A stretch of 38,304 nucleotides of DNA from a virus: the IMG/VR virus record IMGVR_UViG_3300044655_001370, positions 1 to 38,304 of that record. One strand, written 5' to 3'. The first letter of the stretch is position 1. The number at the start of each line of letters is the position of its first letter. Positions 1-38,304 of this stretch are shown piece by piece. The notes under the pieces were generated by a model. The model did not search any database and was not told the origin of the DNA. It worked only from the letters and a program-made list of their open reading frames with translations. The position numbers and the translations under genes are program-made.

Positions 1-591
1 TTTTTGTCTGTTAAAACCTGAATCAAGATCTTCTAAACCTTGAATAATTTCATCATAATTTTCATCATGAATAGATTTAACATATGGGATAGTTGTTTTG
101 TAAATTGAAATATTATAGTGACCTGGTGCTAAGATGACTTCACTTTCAAATGTATATTTTGATTTAGAAACATCAATACCTGAGTTACTAGGTACGGTTA
201 ATTTTAAAACAACACCTGCTGGACCAACTAAAAAATCACGTTCTTTACGTTTTTTATCTTCTGGTTGAGCAAAATTATTATTATCATCAAAGTATGTTGG
301 ACGTGTTACGGCAAATTGATGAGCTGTATGTACGTCTGTTGACCATGATGTAATGGTGCTTGTGGTTAATTTGGTACCATGATCTGTTTTGTCAAGAAAT
401 GATCTGTACTGCTCTTCATCAGCAAAGTTTACACTTCTGTATACAGGTAGGTTTTTTGTATATGGGTAAGAATGTAATAAATCATCAACTATATCCTGTG
501 TTGGATATTTGTCTACGGTATGTCTAGTATGTGTAGATAACCATTGATCTGCTACTTCTGATTCTGCAATAAAATCGAAAAATGTGCTCAT
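1..591 (-). CDS. Predicted ADP-ribosyltransferase, probable head-packaged protein (C-terminus cut by window edge)
   Basis: I translated 197 residues from an ATG at 589-591; the frame stays open to base 1, so the C-terminus is missing. The protein carries the R-SxS-ExE pattern of arginine-type ADP-ribosyltransferases: LPVYRS (R52), TSWST (S82-W-S84) and FESEVILAPG (E149-x-E151), preceded by a GVVLKLTVP strand as in the toxin-like ART fold (PF03496 type). Such enzymes transfer ADP-ribose from NAD+ to protein or RNA; T4 Alt, ModA and ModB modify host RNA polymerase and other targets. The N-terminus MSTFFDFIAE resembles the capsid-targeting peptide of T4 internal proteins, which gp21 protease cuts after (L/I)xE. 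A late promoter lies 35 bases upstream. The inferred role is a late-made enzyme packaged in the head and injected. The target is unknown. The fold call is fairly secure; packaging is inference. Confidence 0.72.
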   Translation of the reverse strand, partial: MSTFFDFIAESEVADQWLSTHTRHTVDKYPTQDIVDDLLHSYPYTKNLPVYRSVNFADEEQYRSFLDKTDHGTKLTTSTITSWSTDVHTAHQFAVTRPTYFDDNNNFAQPEDKKRKERDFLVGPAGVVLKLTVPSNSGIDVSKSKYTFESEVILAPGHYNISIYKTTIPYVKSIHDENYDEIIQGLEDLDSGFNRQK

Positions 592-625
592 CTCTGTATT
601 CAAATAGTAAGTGGTATAGATTACG

Positions 626-633
626 TATTTATA
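626..633 (-). promoter_or_regulatory. T4-type late promoter for the ADP-ribosyltransferase gene
   Basis: The minus strand reads TATAAATA, an exact match to the T4 late -10 element used by gp55-programmed RNA polymerase. It lies 35 bases before the ATG of the ART gene, which leaves room for a short leader. It is beyond the hairpin that closes the preceding minus-strand unit, so the ART gene has its own late start. Confidence 0.65.
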
Positions 634-653
634 GTGTCGTTCAAACGGTAAGA

Positions 654-675
654 ACCCCTAGTGTTAGCTAGGGGT
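654..675 (-). terminator. Hairpin closing the 687-1926 minus-strand unit
   Basis: A perfect 8-bp stem (ACCCCTAG at 654-661, CTAGGGGT at 668-675) with a 6-base loop lies just past the stop codon of the 134-aa gene. There is no clear U-run on the minus-strand side, so it may be a weak terminator or an mRNA 3'-end stabiliser. Confidence 0.5.
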
Positions 676-686
676 AATTATGATTT

Positions 687-1091
687 CTATCGGATATTAT
701 ACCGTTTTCTAATTTCTAAATCTAATTTTTTACCATAGTCTTCAATGAAATCATCTTTATTAGTGTTAAGATTTAATTGATAATTTTTAAGATCGAGAAA
801 AGCTGTTAATAATGCTAAATCGTGAGTTGCACCTATACTAACACTAGATATCACTTTGATTCTACGTAACGTATATAACAATACGATTAAACTCAAAGCT
901 AATACTATAAGGTTATTAGCAACCGGTATAATGTTAGAGTTACGGTAATTATATAAGTCTTGTACTATAAGAACAATAGATAAACTACTTACAATAGTGA
1001 TAATCCATCTACTGAAAAATAGAGATGCAAGAGATCTAGCATAAATGTATCTTACAACATTGATATTATTGGAAAAAGATTCCGGTGTCAT
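687..1091 (-). CDS. Small two-pass membrane protein, unknown function
   Basis: This 134-aa protein has two hydrophobic segments, roughly residues 26-46 (WIITIVSSLSIVLIV) and 57-76 (ANNLIVLALSLIVLLY), joined by a short polar loop with a DLYNYRNSN stretch. A charged C-terminal tail (about residues 95-134) ends in DLEIRKRYNIR. It should sit in the host inner membrane. It begins two bases after the stop of the 277-aa gene and has a GGAG-type ribosome site inside that gene's end, so the two are probably co-translated from the promoter near 1970. I do not recognise a family. Small phage membrane proteins of this size act in superinfection exclusion, lysis control or host takeover, but nothing here picks one of these. 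Confidence 0.75.
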   Translation of the reverse strand: MTPESFSNNINVVRYIYARSLASLFFSRWIITIVSSLSIVLIVQDLYNYRNSNIIPVANNLIVLALSLIVLLYTLRRIKVISSVSIGATHDLALLTAFLDLKNYQLNLNTNKDDFIEDYGKKLDLEIRKRYNIR

Positions 1092-1092
1092 G

Positions 1093-1926
1093 TTATTCTG
1101 CTCCCCATAAGAGGTTGTTGGCTAATTGATATAATTTACCATCTCCAGCGTATGCTTCGTATTGTATTAATTCAACAACATACTGCCATGCTTGCAATTT
1201 TGATAAATTCGTTGGTTCGTTTTCTGCATATGTACCTGAAGTATCATCTACGATTGCATCTACATTTCGTACACGAGCAAATTCGTTAATAGCTGATAAT
1301 GTACTACCTAAGCAGCGCTCTGATTTCATTGAATCAAGCTTAACATCAAAAAACTTTGATACCTTTGTTAAACATATTTCACTTTCTTTGATTAAATCAT
1401 TGTACCAATTTTTAGGTGTTATGCTTATTTTATGGTTAGCTAATAACCGGTTAAAAATAACATCACCTTCTTCTACAGTAACTCGGTATGAGAACCTAAT
1501 ATTATTTGAAAAAGGACTCCAAACATGATATAATTCTACTGAACCTAATGCTATACCACATCTTTTATGTGATTTAACTAAAGTATGTTTACTTCTACCG
1601 CTGGTTACTAAATGAAAACCTTTTAAATCTTTTTTGGAAATGTTTGATGTACTTCCTATTTTTGTTTTAACTTCGTTGATATCAGCGTCAGTCATTATAT
1701 ATCCACGATAAGCTGAATCACGATGATCAATAAATTCATCCCCAACAAAAAAGAATGATCCGCCTGTTAATTTTGATATACATTCATCCGGGTTACTGTT
1801 AAACAATTTTACTATATTTGAATGTTCAGCGAACGATGCAGTATATTGATCGTTGATTGTAACGTTTACACCAGCTCCTACTGAATCAACCTTGACAGTT
1901 TTTGCAAAAACTAAATTATAGTCCAT
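1093..1926 (-). CDS. Phage protein of unknown function (277 aa)
   Basis: A complete 277-aa protein starts at the ATG at 1924-1926, with a well placed AAAGGAC ribosome site. It is soluble, with mixed alpha/beta character and no signal peptide or membrane segment. Recognisable local stretches are a GSFFFVGDEFIDH segment near residue 60, a Lys/His/Arg-rich TSGRSKHTLVKSHKR near residue 110, and a helical C-terminus (LSKLQAWQYVVELIQYEAY). I do not recognise a family. It is the first gene of a minus-strand unit with the 134-aa membrane protein, read from a sigma70-like promoter rather than a late motif. That suggests early or middle expression and a role in host takeover or DNA metabolism rather than in the virion. 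Confidence 0.75.
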   Translation of the reverse strand: MDYNLVFAKTVKVDSVGAGVNVTINDQYTASFAEHSNIVKLFNSNPDECISKLTGGSFFFVGDEFIDHRDSAYRGYIMTDADINEVKTKIGSTSNISKKDLKGFHLVTSGRSKHTLVKSHKRCGIALGSVELYHVWSPFSNNIRFSYRVTVEEGDVIFNRLLANHKISITPKNWYNDLIKESEICLTKVSKFFDVKLDSMKSERCLGSTLSAINEFARVRNVDAIVDDTSGTYAENEPTNLSKLQAWQYVVELIQYEAYAGDGKLYQLANNLLWGAE

Positions 1927-1969
1927 ATGATAGTCCTTTTGTTTTAAAAAAATACATAACTACATATGT

Positions 1970-1998
1970 ATTATACTATATTCATTATCTTTTATCAA
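1970..1998 (-). promoter_or_regulatory. Sigma70-type promoter for the 1926-687 unit
   Basis: On the minus strand TTGATA (1993-1998) and TATAAT (1970-1975) are separated by exactly 17 bases, close to the ideal host sigma70 promoter. Transcription would begin near 1963 and read leftward into the 277-aa gene. A perfect 10-base palindrome TACATATGTA (1961-1970) covers the expected start site and could bind a regulator. Confidence 0.6.
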
Positions 1999-2004
1999 AT
2001 ACTT

Positions 2005-2157
2005 ATGAAACGTGAACTTCGATTCTTAGACATATGTTCTAAATACCCGACTAAAAGTAAAAAATTACCAGAATCAGTTATGATGGAATACCTGAAAGAT
2101 TTTAATGTTACTAAAGGACCTAACAATGCCGTTACCATACGTAAAAAAGACCGCTAA
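2005..2157 (+). CDS. Small basic phage protein (50 aa), unknown
   Basis: I chose the ATG at 2005, which gives 50 residues starting MKRELRFLDICSKYPTKSKK. An upstream in-frame ATG at 1966 would add a hydrophobic stretch overlapping the divergent promoter and is less likely. The protein is Lys/Arg-rich with a basic C-terminus (TIRKKDR). There is no clear ribosome site. It overlaps the next gene by 32 bases in another frame, an arrangement seen in compact T4-like genomes. The family is unknown. The reading frame is plausible but short, so confidence is moderate. Confidence 0.5.
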   Translation: MKRELRFLDICSKYPTKSKKLPESVMMEYLKDFNVTKGPNNAVTIRKKDR

Positions 2158-2338
2158 AAAACACCATATTTCTACAGCTAAAGCTGAGAAAAAATGGAAT
2201 AAAGCAAAAGAGATAGCAAAGAGTCAAGGTAAAAGTGATAACTATGCTTTGATTACTGGAATTTATAAAAAAATGATTGGTGAAAACTTATCGTTTACTG
2301 AATTCTTAATGATCGATAAATTCATTATCAATGAATAA
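2126..2338 (+). CDS. Conserved small Lys-rich phage protein (70 aa)
   Basis: The start at 2126 is preferred over 2105 because AAAGGA lies 7 bases upstream. The protein begins MPLPYVKKTAKKHHIS and continues with an A-E-K-K-W-x-K-A-K helix, GKSDNYALITGIYKKMIGE, and a C-terminal SFTEFL segment. I recall this layout (a KA-rich helix, then DNYALITGIYKKM) from many uncharacterised small proteins of T4-like and jumbo phages. It is basic and probably two or three helices. The C-terminal SFTEFL...FIINE resembles peptides that prohead proteases cut, but its position at the end of the protein makes that doubtful. A 7-bp hairpin (2320-2336) overlaps the stop codon. Confidence 0.7.
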   Translation: MPLPYVKKTAKKHHISTAKAEKKWNKAKEIAKSQGKSDNYALITGIYKKMIGENLSFTEFLMIDKFIINE

Positions 2339-2363
2339 TTGATAATCTTTTATGTATTTAATG

Positions 2364-2371
2364 TATAAATA
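2364..2371 (+). promoter_or_regulatory. T4-type late promoter
   Basis: An exact TATAAATA lies in the non-coding gap after the 70-aa gene. Transcription would start near 2380, pass a terminator-like hairpin (2417-2445), and reach the 32-aa hydrophobic reading frame at 2478. Confidence 0.55.
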
Positions 2372-2416
2372 TGTGGTCAGTATATTATAATATATTGTAC
2401 GTGTTCTAACATGCAC

Positions 2417-2450
2417 AAATTAGCTATTCAAAAGATGGCTAGTTTTATTT
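2417..2450 (+). terminator. Terminator-like hairpin with U-rich tail
   Basis: An AT-rich stem of about 12 bp (2417-2428 with 2434-2445, including G-T pairs) with a 5-base loop is followed by TTATTTT. It sits between the late promoter at 2364 and the small reading frame at 2478, so it could make a short transcript or attenuate read-through. Confidence 0.4.
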
Positions 2451-2477
2451 TAAAACTTAACCATAAGTATACAAATT

Positions 2478-2576
2478 ATGAAATACATATTACTCGCTAC
2501 GCTTTCATGCTTTGGGTATTTTATCTATAACCCATTGCTAATGGTCATGGCCATAACAGCAATGTTTTATGCGTAA
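2478..2576 (+). CDS. 32-aa hydrophobic peptide, probable single-pass membrane
   Basis: The ATG at 2478 opens a 32-residue frame, MKYILLATLSCFGYFIY followed by NPLLMVMAITAMFYA. It is almost wholly hydrophobic, with one Lys at the N-terminus, as expected of a small N-in membrane peptide or a signal-anchor. It is bounded by a late promoter (2364) and a strong terminator (2589-2620). The ribosome site is weak. Phages encode many such micro-peptides, including holin-like and lysis-control ones. No function can be assigned, and an uncoded gap remains possible. Confidence 0.4.
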   Translation: MKYILLATLSCFGYFIYNPLLMVMAITAMFYA

Positions 2577-2588
2577 GATATTAACGGA

Positions 2589-2620
2589 ACGTCTAGTTTT
2601 TGCGAACTAGGCGTTTTTTA
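2589..2620 (+). terminator. Rho-independent terminator
   Basis: A 10-bp stem (ACGTCTAGTT at 2589-2598, AACTAGGCGT at 2605-2614, one T-G pair) with a 6-base loop is followed by a run of T residues. It lies 12 bases past the stop of the 32-aa frame and just before the promoter-like motif at 2642. Confidence 0.8.
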
Positions 2621-2641
2621 ATACTTGAAGTATTTAGTACA

Positions 2642-2649
2642 AATAAATA
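2642..2649 (+). promoter_or_regulatory. Late-promoter-like motif before the WCTA protein
   Basis: AATAAATA, one base from the T4 late consensus, lies 48 bases before the ATG at 2697 and immediately after a terminator. The same variant occurs upstream of several other transcription units here, which supports its being functional. Confidence 0.45.
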
Positions 2650-2696
2650 CACTATTATCATTATTTGCAATTTACAAAAGAAAGGTGCTAATTACC

Positions 2697-3554
2697 ATGT
2701 TAGATTTACAGAGATTACTCACTTTAGCAGGAATCAACGAGTCTTTACAATTAGATGAAGCTCGTGAAGATGATGCTGCAAAAAACGCTGAAGGAATTCT
2801 TGCTGCATATAGCAAAGATGACACACAAGGAAAACCTACAGTCTCGTATGACGCGAACGACAGTACAGGACAAGCTAAAACCTTAGCTGCATTAGAGATC
2901 GTAAAATTCGTATCATCCAAATTAGGTATGCCAGCTAATAAAAGCATTGTGCGTGTTATGCAATGGTATGCAAACAGTGAATTTAAATTAGATGCTTCGG
3001 AAGATGGGGATTTAGCTAGTTTAAAGACACGTTTAGAAGCGTTTGAAAAACCAGCCGTTAAAGCTGCATTAGTAGCAGCAAGCAAACCGAACACTATCCT
3101 GCAATATCCAAATTATAGTGGATTTATTGACGCTGTTGATCCTATTATTAAACTAGAACTTAAATCAGGTAAAGAACAAAGAAAAGAAGCAAAAGCTGAC
3201 GTTGAAAAATTAATCGATGGCGCTAATTTTAAAGTATATATCCCATTAACAGAAAAATCTTCTCAGTTATATGGTCGTGGTACCGATTGGTGCACAGCTT
3301 ATACAGATAAACCTAATAAGTTTAATGAATATCATGCACAAGGTAGCATTTATGTTATCTTAATACCTACTAATGAAGCTAATGGTCCAAAAGTATACAA
3401 TGGTTTCCGTAAATATCAACTTCATATGGAAAACAACGAATTCAAAGATGCGTTAAATCATGACGTTAGTAGAGAAGACGTCGCTTATTTGAGCAAAATC
3501 CCTGAATATAAAAAATTCTTAGAATATTTGATTCAAAAATATTACGCGAAATAA
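2697..3554 (+). CDS. Phage WCTA-motif protein, possible head-packaged internal protein
   Basis: The start at 2697 follows an AAAGG ribosome site and gives 285 aa; an in-frame TTG at 2625 would only add untypical residues. The N-terminus MLDLQRLLTLAGINES is an amphipathic helix ending in I-N-E, followed by L-D-E. Both fit the (L/I)xE cleavage rule of T4 prohead protease, so this may be a capsid-targeting peptide. An acidic, Ala-rich helical region follows. The C-terminal half holds GRGTDWCTAYTDK, an NxFNEYHAQGSIYVI segment and a final KFLEYLIQKYY helix. I have seen this GxxTxWCTA...Y...G-I/L-Y pattern in uncharacterised proteins of large myoviruses; its function is unknown. It is the first of a three-gene unit ending at the 4299 terminator. 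Confidence 0.75.
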   Translation: MLDLQRLLTLAGINESLQLDEAREDDAAKNAEGILAAYSKDDTQGKPTVSYDANDSTGQAKTLAALEIVKFVSSKLGMPANKSIVRVMQWYANSEFKLDASEDGDLASLKTRLEAFEKPAVKAALVAASKPNTILQYPNYSGFIDAVDPIIKLELKSGKEQRKEAKADVEKLIDGANFKVYIPLTEKSSQLYGRGTDWCTAYTDKPNKFNEYHAQGSIYVILIPTNEANGPKVYNGFRKYQLHMENNEFKDALNHDVSREDVAYLSKIPEYKKFLEYLIQKYYAK

Positions 3555-3558
3555 TATT

Positions 3559-4044
3559 ATGTTATTAGCTGAACTATACGATAACAAAGACGCAGATATT
3601 GACTGGAATTGGCACGGTGATGCGTACTACGGTACGTTCACTGTTGGTGAACAAGAGTATATGGTTCAAATGCGTAAAATCATAGCAAATAGTATGATTT
3701 ATAAACAATTTAAACCTGCTCCACCAGTAACAGATAATACCTGGTATTATGCGTTTGCTCCTACGGACCCAATAACACATCAACCAGTTAATACACGGTT
3801 CCCAACTGATAGACCAATTGAATTGATTTCAAAGGTTATCAATATTGCTGTAAAATATATACAAGATAACAATGTAGATGTTCTTTACTATGGTGGTGAT
3901 AAATCTGATCCAGTACGGATTAGAGTATATGAAATGATCACCAAAAAAATGACATCAAGATATGGTTGGGAATTTGCTGGTGAAGGTGATGCTAATTTCA
4001 TGGGTGTAACATCACATTTTTATTATATTAAAAAACCAGAATGA
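3559..4044 (+). CDS. Phage protein of unknown function (161 aa), possibly acetyltransferase-like
   Basis: This 161-aa soluble protein starts 4 bases after the WCTA gene and overlaps the next gene by 4 bases (ATGA), so it is part of one operon. It opens with beta-rich sequence (GDAYYGTFTVGEQEYMVQM), then a Pro-rich loop, a long helix (IELISKVINIAVKYIQDN), a DVLYYGGDKSDPVRIRVYEM segment and a final strand region. The strand-then-SDPxRxRxYE-helix arrangement recalls small GNAT-like proteins found near structural genes of other large phages, in which a Ser/Arg/Tyr motif of this kind is conserved. This is a resemblance by eye only. The ribosome site is weak, so translation is probably coupled to the upstream gene. 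Confidence 0.7.
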   Translation: MLLAELYDNKDADIDWNWHGDAYYGTFTVGEQEYMVQMRKIIANSMIYKQFKPAPPVTDNTWYYAFAPTDPITHQPVNTRFPTDRPIELISKVINIAVKYIQDNNVDVLYYGGDKSDPVRIRVYEMITKKMTSRYGWEFAGEGDANFMGVTSHFYYIKKPE

Positions 4045-4298
4045 GTACTATTTACGATCGAGTAGCTAGACGTAAAAAATTATGTGAGTTAGGTAAATAT
4101 TTTACACCTGTCTTTTATAATTTTATTACAGATTTTTTCACTGATGAGTATAAGTTCGATGTTAGTAAGTTTAAAGACAAAGTACTAGGAATTAATGAAA
4201 AAGATGACTTACTTGAATATATTGAAAGTACGTATAGCAAACAGACCGTAATACTAATTAAGAAAATTCTTGCTGTTAATAATATGAAAGAGATATAA
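4041..4298 (+). CDS. Small helical phage protein (85 aa), unknown
   Basis: It starts within an ATGA overlap with the 161-aa gene and ends directly at the strong terminator hairpin, so it is the last gene of the unit. The 85 residues are predicted helical and mixed-charge (VARRKKLCELGKYF near the start; LLEYIESTYSKQTVILIKKI near the end). There is no signal peptide, membrane segment or recognisable motif. I do not know the family. Confidence 0.65.
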   Translation: MSTIYDRVARRKKLCELGKYFTPVFYNFITDFFTDEYKFDVSKFKDKVLGINEKDDLLEYIESTYSKQTVILIKKILAVNNMKEI

Positions 4299-4327
4299 AA
4301 AGAGAGCGTACAATGTACGCTCTCTTT
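4299..4327. terminator. Bidirectional terminator between convergent genes
   Basis: A perfect 13-bp stem (4299-4311 with 4315-4327) has a 3-base loop, AAAA on one side and TTT on the other. It lies between the convergent genes ending at 4298 (+) and 4332 (-) and can serve both. Confidence 0.85.
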
Positions 4328-4331
4328 CTGT

Positions 4332-4640
4332 CTATTTGCTTTGTGGGAACACAATTGTACAATTTGAAGAATCGATTTGACACGCTTTTAATTTATTGCG
4401 TAAATCTACTACTGACATTGTATCGATGTATGTTAAAATAGCATCGTTATTATGAATATTTTCGAACTTTTCAAGTTCATATTTACCGTATAGCTTAAAA
4501 CCTATGATTGCTATAACAATTACAACCGGGATACTCAAACCTACTAATTCCCTAAATGCTAAACATTTTTTCTCACCAATTGTTCCAACTATCCAAAACC
4601 CACAAATAACACAAAACCAAAAAATAATCCCATAACCCAT
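4332..4640 (-). CDS. Small two-pass membrane protein, unknown function
   Basis: The 102-aa protein has two hydrophobic segments: about residues 4-20 (GIIFWFCVICGFWIVGT) and 33-48 (LSIPVVIVIAIIGFKLY). A C-terminal domain of about 50 residues carries two cysteines (KACQIDSSNC). The C-terminal part would face the periplasm or the cytoplasm depending on insertion. The ribosome site GGTGAGG is good. It lies 21 bases after the 35-aa gene, in one unit with it, ending at the shared bidirectional terminator. No family is recognised. Confidence 0.65.
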   Translation of the reverse strand: MGYGIIFWFCVICGFWIVGTIGEKKCLAFRELVGLSIPVVIVIAIIGFKLYGKYELEKFENIHNNDAILTYIDTMSVVDLRNKLKACQIDSSNCTIVFPQSK

Positions 4641-4661
4641 AAAACCCTCACCAAATTTAGT

Positions 4662-4769
4662 TTACTTTTTATCTTTTAATAACCTATCTAATTTATCTTC
4701 CATATAACTCAACCGTTTACTCATTGCTGTAACGAGTTCTAACAGTTTTTGGTATTGTTCTTCTGTCAT
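4662..4769 (-). CDS. 35-aa coiled-coil-like peptide
   Basis: The minus-strand ATG at 4767-4769 has an AAGAGG ribosome site 6 bases before it. It encodes 35 residues: MTEEQYQKLLELVTAMSKR, then LSYMEDKLDRLLKDKK. Leu/Met/Tyr recur in a heptad-like pattern and the peptide is highly charged, as expected for a short oligomerising helix. It lies under a late-promoter-like motif (4797-4804) and upstream of the 102-aa membrane protein. Similar short MTEEQYxxLL peptides are common orphan genes in phages. Function is unknown. Confidence 0.6.
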   Translation of the reverse strand: MTEEQYQKLLELVTAMSKRLSYMEDKLDRLLKDKK

Positions 4770-4796
4770 CGTATACCTCTTAAAAATACTTTACAG

Positions 4797-4804
4797 TATT
4801 TATT
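4797..4804 (-). promoter_or_regulatory. Late-promoter-like motif, leftward
   Basis: The minus strand reads AATAAATA 28 bases before the ATG of the 35-aa gene. It diverges from the plus-strand copy at 4830-4837, so this 100-base gap (4770-4868) appears to hold back-to-back late promoters. Confidence 0.4.
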
Positions 4805-4829
4805 ATATATACCATACTAAAAAAAATCA

Positions 4830-4837
4830 AATAAATA
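4830..4837 (+). promoter_or_regulatory. Late-promoter-like motif before the tail-adhesin cluster
   Basis: AATAAATA lies 32 bases before the first gene of the long plus-strand fibre cluster. It matches the core ATAAATA found in the other transcription-unit gaps. Confidence 0.5.
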
Positions 4838-4868
4838 AGATGAATAACACCTACACTGGTAACCATAT

Positions 4869-7502
4869 ATGACTACTACATTCCTGGACACACTAAATTC
4901 ATTATTACCTGCGCCCAAAGATTTCCACCGTATCGCATATTCTGATACAGCAAACCTACCAACGTATTTAACCCCGACTGATCCGCACGATTTTGCATAC
5001 GATTATATCGCTGGTGTACTGAAGGTAAAGACTGGTGGTACATGGACAAACGTAGATGCAACAAAAACGCTTATCTTTAAAGAGTATACTGTTAATTGTG
5101 TACCACCTGACCCATATTACGGTATCGCATATAATGGTGTTCCTGATATTGATTGGCCGCCTGAATTGGGTTGGGGATCAATATATGTATCAAACAGTTG
5201 GACGCCTATATTAGCGTCAAACGCTCAAACCGGTGAACTCGCTGTTATTAACGAACTAACTCACATGTTAGCTATGACGCCAGCTGGGATTAAACTAAAC
5301 TGGGCTGAGTTAGATCAATCACCTACAGGCTCTGGAGGGTTTGTTCATGAAAATGATCCAACTATTAACAGACCTATTTTGGTAACAGCTGTATTGACAA
5401 ACCCGACGTTAACAGATGCGTTGATGACAGATTCTGTTATAGAACGCACACTAGCACTAACAACGACATTAGTTGATCCTACTATCACAACTGGTACGTT
5501 AACAGACTCTAGTATAATTACCCCGACAGTATCTGGTGGTACATTTTCTAGTCCAACGTTATCAGCTCCTACAATTACAGATGCTACAAATAACAATGAA
5601 ATGTCGTACGACGCTACGATATTTACTGCTCAAATTAATGATAGTACGTTAGACGATGCAACATTAAATAGTCCAAATTTGAATACAGCAACTATAACTT
5701 CATCTTCATTGGATGATGTTGTTATAACATCAGCAACTATGTCTGCGTCAACCGTAAATAGTTCAAATTTCACAGATGCAACTATTACAGCTAGCTCAAT
5801 GAGCAACTCAGCAATAGATAATGTAACAATTGATATTGCTACTGTAGATGGCGCTACTATAACTGATGCAATTATTAGTACGAGTAATATTTCGTTTACT
5901 AATGCTACAGATATGACTATCGTAGATAGTACAATGAATAACTCATCTATAACCAATACAGCTGTTGATGCATGCTCTATAGATAACTCAACTTTAAATA
6001 CTGCAATTATATCTAGTTCAACTATAGATATGTCACAGGTATCTGATGTAACTATTACAGCTAGTACAATGAGTGATTCAATTATTGCTACTACAACAAT
6101 TTATACCGCTACAATAAATGCACCAAATATAAATGACGCTGTTATAGCTAGTTCAACGGTAAATGGCGCAACAGTTGATGATGCTACTATTACAAATAGC
6201 TCAATGGTGGACGCAACTATTACAGCTAGTACAATGGGTACTTCAACTATATTCAATTCATCCATTGATAACGCTACTGTAACCAGCTCAACGTTAACAG
6301 ATGCGACTATTAGTACGAGTGCAATTTCATTTACTACTATTTCTGATGCGACAATAAGTGACACAATAATAAACACTTCTGTTTTGAATTCACCAGAATT
6401 AGTTACACCTGATCTAGGAACACCAACAGCTGGTGATTTACGTAATTGTACATTCCCAATCGCTACAGATTCTGATTTGGGTAGTGTTATGATTGATAAC
6501 GATTCTATAACAATTTCAGGTACAGGTGTTATTAAAGCGGCATCAACGAGAGTCGTTAAAGAATTAGTTCGTAACAATACCGGTACAACAATTTTAAAAG
6601 GTCAAGCTGTATATATTAGCGGTGCAAATGGTACTAATGTATTAGTGTCGTTAGCACGAGCAAACGCGGAATCTACATCAAGTAAAACACTAGGTATAGT
6701 TGAATCTGATATTTTTAACGGTAACGCTGGTTATGTAGTTGTACATGGAATGTTAACCGGGATAGACACTTCAGCTGCAACTGCAGCTGGTGATGCAATA
6801 TGGTTGAGTCCAACAGCACCGGGTGGGTTTGTTTACGGTAATGCAGGAAAACCAGTAGCCCCAGATCATTTAGTATATTTGGGTGTTGTAACACGTAAAC
6901 AAGCTAATAACGGTGAGATCTTCATCAAAGTACAAAACGGGTATGAACTCGATGAGATTCATGATGTTTCACTTACAGCTCCTACAGATGGTCAAATTAT
7001 TTCATATGAAGCGTCAACATCGCTTTGGAAAAACAAATCATTATCAACTCAAGCTAATAATTGGACAGCACTACAATCGTTTGCAGGTTCAGTATCTAGT
7101 TTAGCTACTGTGTTTACTAATACCAGTGAAGTGGTAACTGTATCGAATACAGCTGCTAACAATACAATAGCGTTTGATGTTACATCTCAAGCTGTTTTAT
7201 ATTATACAGCAAACGCTGCTGGTAATTGGATTGTTAATTTTAGAGCATCATCAACAACAGCGCTAGATGATGTAATGGTCATAGGGCAAAGTGTTACATT
7301 ATCATTCTTGGTAACACAAGGTTCGACAGCATATTACAATACTACAGTACGGGTTGATGGTACAACAATTACGCCAAAGTATCAAGGTGCAACAGCTATT
7401 ACATCTGGTAATGCTAATGGTATTGATATGTACACATATACAATTATTAAAACCGGTGCAGCAACATTTACCGTTTTAATGTCTTTAACTAATTTTGGGT
7501 AG
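4869..7502 (+). CDS. Tail fibre protein with pentapeptide-repeat shaft (877 aa)
   Basis: The architecture has three parts. Residues 1-177 form an N-terminal domain with an Asp/Pro/Trp-rich PPDPYYGIAYNG region, probably the attachment part. Residues 178-517 are an unbroken run of about 68 five-residue units of the type DATIT / ASTMS / SSTVN, with Ala/Ser/Thr at position i-2 and Ile/Leu/Val/Met at i. Residues 518-877 begin with GTPTAGDLRNC, then a typical fibre domain (ELVRNNTGTTILKGQAVYI ... LVYLGVV ... FIKVQNGYELDEIHDV) and a beta-rich C-terminus ending LTNFG. I recognise the VRNxTGxTIxKGxxVYI to NGYELxExHDV block from virion and fibre proteins of many large phages. It is the first gene of the cluster and should be a virion fibre. 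The binding target is unknown. Confidence 0.8.
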   Translation: MTTTFLDTLNSLLPAPKDFHRIAYSDTANLPTYLTPTDPHDFAYDYIAGVLKVKTGGTWTNVDATKTLIFKEYTVNCVPPDPYYGIAYNGVPDIDWPPELGWGSIYVSNSWTPILASNAQTGELAVINELTHMLAMTPAGIKLNWAELDQSPTGSGGFVHENDPTINRPILVTAVLTNPTLTDALMTDSVIERTLALTTTLVDPTITTGTLTDSSIITPTVSGGTFSSPTLSAPTITDATNNNEMSYDATIFTAQINDSTLDDATLNSPNLNTATITSSSLDDVVITSATMSASTVNSSNFTDATITASSMSNSAIDNVTIDIATVDGATITDAIISTSNISFTNATDMTIVDSTMNNSSITNTAVDACSIDNSTLNTAIISSSTIDMSQVSDVTITASTMSDSIIATTTIYTATINAPNINDAVIASSTVNGATVDDATITNSSMVDATITASTMGTSTIFNSSIDNATVTSSTLTDATISTSAISFTTISDATISDTIINTSVLNSPELVTPDLGTPTAGDLRNCTFPIATDSDLGSVMIDNDSITISGTGVIKAASTRVVKELVRNNTGTTILKGQAVYISGANGTNVLVSLARANAESTSSKTLGIVESDIFNGNAGYVVVHGMLTGIDTSAATAAGDAIWLSPTAPGGFVYGNAGKPVAPDHLVYLGVVTRKQANNGEIFIKVQNGYELDEIHDVSLTAPTDGQIISYEASTSLWKNKSLSTQANNWTALQSFAGSVSSLATVFTNTSEVVTVSNTAANNTIAFDVTSQAVLYYTANAAGNWIVNFRASSTTALDDVMVIGQSVTLSFLVTQGSTAYYNTTVRVDGTTITPKYQGATAITSGNANGIDMYTYTIIKTGAATFTVLMSLTNFG
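5400..6419 (+). repeat. Array of about 68 pentapeptide units (340 aa)
   Basis: Codons 178-517 parse in one register into five-residue units, with central positions filled by Ala/Ser, Thr/Ser and Ile/Val/Leu/Met. There are no insertions; even the atypical DATNN-NEMSY pair keeps register. The pattern is that of pentapeptide-repeat quadrilateral beta-helices, but with Thr where Asp/Asn is usual and Ile where Leu/Phe is usual. Confidence 0.75.
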
Positions 7503-7508
7503 GTTATT

Positions 7509-8372
7509 ATGCCTTTACTAACTAGCTTAGGCTCTAATTATTCTACGAAAAAACGTGGTCCGAGACAGGTTAATATTCAAAATGCTGGACAACAAGCGTA
7601 TATTACTCCAGGATCATATACGTGGGTTGCACCACCGGGGGTAACCTCAATTTCAGTCGTTAGTGTCGGCGGTGGTTCAGCTGCAGCAATATTTGGTTCA
7701 GCTAGTGGTGGATCACCTCGGACAGTCGGTGGTGCTGGTGGGGCGTTAGCGTATAAAAATAATATTACTGTTGTTCCAGGTACTAGTTATACGGTAGTCG
7801 TTGGTGCTGGTGGACAAGCAGATCGAGCTAACGGTAGTGATAGTTGGATTAGTGTTGCAGGTACTATTTACGCTGGTGCAAGAGGTGGTGGTACAGCTGC
7901 ACCTGGTACATATAGTGATGGTACTTCAACGGCGTTAGGAGGTGTACCTTTTGGTACATTCGATGGTGGTGGAACCGGTGGTGGAGCAGGTGTTGGTAAC
8001 TCATTGATCGGTGGAGGTGGTGCTGGTGGTTATTCAGGTAATGGGAATTCCGGTACAGGTGGAGCAGGTGGTAGTGGGTACTGCAATGGTACGAACGCTT
8101 CAGGTGGAGGTGGTGTTGGTATTTTAGGTCTAGGTCCTTCTGGTGCAAATTCAACTACCGTTACAGCTGGTGGAGGTGGTGGTTCTGGCGGTGTTGCCGG
8201 AGCTGGTGCAGCTGGTAATATATCCGGTGGTGGAGGTAAATATGGCGGCGGCGGTGGACAAAACGATGAAGGCTCTAAAACAACAGCGGTGTTAGGTGGC
8301 GATGGTGCGGTTCGTATAATTTGGCCAGGAACATCACGTCGGTTCCCATCTACACATACCGGTAACTTATAA
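7509..8372 (+). CDS. Glycine-rich tail adhesin (287 aa)
   Basis: The N-terminal part (residues about 30-120) has the beta-sandwich pattern AYITPGSYTWVAPPGVTSI ... AYKNNITVVPGTSYTVVVGAGG that precedes poly-glycine in many phage adhesins. Residues about 130-265 are dense GGG and GGxGG tracts that could form polyglycine-II helices, as in the Gp38-type tip adhesins of T2-like phages. The C-terminus GAVRIIWPGTSRRFPST is shared almost word for word with the protein ending at 29023. It probably binds host surface polymers at a fibre tip. It starts 6 bases after the pentapeptide fibre gene and is likely co-expressed with it. The gap 8373-8476 after it holds only a late-promoter-like motif and AT-rich sequence. 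Confidence 0.75.
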   Translation: MPLLTSLGSNYSTKKRGPRQVNIQNAGQQAYITPGSYTWVAPPGVTSISVVSVGGGSAAAIFGSASGGSPRTVGGAGGALAYKNNITVVPGTSYTVVVGAGGQADRANGSDSWISVAGTIYAGARGGGTAAPGTYSDGTSTALGGVPFGTFDGGGTGGGAGVGNSLIGGGGAGGYSGNGNSGTGGAGGSGYCNGTNASGGGGVGILGLGPSGANSTTVTAGGGGGSGGVAGAGAAGNISGGGGKYGGGGGQNDEGSKTTAVLGGDGAVRIIWPGTSRRFPSTHTGNL

Positions 8373-8417
8373 TAATGGTTTTTATTAGTCTGCAAGGTAT
8401 TAAACCAAAGGTCTAAT

Positions 8418-8425
8418 AATAAATA
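8418..8425 (+). promoter_or_regulatory. Late-promoter-like motif
   Basis: AATAAATA lies 52 bases before the ATG at 8477 in a 104-base non-coding gap. It would restart late transcription for the block starting at 8477. Confidence 0.4.
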
Positions 8426-8476
8426 ATTGTTATTATAGTAATCCTTTATATCTGACAATATACAATAAGGAAACAA

Positions 8477-8803
8477 ATGGCTACCACTTATAAAGTATTA
8501 GGTCAAGCGTTATCATCTGCATCTACAACTACGTCGTTGTATACAGTACCAGCTAACACTAGTACAATCGTATCGACTTTATCGATATGTAATCAGGGTC
8601 CTGCTACAACGATTAGAACTAGTGTAAGACCAGCAGGTGTACCACTTGCACCACAACATTACGTGTTATACGAAGTAACGTTACCTGCAAATGATACACT
8701 ATTTTTTACAATAGGGTTAACATTAGCAGCTACTGATGTTGTGTCAATTTACGCAGGCACATCTAACGTTTCATTTAATTTGTATGGATCGGAGATAGCC
8801 TAA
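8477..8803 (+). CDS. Small beta-sandwich virion protein (108 aa)
   Basis: It starts MATTYKVLGQALSSASTTT after an AAGGA ribosome site. The pattern YKVLGQ...LYTVPANTSTIVSTLSICNQG...LPANDTLFFTIGLTLAATDVVSIY recalls a small structural protein common in T4-like cyanophages, in which a Val/Thr-rich beta domain carries a VPANTxxxVSTLxICN motif. It is all-beta with no membrane segment. The proteins at 13074 and 27408 have a related plan (VLLANxANSxxVxKxN...), so all three may be one fold. Probable role: a trimeric fibre or decoration part. It ends with a TAATG overlap with the next gene. Confidence 0.65.
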   Translation: MATTYKVLGQALSSASTTTSLYTVPANTSTIVSTLSICNQGPATTIRTSVRPAGVPLAPQHYVLYEVTLPANDTLFFTIGLTLAATDVVSIYAGTSNVSFNLYGSEIA

Positions 8804-9246
8804 TGACTGTCTCTAACACTAGTGTGCGTTCTGTTGTAAATAGTATACCTCATAAGTATAGTACGCTAGCGCTTAAAAAAACAACTACATCTGATGCACA
8901 AACGACATTAACAAGTGATGGTCAAAACGCTAGCGCTTCAAATCAAATTATATTTTTAAATGATAGTACATATACATTTAATATTCTTGTTGTTGCTAGA
9001 CGTTCTGATAATAACGGTGAAAACGCTGGGTGGGAATTTAAAGGTGTCGCAATTCGTAATATAAATGCTGCTTCCACTTCAATATTAGGTGTTTCAAAAA
9101 CTACTATTCATAAAACAACCCCTGCATGGGATTGCAATATTGTTGTCGATACTGTATATGGTGGCTTATCTGTAAAATGTGTAGGACAATCAAATAAAAC
9201 AATAAAATGGGTAGCGACCGTTAATATAGTAGAGGTTACAGGATGA
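8803..9246 (+). CDS. Fibre-associated beta protein, paralogue of the C-terminus at 24997-26277 (147 aa)
   Basis: The start overlaps the previous stop (TAATG) and the end overlaps the next start (ATGA). Residues about 28-147 align by eye with the last 125 residues of the 426-aa protein at 24997-26277: TTSDAQTTL against TTDGSTTTM, NDSTYTFNILVVARRSD against NDSTFFFRAHIVGRRSD, and WVATVNIVEVTG against WVATVQTVEVTG. The N-terminus SVRSVVNSIPHKY also matches its NRAVINNIPNK. The short form therefore lacks the YadA-like repeats of its paralogue. The fold is probably a jelly-roll or receptor-binding beta domain. It is the first gene of duplicated block A. Confidence 0.7.
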   Translation: MTVSNTSVRSVVNSIPHKYSTLALKKTTTSDAQTTLTSDGQNASASNQIIFLNDSTYTFNILVVARRSDNNGENAGWEFKGVAIRNINAASTSILGVSKTTIHKTTPAWDCNIVVDTVYGGLSVKCVGQSNKTIKWVATVNIVEVTG

Positions 9247-12200
9247 TTAATTTTGACCACTCCAGCAATAATATATCTGCGTCATCAGGTAATATTACCA
9301 TTAATGGTGTGTTACCATTACCATCGTCTGCAATACTAGCATCTATAGGTACATTACCGTCTAATATTAACGGTATTATTAAAATCACTAATGGTGCAGC
9401 TGCATTTGAAAGTATTTCTAATTTAACGTTAGATGATAGTGGTGTTACACCTGGTACATATAAATCTGTAACAGTAAATGCTAAAGGTATTGTTACTAGT
9501 GCATCAAACCCAACTACATTAACAGCGTACGGAATAACAGATGCTGTATCTTCAATTGATACAACTTGGGTTATGTTTAATTCAAGTGGTAACCCAACTG
9601 TCACACCTGGTAATGGCGCTACAATAACAGGTGGTGTTAATTCTGTAAATAGCAAAATTGGTGCTGTAACTATTACAAAAGGTGATTTAAATTTATCAAA
9701 TGTCGATGATACATCTGATTTATCTAAACCTTTATCTGCAGCTGCGATAGCTGCATTAGCACAAAAACAAGGGTTGTTAATCAATGGTGTAACCATTAAA
9801 ACTATTAACGGTCAATCTATTTTAGGTGCTGGTAATTTAGTTGTAGAGGGTTCAGGTGGTTCATCGACCGGTGGCTCATTAGTTAATTTTGGTGATGTGA
9901 CAGATACACCAACAACACTTTTAGGCTACGGTATCGTTGATAGTGCTCCACTATCTCACGTTACAGATACAAATTTGCATCTAACGGCTAGTCAGCGTAC
10001 TCTATTATCTAATTTAGCGTCACAATCAACAGTTATAGGGTATCTAACCGGTGTTACATCTCCATTACAACCACAACTTGATTCAAAACAACCGACGATT
10101 GTTAGCGGTACACATGTTAAGACGGTTAATGGTAAATCTATTGTCGGTAGCGGTGATGTTTATGTATCGGGTGGTCTGCAAGCAACAAGCATAAAAACAA
10201 CTAATTATACAGCATCAGCAAATGATTTAGTACGTGTTGATGGCTCAAACTACGATGTTGATGTTACTTTCCCATCGAATGTATCTGATGGTACTATAAT
10301 CGGTGTCGTTGATGTAGCAAACTCATTTGGGGTTAATAATACCGTACGAGTGGTGACAACATCACCGATAACTATAGAAGATGAACCAGACTTGGTACTC
10401 GATGTTGTAGGATCATATACCTCATTCATCTTTAATGCATCTAGCGGTAATTGGAAATTACTTGATATGCCTGCTGCTGTCACTGGTACTGTTCCAGATA
10501 CGATTGTTAATCCTTATGTTGGAGCTATCACATCAGTAGCTGGTAGAGTTGGTGATGTGGTCATATCTAAGAGTGATGTCGGTTTAAGTAATGTATTAAA
10601 TATCCCACAGCTACCTAGCTCTCAAACTTTAGTTATAACTGGAGATGTTACCGCTTCATCAACACAATTGCAGTCCGGCACAATCAATACGACACTAACT
10701 AATAGTGGTGTTGTACCTGGGACATACAATAATTCTACGACATCTATACAACCTTTTACTGTTGATGCTAAAGGTCGTATTACATCTGTCGGTTCACCAG
10801 CTAATATCCGGTTAACATACGATTCATTACTTAATAAACCAACAACGTTAGCAGAATTTGGAATTATTTCAACCGGGTCGGGTGCTCTTGTGTCAGCAAC
10901 AGCTCCAACCATACATAATTTACAATTGACGGGTACCCTAACCGTTGGTATGCCTAGCACACCTAACACATGGTTGTTAAATAGTAATTTAACTGTGACT
11001 GGAAACTACACTGTTAGTTTACCAGCGGTAACGTTAGCGAATGCATTACCTGTTTCAAGTGGTGGTACCGGTTTAGTTTCACCTGGTAGTTCCGGTAATG
11101 TTTTAACGAGCAATGGGTCAATATGGGAAAGTAAGGCTCCAACTGTTTCTAGCTCCTCTTCATCATTCCCGGTGTTGACACCTCTTTCTAATGTAACTAT
11201 AGATCTAAGTACTTATTTCCCATCAATTACATGGGGTAGCACAAACACTCAATCGTATGGCTGGTTAATACAACGAACGGCTGGTGTGGCGGCTGGTGTG
11301 TCACAGTTTGCGTTAATATCCGGTGGTTATAGAGCAATAGTAAACGGAGGATGTATCGGTTCAATGCTACCATTTCAGGTAAACGCTGATGGGACCTGCA
11401 CTGTTGGTACAGCTACAACTATGTGGACAAATTCATCATCACCTTATGATTTTTCTACTTGTTCTATAATTACTGATAATAAGTCGGGTATGTTTCATTA
11501 TAGTGGTAATATTCCATGGCCTGGTAATGGAGGTCATGTAATGGGTTACGGCTGGGGTAGATTAAACGCAAATAACACAGGTAATTCATTCGGTAATACC
11601 GGTACAACCACCACTGACGGTATACACGACCATAATGGTCAATATTTTGGGTTACCTGATAGTGATGGAACAGGTTGGAGAGGTGTTAACGCTGGGTACT
11701 CTCAGTCCGACTCTAAAACGAGAATTCATCAAATTGAGTTTGTTAATGATGGATCTTTTACCATTAACGTACAAAACCCTAGTTCAAATACTAGTACAAG
11801 CCCTATTATGCAGTTATACTTAGGTCCTAATTCTAATACCAGTAACACCGCTATATCTGGGATATCACATTGGCGCAACTCATCAAATTATATAGTTGCG
11901 AGAGTGTTTGCAGGGTCATCAACGACGTACACAGATTATGTTAGTAGTACCGATTGGGGTACAGAGTACTCGTCAGGTCAATTCCCCGGTTTTGCTTTGA
12001 GTGATGGTAGTGTTCTTGTATTTCACACAACAACAAACGTGTATCGGTATACGGCACATAATTCACGAGTTAGAGTTTACCCCACTCCATCCCCGGGTGT
12101 AGGGAACATATTTGTGGGTAGTGGGAGCGGGTTTCCTATTTCAAACCCTGATTGGACTGGCGCAACAACTATACCTGACGGTGACAATCAGTGGCTATTT

Positions 12201-12407
12201 GTTGATGCGAGTGCTGGTATATTAAAACGGTTGTATATTAACCCTTCTACCTTTGTGTATACGATAACCTCTATCGCAACGGTCGTTACCGCTGGTGCTA
12301 CCTCGTATATGAAACTTAACGCTCTACCGAATAATAGAATAATGGTTAGCATGCGTAGCAGTACATATAATATATACCAGTACATGACATTTACCAGACC
12401 AGCTTAA
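9243..12407 (+). CDS. Large tail fibre protein with shaft repeats and a receptor-binding-like C-terminus (1054 aa)
   Basis: The N-terminus MINFDHSSNNISASSGN matches the start of the protein at 26274. The shaft (about residues 60-560) holds fibre motifs typical of T4-like phages: DSGVTPGTYKSVTVNAKGIV (near 65), IGAVTITKGDLNLSNVDDTSD (near 139), TINGQSILGAGNL, DVVISKSDVGLSNV (near 438) and a second SGVVPGTY...VDAKGRITS. Residues about 316-411 are one copy of a beta domain shared with other cluster genes. From about 640 on, the sequence turns Trp/Tyr/Gly-rich, with a HDH motif near 795 and possible beta-propeller-like strands (DGDNQWLFVDASAGILKRLY); this is probably the receptor-binding end. It starts within an ATGA overlap and is followed two bases after its stop by an APC-like chaperone gene. 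Confidence 0.8.
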   Translation: MINFDHSSNNISASSGNITINGVLPLPSSAILASIGTLPSNINGIIKITNGAAAFESISNLTLDDSGVTPGTYKSVTVNAKGIVTSASNPTTLTAYGITDAVSSIDTTWVMFNSSGNPTVTPGNGATITGGVNSVNSKIGAVTITKGDLNLSNVDDTSDLSKPLSAAAIAALAQKQGLLINGVTIKTINGQSILGAGNLVVEGSGGSSTGGSLVNFGDVTDTPTTLLGYGIVDSAPLSHVTDTNLHLTASQRTLLSNLASQSTVIGYLTGVTSPLQPQLDSKQPTIVSGTHVKTVNGKSIVGSGDVYVSGGLQATSIKTTNYTASANDLVRVDGSNYDVDVTFPSNVSDGTIIGVVDVANSFGVNNTVRVVTTSPITIEDEPDLVLDVVGSYTSFIFNASSGNWKLLDMPAAVTGTVPDTIVNPYVGAITSVAGRVGDVVISKSDVGLSNVLNIPQLPSSQTLVITGDVTASSTQLQSGTINTTLTNSGVVPGTYNNSTTSIQPFTVDAKGRITSVGSPANIRLTYDSLLNKPTTLAEFGIISTGSGALVSATAPTIHNLQLTGTLTVGMPSTPNTWLLNSNLTVTGNYTVSLPAVTLANALPVSSGGTGLVSPGSSGNVLTSNGSIWESKAPTVSSSSSSFPVLTPLSNVTIDLSTYFPSITWGSTNTQSYGWLIQRTAGVAAGVSQFALISGGYRAIVNGGCIGSMLPFQVNADGTCTVGTATTMWTNSSSPYDFSTCSIITDNKSGMFHYSGNIPWPGNGGHVMGYGWGRLNANNTGNSFGNTGTTTTDGIHDHNGQYFGLPDSDGTGWRGVNAGYSQSDSKTRIHQIEFVNDGSFTINVQNPSSNTSTSPIMQLYLGPNSNTSNTAISGISHWRNSSNYIVARVFAGSSTTYTDYVSSTDWGTEYSSGQFPGFALSDGSVLVFHTTTNVYRYTAHNSRVRVYPTPSPGVGNIFVGSGSGFPISNPDWTGATTIPDGDNQWLFVDASAGILKRLYINPSTFVYTITSIATVVTAGATSYMKLNALPNNRIMVSMRSSTYNIYQYMTFTRPA

Positions 12408-12408
12408 T

Positions 12409-12645
12409 ATGACAAAATATACCACATTAGATGAATTACGCGTTGCAAGAAATATTCAATTGCAGCAAACCGATCATTTATTATTACTTGATCACGATCT
12501 CAGTGAAACTGGTCTCGCATTATTGCTATTATATCGACAACAATTAAGAGACCTCACAGAGTTGTATGACGATGTAACAGTAGTTGATGCAGTAGTACCT
12601 CCCCCACCAGCTCTTGATACTTTGTATAAAGTGAAGACTGTATAA
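12409..12645 (+). CDS. Phage_tail_APC-like fibre assembly chaperone (78 aa)
   Basis: Residues about 9-55 match the pattern of the phage tail assembly chaperone family: RVARNIQLQQTDHLLLLDHDL and LLYRQQLRDLTELYDD, close to the usual R-x-x-RNxxLxxTDW...YRQxLRDI. A second, longer member lies at 35040-35483. A Pro-rich linker (VVPPPPALDT) and a short tail follow. Such proteins usually sit directly after a fibre gene and help it trimerise. Here it follows the 1054-aa fibre by one base, which suggests it serves that fibre. The canonical Trp of TDW is replaced by His (TDH). The weak ribosome site suggests coupled translation. Confidence 0.65.
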   Translation: MTKYTTLDELRVARNIQLQQTDHLLLLDHDLSETGLALLLLYRQQLRDLTELYDDVTVVDAVVPPPPALDTLYKVKTV

Positions 12646-12662
12646 CATATTGGATTAATATT

Positions 12663-13064
12663 ATGTCAAAAAATCTTTCAAATATAGTTCAAACGAGTTC
12701 AAGCATCACGAAGTACGTGGTTGGACTAGATCAAGTTGATAATACATCCGATATAGCTAAACCTGTATCGCAAGCTACTCAAACTGCCTTAAACGGTAAA
12801 CAGCAAGTGCTCGTAAGTGGTACCAATATTAGAACTATAGGTGGCGCTAGCATTATTGGATCAGGTAGTGTTACGATAGCTGGTGACGCTACAGCAACCG
12901 GTACTGGTACCACGTTAAATATATCATTATCACCTACAGGTGTCGCAGCTGGTACGTATAATACGGTAACTGTCGATACTAAAGGACGTGTAACATCTGC
13001 AACAAATACACCAAATGTAACGTATGGTAGATCACTCACAATGTCATTAATTTTTGGATATTAG
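12663..13064 (+). CDS. Short tail fibre protein with shaft repeats (133 aa)
   Basis: It carries compact fibre motifs in order: GLDQVDNTSDIAKPVSQATQ (about 21-40), NGKQQVLVSGTNIRTIGGASI (near 46), and SPTGVAAGTYNTVTVDTKGR. It ends RSLTMSLIFGY. The final segment is closely similar to the end of the 377-aa protein at 26274-27407 (GKSIAMSIAFGG). In block A the single block-B fibre gene thus appears as two genes (9243 and 12663) with a chaperone between them. It is either a split-off fibre tip or an independent short fibre. The protein is all-beta and probably a trimer. Confidence 0.7.
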   Translation: MSKNLSNIVQTSSSITKYVVGLDQVDNTSDIAKPVSQATQTALNGKQQVLVSGTNIRTIGGASIIGSGSVTIAGDATATGTGTTLNISLSPTGVAAGTYNTVTVDTKGRVTSATNTPNVTYGRSLTMSLIFGY

Positions 13065-13073
13065 GAATATTAA

Positions 13074-13469
13074 ATGCCGGCACCAAATATATTAGCACCT
13101 ATTGAGATCTACGGGAAAACAGCGTTTTTAACACCAACCGTTAATACTCAAGTTGTGTTACTCGCAAACCTAGCAAATAGTGGGCAAGTTTTTAAGATTA
13201 ACAGTATTGTCGCTGCTAATAGTGATGGTACTAGTGCGGTTAACGCAACTGTATCTATTTACACAAACGGAGCAGTACCTCAAAATGCAGCCCCAGCTGG
13301 TGGTACATCATTCCCATTAGTGAGTACCGTATCAGTTCCATCAAATGCATCATTAATTGTGCTCGATAAATCATCAACTATATACATTGAAGAAAATGTA
13401 TCTTTAGCTGTGACATCTGGCGCAGCAAACAAATTAACATTTGTAGTTAGTTACGAATTAATAAAATAG
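13074..13469 (+). CDS. Small beta virion protein, paralogue of 27408-27797 (131 aa)
   Basis: It aligns along its whole length with the 129-aa protein at 27408: IYGKTAFLTPTVNTQVVLLA against MYGKTTYLTPPVNTNVVLLA, then APAGGTSFPLVSTVSVP against APSGGTAYPLIYLVSVP, and a shared C-terminal VSYE. The plan is a small beta-sandwich with a LDKSSTIYIEENVSLAV hairpin. It occupies the same place in both blocks, between a fibre gene and an FN3/poly-Gly adhesin, and so may be a connector or clamp in one fibre complex. It is more distantly like the 108-aa protein at 8477. No enzyme motifs are visible. Confidence 0.65.
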   Translation: MPAPNILAPIEIYGKTAFLTPTVNTQVVLLANLANSGQVFKINSIVAANSDGTSAVNATVSIYTNGAVPQNAAPAGGTSFPLVSTVSVPSNASLIVLDKSSTIYIEENVSLAVTSGAANKLTFVVSYELIK

Positions 13470-13475
13470 GTTGAT

Positions 13476-15791
13476 ATGTCTAGTAAGTTTGAAGGACGAG
13501 TAATTTCAGCTGTAGCACCACCTACAAGCGGTACAAATTATACCGGGTCAGCTAGCGGTATGTGGGGTTTAATATCTACCGCTTACGCTAAGCAATTAAA
13601 TGTGTGGCCTAAAGGTGTAGCTAAAGCATCCGCTCCTACCATTGGCACATTATCGTTATCATCCGTTACCAACGATATTACTATACCTTTTACACCGTCA
13701 GTCGATATTGGAGCTCCAACCCTCGAAACATACGTTTTAACTGGTACCGACGGTACAACTATTACTAAGACAACTTCACCTTTTACAACAACCTTATCAC
13801 CTAATGTGGTTTACACATTCACTATACGAGGTCGTAATATTGCGGGTGACGGTGAACCAGGTGTTAGCTCAACAATAATGAGGTTGGGTACACCTACAGT
13901 TGGTACACCAATTTTTGGGAATTCTCAGGTAACAGTTCCATTTACCCCAAATGACGCAAATTTATCTGGACTGCAAACATCGTATGTTGTTACATCGTCA
14001 CCAGGTAATTTTACTGCTACTGGAACTAGTTCACCAATAGTAGTCCCTGGATTAACAAACGGTACCGCATATACATTTACCGTCCGAGCATCTAATGATT
14101 ATGGTGTTAGTTTTACGAGTGGTGCTAGCACTAGTATGATACCAGCTACAGTTACGAGTGCTCCAAGTATATCATCTGTTACCGCTGGGGTTGCACAGGC
14201 ATCTATTGCCATAACACCCCCCACTAATAATAATGGTGATGCTGTTAGTAGTTACACAGTTACCTCAAACCCAGGTAATATAACAGCGACAGGTCCAACG
14301 TCACCTGTTACTATATCCGGATTAAATGTTGATTTAACATATAATTTTACAGTAGTAGCCAATAACAAAGCTGGTTCAAGTTTACCAAGTGCTGCGAGTA
14401 ATAGTATTAGACCTGCATTCCCTCCAACAGCACCTACTAATATTATTGCAGATTCCGGCTACGCAACATCAGCTGTTATTAATTTTACACCACAATCAAA
14501 CGGTGGGTACCCTGTTACATACACCGCTACGAGTAATAGCGGTCAATCAGCAACTGGTACTTCGTCTCCGATAACAGTTACTGGATTAACAACTGGTGCT
14601 CCATATAACTTTACTGTGCGAGCAACAAACATACTAGGGTTTAATATAAGTTCAGCTAGCAATACTATGATACCTGGAACCCCTGCAGCACCATATTTAA
14701 CAGGTGTTACATATAGCTCAGGTACAACAGCAAGCGTTGCATTCAATGCGCCATCACTAAATGGTGGTTCTGCTGTAACTGGATACACCTTAATACGTTC
14801 CGATGGTGCGACTGTCAGCGGTACATCATCACCGTTAGTAATGGCTAATAATTTCACTGACGGAGTATTATATACGTTTACCGTGAAAGCTACTAATGCG
14901 AACGGCACAGGACCTGCTAGTAACACTAGTGCTCAAGGTACACCAAAACTATCTGTTTACATAACATATTCGTCACCAACCGCAAATCTAACAATAAATG
15001 ACTCGGTTATATCTAGCGCAGCTTACTCAGCTGGTTGGGATGGTTCAGCTCCAATAATAGTAAATATAACTAACAATACCACTATTTACTCAACTTCAGT
15101 AAATACTCCTGCCCTAACTATTCAAGGTATATCAGCAAATAGAACTGTAAAATTCACTAATTCTGGGTATATTATCGGAATGGGAGGATACGGTGGAAAT
15201 GGTGGTGGTAATAGCGGGCAAGCCGGTGGTTTGGGGTTATCAGTACAATCTTATATATCTGTAAATAATTCGGGTGTTATCGCCGGTGGTGGAGGCGGTG
15301 GAGGTGGTGGTGGTAATTGGAGTCAAGCAAGTTGGGGTTCAAATGGTCATTCACCTGGTGGTGGAGGTGGGGGGGGTAGATGTACGGATTATTCACCATC
15401 TAGTGGTACCTCAGCTATCTACTGGTACGGTGGGTTAAGCGTAGGTGGTGGTGGTGGTGGCGGTAATTTTTCAAGTGGTGGTACCGGCGGTGGGGGCGGG
15501 TACGCATATGGGACTGAAAATTGGTCTAACGGTTATGGTGGGGGTGGTGGGTACAATACCTATGGAGCAGGTGGTGCCGGTAATGGGGGTGCTGGAGGTA
15601 TTGCAAACCGCGCGATCGCTGGTGGTGGTGGCGGTGGTGGCGGATCTTGGGGTAGTGCTGGTGGTAACGGAGGTGCTGCTTCCCAAGGTTACGGTGGTGG
15701 TGGTAGCGGTGGTGGTGGTGGGTACTCTGTTAGTGGGACCGGATATATTACTTGGATAGCTACTGGAAATAGATACGGGGCTATAGGATAA
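13476..15791 (+). CDS. FN3-repeat, poly-glycine tail adhesin (771 aa)
   Basis: The N-terminal module (about 1-50) reads SGTNYTGSASGMWGLISTAY and is shared with the proteins at 20542 and 27806. Five fibronectin type III domains follow at about 51-136, 137-226, 227-315, 316-400 and 401-490, each with a SSPGNxTATGxSSP...GLTNGTxYTFTVRAxN pattern. Residues about 494-570 form a beta domain leading into FTNSGYIIGMGGYGGNGGG, and about 570-771 are poly-glycine tracts ending GYITWIATGNRYGAIG. That C-terminal layout resembles glycine-rich regions of GpJ-like host-specificity proteins and T4-type tip adhesins. It is probably a long flexible arm ending in a receptor-binding poly-Gly tip. An 8-G run at 15369-15376 could be slippage-prone. 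Confidence 0.8.
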   Translation: MSSKFEGRVISAVAPPTSGTNYTGSASGMWGLISTAYAKQLNVWPKGVAKASAPTIGTLSLSSVTNDITIPFTPSVDIGAPTLETYVLTGTDGTTITKTTSPFTTTLSPNVVYTFTIRGRNIAGDGEPGVSSTIMRLGTPTVGTPIFGNSQVTVPFTPNDANLSGLQTSYVVTSSPGNFTATGTSSPIVVPGLTNGTAYTFTVRASNDYGVSFTSGASTSMIPATVTSAPSISSVTAGVAQASIAITPPTNNNGDAVSSYTVTSNPGNITATGPTSPVTISGLNVDLTYNFTVVANNKAGSSLPSAASNSIRPAFPPTAPTNIIADSGYATSAVINFTPQSNGGYPVTYTATSNSGQSATGTSSPITVTGLTTGAPYNFTVRATNILGFNISSASNTMIPGTPAAPYLTGVTYSSGTTASVAFNAPSLNGGSAVTGYTLIRSDGATVSGTSSPLVMANNFTDGVLYTFTVKATNANGTGPASNTSAQGTPKLSVYITYSSPTANLTINDSVISSAAYSAGWDGSAPIIVNITNNTTIYSTSVNTPALTIQGISANRTVKFTNSGYIIGMGGYGGNGGGNSGQAGGLGLSVQSYISVNNSGVIAGGGGGGGGGGNWSQASWGSNGHSPGGGGGGGRCTDYSPSSGTSAIYWYGGLSVGGGGGGGNFSSGGTGGGGGYAYGTENWSNGYGGGGGYNTYGAGGAGNGGAGGIANRAIAGGGGGGGGSWGSAGGNGGAASQGYGGGGSGGGGGYSVSGTGYITWIATGNRYGAIG

Positions 15792-15795
15792 TGAA

Positions 15796-16056
15796 ATGGT
15801 AAAATACACGATAGATTATATTGAAACACACGTTATCATAAACTCAAAATATTTTTATGTTTGGTATGATGATCATTACGTTAACGATTTTATTAAATTA
15901 TCTAATAAAATAGTTAAGCATATTGCGACAAAATCAAATAAACGGTTAAAAAGTTATTATAAACTAACGTGCGAAACATTTGATGTACACCTACATGGGT
16001 ATTCAAAATCTACACTGAAGCGAAAATTGCGTAGAATAATACGAAAAACATTATAA
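15796..16056 (+). CDS. Small basic protein in the fibre cluster (86 aa), unknown
   Basis: The 86 residues are rich in Lys, Tyr and Ile, with aromatic segments (SKYFYVWYDDHYVNDF) and a very basic C-terminus (KSTLKRKLRRIIRKTL). It is unlike its Gly/Ser/Thr-rich neighbours and lacks fibre motifs, so it may be a non-virion protein inserted in the cluster, perhaps DNA- or RNA-binding. It starts 5 bases after the FN3 adhesin stop. It is followed by an 85-base gap holding a late-promoter-like motif. No family is recognised. Confidence 0.6.
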   Translation: MVKYTIDYIETHVIINSKYFYVWYDDHYVNDFIKLSNKIVKHIATKSNKRLKSYYKLTCETFDVHLHGYSKSTLKRKLRRIIRKTL

Positions 16057-16096
16057 TTCAATATCATAGCTGTAGTCATAATAATATTTAAAAAAG

Positions 16097-16104
16097 AATA
16101 AATA
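16097..16104 (+). promoter_or_regulatory. Late-promoter-like motif
   Basis: AATAAATA lies 38 bases before the ATG at 16142 in the 85-base non-coding gap 16057-16141. It would start late transcription of the 16142-17553 pair. Confidence 0.45.
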
Positions 16105-16141
16105 TATGATTACTCAATAATTTAACATATTAGTTTTAATT

Positions 16142-16639
16142 ATGCCTACAGTTACCGACCTCAAAACCCAGAACTACGCTATACCGTTACCCGTTTCAAC
16201 AAACCGGGTCGTTGATGATATTAACCGTATAAGCAATGCATTATTAACTATCGATACGTTATTATTATCAAAGCAAGATATCGCATCAAATACAACAAAC
16301 GTATTAAATCAATCAGGTACACTAAAAATAAATGTACTTCCAGCTTACTCAGGTGATGTTACATCTACCGCTGGTACGAGTACTCTTACATTATCCAATA
16401 GTGGTGTTTTACCTGGTGTGTATAATAAAGTTACGGTTGATGCAAAAGGTCGTGTTGTAGCTGGTAATAATGAACCCGTACAACTCAAAACAATTAACGG
16501 TAGATCTTTATTTGGTTCTGGAAATCTTATTGTAGCAGGTGGAGCAGCTGTGCCAACAGAATTAGAAAATAACCTTGATGGAGGTGGACCTACTACTAAT
16601 TATGGTGGGTTAGATCCAATCGATGGAGGACGTATTTAA
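16142..16639 (+). CDS. Tail fibre connector protein (165 aa)
   Basis: An N-terminal helix-forming part (VVDDINRISNALLTIDTLLLS) is followed by fibre-shaft motifs YSGDVTSTAGTSTLTL, SGVLPGVYNKVTVDAKGRV and LKTINGRSLFGSGNLIVAGG. It ends in a Gly-rich LDGGGP...YGGLDPIDGGRI tail. That tail and the downstream gene type are repeated at 29458-30374 (NMDGG...YGGSITIDGG). The stop overlaps the next ATG (TAATG), and a GGAGG ribosome site lies in its final codons, which ties its production to the Mtd-N protein. It is probably the proximal partner of that fibre. Confidence 0.7.
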   Translation: MPTVTDLKTQNYAIPLPVSTNRVVDDINRISNALLTIDTLLLSKQDIASNTTNVLNQSGTLKINVLPAYSGDVTSTAGTSTLTLSNSGVLPGVYNKVTVDAKGRVVAGNNEPVQLKTINGRSLFGSGNLIVAGGAAVPTELENNLDGGGPTTNYGGLDPIDGGRI

Positions 16640-17553
16640 TGGCTAGTAGAATACAATTACGCAGAGGTACAGCTCAGCAATGGACTGCATCTAACCCTAT
16701 TTTAGCAGAGGGTGAACTTTGCGTCGAACTTGATACCGCTAAATGTAAAGTTGGAGACGGCGTTAGAGCCTGGAACGACTTATCGTATGCTGTAGGTGCA
16801 ACAGGTCCAGCTGGCCCAGCCGGAACTAATGGCACTAACGGTACTAACGGTGCTATCGGTAGAGATGGTATTGATGGTGCTCCTGGACCAATGGGTCCAG
16901 TAGGTGGTACCGTAAGTTCGTCAAGTAGATTAAACATTGTAGGACCACTTAAACCTACTGTTGGTACAAGTCGTTGGTACCCTATGAAAACCGTAACTAT
17001 TGTTGGATTATCTGCTAGCTTGGGAAATCCATCTACTGTAGATACAGTACTAGCAATTAAGAAAAACGGGATTACACAACGAACAATGACGATTAATGCG
17101 AATGGGTATCGTTCGCAAGTATTAACAGGTTTAACGTATACGTTAGGTTCTAATGATTATTTAACCGTTGATGTCGTTAATGCATCCGGTGGTTCTAATT
17201 TAAATGTAGCTATTGAATTTTTCCCTCACGATAATATAGCTCTAATATCGTCAAGAATGAATTTTATAGGCAATTTACTGAATATGACTGGTTCAGCAAG
17301 ATGGTATCCAACTCGTGATCTAACATTACAACGAGCATTTTGCACTATTGGGACACCTTCAGTCGATGATGTTATTGTTGATGTGCTGTTAAATGGTACC
17401 TCTATTTTTACACTGTCAATTCCAGCTAATGAATACAAGTCCTCGATATTCGCTGATGTGAGCATGGTGTTAACACCAGATGATTTCCTAACAGCTAATA
17501 TAATAACAGCAGCGAGTGGTAGAGATTTATCTGTAGTGTTAGAATATACTTAA
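16639..17553 (+). CDS. Fibre protein: Mtd-N-like domain, collagen-like linker, two beta repeats (304 aa)
   Basis: Residues 1-52 match the major-tropism-determinant N-terminal-like domain: MASRIQLRRGTAQQWTASNP, ILAEGELCVELDT, KVGDGVRAWNDLSYA. Residues 53-91 are about 13 Gly-x-y triplets (GPAGPAGTNGTNG...), a collagen-like trimeric rod. The rest holds two copies, about 110 residues apart, of a beta domain marked by SRWYPMKTVTI / ARWYPTRDLTL, a kNG-x-x-x-T-hydrophobic-x-ANxY segment and a DDFLTA/NDYLTV strand. The protein is a fibre that probably docks by its N-terminus and ends in a receptor-binding or stabilising tip. The paralogue at 29901 shares only the N-terminal domain. No C-type lectin variable region is visible. 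Confidence 0.8.
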   Translation: MASRIQLRRGTAQQWTASNPILAEGELCVELDTAKCKVGDGVRAWNDLSYAVGATGPAGPAGTNGTNGTNGAIGRDGIDGAPGPMGPVGGTVSSSSRLNIVGPLKPTVGTSRWYPMKTVTIVGLSASLGNPSTVDTVLAIKKNGITQRTMTINANGYRSQVLTGLTYTLGSNDYLTVDVVNASGGSNLNVAIEFFPHDNIALISSRMNFIGNLLNMTGSARWYPTRDLTLQRAFCTIGTPSVDDVIVDVLLNGTSIFTLSIPANEYKSSIFADVSMVLTPDDFLTANIITAASGRDLSVVLEYT

Positions 17554-17560
17554 GAACTAC

Positions 17561-17568
17561 TATAAATA
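17561..17568 (+). promoter_or_regulatory. T4-type late promoter
   Basis: An exact TATAAATA lies in the 93-base gap before the 678-aa virion protein gene. Expected transcription starts near 17580, leaving a leader of about 65 bases that contains a perfect palindrome (17593-17612). Confidence 0.6.
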
Positions 17569-17592
17569 ACCGTATCAATAAAACAACATTCA

Positions 17593-17612
17593 ATGTTTAT
17601 TTAAATAAACAT
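17593..17612 (+). other. Perfect 20-base palindrome in the mRNA leader
   Basis: ATGTTTATTTAAATAAACAT is fully self-complementary. It lies between the late promoter (17561) and a strong GGAG ribosome site for the gene at 17647. It could form a leader hairpin or bind a dimeric regulator. Confidence 0.6.
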
Positions 17613-17646
17613 ATACCGATTACTAAATATTTTTGGAGTGTAAATA

Positions 17647-19683
17647 ATGGCAATAGCAGTTACGTCACCTGGACCAAATACTGTACAAATCACTACATCG
17701 AACGATGGCGGTGTGTATAGTGACCAAACTGATTTATTCCAAGCTGTATCAGATGCAATCACCGGTGTTAATCCTGTACGTACAACAGGTTGGGCACTTC
17801 ACGATTCATTTACAGTTGGAACAACTTTGACACAAGTGTTCAAAGGTATTAATAAAGACAACACTACGTATAAAAATATTATACTACGTTGGGATACAGT
17901 TCGTCATGAAATTATAACCAGCACATGTGAAGTATGGGATGCAATCAACCATATTCCACAGAATGAAGCTTGGACGTTCTTCAATTCATGCCCAATTTCA
18001 TACCAAATGGCTGCAACTGATTTACTCCTCATGTTGAACCCAAGATGGTTGATTTTGCATTCGTATATGGCAAATGAGCCCGGTTCGTGGGCTGGTGTTG
18101 TTGAAACAGCTCGTGAAGATGTAGCTGATACAGCTGCAGCAGCGGTACCATGCTGGGGTTGGGTAAGTTCAAACTTATGGATGTTGGGTGCAACATCTAC
18201 ATCTTCTAGACCATTACCCAGTGTGAGTGCTTCGTACCCACTGATGTGCGTTCCTAGAACAAGAACAGGTTTTACAACGACCAATGCTGCTATAAACTGG
18301 TCAGCTGATTACGGTGCTACGCAGTACCCACATTGGTTAGCAAATACAGGTGGTGCTTTCATTTATTACTTAGGTAACCAACAAAATAAATTTGTTGCTA
18401 ATTCGTGGGATGTTACAAAGCGGATGGTTTTACCTATCAAACCTATTGCTGAATACATGTCAGCTAATATCACAAACTATGGTCAAATGTTTGGGTTGAA
18501 AGTTGTGTCTCCAGCTGGTTTGAATATGAATAAAATTCAAGTCAATACTGATGCAGATGGGAATTATTCACCTGCTGCGACAGTAGCTGATCATTGGTTG
18601 TTGAACAATCACCACAAATATATGAGCGCTGATAACGCATCGTGGTTTACAAACGTTGCTTTGGTACGTACTGATGTCACGATTGGCTATAGACCAGAAT
18701 TTGTTTGTTCTGTTGGTGATCACTATTACGTGACAAACGGTGTTGCTGGTAGCAGAATTGGTAAAGTTAATATTTTACTTGGTACTTACACCAACATTAC
18801 TAATGCATACGCTGCTATGGATTTGCAATATGACGGTGAACGATATGTTTATGTATGTCATACCTCCGGTATCCTTAGAATTGATACTAGAAATAACGAT
18901 GCGCAAACCAATTTAGCTATATCAAACGGTACATTTACGTTGGCGTTAACTCCAACTCACATTGTTACAACACCATACAATGCAAGTACTACTCCTGTTA
19001 TTACACGTATTTTAAGATCTACATTTGCTGTTGATGCTACTAACGGTTCATTAACGTTAGCGACCTTTACCGAATCTGTAAGATTGACAGATGCTGTTGG
19101 TGACGCAGAAGGTAACATCCATATAGCTGGACCTGTTGCTACTGCTGGTAACTTTAAAATGGTAAAAATACCATATGCAACACCAGCATCGATTGTATAC
19201 TCAACTCTGGATCAGATAGTTTGCGCAAACGTGGGGTTCCAGTTCTTAGATGAAAATAATATGTTGTGCTGGAAAGCTGTTACATCTGGTCAAATGAGAT
19301 ATTTACAATTCAATCCAAAAACAATGGCTCAGGTAGCCGTTGGTACAATATCAACATTCTCAGCATTGACTAACCAACATAAACTATCTTGCGCTAGAAT
19401 AGCTGGTGTGCTAAAAGTGTTAGCACGCGGTTCAGGTACAACTACATATAGTTCATTACTATCATTAGGTACTACATGTACCACTTCATTAGGTACACCT
19501 GTATTATCTGTTGATTTATACGGTGCTACCAATATGACGTACGCTAGTGCCAATAGCATGATGTTCTGGGATGGTGCAAGATTGGTTAGTAACACTGAGA
19601 CACAATTGAGATGGTTCACTAATATGAACGGTGTAAACATTTACAATGGTCAAACCGTTGGTCAAGCTACTATTCCTGCATAA
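17647..19683 (+). CDS. Large virion structural protein, possible beta-propeller C-terminus (678 aa)
   Basis: The start has a GGAGTG ribosome site. Residues about 1-160 form a conserved-looking domain with GWALHDSFTVGTTLTQVF, YKNIILRWDTVRHEI and NEAWTFFNSCPISY, then LLLMLNPRWLILHSY. I recall this pattern from uncharacterised virion proteins of T4-like environmental phages. From about residue 345 the sequence changes to repeating strands of the type DGERYVYVCHTSGILRIDT, AEGNIHIAGPV and DENNMLCWKAV, which suggests a beta-propeller. The fibre-shaft and FN3 patterns of the neighbouring genes are absent, as are long Gly runs. It heads a three-gene unit (17647-20431) between a late promoter and a terminator, and may form one particle component with the next two products. 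Confidence 0.65.
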   Translation: MAIAVTSPGPNTVQITTSNDGGVYSDQTDLFQAVSDAITGVNPVRTTGWALHDSFTVGTTLTQVFKGINKDNTTYKNIILRWDTVRHEIITSTCEVWDAINHIPQNEAWTFFNSCPISYQMAATDLLLMLNPRWLILHSYMANEPGSWAGVVETAREDVADTAAAAVPCWGWVSSNLWMLGATSTSSRPLPSVSASYPLMCVPRTRTGFTTTNAAINWSADYGATQYPHWLANTGGAFIYYLGNQQNKFVANSWDVTKRMVLPIKPIAEYMSANITNYGQMFGLKVVSPAGLNMNKIQVNTDADGNYSPAATVADHWLLNNHHKYMSADNASWFTNVALVRTDVTIGYRPEFVCSVGDHYYVTNGVAGSRIGKVNILLGTYTNITNAYAAMDLQYDGERYVYVCHTSGILRIDTRNNDAQTNLAISNGTFTLALTPTHIVTTPYNASTTPVITRILRSTFAVDATNGSLTLATFTESVRLTDAVGDAEGNIHIAGPVATAGNFKMVKIPYATPASIVYSTLDQIVCANVGFQFLDENNMLCWKAVTSGQMRYLQFNPKTMAQVAVGTISTFSALTNQHKLSCARIAGVLKVLARGSGTTTYSSLLSLGTTCTTSLGTPVLSVDLYGATNMTYASANSMMFWDGARLVSNTETQLRWFTNMNGVNIYNGQTVGQATIPA

Positions 19684-19695
19684 AGGAATATAACT

Positions 19696-20238
19696 ATGCC
19701 TGCTATGTCTTTTACAACATATGCCAGCTTAGGTGCATACACTGGGGGTTTCTCCAGTGTACGTGTACCTATTAGAAAAACAGGAAAATTAAACTCTACT
19801 ATGTCGTTTTTACAAAAAACAACAGGTATGGTAACACCTAAAAGTACAGGTTATAAATCTAATACTACAGTTGGTGCTTGGAACCCCGGTACAATAAGAT
19901 TGACGAATGGTTTTCGTACACCAAAAATTGGTACCGTGTTAAAACGGTTCAATGAAGCTCGGGAATACACAGGTATGGTACCACCAAAATTCTCATCGTT
20001 TAAACGAGTTGGTATATTTGGAGTGTACGCTGTTGATAGGGTTCGAATGTCGTCAGGTGTTTTATTAAAACCAATCATTGGTACTAATAGAATTTCGTTT
20101 TCAACTATGAGTAAAATGACAGGTTTAGATCCAGTTTTAGTTGGTAGTGTGAATGCAAAAATTAAATTGTGGAGCTCTACTGTAGAGACTATTACAGGTC
20201 CATCGACTTCACAAGAAACAATACAATTTTGGAGTTAA
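19696..20238 (+). CDS. Basic protein of the 17647-20431 unit (180 aa), unknown
   Basis: The ribosome site AGGA lies 7 bases before the ATG. The 180-aa protein is rich in Ser, Thr, Lys and Arg and has a run of short segments of similar style: RKTGKLNSTMSFLQKTTGM, NGFRTPKIGTVLKRF, PPKFSSFKRVGIFGVYA, FSTMSKMTGLDPV. The repeated F/Y-x-x-basic-G-hydrophobic style hints at degenerate internal repeats of about 35 residues. It has no signal peptide or membrane segment. Its basic character suggests contact with an acidic partner or nucleic acid. I do not recognise it. Confidence 0.6.
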   Translation: MPAMSFTTYASLGAYTGGFSSVRVPIRKTGKLNSTMSFLQKTTGMVTPKSTGYKSNTTVGAWNPGTIRLTNGFRTPKIGTVLKRFNEAREYTGMVPPKFSSFKRVGIFGVYAVDRVRMSSGVLLKPIIGTNRISFSTMSKMTGLDPVLVGSVNAKIKLWSSTVETITGPSTSQETIQFWS

Positions 20239-20239
20239 C

Positions 20240-20431
20240 ATGAATTATACAGAAGCGTCAAACTTATTACCGTTAGCTCAGTTCATCTATTATGATGTAT
20301 CTGAAGCAGACATGGCAAAAGTAAAAGTTACACATTACGTGTCGTACGCTAACGAAAAAACAATTTTGGGTACACTCGAACCTATTAAAACGTTAGCTGA
20401 GAAAGAAATCACTAAAAATATGAAATTCTAG
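20240..20431 (+). CDS. Small protein (63 aa), possible assembly partner, unknown
   Basis: It starts 2 bases after the 180-aa gene with a GGAG ribosome site inside that gene's end, and it is the last gene before a strong terminator (20445-20476). The 63 residues are probably helical (MNYTEASNLLPLAQFIYYDV; TLAEKEITKNMKF). Its size and position at the end of a structural unit fit a chaperone or minor subunit, but no motif confirms this. Confidence 0.6.
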   Translation: MNYTEASNLLPLAQFIYYDVSEADMAKVKVTHYVSYANEKTILGTLEPIKTLAEKEITKNMKF

Positions 20432-20444
20432 TATTTCGATTTAG

Positions 20445-20476
20445 AAATAAACCCGGTGCAAACTGGGTTTATTTTT
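20445..20476 (+). terminator. Strong rho-independent terminator
   Basis: A 13-bp stem (20445-20457 with 20462-20474, one G-T pair) closes on a GCAA tetraloop and is followed by TTTTTG. It ends the 17647-20431 unit. The rest of the gap to 20541 is AT-rich, with a TATATAAAATA promoter-like stretch near 20485 but no exact late motif. Confidence 0.85.
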
Positions 20477-20541
20477 GTCTTTATATATAAAATAGTATTT
20501 TAATAAGTTTTATTTTATATGTGTTTGCCTATAGGTAAGGT

Positions 20542-23500
20542 ATGAGCAATAGATATCGTGGCGGAATATTATCATCAACACCACCATTAACAGATGGTAC
20601 ACCATACACTGGAGCTGCAAGCGGTGTTTGGAACTTAATTCAACATGCAAGACAAAAACAATCAAATTTGTGGCCAAAAGGTGAAGGTGCTTATGCACCA
20701 ATGGACCCGACCGTAACCGCTATTGTACCTAGTAACCAAAGTTTATCTGTTGTATTTACAGCTCCATCAGATACTGGTACATTACCGATAACAAAATATA
20801 CGGCGACAGTTCAACCAGGTAATATAATTGTAGAGAGTCCTACACCTAATTTGATTGTTTTTGATTTGCAGAATGGTACCACATATGATGTGACAGTGTC
20901 AGCATCAAATAGTTATGGTACCAGTATCAAAAACACTACATATAATTCTAAATTAGATCCAGATCCATATATACAAAACAATATATTATTTTTTGATTTC
21001 GACGGTCCAGATAATAGTATAGTAGTAACAGATTTAAGTCCTAAGCCGCAAAGTGTTCTTAGATATGGTAATACCTCTATATCTACTAAAGATTGGAAGT
21101 TTGGTAATAGTAGTTTATACCTTGATGGTATATCATCTTATTTGTATTTCCAGTCACCATTTAATGGTATATCTACTACAACACCGTTTACTATCGATTT
21201 CTGGTTTAAACCAAATACCCTAACTATAAACTCAGGCGTTTGTATATTAGGTATTAACTCAGCAGCAGATGGATCTGATGTATTAACAATTGGGCTAAAC
21301 TATTCTGTTAATAATGTAGTGGTACTATCTAATTTAACTATTAATTTAAATTCATGGAACCACATAGCAGTATCATCTACTGGTACCGCTATGACCCTAT
21401 ACATTAACGGTGAATCGGCCGTATCAACAGCTCCACCTACTACCCCGTTGTCGTCTTGCGTGTTGGGTATAGGCGCTGAATTCGATGGTGCAAATGGTGG
21501 TACACCCGGTAACTATGCTCGAGGGTTTGTAGATAGATTTAGAGTTACATCAGGTGTCGCAAGATACACAGCTAAATTTAACCCTGATACGACACCACAT
21601 AGTGACACATACCCATTTCAAACAACTCCGTTCGTAAGTGGGGCCCCTGTATACTTAGACCCGTATACATCTAATAATATACTTTTATTAGAATTTGAGG
21701 GTTCGCAAGGTAGTCAAGTGTTTACTGATACAAGCAGTAAAAAAACGGTAGCAACGGTTGTTGGGTCACCGTATATAGTTACTAGCATGAAAAAATTTGG
21801 TGATAGTTCACTATATCTCGATGGTGTGTCTGCGTATTTGTATTACTCTACTGTGTTCAGTTCTATATCATCAACGACAACTCCGTTCACTATAGATTTT
21901 TGGTACTACCCTACAACTTTAACTATTAATAGTGGTGTGTGCGTACTAGGTATTAACTCTACAACCGGTGGCGCTAATGTTTTACTTGTAGGTAGGGATT
22001 ATTGGGTTAGTGATAGTACAATCGCATCGAATATAAATATACCGCTTAATCGGTGGAACCATATTGCTATATCATCAGATGGTGTCACCATGGTATTATA
22101 TATTAACGGTACTGCAGCATATAGCACCGCACCACCTACTACACCGCTTTCATCGTGCGTGTTGGGGATAGGTGCTGAATTTGATGGTGCAAATGGTGGT
22201 TCACCAGGTAACTACGCTCAAGGTTATGTTGACCGGTTTAGAGTTGCCGCAAATGTAGCTCGGTATACATCGTCTTTTAACCCAAATGTTGACCAAGCAT
22301 CTCCACTAGGTGATATCTACTATGGTTACCTGTCGTTATATATATCAGGTGATCATACCGCTACTAGCGGTTTAGGTGACGCTAGTTTAATTTCCAGAAC
22401 AATGTCAGTGGTAGGTACCGGTGTTGTAAGATCAACAACTCAAAAGAAAGTTGGGTCATATTCAGTATATTTCCCCGGTACAGGTAATTTATCCAATACA
22501 TCAACCGCATCAAATATTATTGGTTTAAATAACGATTTTACAGCTGAGTTTTGGATGTACCCAACTACAGCACAAGGAGCGTGGACGTGTATCATGGGAA
22601 ATTATCTTGATGCGGCTTATGGTTCTCGAAGCTCGTGGGGTTTTGGTTATGATGGTGGGGGTACGCTACTAGGTTGCAGCTTTATGTATGCGAGCGGCTC
22701 AGCAAACGGACTACAGTACTCAACACCCCTACCCGTTAATACATGGACTCATGTAGCTGTAGTACGATACGGTAATACATTTACTATGTATATTAATGGT
22801 AATTCTGTATCTACGTTTAATTATAGTGGAGCAATATACGATGGTGGTTCATACTTTGAACTAGGAGCTCTAATGGGAGGTAACTACCGGTTTACCGGAT
22901 ACTTAGATGATGTGCGAATTTATAAAAATATCGCAAAATACACGAGTAACTTTACCCCTAGCACTATTGGATCATCACAATATATAACTTATGGTACCGT
23001 AGTGCCGCCTACACCACCGGTTAATTTAGTAGCAACCAAAGGTGCTGCAAGTGCGACAATAACATTTGACCCACCCGTTAATTCTGGTGGAGCTGATATA
23101 TCTCAATATAAATTATTAGTTATACCTGGCTATACTATAATACCACTCAATAGTACATCTACAACGGTACTATATTTGTTAGATACTATTGAATATTCGT
23201 TTAGAGTATCAGCTGTAAATATTGCTGGTAATAGTGTTTATAGTCAAGCTAGTAATGTTATTCAACCTGATCCACCGACCGTACCAAACGCACCTACTAT
23301 CACAAAACTAGTAAGTGGCAACACTACAATCCAAGTTATCTTTGATCCGCCTACCGATTTAGGTGGATCAAACATTATATCATATACCGTGGCTGCGAGT
23401 CCTGGTAATTTTACGGTAAGTGGATCAGCTTCACCATTAACACTAACCGGGCTAACAAACGGTACTGAATACACTATCAATGTAACTGCTACGAATAGTA

Positions 23501-24930
23501 CAGGTGTTAGTGCTCCTAGTGTGAGTAGTAATCCAACAAAACCATACACCCTACCTGGCGCTCCTACTAACGCTGTTGCAACCGCAGGCATACTACAAGC
23601 ATCAGTAGCATTTACAGCTCCAGCTTTCGACGGTGGGTCAGAGATTACTTCGTACACAGTGACATCATCACCAGGTACTATTGTAAGTTCCGGTTCAGCA
23701 TCACCTGTTGTGGTGTCCGGATTAACAGGCGGAACAACGTACACCTTTACCGTCAAAGCAAACAATGCTGCCGGGTCAAGTGTAGCTAGTGCAGCTTCTT
23801 CTTCAGTGAGTATTGCCATTCCAATACCTGGAGCGCCAACAAACGTAACTGCTACAGCTGGTACTGCACAAGCGACCGTTTCATTTACAGCGCCATCTTA
23901 TACCGGATCTTCCCCTATTACATCATATATGGTTACAGCGTCGCCTGGTAATATAATAGGTTCTGGGTCAGCTTCACCAATCACGGTAACCGGGTTAACA
24001 AACGGTGCGACGTATACGTTTACAGTAACAGCTATCAATTCCTATGGTGTGAGTCCAGCTAGTACGGCATCCGCTTCGTTGGTAATTCCAGTTCCACCGT
24101 TTAATATAACTGTTGCTGGTGGAACAAACATAGTAGTTAATAAAGCGTGGATCATTAATAATAGTGGTGGGGTTTGGAGTGGCACAGGAGCAGCTACTGT
24201 GACTGTAACAAATACAGGACAAATAAAATCAACAAGTACTTCCACCGCAGCGCTAATTTTTGCATCAGATTTATCGACCATGCCGTCCGGCTCATCTGTC
24301 CGCTTCGTCAATAACTCTGGCTGCTATGTCGCAGGTAGAGGAGGGGGTGGTAGAACCTGGGGTAACGGTGAAGCAGCGGGTGGGTCTAATGGTGGTACAG
24401 CTATTCAAGCTTTAGCGAGTATTTCAATTACAAATAATGGTATCATCGGTGGTGGTGGTGGGGGTGGCGCATGTTATTGGGGCGCTGGCGGCGGTGGTTG
24501 GGGTGGTGGGCCAGGTAGTACACCAGGTGATGGTAGAGCTGGTGGGGGCGGTGGGGGCGCTGGTGGAGGTGAAGGTGGATACGGTAGTCAAGGTTACGGG
24601 GGTTGGGGTAGCAGTGATTTAGGTGGAGCCGGTGGTAACGGTGGGTATGCATCTGGTGGTCATTCAGCTGGTGCTGGTGGTGCAATAATGGGAGGTGGAG
24701 GTGGTTCTGGCTCAACACAATACGCTGGACCTGGCTCAGCGGGTGGATCAAACGGTGGCGCTGGTATTAATAATAGTAATTATTGTGGAGCAGGTGGTGG
24801 TTCAGCAGGTGCCGCAGGTGGTAGTACATCGCCAGCTGGTGGTAGTGGCGGTTCGGGTGGTGCAGCTATTTCAGGTAACGGATATATCTCATGGACCGCA
24901 ACAGGTGCACGGTACGGTAGCATAGGGTAA
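20542..24930 (+). CDS. Giant FN3/LamG/poly-glycine adhesin (1462 aa)
   Basis: The start follows an AGGTAAGG ribosome site. Domains in order: shared N-terminal module (1-50, DGTPYTGAASGVWNLIQHA); one FN3 (about 55-140); three LamG/ConA-like domains (about 141-345, 372-580, 596-800), each ending in a DRFRV or DDVRI strand then ARYT/AKYT; four FN3 (about 825-1180); a beta linker (about 1185-1270) with VRFVNNSGCYVAGRGGG; and a poly-glycine C-terminus (1270-1462) ending GYISWTATGARYGSIG, nearly as in the 771-aa adhesin. LamG domains typically bind glycans, and FN3 domains act as spacers. It is probably a flexible sugar-binding arm. It is placed between a terminator and a late promoter, as a single-gene unit. 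LamG1 and LamG2 share an almost identical stretch. Confidence 0.82.
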   Translation: MSNRYRGGILSSTPPLTDGTPYTGAASGVWNLIQHARQKQSNLWPKGEGAYAPMDPTVTAIVPSNQSLSVVFTAPSDTGTLPITKYTATVQPGNIIVESPTPNLIVFDLQNGTTYDVTVSASNSYGTSIKNTTYNSKLDPDPYIQNNILFFDFDGPDNSIVVTDLSPKPQSVLRYGNTSISTKDWKFGNSSLYLDGISSYLYFQSPFNGISTTTPFTIDFWFKPNTLTINSGVCILGINSAADGSDVLTIGLNYSVNNVVVLSNLTINLNSWNHIAVSSTGTAMTLYINGESAVSTAPPTTPLSSCVLGIGAEFDGANGGTPGNYARGFVDRFRVTSGVARYTAKFNPDTTPHSDTYPFQTTPFVSGAPVYLDPYTSNNILLLEFEGSQGSQVFTDTSSKKTVATVVGSPYIVTSMKKFGDSSLYLDGVSAYLYYSTVFSSISSTTTPFTIDFWYYPTTLTINSGVCVLGINSTTGGANVLLVGRDYWVSDSTIASNINIPLNRWNHIAISSDGVTMVLYINGTAAYSTAPPTTPLSSCVLGIGAEFDGANGGSPGNYAQGYVDRFRVAANVARYTSSFNPNVDQASPLGDIYYGYLSLYISGDHTATSGLGDASLISRTMSVVGTGVVRSTTQKKVGSYSVYFPGTGNLSNTSTASNIIGLNNDFTAEFWMYPTTAQGAWTCIMGNYLDAAYGSRSSWGFGYDGGGTLLGCSFMYASGSANGLQYSTPLPVNTWTHVAVVRYGNTFTMYINGNSVSTFNYSGAIYDGGSYFELGALMGGNYRFTGYLDDVRIYKNIAKYTSNFTPSTIGSSQYITYGTVVPPTPPVNLVATKGAASATITFDPPVNSGGADISQYKLLVIPGYTIIPLNSTSTTVLYLLDTIEYSFRVSAVNIAGNSVYSQASNVIQPDPPTVPNAPTITKLVSGNTTIQVIFDPPTDLGGSNIISYTVAASPGNFTVSGSASPLTLTGLTNGTEYTINVTATNSTGVSAPSVSSNPTKPYTLPGAPTNAVATAGILQASVAFTAPAFDGGSEITSYTVTSSPGTIVSSGSASPVVVSGLTGGTTYTFTVKANNAAGSSVASAASSSVSIAIPIPGAPTNVTATAGTAQATVSFTAPSYTGSSPITSYMVTASPGNIIGSGSASPITVTGLTNGATYTFTVTAINSYGVSPASTASASLVIPVPPFNITVAGGTNIVVNKAWIINNSGGVWSGTGAATVTVTNTGQIKSTSTSTAALIFASDLSTMPSGSSVRFVNNSGCYVAGRGGGGRTWGNGEAAGGSNGGTAIQALASISITNNGIIGGGGGGGACYWGAGGGGWGGGPGSTPGDGRAGGGGGGAGGGEGGYGSQGYGGWGSSDLGGAGGNGGYASGGHSAGAGGAIMGGGGGSGSTQYAGPGSAGGSNGGAGINNSNYCGAGGGSAGAAGGSTSPAGGSGGSGGAAISGNGYISWTATGARYGSIG

Positions 24931-24934
24931 AACA

Positions 24935-24942
24935 CATAAATA
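24935..24942 (+). promoter_or_regulatory. Late-promoter-like motif before block B
   Basis: CATAAATA, with the core ATAAATA, lies 55 bases before the ATG at 24997 in the 66-base gap. It is followed by a good GGAG ribosome site. Confidence 0.45.
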
Positions 24943-24996
24943 TATTTTTATCTCACCCCACCTGAGAAATATGATAATTAAATTGGAGTTAAAATA

Positions 24997-26277
24997 ATGG
25001 GTTTTGGTTCAGCTAGCAACCGTGCTGTTATAAATAACATACCCAATAAAGATATTATTAGTGTGTCGTCTGCGTATACAATTTCTTTGCGTGATGAAGG
25101 CAGAATTATTAATTGTATTGCCAATTCTTTTAGTATCGCATTACCACCTGTTTCAATTTTAACAGTTGGGTTTGCATGCACTATTTGGAATAGTTCGTCA
25201 TCATCGACAAATATTATCACGATCGACCCTGATGCTGATGAGACAATCGACGGTACAGATCAAATATCTTTATACAGCGGTGAAGGCATATCAATCATAT
25301 GCGATCGTTCAAAATGGCATGTTAATTCTGATAGAAGTACAAGAATATATGCAGAAAATTCTTCACCGTCAATATTAAGACCTGTTGCATCCGGTGAAAA
25401 TTCTATTGCCCTAGGTTATGACGCTTTAAAATTTGCTCGGTCTGTTGCGAGCGGTATCAATTCATTTTCATTTGCTGGTTCAGCAAGTGGTGATTATTCG
25501 TTAGCGTTGGGTGCAACAGCATCTAAAGTTGGAGCTATTGCGATAGGTTCACCAGGGTATACAACAAAAACTATAGCGAACGGTAATTATTCTGTTGCAA
25601 TGGGTGGTGATTCAATCGGTTCAAAGGGTGCTGTATGTACAAGCGGTGCAACAGGTTCTGTCGCATTAGGTGGATCGTATGTATCAGGTACATCTTCATT
25701 TGCAGCTGTTAACGATGACGCTTCTGGAACATATGGCGCAAAAGGTACGACCAGTATTGCAATTGGAAAACAATCATTAGCTGCGAGTGCATCATCTGTT
25801 GCAATCGGGTTATATGCTACATCAAATACAATCGGTAAATACGTATATTCAGCAGGTAGATTCTCTACAAATGGTGACGCTCAATGCGGTACGTATATTT
25901 TAAGATGTACAACAACAGATGGTTCTACGACAACTATGACAACTAATGCTAGCACAGCTAGCACAAATAATCAAGTTATATTACCAAATGATAGTACATT
26001 TTTCTTTCGAGCTCATATAGTTGGTAGAAGATCGGATATTGACAATGAATGTGCTGCGTTTATTTTTGAAGGTTGTGCTGACAGAAATACAGCTGAAAAC
26101 ACAGTATTATTCGTTGGTGCGCCATCAAAGCAGACATTAGCTAGAGACATTTCATCTTGGAATAGTAATGTTGTCGTAGATACTGTAAACGGTGGGATTT
26201 CATTTACGGTTGTCGGCGAGGCAAATAAAACAATAAGGTGGGTAGCTACGGTCCAAACAGTTGAGGTAACAGGATGA
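24997..26277 (+). CDS. Fibre protein with YadA-head-like repeats (426 aa)
   Basis: Residues about 20-115 resemble a diverged copy of the recurring 95-aa beta domain (PVSILTVGFACTIWNSS...IDPDADETIDG). Residues 131-277 are Hep_Hag/YadA-head type repeats: NSIALGYDAL, DYSLALGATASKVGAIAIG, NYSVAMGGDSIG, TSIAIGKQSLAASASSVAIG. These form left-handed beta-rolls in trimeric bacterial autotransporter adhesins. Residues about 304-426 are the domain shared with the protein at 8803. It is probably a trimeric virion fibre whose head part uses a bacterial-adhesin-like fold. It overlaps the next gene by ATGA, as in block A. Confidence 0.75.
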   Translation: MGFGSASNRAVINNIPNKDIISVSSAYTISLRDEGRIINCIANSFSIALPPVSILTVGFACTIWNSSSSSTNIITIDPDADETIDGTDQISLYSGEGISIICDRSKWHVNSDRSTRIYAENSSPSILRPVASGENSIALGYDALKFARSVASGINSFSFAGSASGDYSLALGATASKVGAIAIGSPGYTTKTIANGNYSVAMGGDSIGSKGAVCTSGATGSVALGGSYVSGTSSFAAVNDDASGTYGAKGTTSIAIGKQSLAASASSVAIGLYATSNTIGKYVYSAGRFSTNGDAQCGTYILRCTTTDGSTTTMTTNASTASTNNQVILPNDSTFFFRAHIVGRRSDIDNECAAFIFEGCADRNTAENTVLFVGAPSKQTLARDISSWNSNVVVDTVNGGISFTVVGEANKTIRWVATVQTVEVTG

Positions 26278-27407
26278 GTATTTATTTAAACCATGTAACT
26301 AATAATATTACAGCTAGTTCTGGTAATATACTAATCAACGGTTTTGCACCTCAAGCATCTAATGCATTGCTTACATCTATTATCGGTTTAGGTACAACTA
26401 GCACAGGTATATTAAAAATAACAAACGGTGTAGCATCGTTAGATACCGGTACTTATTTGACAAGTACTGGAGATTTATCTAGCGCAATAAATGCAGTCGC
26501 TTATGGTATTAAAACAGCTACAACGACAGTTAGAGTTAATACAGCAGCAGCTCCAACAGCAGGTCAAACATTAGTTGCGACAAGTTCAACTACAGCTACA
26601 TGGCAATCAGTTAGTGGTGTAGGAGGTAGTGGTGCAGGGTTACCAACTCAAACAGGTAATACAGGCAAATATTTAACGACTGATGGTACAAATGCGACGT
26701 GGGCTGTGGTGTCAGGCGGGTTAACATCTACTGCTGTACAAACAACAGATTATTTAGCGTCACCGTATGATTTGGTGCGAGCTAATACAACTGGTGGAAC
26801 ATTCACAGTGACCTTCCCAGTGTCACCAGCAGACGGTACCCAAATAGGTATTATCGATATCACTAAAAAGTTTGGTTCATTCCCGTTAACAGTGCTACCA
26901 GGTGCGGGAGCAAAAATTGAAGGTGATACAACGGGTATTTTATTAGATATTAATGGTACTTTTGCTGCATTTGTGTATACATCGTCATTAACTAATTGGC
27001 GATTAATGACTATACCTACAACTGCAAATAACGCATATAATAACGGTACATTATATCCAACAGCTGTCAAAACATCTGCGTATTCAGCATCTAGTAACGA
27101 GATAATAAGATGTAATACATCAGGTGGAGCATTTAGTGTTACATTCCCAGCTTCACCATTAGATGGAGCAATTATTGGGATTGTAGATATAAATAATACG
27201 TTCGCAAATAATAATTTAACGATATTACCAGCTGGTAAAACGATTGAAGGCGATGCAACGTCATATGTGTTAGATATGAGTAGTATATATGTATCATTTA
27301 TATATAGTTCATCGACAGGTAATTGGCGGTTATTAGAAACCCCAACAGCATCACCAACAGCATCAATTGGTAAATCGATAGCAATGTCCATCGCCTTTGG
27401 AGGATAA
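26274..27407 (+). CDS. Tail fibre protein with two copies of a recurring beta domain (377 aa)
   Basis: The N-terminus MSIYLNHVTNNITASSGNIL corresponds to the start of the 1054-aa fibre at 9243. Two repeats follow, about residues 155-250 and 264-355: VQTTDYLASPYDLVRANT ... VTFPVSPADGTQIGIIDI, and VKTSAYSASSNEIIRCNT ... VTFPASPLDGAIIGIVDI, both closing with Y-S-S-x-x-NWRL. The C-terminus GKSIAMSIAFGG matches the end of the 133-aa protein at 12663. The protein therefore looks like the fused equivalent of two block-A genes. It is probably a short trimeric fibre. The stop is followed immediately by the next ATG. Confidence 0.72.
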   Translation: MSIYLNHVTNNITASSGNILINGFAPQASNALLTSIIGLGTTSTGILKITNGVASLDTGTYLTSTGDLSSAINAVAYGIKTATTTVRVNTAAAPTAGQTLVATSSTTATWQSVSGVGGSGAGLPTQTGNTGKYLTTDGTNATWAVVSGGLTSTAVQTTDYLASPYDLVRANTTGGTFTVTFPVSPADGTQIGIIDITKKFGSFPLTVLPGAGAKIEGDTTGILLDINGTFAAFVYTSSLTNWRLMTIPTTANNAYNNGTLYPTAVKTSAYSASSNEIIRCNTSGGAFSVTFPASPLDGAIIGIVDINNTFANNNLTILPAGKTIEGDATSYVLDMSSIYVSFIYSSSTGNWRLLETPTASPTASIGKSIAMSIAFGG

Positions 27408-27797
27408 ATGGCAAGCCCAAATATAATAAGCATTTCATCGATGTACGGTAAAACGACTTATTTAACCCCACCTGTTAATACTAACGTTGTATTGTTAGCA
27501 AATGCTGCGTCGAGCAATAAAGTTTATAAAGTTAATAATATAATAGCTACAAATGTCGACGGTACCAATTCTGTAACCGTAACAGTCGCTATATATTCAA
27601 ACGGTAGTGTCGCACAGGGTAGTGCACCATCAGGGGGTACAGCTTATCCGCTAATATATTTGGTATCTGTTCCTGCTGGTGCAGCGTTAGCGTTGTTAGA
27701 TAAATCAATATATTTGGAAGAAAACACCTCATTGATTGTAACCTCGGGTACAGCAAGTAAAATAAATTACTCTGTATCGTACGAAGAAATTGCGTAG
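27408..27797 (+). CDS. Small beta virion protein, paralogue of 13074-13469 (129 aa)
   Basis: It starts directly after the previous stop, with GGAGG in that gene's last codons. It is full-length similar to the 131-aa protein at 13074: SMYGKTTYLTPPVNTNVVLLA, ATNVDGTNSVTVTVAIYSNG, then LLDKSIYLEENTSLIVTSGTA. It is all-beta, has no cysteine, and lacks a signal peptide. It occupies the same slot in both blocks, between a fibre and a poly-glycine adhesin, which argues for a structural role in joining or capping them. Confidence 0.65.
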   Translation: MASPNIISISSMYGKTTYLTPPVNTNVVLLANAASSNKVYKVNNIIATNVDGTNSVTVTVAIYSNGSVAQGSAPSGGTAYPLIYLVSVPAGAALALLDKSIYLEENTSLIVTSGTASKINYSVSYEEIA

Positions 27798-27805
27798 GGG
27801 CTAAT

Positions 27806-29023
27806 ATGTCAAAATTTCCAGGTGGTATGGTTGGAAGTGTTAGTAATACTCCTAGCGGTACTGCATACACCGGTAAAGCTAATGGTATCTGGTCTTTACC
27901 TCATCATATTGCTGCAAAAAGTGCGTTACAGTGGGCAATAGGTCAAACTAAACCAAACCCTCCAATTGTAGGCGTAGTAACAATCGTATCATCGTCATCG
28001 GTATCTGTTGCGTTCACCCCACCACTACTGAACGGTGGGTTACCAATCACATCATACACCGTCACCTCTTCAGGTGGTCAATCAGCTACCGGAATTAGTT
28101 CACCAATCGTCGTAACGGGGTTGGTGCTGGCGACACCATACACATTTACGGTAACAGCTACTAATGATTTAGGTACTGGTTCTGCAAGCTCTGCTAGCAG
28201 CTCTGTAACATTAGGTAACGGCCAGGTAGCATATACAACACCAGGTACGTACACTTGGATAGCCCCAGTAGAAGCGTCATCAATTTCTGTGGTTTGTGTC
28301 GGAGGTGGTGGGGGTGGTGGTTGCGCTGGTGGTGGGGGTGGTGGGTTAGGATATAAGAATAATATAGTGGTAACCCCCGGTAATGGTTACACAGTAGTTG
28401 TCGGTTCAGGTGGAGCGGGTGATACCGGGTACGGGACCACAGCAGGTAGTGGTGGTAGTAGTTATTTTATAAGTACGGGTACAGTACGAGGTGTTGGTGG
28501 TTCAGGTGGTGTCGCTGGACCAGGGGGAGCTACTCTAGTAGCTGGTGCAACCGGAGGTGATTTCACGGGAGATGGTGGCGGTGTCGGTGGTACTGGCGGC
28601 AGTGGTTATTCAGGTTATAACCCCAACGGTGGCGGTGGTGGCGCTGGTGGATACGGAGGTAACGGTGGAGCAGGGGGCAACGGTGACGGTACTCGAAATT
28701 TTACATATGGTTTTGCAGGTGGCAACGGATTTTACGGAGCTGGTGGAGGTGGTATGGGGTCTGGGTATACTGCATCTGCCGCTGGTAACGGAGGGGGTGT
28801 TAGCCTCATGGGTAACCTATCGGGATCTACCGGAGGTGTCGGGGGTAGTAGTACTGGGGTCGCTGCAGGTGGTACGGTCGGTACAAATGCATTATATGGA
28901 GGTGGAGGTAGTGGTAATGGTTCTAGTGGTCAAGGTGCTGGACGGGTAGGTTTAACTGGAGGTGTTCGTATTATTTGGCCTGGAATTCGTCAATTCCCCT
29001 CAACATCAACCGGAGATTTATAA
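27806..29023 (+). CDS. FN3, poly-glycine tail adhesin (405 aa)
   Basis: The shared N-terminal module (1-50) reads SGTAYTGKANGIWSLPHHIA. One FN3 domain covers about 51-140. About 140-190 is the AYTTPGTYTWIAPVEASSISV beta-sandwich also seen at 7509. About 165-385 are poly-glycine tracts, and the end reads GGVRIIWPGIRQFPST. The protein thus joins the N-terminus of the 771- and 1462-aa adhesins to the C-terminus of the 287-aa adhesin, a domain-swap arrangement. It probably binds the host surface. The stop overlaps the next ATG (TAATG). The ribosome site AGGGG is clear. Confidence 0.78.
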   Translation: MSKFPGGMVGSVSNTPSGTAYTGKANGIWSLPHHIAAKSALQWAIGQTKPNPPIVGVVTIVSSSSVSVAFTPPLLNGGLPITSYTVTSSGGQSATGISSPIVVTGLVLATPYTFTVTATNDLGTGSASSASSSVTLGNGQVAYTTPGTYTWIAPVEASSISVVCVGGGGGGGCAGGGGGGLGYKNNIVVTPGNGYTVVVGSGGAGDTGYGTTAGSGGSSYFISTGTVRGVGGSGGVAGPGGATLVAGATGGDFTGDGGGVGGTGGSGYSGYNPNGGGGGAGGYGGNGGAGGNGDGTRNFTYGFAGGNGFYGAGGGGMGSGYTASAAGNGGGVSLMGNLSGSTGGVGGSSTGVAAGGTVGTNALYGGGGSGNGSSGQGAGRVGLTGGVRIIWPGIRQFPSTSTGDL

Positions 29024-29451
29024 TGGACCTTTATATTCAAATACGAGATGGTAACCCTATTAATCACCCTATTTTGGGCGATAATTTAAGACAGGTGTAC
29101 CCTGGTATCGACCTAAACAACCTACCAAATAATTTTGCAAAATTTGAACGATATTTACGACCAGAATACAATGTTTATCAAACATACGAAGGTGTAACAT
29201 ATGAGTGGTGCGGTGATGTTGTAAAAGATGTACACCATGTTCGTGATTTAACATTAGATGAAATAACAGAAAAACAAAATTTTGTGAAATTTGCATGGAT
29301 TAAAACAGGGTTTAATTCCTGGATTTTTAATGAAGATACTTGCTCATTTGACCCACCTATACCATACCCAACAGATGGGTTACATTACTATTGGGATGAA
29401 GATCTACGTAATTGGTGTTTAATATCTGACACTGGTAATATTGGGATATAA
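29023..29451 (+). CDS. Conserved phage protein of fibre clusters (142 aa)
   Basis: I chose the ATG overlapping the previous stop (TAATG at 29023), not the upstream in-frame ATG at 28975, which lies in the adhesin's coding end. The protein begins MDLYIQIRDGNPINHPILGD and continues with LRQVYPGIDLNNLP, YEGVTYEWCGDVVKDVHHVR and a Trp-rich C-terminus with the pattern W-x-F-NEDTCSFDPPIPYPTDG. I recall similar proteins beside fibre genes in T4-like cyanophages; no experimental function is known to me. It is soluble, acidic, and could be a fibre assembly factor. Unlike its neighbours it is not Ser/Thr/Gly-rich, which fits a helper rather than a fibre. Confidence 0.65.
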   Translation: MDLYIQIRDGNPINHPILGDNLRQVYPGIDLNNLPNNFAKFERYLRPEYNVYQTYEGVTYEWCGDVVKDVHHVRDLTLDEITEKQNFVKFAWIKTGFNSWIFNEDTCSFDPPIPYPTDGLHYYWDEDLRNWCLISDTGNIGI

Positions 29452-29457
29452 TAAAAT

Positions 29458-29901
29458 ATGTCTAAAACATTATCCTCAACATTAAGAAGTATAAGCGTAC
29501 CAACATCTACAGGTAGCCTTACACCTACATTAACCCAAACCGCTAATTATACAGCATACGTTAATGATATGGTTCTCGCTAACTCTACATCTGCTGCATT
29601 TAACATTACGTTACCAACAGTACCTGCTAATGGCTCAGTCGTCGCAGTCGTTGATATCGCATCATCGTTTAGTAGTCGTAACGTTACAATACTACCCGGT
29701 GTAGGTGCAACAATTGATGGTGCAGCATCATCAAAATTATCAACAAATGGTTCGTACACACAGTTTGTGTACATATCATCAACAACAAATTGGCAAACAC
29801 AAACAACTGCAGCTAGCTCAGGTGCTGCTAATATGGATGGTGGTAATTCATCATCAGTTTATGGTGGTTCAATAACAATAGATGGAGGCGCTAGCATATA
29901 A
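29458..29901 (+). CDS. Fibre connector protein, paralogue of 16142-16639 (147 aa)
   Basis: Residues about 25-120 are one copy of the recurring beta domain (TQTANYTAYVNDMVLANS ... VPANGSVVAVVDIASSF ... YISSTTNWQT). The C-terminus NMDGG..SSVYGGSITIDGGASI mirrors the DGG-rich tail of the protein at 16142. It too overlaps the following Mtd-N-type gene by TAATG, with GGAGG just before. The pair is the second copy of the 16142/16639 arrangement, but the body domain differs (recurring beta domain here, SGV...DAKGR shaft there). Confidence 0.7.
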   Translation: MSKTLSSTLRSISVPTSTGSLTPTLTQTANYTAYVNDMVLANSTSAAFNITLPTVPANGSVVAVVDIASSFSSRNVTILPGVGATIDGAASSKLSTNGSYTQFVYISSTTNWQTQTTAASSGAANMDGGNSSSVYGGSITIDGGASI

Positions 29902-30374
29902 TGGCTACAAAAATACAATTTAGACGTGATACAGCAGCAAATTGGACTACTAATAACCCAATATTAGCTCAAGGTGAGTTAGCGTTAGATCTGACCATGA
30001 ACTATTTTAAAATTGGTGATGGTACAGCAGCGTGGAACTCATTAGCTTATTCTAGACCGGTTGCAATATTTGAAACAAGAGTAGCTGTTGCAGCGAGTGC
30101 TATTGATTTAAATTTAGGTAACTATTTTACAAAAACTATAAGCGGTGCTACTACCTTTACTGTTAGTAATGTACCAGCGAGTGGTACTGTTGGTGAGTTT
30201 ATATTAGATCTTACAAACGGTGGTAGCGCTACCGTAACATGGTGGTCTGGTATTAAATGGGCTAGTGGTACTGCTCCTACATTGACAGCATCTGGTAGAG
30301 ATAGTTTAGGGTTTTATACGTATGATGCAGGAACAACTTGGACAGGTGTGGTAATCGGTAAGGATCTAAAATGA
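29901..30374 (+). CDS. Mtd-N-like fibre or virion protein (157 aa)
   Basis: Residues 1-50 match the Mtd N-terminal-like domain: MATKIQFRRDTAANWTTNNP, ILAQGELALDLTM, FKIGDGTAAWNSLAYS. The remaining hundred residues are a beta domain (FTKTISGATTFTVSNVPASG ... VTWWSGIKWASGTAP ... YTYDAGTTWTGVVIGKD), a common fibre-tip or connector pattern in large phages. Unlike its paralogue at 16639 it has no collagen-like linker or WYP repeats. It overlaps the giant LamG gene by ATGA, so it may dock that protein to the tail. Confidence 0.72.
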   Translation: MATKIQFRRDTAANWTTNNPILAQGELALDLTMNYFKIGDGTAAWNSLAYSRPVAIFETRVAVAASAIDLNLGNYFTKTISGATTFTVSNVPASGTVGEFILDLTNGGSATVTWWSGIKWASGTAPTLTASGRDSLGFYTYDAGTTWTGVVIGKDLK

Positions 30375-33300
30375 GTGTTCGTAAAATTTTAAATGCATCG
30401 TCTGGTACTACAACTAGTACTGCGACTGCATCAGGACCGTCTGATGCGAGTTTTGGTAGTACATCGTTGTTGTTGACCGGTGATCCTAATGTCGTAGATC
30501 CAAATTTTGCTAGTGTATCGTTATTGTTGACCGGTAATGATTTGCTAGATAAGTCTAATAATAAGTTTTCAATTACTAATAGTGGAACAATTGTTGTATC
30601 AAATACTACTAAAAAGTTTGGTACCGGTAGTTTGTACTTCCCTAATAGTGGACGGTTAACTATTACTGATTCAACTATAATGAGCTTCACAGGTAATTTT
30701 ACTATAGAAGGTTGGATTATTTGCAATAGCAATAGAACACAGCAAAACGCTTTTTATAATTATGTATTTTCGTCGATAGATGCCGGTAATTGGTCATTAC
30801 CTTATATCACCGGTGTAGTTGATTATACCGGTAAATTTAGTTTAAATTTTAATGCTGGTGGGGCTGCTGTTGGTTTTTTGTCAGATTCTGCAATAACAAA
30901 AAATATTTGGCACCATTTTGCGCTAGTAAGAAGTTCTGGAACATTAGCTGCGTACCTGAATGGTGTGAGTATGACAGCAAGTGGGTCAGTGAGTAATAGT
31001 TCTTCGATATCCCAAACAGGTTTAATAATCGGCGATTCAAGATGGAACACCGGCTCTGAAACTTGGGACGGTTACATTGACGACTTTAGAATAACCAAAG
31101 GTGTTGCTCGATACACTACTAATTTTACACCGCCTGTTCAAGCATTACCATCTCATGAGATATTAGATAGTTCTGTTTATAGCTTACCTGTTACCACTTA
31201 CGGTAACGCTAGAATCGATACAGCTACTAAGAAATATGGTACTGGTAGTATGTATTTTGATGGTACTGGTGATTATGTAACTATCCCGTCTACAGCTACT
31301 GGGTTCAGTGGTGATTTTACAGTAGAAGGTTGGTGCTACTACAGTAATGCGTCTGGGTATGCAACTATTTTTGATGCTAGAGTAGCAGGTACGTATTCAG
31401 GTGTTTTACTATATGTTAATGTTGGTACTAGTTCTATAAACGTAACCGTCGGAGCTAGTACAGTTATTATAACCGGAGCTACCCCAGCAGCAAATACATG
31501 GTTCCATTTTGCATTATCTAGAAGTGGTACATCCGTTTATTTGTTTATTAATGGTTCACAAGTAGGTACAACTGCAACTAACAGCACATCGTTCCCATCA
31601 AATATATTATACCTAGGTGCATTTTGTGAGCCAACTGCAAACTTAAATGGGTATATCGATGATTTCCGTATAACCAAAGGAACAGCTAGATACACAGCCA
31701 ATTTCACACCTCCAACAGCAGCATTACCGACAATACCTCCAACTATCGCAGCTGACCCTTGGTGGGGCAATGTATCGTTGTTGTTAGACGGTAACACAAC
31801 CGACGCATACGATCCGCATTGGCAGAATGTTAGTTTGATGTTAACTGGTGATGATTTTATTGATTGGTCTAACAATCATTACGCCGTTACAAAATCTGGT
31901 GCAATTGCAACTGATAATACAATTAAAAAATATAATTCAGGTTCAATTAAAATCACAACTGCTGATACTGATTTTGCTACCGCTAATACTGGTTCAGCAT
32001 TAGGGTCGTCAAATTTTACTATAGAATTTTGGTTTAGGTCATCAAGTACAACAGGCTATTGTGCTCCATTTATGGTAGATAATACCGCTGGGGGTTATGC
32101 TGGTATAACCTTTACTAGAAGTGGAGCATTTTTGTCGACGACTGGAAATTCATGGGAAATGTTTGGGTATGGATCAACTCAAGCTACAGCTTCTTTTGAT
32201 GGTAACTGGCACCATGTCGCTTTATGTAGATCAACGGTTAGTGTGTATTTATTTATCGATGGGGTATCGGTTGGAGCACCATATAATATTTCAACAAATT
32301 CTATAACTGCGACCCCAGCTGGTGCCGTATTGGTTGGTAAGCAGTCCACATCAACAGGGTTTACCGGGAATATTGCTGATTTTCGCATCACTAAAGGTGT
32401 AGCTCGATACACAGCAAACTTTACACCACCTATTGCAGCACTTCCATCATATAAAATCCAAGACCGTACCCAGAATAACCTGACACTCACACCTTATGGT
32501 AACGTTCAACTTAGCACTGATGTTAAGAAGAATGGTACCGGTAGTATGTTCTTTGATGGTACTAGTGATTACTTATCCACTGGTACATTAGTTACAGGAC
32601 TACAATTAGGTACAGGTGATTTTACAGCTGAATGTTGGGTATACCATGTATCTAGTGCAGTAGAATACGAAACATATTTTTGTGGTGGTACCAATGGGTT
32701 CGATATTCGTAGATCTAACACAGGTAAATTTGAAGTAGTACGTCCAGGTGTGACGAATGTTAAATCGTCTACTGCATCTATTCTAAGTAACCAATGGGTA
32801 CATGTATGTGCAGTTCGAATATCAGGTACTACATATCTATACATAAACGGTGTTTTGGATAGTAGTGTTGTGGACACGAATAATTACACCGGTACAGGTT
32901 ATTTTGCTATTGGTAGTACCTCACAATCCGCAGGTGTGTATTCAATGAAGGGATATATTGATGATCTTCGTATAACCAAAGGTGTAGCAAGATACACAAG
33001 TAACTTTACCCCACCTAGCCAGTCATTTGCTACGCAGTATATCTCAACAGGTTTTGACCCTAATTACGCTGACGCGTCGTTGTTATTGACAGGTGAAGGA
33101 ACTAATGGAAGTACAACGTTTACCGATTTGAGTAGTAGTCCTAAGACAATAACACCTTATGGAAATGCTCAGATTAGTACTGCACAGAAAAAGTATGGTA
33201 CCGGTAGTATGTCATTTGGTGGTAGCGGTAGCTATATAGCATTCGATGATGTAACAGGGTTAGGAAGTAATAATTTTACAATTGATTTTTGGATGTATGT

Positions 33301-35038
33301 TAACGCTTCAGGTTGGGATTTATTCAGTTTAGGTGCTACTGCTAATACCGACCATGCGGGGTTTGCATTTGTTAATAGTGGTGTAGTTTATGCTTCTAAT
33401 ACTGGTAGCTCCTGGCAACATACGATAATAAATTGTGGTTCATTCCCACTTACTACGTGGATTCACATGGCATTCGTTAGAGATGGAAATTCTCTAAGGA
33501 TATATAACAATGGTGCGTTAGTAAGTACAACTACCATATCAGGAGCATTTGCAAATAATTCTGGAAAAAACTTTATTGGTGTTAAAAGTGATAATATGAC
33601 ATATGGGTTTAATGGTTATGTAGATGATTTTCGTATCACTAAGAATGTTGTTCGCTACACTACTAACTTTACACCACCAACCTATGCATTAGCTACTACA
33701 ACTGGTACCTCAATTGACGCAAACCGTGCTGATACATCGTTATTGCTAAGAGGTAATGGTACTAATGGTAGTACATCATTTACAGATGAGTCACCTAACA
33801 ACTTGACTGTGACTAATAATGGATCTGTTACTGTTAATACTACAACTAAGAAGTATGGTACGGGTAGTATATCTTTTAGTGGTAGTAATTATTTAAGTAT
33901 TCCTAATTCAAGCAGGTTAGTGTTCGGTGCTGGCGATTTTACGGTTGAAGCATGGATTAACTTAACATCAATACCAGGTGCTAATGTTTCGACTATTGCT
34001 GGTGTATGGGATGCATCAACAGGGTACGGATGGATAATACAAACCGACCCATCGATGTTAAGAATTGTAACTACTGGGCTGGTATTTACTTCCGCTAGCT
34101 GGGCTCCAGCTACAAATATTTGGTATCATATAGCGGTATCTAGAAGCAGTGGATCAATAAGAATATTCGTTAATGGAACTCAAATTGGTACAACTGCAAC
34201 AGTTACTGGCGATATACAATCAACTTTTACATTAAATATTGGAATGAATCGCGATGGTGGAAATTCATCATTGCCATTTAATGGATATGTAGACGACCTC
34301 CGCATTACAAAAGGCTACGCACGATACACTGCTAACTTTACACCACCTACCTACGAAGCTCCAATCGTAACCGGTACAGAGTATGATTATAATTATGCTC
34401 AGGTTATTTTGTTGTTGAATGGTGATGGTACTAATGGTAGCACCAAATTTACAGATTTAAGTAGCAATCAAAACAAGGTTACTGCGTCTGGTACCGCGCA
34501 AGTATCAACTAGTACAAAAAAGTTTGGTACTGGTAGCATATATTTGAACGGTGGGTCAACATCATATCTAGATATTCCGTACACTAGCGCGTTTAATTTT
34601 ACATCTGTTAACTTTACAATTGAAGCGTGGGTAAATATCGTCAATGTATCTCCTGCAAATCCTATATTATCAAGATGGCATAGTGGTGGCGACTGGGTTT
34701 ATGCTGTGTACGGAGGTAAACAGTATTTTGGCTATAATGGTGGATCCTTAAATAAAACTAGCACTACCACGCTAAGTAATAACACCTGGTACCACGTCGC
34801 TGTGGTTCTGTCCGGAACAACACTTACGTTCTATCTGAATGGTACAGCTGATGGTTCGTTCACTGGTGTAACCGTTACAGATTCATCTACAAATAATCCA
34901 CAGGTAGGTCAAGCTAATCAAGGTTCAGAAATGCTGAACGGATATATTGACGATTTACGCGTTACAAGAGGTATCGCAAGATACACTCAAAACTTTACAC
35001 CACCAACAGCACCTTTACCTACTTCTGGAGGATATTAA
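30371..35038 (+). CDS. Giant LamG-repeat adhesin (1555 aa, seven LamG domains)
   Basis: After a short Ser/Thr-rich N-terminus, seven LamG/ConA-like domains follow, ending near residues 250, 445, 685, 880, 1100, 1323 and 1543. Most units have an S(L/M)LLTG-type start, a D-S-S-x-N turn, KKFGTGSLYF-type strand, FTIEGWI strand, WHHFALVRSSG or equivalent, YLNG turn, and the closing IDDFRITKGVARYTxNFTPP. The linkers are Pro-rich (PPTAALPT). This is the Laminin_G_3 pattern, typical of glycan-binding modules. It is likely the largest adhesin of the particle, with several carbohydrate-binding sites in tandem. It has no poly-Gly or FN3 and no S74 domain. A GGAGG ribosome site in its last codons serves the following chaperone-like gene. 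Confidence 0.85.
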   Translation: MSVRKILNASSGTTTSTATASGPSDASFGSTSLLLTGDPNVVDPNFASVSLLLTGNDLLDKSNNKFSITNSGTIVVSNTTKKFGTGSLYFPNSGRLTITDSTIMSFTGNFTIEGWIICNSNRTQQNAFYNYVFSSIDAGNWSLPYITGVVDYTGKFSLNFNAGGAAVGFLSDSAITKNIWHHFALVRSSGTLAAYLNGVSMTASGSVSNSSSISQTGLIIGDSRWNTGSETWDGYIDDFRITKGVARYTTNFTPPVQALPSHEILDSSVYSLPVTTYGNARIDTATKKYGTGSMYFDGTGDYVTIPSTATGFSGDFTVEGWCYYSNASGYATIFDARVAGTYSGVLLYVNVGTSSINVTVGASTVIITGATPAANTWFHFALSRSGTSVYLFINGSQVGTTATNSTSFPSNILYLGAFCEPTANLNGYIDDFRITKGTARYTANFTPPTAALPTIPPTIAADPWWGNVSLLLDGNTTDAYDPHWQNVSLMLTGDDFIDWSNNHYAVTKSGAIATDNTIKKYNSGSIKITTADTDFATANTGSALGSSNFTIEFWFRSSSTTGYCAPFMVDNTAGGYAGITFTRSGAFLSTTGNSWEMFGYGSTQATASFDGNWHHVALCRSTVSVYLFIDGVSVGAPYNISTNSITATPAGAVLVGKQSTSTGFTGNIADFRITKGVARYTANFTPPIAALPSYKIQDRTQNNLTLTPYGNVQLSTDVKKNGTGSMFFDGTSDYLSTGTLVTGLQLGTGDFTAECWVYHVSSAVEYETYFCGGTNGFDIRRSNTGKFEVVRPGVTNVKSSTASILSNQWVHVCAVRISGTTYLYINGVLDSSVVDTNNYTGTGYFAIGSTSQSAGVYSMKGYIDDLRITKGVARYTSNFTPPSQSFATQYISTGFDPNYADASLLLTGEGTNGSTTFTDLSSSPKTITPYGNAQISTAQKKYGTGSMSFGGSGSYIAFDDVTGLGSNNFTIDFWMYVNASGWDLFSLGATANTDHAGFAFVNSGVVYASNTGSSWQHTIINCGSFPLTTWIHMAFVRDGNSLRIYNNGALVSTTTISGAFANNSGKNFIGVKSDNMTYGFNGYVDDFRITKNVVRYTTNFTPPTYALATTTGTSIDANRADTSLLLRGNGTNGSTSFTDESPNNLTVTNNGSVTVNTTTKKYGTGSISFSGSNYLSIPNSSRLVFGAGDFTVEAWINLTSIPGANVSTIAGVWDASTGYGWIIQTDPSMLRIVTTGLVFTSASWAPATNIWYHIAVSRSSGSIRIFVNGTQIGTTATVTGDIQSTFTLNIGMNRDGGNSSLPFNGYVDDLRITKGYARYTANFTPPTYEAPIVTGTEYDYNYAQVILLLNGDGTNGSTKFTDLSSNQNKVTASGTAQVSTSTKKFGTGSIYLNGGSTSYLDIPYTSAFNFTSVNFTIEAWVNIVNVSPANPILSRWHSGGDWVYAVYGGKQYFGYNGGSLNKTSTTTLSNNTWYHVAVVLSGTTLTFYLNGTADGSFTGVTVTDSSTNNPQVGQANQGSEMLNGYIDDLRVTRGIARYTQNFTPPTAPLPTSGGY

Positions 35039-35039
35039 A

Positions 35040-35483
35040 ATGGATATCGCTATTATACAAGACGACCAAGTTGTTGAAATTGGTCATTATAAAAAATTAT
35101 TTCCACTTACGTCGTTTCCAACTACCGGACCTGACGATGAATTTATGTTAGCAAATTCAGCACTTGGTGTTACAATTTGGAAACCGCACGATAAAGCAAC
35201 CCAGAAACTTATTACAGTCAACCCGTACATTGAAGATAATCAAGTTTTTACTGTTGAAGTTGCTGATAAATCAGAAGAAGATATCGCTGCTGATCAGTTA
35301 GCAGAAGCTTCAATCGTACGTGCTAAACGGAACCAACTATTAACAGAAACAGATTGGACCCAAGTTGAAGATACATCAGCTGATAAAGCAGCTTATGCTG
35401 GTTATAGACAAGCTTTACGTGATATTTCTAACCAAGATGGTTTTCCATTCGATATTATCTGGCCGGAATTATCTATTAAATAA
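35040..35483 (+). CDS. Phage_tail_APC-like fibre assembly chaperone (147 aa)
   Basis: The start at 35040 has GGAGG 9 bases upstream and follows the LamG stop by one base; an in-frame ATG at 34947 lies inside the LamG gene and is rejected. Residues about 1-85 form an N-terminal beta domain (MDIAIIQDDQVVEIGHYKKL). Residues about 98-145 match the tail assembly chaperone family: RAKRNQLLTETDWTQVEDTS and YAGYRQALRDISNQ, followed by IIWPELS. The canonical TDW is intact here, unlike in the homologue at 12409. Its place directly after the giant LamG gene suggests that it helps that protein fold or assemble. Confidence 0.78.
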   Translation: MDIAIIQDDQVVEIGHYKKLFPLTSFPTTGPDDEFMLANSALGVTIWKPHDKATQKLITVNPYIEDNQVFTVEVADKSEEDIAADQLAEASIVRAKRNQLLTETDWTQVEDTSADKAAYAGYRQALRDISNQDGFPFDIIWPELSIK

Positions 35484-35489
35484 TCAATA

Positions 35490-35497
35490 GATAAATA
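35490..35497 (+). promoter_or_regulatory. Late-promoter-like motif
   Basis: GATAAATA lies 31 bases before the ATG at 35528, in the 44-base gap after the chaperone gene. It would start the last unit of the window (S74 fibre, 328-aa protein, Hint protein). Confidence 0.45.
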
Positions 35498-35527
35498 TAT
35501 ATTTCAGGTTAACTAAAGGCATTATAG

Positions 35528-36370
35528 ATGACAACAAGCCTATCGAGTTTGTTAGGTGTTACACCTATAGCTGGTACACTACCGGTAGCATACGGTGGTA
35601 CAGGAGTCACTACTTCGACAGGTAGTGGTAACTTAGTATTATCCACCAGCCCTACATTAGTATCACCAATATTAGGTACACCTACCAGTGGTGTTTTAAC
35701 TAATTGTACAGGGTATACATACACCAACCTATCTGGTACGGTACCGGTTTGGAATCAAAATACAACAGGTACAGCTGCTAATCTATCAGGTACACCAACG
35801 TTACCGACTGGTACCACTCTAGTTGCACCTGCGTTAGGTACACCAGCAAGTGGTAATTTTAGTACAGGTACATTTACTTGGCCAACTTTTAATCAAAATA
35901 CAACAGGTACAGCTGCTACATTTACGAGTACAACTCAAAACTCACAATTCAACTCAATTGGTATTGGTACCGCAGCTTCCGCTACAGCCGGTGAGATTAG
36001 AGCTACTAATAATATTACCGCGTATTATTCAGATGAAAGATTAAAAACCAATATTGTTAATATTCCAAATGCGTTAGAAAAAGTTCTTCAATTAAACGGA
36101 GTAACATTTAACGCAAATGATCTCGCTGCTACATTTGGCTATACTAATCAATCGCAACAGGTTGGTGTTATAGCTCAACAAGTTGAAGCTGTTTTACCTC
36201 AAATCGTTGTACCTGCACCGTTTGATATTGGTAGAAATGAAGACGGTAATGAATACTCGATAAGTGGTGAAAACTTCAAAACTGTTCAATACGAAAAATT
36301 AGTTCCGTTATTGATTGAAGCTATTAAGGAATTAACTATGGAAGTTAATAAGTTAAAAGGTGTTAACTAA
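35528..36370 (+). CDS. Tail fibre with C-terminal Peptidase_S74 self-cleaving chaperone (280 aa)
   Basis: Residues 1-165 are short fibre-shaft repeats, with LGTPTSGVLTNCTGYT and WNQNTTGTAANLSG / FNQNTTGTAATFTS as repeated units. From about 166 the intramolecular chaperone domain begins: YYSDERLKTNIVNIPNALEK, then GVIAQQVEAVLPQIV, and YEKLVPLLIEAIKEL with a closing coiled-coil helix. The conserved Ser-Lys dyad for self-cleavage is S168 and K173 (S-D-E-R-L-K). In endosialidases and other fibres this domain helps trimerise the fibre and then cuts itself off N-terminal to the Ser. The mature fibre would thus be about 167 residues. The stop overlaps the next ATG. Confidence 0.88.
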   Translation: MTTSLSSLLGVTPIAGTLPVAYGGTGVTTSTGSGNLVLSTSPTLVSPILGTPTSGVLTNCTGYTYTNLSGTVPVWNQNTTGTAANLSGTPTLPTGTTLVAPALGTPASGNFSTGTFTWPTFNQNTTGTAATFTSTTQNSQFNSIGIGTAASATAGEIRATNNITAYYSDERLKTNIVNIPNALEKVLQLNGVTFNANDLAATFGYTNQSQQVGVIAQQVEAVLPQIVVPAPFDIGRNEDGNEYSISGENFKTVQYEKLVPLLIEAIKELTMEVNKLKGVN

Positions 36371-37356
36371 TGAAAGAATATACATGGGAAATATTATCGT
36401 TATATACGACACCGTCCGTTGATGGTTTATCAAGTGTTGTGAAACGTGTTACATGGCGATATCAAGTTAAAGATGGAACATACGTAGCTGACACATATAA
36501 AGAAACGTACTTTAATTTGGTTGATCCAAATAATTTTATTGACTATAATAACTTAACACCAGAAATTGTTTTTGGTTGGATATCTTCAGTTGAAAATATC
36601 GATACTATTAAATTAGAATTAGACGAAAAATTATTAGCTGTAAAAGCTCCTGTACTTGTAGAAAAAGAAATACCATGGGATCGCACTATCAATTATACAG
36701 GTACAGAACAATTTGTTCTTACGTTAAATGATGCTGTGATATTAGGACCAATTAAATGGAATAGCGGAGATTTTAATAAGGTATTAAATCAAAATGGTGC
36801 AAACGATATTTTACCTACAGATATTTTAGCTTATAAACAAGGTATCGTACCTGTAAATCAACCGTTGGTATTAACAGACGCATTGAAAATATATCAAGTT
36901 AGTAATGTAGTTAATGATACAGGGTTTGATAATATTTTATTTGATGGTACTGATATCACGTGGGATTTAACATCAGGTAAAGCTGTTGGTACATATACAC
37001 CAACATTAAAATCAATCGAACATATTAAAACGACTCTTAAACAAAATCTAAGAAATAAATTAGATGTTTTAGAAACCACACCAATTGAAGTAGATGTAGA
37101 TGGGGTTACATTTACGGTATCTGCTACAAATTGGGGGCGGTTATTTATTATGACAAAAATACTTCGATTAGCTGACGGTGAAAGTTGTAGTTGGTATAAT
37201 AATAAAGTTAAAGTTTCTGTAACAAAAGATCAATTGATGACTATGTTGATTGCAGTTGATGATTATATTGACTCATTATTAGATCAAGAAATTCCAAAAA
37301 TAGTAGAAATTGATGGCTGCAACACAATTGCTAAATTAAAAAAAGTAATTATTTAA
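36370..37356 (+). CDS. Virion-associated protein with DUF4376-like C-terminus (328 aa)
   Basis: The N-terminal part (MKEYTWEILSLYTTPSVDGL ... VVKRVTWRYQVKDG, to about residue 105 with VEKEIPWD) is a domain I recall from structural or neck-region proteins of T4-like environmental phages. The C-terminal part (LKQNLRNKLDVLETTPIEVD and VDGVTFTVSATNWGRLFI) resembles DUF4376-type regions of fibre assembly proteins. The sequence is Asp/Asn/Lys-rich, with mixed helices and strands and no membrane segment. It overlaps the S74 fibre stop (TAATG) and lies 9 bases before the Hint gene, so it belongs to the last transcription unit. The domain names are by eye and moderately sure. Confidence 0.65.
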   Translation: MKEYTWEILSLYTTPSVDGLSSVVKRVTWRYQVKDGTYVADTYKETYFNLVDPNNFIDYNNLTPEIVFGWISSVENIDTIKLELDEKLLAVKAPVLVEKEIPWDRTINYTGTEQFVLTLNDAVILGPIKWNSGDFNKVLNQNGANDILPTDILAYKQGIVPVNQPLVLTDALKIYQVSNVVNDTGFDNILFDGTDITWDLTSGKAVGTYTPTLKSIEHIKTTLKQNLRNKLDVLETTPIEVDVDGVTFTVSATNWGRLFIMTKILRLADGESCSWYNNKVKVSVTKDQLMTMLIAVDDYIDSLLDQEIPKIVEIDGCNTIAKLKKVII

Positions 37357-37365
37357 GGAATAGTA

Positions 37366-38280
37366 ATGGCACTACCTACAGCAGGATCAGCAATATCCTT
37401 AAACCAAGTTAATGTTGAATTAGCATTAACGGGTACTACCGCTATTCAGATGAATCAGACAAATGTTCGAACTTTGTTTGCAAAACCTAGTGGTGCAATT
37501 TCAATGAGTGATGGGCATGGTAAAAGTGCCGGTGCAGCTGCAATAACGTCGGTTGTAATATCTGGACCTACAACTTACTCAGGTGGTACATACGTGGCTG
37601 GAACAGCACCAGCCTGGACAGTACTAATTACATATTCGAATAGTACTACTAGTACGGATTGTACACTATTAACATGGGGGCAGTACACTGGTACGTTTAA
37701 TACAGGTACCACGGTTGTAGTTGGGCTTAAAACATTAGTTGTTACCGCTGCAAAGGTAACATTATCTTCACTAGGTAACATAGGTGGTGGTACAGGATAT
37801 ATTAAAGCAGTCGCAGGGAACGGAATAGCGGGATACATAAATGTTACGTGGTCATGTTTACCACTGAATACGTTAATTACAATGGCTGACAATACTCAAC
37901 GAGCAATGAGAGATATTAAAGTTGGTGATACCGTAAAAGCTATTGACCCCACCACTCATGAAATATCTAATGAACAAGTAACATTCGTATTAGACACAAA
38001 TATCTCATACGATTTAATACGTATAACCTGCGCAAATAATTCTATAGTAGAGCCAACACCAGAGCATGAAGTATGGATACGTAGAAACGGTGTTACTATG
38101 TGGGTAGAATCAAAAGATGTATTAGTTGATGATGAGCTTTTATCAGCAGATCTATCATATACTGGTGTAACCTCGGTGGACCCTATTCATTGCGATGACG
38201 GCGTTCAAGTTGGTAATATATCTGTTGCAAATGCAAAAGTTTATTTTGCAGAAAGATTATTAATGCATAACACAGGCTAA
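37366..38280 (+). CDS. Virion protein with C-terminal Hint (intein-like) self-processing domain (304 aa)
   Basis: An AAGGA ribosome site precedes the ATG. Residues 1-55 (MALPTAGSAISLNQVNVELA; TLFAKPSGAISMSDGHGKS) are a tail-protein N-terminus common in large phages. Residues about 58-163 are a beta domain. Residues 164-302 form a Hint domain: block A C164-LPLNTLITMADNTQ...DIKVGDTV, block B T231-P-E-H234 with EVWIRR, and block G VYFAERLLMHN with H301-N302. T303 could be the +1 nucleophile, but only T303-G304 remain before the stop. All residues for intein chemistry are thus present with a two-residue C-extein, and no homing-endonuclease region. It probably cleaves itself or ligates, releasing or modifying the N-terminal part. 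This resembles bacterial intein-like domains. Confidence 0.8.
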   Translation: MALPTAGSAISLNQVNVELALTGTTAIQMNQTNVRTLFAKPSGAISMSDGHGKSAGAAAITSVVISGPTTYSGGTYVAGTAPAWTVLITYSNSTTSTDCTLLTWGQYTGTFNTGTTVVVGLKTLVVTAAKVTLSSLGNIGGGTGYIKAVAGNGIAGYINVTWSCLPLNTLITMADNTQRAMRDIKVGDTVKAIDPTTHEISNEQVTFVLDTNISYDLIRITCANNSIVEPTPEHEVWIRRNGVTMWVESKDVLVDDELLSADLSYTGVTSVDPIHCDDGVQVGNISVANAKVYFAERLLMHNTG

Positions 38281-38283
38281 ATA

Positions 38284-38304
38284 ATGACTCATATTGTACT
38301 TGAA
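38284..38304 (+). CDS. Start of a further gene, cut by the window edge
   Basis: An ATG three bases after the Hint gene stop opens a frame (MTHIVLE) that runs to the last base. The spacing fits the cluster's gene packing, but seven residues are too few to name a product, and the ribosome site is weak. Confidence 0.35.

What the first reader, a model, noticed from the sequence alone, without database searches (positions are those of the whole stretch)
1..633. ADP-ribosyltransferase with a T4-like capsid-targeting peptide
The protein combines an R52 / S82-W-S84 / E149-x-E151 ART signature with MSTFFDFIAE at the N-terminus. T4 internal proteins start with a similar peptide ending FIAE that directs them into the prohead and is cut by gp21 protease after (L/I)xE. 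An exact late promoter precedes the gene. T4 Alt is also a late-made, head-packaged and injected ART, but this protein looks much shorter and toxin-like, so it may be an independently acquired injected effector. It could target host protein or RNA.
Basis: partly seen in the sequence, partly recalled or inferred. Interest (0 to 1): 0.75.

Follow-up and report, generated by a model that had tools for sequence, protein, structure and literature searches.

The report
Phage enzyme with a head-packing tag
A giant T4-like phage carries a gene for an ADP-ribosyltransferase that starts with a short address tag like the one T4 uses to load proteins into its head, so it is probably packed with the DNA and injected to modify host proteins, although neither packing nor activity has been shown.

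Summary
The gene runs 591 to 1 on the minus strand and is cut by the contig end. Two relatives give the whole protein: 369 aa, an N-terminal ADP-ribosyltransferase (ART) domain plus about 180 aa of unknown domain.

Curated libraries and three earlier profiles of mine did not recognise it. A profile of 14 bacterial PF03496 domains ranks the three copies 1-3 of 1,642 phage ORFs (E 5.6e-6 to 2.2e-5, next 0.05), with 0 of 5000 shuffles each; R52, S82-W-S84 and E149-x-E151 fall on the catalytic motifs. No usable structure.

MSTFFDFIAE matches the T4 IPIII targeting peptide at the four positions mapped in T4. A late-type promoter sits at -42; in the 147-kb relative 9 of 13 such sites lie just before ORFs, and a gp55-type sigma is present. 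Three of three related jumbo phages have an S77 protease; two of them carry like tags on other proteins.

Best reading: an independently built counterpart of Alt. Packaging, cleavage, injection and activity are inferred. It is not an Alt homologue, nor "much shorter": it was truncated.

The parts
1..591 (-). ART gene, 5' part (residues 1-197); 3' part missing beyond base 1; full relatives are 369 aa
562..591 (-). capsid-targeting-like peptide MSTFFDFIAE, predicted prohead protease cut after Glu10 (I8-x-E10)
433..441 (-). ART motif 1, Y-R52-S
340..348 (-). ART motif 2, S82-W83-S84 (StS position of the PF03496 profile)
139..147 (-). ART motif 3, E149-S-E151 (ExE)
626..633 (-). T4-type late promoter element TATAAATA, starting 42 nt before the ATG, conserved (TATAAATA, TATAAATA, CATAAATA)
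646..680 (-). conserved terminator-like hairpin (ACCCCTAG..CTAGGGGT and a U-rich tail) between the upstream gene and the promoter

Best explanation
The gene encodes a head-packaged mono-ADP-ribosyltransferase of a jumbo T4-like myovirus. It is transcribed late from a gp55-type promoter. Residues 1-10 act like the T4 IPIII capsid-targeting sequence: aromatic residues 4 and 7 dock it into the prohead core, and an S77 prohead protease cuts after I8-A9-E10, leaving a mature N-terminus at Ser11. The mature enzyme enters the next host with the DNA and transfers ADP-ribose from NAD to host protein, probably to arginine because the motif is ExE, and plausibly to the transcription or translation machinery as T4 Alt does. 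Shown here: sequence anatomy, ART homology, promoter context, conservation of the tag, and the protease in related phages. Inferred: packaging, cleavage, injection, enzymatic activity, target.
For: ART: the 14-domain PF03496 profile gives the three copies E 3.9e-6, 4.2e-6 and 1.5e-5 among the 1127 ORFs of five records (next ORF 0.035) and 5.6e-6, 6.1e-6 and 2.2e-5 among 1642 ORFs of six (next 0.05); 0 of 5000 shuffles for each of 3; on 180-residue pieces they score 18.1-23.3 bits, eight Alt ART domains 12.9-24.7. Tag: T4 IPII and IPIII read from the T4 record begin MKTYQEFIAEA; a review places targeting at residues 4 and 7 and processing at 8 and 10 (PMC9026906, section 2.6); all three copies have F4, F7, I/L8, E10. 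Late expression. Protease: S77 in 3 of 3 complete related phages. Tags on other proteins of the lineage: three of four RAS14 proteins queried keep theirs in XacN1 orthologues of 33-62% identity, and a nucleotidyltransferase-domain protein of the same 147-kb contig has a tag and a late-type promoter at -39.
Against: No ART family reached in Pfam, PHROGs, NCBIfam, PADLOC or the PDB sequences, only sub-threshold hits to other families (best PHROG 0.11). Alt-only profile: 25, 99 and 39 of 2000 shuffles score as high. A 7-sequence PF03496 profile: 41, 0 and 1 of 3000; a mixed 16-sequence profile: 10, 16 and 11 of 3000; with both, other ORFs scored higher than the copies. hhalign not significant. 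Leave-one-out of the 14: without L116 the window copy falls to E 0.028 and the other two to 0.11 and 0.87; without L154 one copy falls to 0.1. Strict mART expression not met: I80 for Y/F, W83 for T. Both structure predictions unusable (mean pLDDT 38.7 and 32.3). RaK2 has no such tag (0 of 474). Of the 7 tagged ORFs only 3 have a late-type promoter within 120 nt: both of G001, 1 of 4 in RAS14, 0 of 1 in XacN1. No S77 protease on the two relative contigs.
Confidence: 0.72

Rival explanations
1. An ART made in the infected cell as a late, non-packaged enzyme; the FIAE-like start is coincidental or only the start of the first helix.
For: A late promoter alone explains late expression. Tag-like starts occur at a background rate: 11 hits among 2352 candidate Met against about 4.2 expected.
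Against: All four functional positions of IPIII are matched and kept in three contigs; the residue after the cut is Ser, small like T4's Ala; the second tagged gene of the contig also has a late-type promoter; orthologues of other tagged proteins keep the tag at 33-62% identity.
Confidence: 0.17
2. Not an active ART: a degenerate or structural relative of the ART fold that serves as an internal head or core component.
For: S-W-S replaces S-T-S; Pfam cut-offs are not reached; T4 core and internal proteins carry like peptides. The C-terminal domain is unknown.
Against: R52, S82, S84, E149 and E151 are invariant in three copies 81-90% alike, though at that identity this is weak; a published survey kept an R-SFS-ExE protein as a putative mART (PMC7764402, passage).
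Confidence: 0.15
3. The ART is one half of an NAD-based unit with the downstream NadM-Nudix and NadV genes, which rebuild NAD from the nicotinamide it releases.
For: In the two relatives NadM-Nudix lies on the same strand about 3 kb downstream (family tested on L003 only), and in G001 NadV 4.6 kb downstream.
Against: NadV is also in XacN1, RAS14 and RaK2, in which no relative of this ART was found, so salvage is a lineage trait; three genes lie between, the first similar to a virion structural protein family (E 8.5e-6).
Confidence: 0.12

Closest known systems
T4 Alt (gpAlt, NP_049811.1)
   Same: ART with R-S-ExE motif; short N-terminal propeptide ending in L/I-x-E (6 residues in the X15811 record); head-packaged and injected in T4 (PMC9026906 and PMC10468400, passages); late made (recalled)
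   Different: No significant homology (hhalign E 0.16); Alt is 682 aa with the ART domain in its C-terminal half, here 369 aa with the ART right after the tag; Alt's propeptide is MELITE, here an IP-type 10-mer
T4 internal proteins IPII and IPIII (capsid-targeting sequence MKTYQEFIAE)
   Same: Ten-residue N-terminal peptide, aromatic at 4, F7, I/L8, E10, small residue after the cut
   Different: The rest of the protein: no ART domain is reported for the IPs (not tested here)
PF03496 ADPrib_exo_Tox bacterial ARTs
   Same: Domain-wide profile match over residues 32-158 of the window copy with the three catalytic motifs in register
   Different: Below Pfam's own detection; S-W-S in place of S-T-S; phage context, unknown C-terminal domain
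ARTs and PARPs reported in jumbo phages (PMC7824862, passages)
   Same: Jumbo phages of all three groups of that survey encode ARTs thought to modify host proteins
   Different: The passages seen do not link a jumbo-phage ART to a capsid-targeting peptide; tblastn in 50,697 phage records found no relative (one chance hit at E 3 to a tape measure protein)

Membership tests
ADP-ribosyltransferase superfamily, R-S-E class (PF03496-like) | homology over the domain to known members | tested here: met
   E 3.9e-6 among 1127 ORFs, 5.6e-6 among 1642, 0 of 5000 shuffles; three earlier profiles were not significant
ADP-ribosyltransferase superfamily, R-S-E class (PF03496-like) | R / S-x-S / ExE catalytic residues in order | tested here: met
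   R52, S82-W-S84, E149-x-E151 aligned on the profile motifs, invariant in three copies
ADP-ribosyltransferase superfamily, R-S-E class (PF03496-like) | strict mART toxin expression [YFL]-R-x(27,60)-[YF]-x-S-T-[SQT]-x(32,78)-[QE]-x-E | tested here: not met
   I80 and W83 deviate; spacings R52 to S82 (29) and S84 to E149 (64) are of the usual size
ADP-ribosyltransferase superfamily, R-S-E class (PF03496-like) | Pfam PF03496 gathering score | tested here: not met
   T4 Alt reaches it
ADP-ribosyltransferase superfamily, R-S-E class (PF03496-like) | ART fold | tested here: inconclusive
   AlphaFold models with 3 sequences unusable
ADP-ribosyltransferase superfamily, R-S-E class (PF03496-like) | transfer of ADP-ribose from NAD | not testable with these tools
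   needs the purified protein
T4 Alt family | full-length homology and ART domain in the C-terminal half | tested here: not met
T4-type capsid-targeting peptide | N-terminal 10 residues with determinants at 4, 7, 8 and 10 | tested here: met
T4-type capsid-targeting peptide | S77 prohead protease in the same genome | tested here: inconclusive
   0 of 2 relative contigs (fragments); 3 of 3 complete related phages
T4-type capsid-targeting peptide | packaging and cleavage after Glu10 | not testable with these tools
   needs virion proteomics
T4-type late gene | TATAAATA-type promoter and gp55-type sigma factor | tested here: met
   promoter; sigma, on the 147-kb relative

The most novel reading that the evidence does not exclude
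Jumbo T4-like phages run a modular cargo system: one portable N-terminal address (F/Y-x-x-F/Y-[LI]-x-E) loads a changing set of host-acting enzymes into the head, here an ART, elsewhere a nucleotidyltransferase-domain protein, an HExxH metallopeptidase-like protein and a kinase-like protein, so that new injected effectors can be found just by reading the tag, and Alt-like injected ARTs arose more than once by putting a tag on a new ART.
Probability: 0.4. Interest if true: 0.72.

Novelty: new variant of a known kind. Interest (0 to 1): 0.56.

Why it matters
If true, the injected-ART strategy of T4 Alt has been assembled a second time from other parts: an IP-type address plus an ART that is not an Alt homologue. 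The address offers a simple, testable rule for finding injected effectors among the many unknown proteins of jumbo phages, and residues 1-10 can be tested at once in the T4 packaging system.

Tried and rejected
Curated libraries: no ART family in Pfam, PHROGs, NCBIfam, PADLOC or PDB sequences. Relatives: four viral-contig scans returned only the same two contigs; a motif scan of viral contigs gave those two and two others that I judged unrelated by eye; 50,697 phage records gave none; genome contigs none by protein; the same motif in genome contigs gave 34 stretches, whose best E with the A1 profile was 0.0006 (of 34), not meaningful because they had been picked for that motif, and no R or S-x-S motif sat where it should in those I looked at. 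The domain profile in 369 genomes gave 7 weak hits (E 0.02-0.07); of three that I tried to open, L122 showed an unrelated protein, L124 printed nothing and for L125 the frame printed was not the matched one; the other four were not opened. Structure: two AlphaFold runs unusable, so no fold search was made.

Profiles: an Alt-only profile (9 sequences), a 7-sequence PF03496 profile and a mixed 16-sequence one failed before the 14-sequence one. The last used all PF03496 matches given as loci except L156 and L158 (partial) and L159 and L160 (below cut-off); L157, also partial, was kept. As positive controls eight of ten Alts were scored; RB69 (L065) was left out because its motif region does not align, L067 was simply not run. 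A 'tight' motif pattern matched only the three copies, but I wrote it knowing the sequence, so it is not evidence.

Tag pattern: several versions were tried. Each exceeds expectation in the 147-kb contig and in RAS14; in RaK2 none does by any margin (at most 5 against 4.7). The pattern was drawn from the ART itself, so the ART is not an independent hit. The idea that ART and NAD genes form one unit was weakened. C-terminal domain: no assignment.

Full report
What is there. The window is a 38,304-base viral record. The gene named in the finding lies on the minus strand from ATG 591 to base 1, where the record ends. It codes for 197 residues here. Two other IMG/VR contigs hold the whole gene: L003 (contig of 147,618 bases, G001) and L002 (36,994 bases, G002), 369 aa each, 81-90% alike. 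So the protein is not small: an ART domain follows the first ten residues, and about 180 residues of unknown C-terminal domain follow it.

Is it an ADP-ribosyltransferase? The bare motif is worth little: 12 of 1642 ORFs of six phage records (the three copies among them) match a relaxed R-SxS-[QE]xE pattern, 11.0 in shuffles. No curated library recognises the protein as an ART, and three profiles of my own were not convincing: Alt domains alone, 7 bacterial PF03496 domains, and both together. A profile of 14 bacterial PF03496 domains, gathered without reference to the query, is: among the 1127 ORFs of five records the three copies rank 1, 2 and 3 with E 3.9e-6, 4.2e-6 and 1.5e-5, the next ORF has 0.035, and none of 5000 shuffles of each reaches its score; eight T4-type Alt ART domains score in the same range (12.9-24.7 bits). 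With XacN1 added (1642 ORFs) the values are 5.6e-6, 6.1e-6 and 2.2e-5, next 0.05. R52 falls on the profile's arginine, S82-W83-S84 on StS, E149-x-E151 on ExE. Leaving out one sequence at a time keeps the window protein at E 0.005 or better in 13 of 14 cases (0.028 in the other); the other two copies fare worse, up to 0.11 and 0.87. The three copies are orthologues, not three independent tests. Two AlphaFold runs failed, with only three near-identical sequences to go on, so the fold is not shown.

The N-terminal peptide. T4 IPII and IPIII, read from the T4 record, begin MKTYQEFIAEA. A review (PMC9026906, section 2.6 read; passages) reports that the first 10 residues of IPIII suffice for packaging, that residues 4 and 7 matter for targeting and 8 and 10 for processing, and that gp21 cuts after L/I-x-E. 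The window has MSTFFDFIAE-S and the most distant copy MSTFYQFLVE-S: F4, F7, I/L8, E10 kept.

Expression. TATAAATA (T4 late promoter, recalled) starts 42 nt before the ATG, behind a conserved terminator-like hairpin. In the window the octamer is not enriched (6 against 8.2 expected), but in the 147-kb relative only 13 [TC]ATAAATA sites exist on both strands and 9 start 25-65 nt before an ORF, where about 0.2 would be expected; three of these ORFs are over 1000 aa and one is the ART. The same contig encodes a late sigma factor of the gp55 kind (E 1.7e-25 to PHROG 234).

Lineage. A gp26-like hub protein of G001 finds 63 phage records, none above 60% identity; those listed first are of Stenotrophomonas, Xanthomonas, Klebsiella and Pseudomonas phages, mostly records of 280-390 kb (26-31% identity). 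RaK2, RAS14 and XacN1 all carry an S77 (gp21-type) prohead protease (3 of 3). The two relative contigs show none (0 of 2); both are fragments, and other head genes were not searched for, so this says nothing either way. No relative of this ART was found in the three complete phages.

The tag on other proteins. A pattern of F/Y/W/L, two residues, F, L/I, any, E within the first 16 residues is found in 7 of 1571 ORFs of four records against about 1.7 expected (P 0.002, the ART included): 2 of 128 in G001, 4 of 454 in RAS14, 1 of 515 in XacN1, 0 of 474 in RaK2. Three of the 7 have a late-type promoter within 120 nt (both of G001, one of RAS14). With Y allowed in the second place and other Met starts considered there are 11 hits among 2352 candidate Met against about 4.2 expected (P 0.004); two of the XacN1 hits carry the same peptide and are probably the two copies in its terminal repeats. 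The statistics are moderate. More telling is that three of four RAS14 proteins queried keep the tag in their XacN1 orthologues at 62, 45 and 33% identity; the fourth, and the tagged proteins of G001 (ART apart) and XacN1 81006-81653, found no match in the other records. The tagged proteins differ in kind: a nucleotidyltransferase-domain protein in G001 (PF01909, E 4.2e-5, above cut-off), a protein with a conserved HExxH in RAS14 and XacN1 (RAS14 copy without Pfam match), one that looks kinase-like to me in XacN1 (no Pfam match), and three RAS14 proteins of no known kind, one of them only 70 aa. RAS14 also has a 256-aa protein starting MKIQTLLQLLNEA with sub-threshold similarity to KptA and PARP, ART-type folds (E 0.09 and 0.11); this is a lead only.

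How it most likely works. Made late, drawn into the prohead core by residues 1-10, cut after Glu10 by the S77 protease, packed, injected with DNA, and then ADP-ribosylating host protein. ExE suggests arginine as acceptor (general ART knowledge). T4 Alt, injected and acting at once on RNA polymerase (PMC10468400, passage), is the working model. Target and activity are unknown. NadM-Nudix and NadV genes lie downstream on the same strand, but NadV is also in all three complete phages without a found relative of this ART, so the link is at most convenient, not specific.

Comparison with the known. It works like Alt by hypothesis but is not a member of the Alt family by the tests made: no significant homology to Alt and another domain order. 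It belongs to the R-S-E ART superfamily by profile, outside Pfam's PF03496 threshold. Jumbo-phage ARTs are known (PMC7824862, passages). In eight searches, and in the passages or sections that I saw of seven papers (PMC9026906, PMC9958956, PMC10468400, PMC7764402, PMC6628389, PMC7824862, PMC10052503; none read whole), I met no statement that a jumbo-phage ART carries a capsid-targeting peptide. The review itself proposes that such peptides let T4-like phages load various proteins, so the principle is in print.

Noticed in passing
window 2697-3554 (+); L003 2099-2932 (-); L002 2095-2910 (-): Neighbouring conserved protein begins MLDLxRLLTLAG[IL]NES, an I/L-x-E-S near the N-terminus kept in all three contigs; possibly another prohead protease substrate.
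   Followed up: partly
window 2105-2338 (+): Small conserved protein ends ...FTEFLMIDKFIINE, a tag-like string at the C-terminus.
   Followed up: no
L003 9138-10178; G001 33750-35120: NadM-Nudix and NadV (NAD salvage) genes downstream of the ART; NadV also in XacN1, RAS14 and RaK2.
   Followed up: yes
L008 16626-17357 (-) (G001 92626-93357): Nucleotidyltransferase-domain protein starting MKQSLTQFLIES with a late-type promoter at -39: second tagged cargo candidate of the same contig.
   Followed up: partly
L046 12294-13064 (-) (RAS14): Protein starting MKIQTLLQLLNEA with weak KptA/PARP similarity (E 0.09 and 0.11): perhaps another tagged ART-fold protein.
   Followed up: partly
L058 15509-16357 (+) (RAS14); XacN1 372722-373579 and 53927-54784: Tagged protein with conserved HExxH (HEVQH/HELQH), metallopeptidase-like by eye; the RAS14 copy has no Pfam match.
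   Followed up: partly
L133 1006-1653 (-) (XacN1): Tagged protein (MKQVRLSQFLSEA) that looks like a protein kinase-type fold by eye; no Pfam match.
   Followed up: partly
G001 62934-64955 and 120428-124006: Helicase (UvsW-like) and DNA polymerase genes of the relative look, by eye, interrupted by intein-like sequences and split into separate ORFs.
   Followed up: no
L065 195-2282 (RB69 alt): In the AY303349 record the Alt motif region does not align with the other Alts over a stretch, as if out of frame there.
   Followed up: no
window 9243-35038: Several of the large ORFs tested look like tail-fibre or adhesin genes (fn3, laminin G, collagen, Mtd_N, YadA head, GP38-like domains).
   Followed up: partly

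Follow-up and report, generated by a model that had tools for sequence, protein, structure and literature searches.

We infer that a 350-residue array of 70 five-residue units forms the rigid shaft of a modular, probably homotrimeric fibre in an uncultured phage, and that each chain most likely folds into its own right-handed quadrilateral solenoid, a reading to which we give a probability of roughly 0.5. The array is encoded in the IMG/VR virus record IMGVR_UViG_3300044655_001370, which comes without a host assembly and whose 38,304 bases are referred to as the window in the rest of the text. In the proposed structure, the 70 pentads of each chain would coil as a beta-solenoid of the pentapeptide-repeat type with four pentads per turn. 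The Ile, Leu, Val and Met residues of position 4 and the Ala and Ser residues of position 2 would be stacked in the interior, while faces rich in Thr, Ser, Asn and Asp and nearly devoid of positive charge would be exposed to the solvent. The resulting rod would space two downstream domains from an N-terminal attachment domain.

The whole fibre-type ORF spans positions 4869 to 7502 on the + strand and codes for 877 amino acids. Its domains follow one another in the order N-terminal domain (residues 1-167, 4869-5369), pentapeptide array (residues 168-517, 5370-6419), phage-cement-like beta domain (residues 561-720, 6549-7030) and C-terminal domain (residues 762-877, 7152-7499), all on the + strand. 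A single full-length relative was found in IMG/VR, on the contig designated L002; it shares 75.6% identity and also measures 877 amino acids. Its flanking ORFs are conserved in the same order with 65-90% identity; of the next large ORF (9243), the L002 locus shares no more than the first 22 residues. Family searches matched genes of the window to tail fibre, minor tail, baseplate wedge and virion structural families. These tail and baseplate neighbours, together with modules that recur in annotated tail fibres, identify the product of 4869-7502 as a tail-fibre-type protein. The view of the initial annotation that the array occupies the shaft position is supported. The N-terminal domain, which is 82-100% identical to L002 in each 40-residue block, had L002 as its sole relative in searches of viral contigs and phage records; by its position alone, it is presumed to be the virion-attachment end. 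The adjoining Gly-rich ORF at 7509-8372 (PF21722 Gly_rich_2, phrog_4474; 82% identical in L002) possibly codes for a fibre tip or an adhesin partner. On the other side of the fibre ORF, a stem-loop of 13-15 bp at 4297-4329 lies between convergent genes and is terminator-like on both strands.

The array had initially been described as about 68 Ser/Thr/Ile-rich units at 5400-6419, which corresponds to residues 178-517. It is real, and its register extends two units further upstream, to residue 168 (base 5370), giving 70 units without interruption. Position 4 is occupied by I, L, V, M or F in 66 of the 70 units, Ile being found in 34 and Leu or Phe in 17. Position 2 carries a small residue in 68 units (Ala or Ser in 45), and position 3 is mostly Thr or Ser, with Thr in 38 units and Asp or Asn in 6, confirming the reported replacement of Asp/Asn by Thr/Ser and of Leu/Phe by Ile/Met/Val. 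Weak units lie at residues 238-247 (DATNN NEMSY) and 343-347 (FTNAT). To gauge chance, we generated 10,000 composition-preserving shuffles of residues 241-515, a segment in which 52 of 55 pentads have their hydrophobic residue in phase. The shuffles peaked at 28 and none of the 10,000 reached the observed value, which excludes a chance origin of the register. The units are very diverse (96% distinct) and Tandem Repeats Finder detected no DNA tandem repeat at the array, which shows a periodicity maintained by selection on the protein; for the same reasons, we consider recent DNA amplification an unlikely origin. With 2 Lys/Arg against 35 Asp/Glu, the surface of the array would be strongly acidic, like that of DNA-mimicking pentapeptide proteins, although a fibre role fits better than DNA mimicry.

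The alignment of the ORF with L002 is gapless, with no indel across the 350 array residues. The array nevertheless diverges faster than the N-terminal domain, most of its blocks being only 42-85% identical. Divergence is unevenly distributed within the units: positions 2 and 4 are identical at 108 of 140 sites, compared to 124 of 210 for positions 1, 3 and 5 (Fisher p = 0.0005), and both proteins have a hydrophobic residue at position 4 in 66 of 70 units. Positions 2 and 4 face inward in pentapeptide-repeat proteins, and their better conservation is the pattern expected from a solenoid core. The same observations bear on whether the array could instead be a mostly disordered, low-complexity Ser/Thr linker. 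Such a linker would account for the high Ser/Thr content and for the low confidence of the models described below, but a strict five-residue hydrophobic phase that is kept in L002, an array of equal length in both relatives and the conservation of the inward positions make this reading very improbable. When the array alone was used as a tblastn query, it found no match in viral contigs and only weak ones in phage.

Profile searches assign the array to a recognised kind of repeat. PF13599 (Pentapeptide_4) scored 44.7 bits against the whole protein and 47.4 bits against the array alone, above its gathering cut-off of 38; L002 remained under this cut-off with 32.8 bits, and the PF00805 profile did not match the whole protein. 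A column-wise residue shuffle still scored 35.4 bits (E = 1.2e-8) and a full shuffle gave no match, indicating that the PF13599 match reflects composition and period, i.e. a positional code, and that it speaks for a structure of the same type without proving homology or common descent. In a phmmer search of the PDB, the top matches were pentapeptide solenoids, both natural and designed ones (4yfo, 1.4e-8; 2j8k, 8.9e-7). Pentapeptide repeat proteins are recognised by a contiguous run of eight or more tandem pentapeptides (PMC8145042), and the array has 70 in a single register, 66 of them with a hydrophobic residue at position i (position 4). The strict A(D/N)LXX motif does not describe it, given Asp or Asn at i-1 in 6/70 units and Leu or Phe at i in 17/70. 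The 2019 revision of the consensus, which accepts a small or uncharged i-2, a charged or any polar i-1 and a strongly hydrophobic i including I, M and V (PMC7337050), fits the small i-2 of 68/70 units, the hydrophobic i of 66/70 and the predominance of Thr and Ser at i-1. The suggestion that the array represents an undescribed subfamily was thus too strong: an existing database family had been set against it beforehand, PF13599 already scores the array above cut-off, the relaxed consensus covers it, and other phage tail proteins also carry long pentad arrays. The array is a long, unusually Thr/Ile-rich example of an already recognised repeat kind. It shows to what extent Thr at i-1 and Ile at i are compatible with the pentapeptide-repeat code, which would help tune profile searches, a relevant matter as a relative as close as L002 already falls under the Pfam cut-off.

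We then modelled the protein with AlphaFold2 as a monomer only, using an alignment of 15 sequences without named phage records for the full protein and two sequences for the array alone. In the full-length model, a beta strand recurs every five residues through the array with a pLDDT of about 42-59 over most of its length, compared to 73-96 for residues 561-690. The array alone likewise formed a strand every five residues (pLDDT 52.8, pTM 0.51). The best structural matches of this low-pLDDT model were the pentapeptide-repeat proteins EfsQnr (Z 17.6), MfpA (17.6) and NP275-276 (17.5), with an rmsd of 2.7-3.4 over 159-185 residues, closely followed by tailspike beta-helices (Z 14-17). The fold therefore leans towards a quadrilateral solenoid without being established: the quadrilateral beta-helix initially proposed gains weak support from a predicted solenoid whose nearest neighbours are pentapeptide-repeat proteins, tempered by a pLDDT of about 53, by monomeric modelling and by tailspike beta-helices that are nearly as close.

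A single-chain solenoid of another shape is conceivable, for instance one with three pentads per turn and rows of Thr on its faces as in the spruce budworm antifreeze protein. The profile of that protein (CfAFP, PF05264) matched the array weakly (E 0.01), PDB entry 1m8n was hit at E 0.2, Thr occupies both positions 3 and 5 in 12 of the 70 units, and a weak 3-unit periodicity (z 1.97) was detected in P0001 only. However, the PF05264 score of 16.3 lies under the cut-off of 25.9 and is equalled by a column-shuffled control (16.7), the modulo-3 effect is absent in L002 (z 0.36), and the AlphaFold2 models look like four-sided solenoids, so that we regard three pentads per turn as quite unlikely. 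More generally, the array sequence gave no consistent signal for a superperiodicity of 3, 4 or other units. An antifreeze role for the array was also judged unlikely.

The modules downstream of the array bear on the oligomeric state of the fibre. The array ends in a linker motif, NSPELVTPDLGTPTAGDLRNC (residues 508-528, 6390-6452, + strand), which shares 71% identity across 21 residues with another ORF of the window, the tail-fibre-like one at 35528. In the following domain, PF09956 was absent from the whole-protein search and reached a borderline 24.2 bits (cut-off 24) when residues 561-720 were excised; 11 of 19 relatives matched PF09956 at E<1. Foldseek returned 8hdt_G, 9kzj_H and 9kmg_b as its top matches, with a probability of 1.00 but E values of only 2e-3 to 2e-2; these are the capsid cement or decoration proteins of Pam3, T1 and FCWL1. 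About 38 viral contigs carry the cement-like domain, preceded there by unrelated N-terminal parts and stalks, suggesting that the array fills the shaft slot of a modular fibre. Some of these stalks are collagen-like Gly-X-Y stretches (L010/L270, L264 and L267), in which Gly makes up as much as 76% (L264) or 60% (L267) of every third position. The C-terminal domain (phrog_5906, PHROG 1.1e-20) recurs in structural and tail-fibre ORFs of Roseobacter phage and cyanophages. A similar beta-tulip cement protein, gp24 of phage E217, is trimeric (PMC10329688), and this, together with the collagen-like stalks, suggests that the whole fibre is trimeric; tail fibres are mostly trimers (31 of 38 predicted; PMC13232217). 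We conclude that the fibre is probably a homotrimer.

Three chains could, however, interdigitate into one triple-stranded beta-helix, each contributing one pentad per face, in which case the monomer would not fold at all. This arrangement would explain the low confidence of monomeric models and the lack of any 20-residue periodicity in the array sequence. It would also suit a cement-like module that has a trimeric counterpart in E217 and that follows collagen-like, necessarily trimeric shafts elsewhere, and it has a precedent in the T4 gp5 spike, which is built on a short repeating motif with 23 strands per 100 A (PMC4576200). Yet that known regular case consists of glycine-containing octads, VxGxxxxx (PMC4576200), whereas 7 of the 350 residues of the array are Gly. 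Furthermore, a small position 2 combined with a hydrophobic position 4 is the pentapeptide-repeat signature, and both sequence and structure matches in the PDB favour single-chain pentapeptide solenoids. Interdigitation thus appears rather unlikely. The choice affects the length of the shaft: separate solenoids would yield the rod of about 17 turns and 8 nm initially proposed, while interdigitated chains, with one pentad per strand at the scale of T4 gp5, would extend to about 30 nm.

Fibre shafts set the reach of phage receptor-binding tips. We tentatively envision a trimeric pentapeptide shaft, in which three quadrilateral solenoids run in parallel or the pentads interdigitate into one triple helix, and which is exchangeable with the collagen-like stalks found before the cement-like domain; although possible, this broader proposal is doubtful. 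If true, it would represent an architecture for which we found no solved phage example. Pentapeptide solenoids that substitute for collagen-like stalks before the same module would amount to a swappable rod of tunable length. Our search of the open-access literature found no description of Thr-rich pentapeptide fibre shafts.

Elsewhere in the window, two very large ORFs (20542-24930 and 30371-35038) produce many overlapping, shifted mutual alignments, indicative of common repeated domains; the annotations of their phage relatives are those of lectin-like and baseplate wedge proteins. ORFs 13074-13469 and 27408-27797 are paralogous (58% identity across 130 amino acids), and the tail cluster that holds them contains further internally duplicated modules. 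By eye, the C-terminal half of the ORF at 37366-38280 (CLPLNTLITMADNTQRAMRDIKVGDTV...HEVWIR...VYFAERLLMHNTG) is a candidate self-processing domain of the Hint/intein type, carried by a structural protein.

Pentad arrays are known from other phages. Arrays of 20 to 104 in-phase units with a hydrophobic fourth position occur in P-SSP2, P-GSP1, Christensenellales phage NatCom_6392, Lactobacillus phage 3-521 and Arthrobacter phage Mimi (104 units), several of them in proteins annotated as tail or tail-fibre; the Pfam families PF25296 (Decapeptide) and PF07902 (Gp58) cover some of these arrays. They differ from the present one by a third position that is mostly Lys, Ala, Gln, Asn or Ser and by unlike flanking domains; in several of them, two types of unit alternate, e.g. 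DGAIT-SAKIA or AGSIT-ATALA. A degenerate DNA pattern (DCNDCNNT x8) missed the window itself, where Ser codons are AGY, and returned mostly alternative-frame artefacts; a stricter Thr pattern retrieved genuine but short relatives. Arrays with Thr at position 3 and Ile at position 4, as here, are found in other viral contigs but are shorter, with 10-36 units: 34 TATIN units in L024/L078 and 10-13 units in L119 and L144/L164. The L024 protein has another C-terminal domain and scores 18.9 with PF13599, below cut-off; this 391-amino-acid phage ORF (L024:820-1992), with its 34 near-regular TATIN pentads, would be a cleaner fold test for Thr/Ile pentads. The phage cement proteins (PF09956; Pam3, T1, FCWL1) resemble residues 561-720 by a borderline profile match and by predicted fold, but they are free capsid decoration proteins, whereas here the module is one domain within a fibre-type protein. 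The closest known systems are the pentapeptide repeat proteins of the PF13599/PF00805 group (MfpA, Qnr, HetL, AlbG, NP275-276). The array departs from them by having Thr instead of Asp/Asn at i-1 (38 vs 6 of 70 units) and Ile instead of Leu/Phe at i (34 vs 17 of 70), and by belonging to a fibre-type phage protein with a fold predicted at low confidence. It shares with them tandem pentads with a small i-2 and a large hydrophobic i, a period maintained over tens of units, and the best PDB matches by both sequence and predicted fold.
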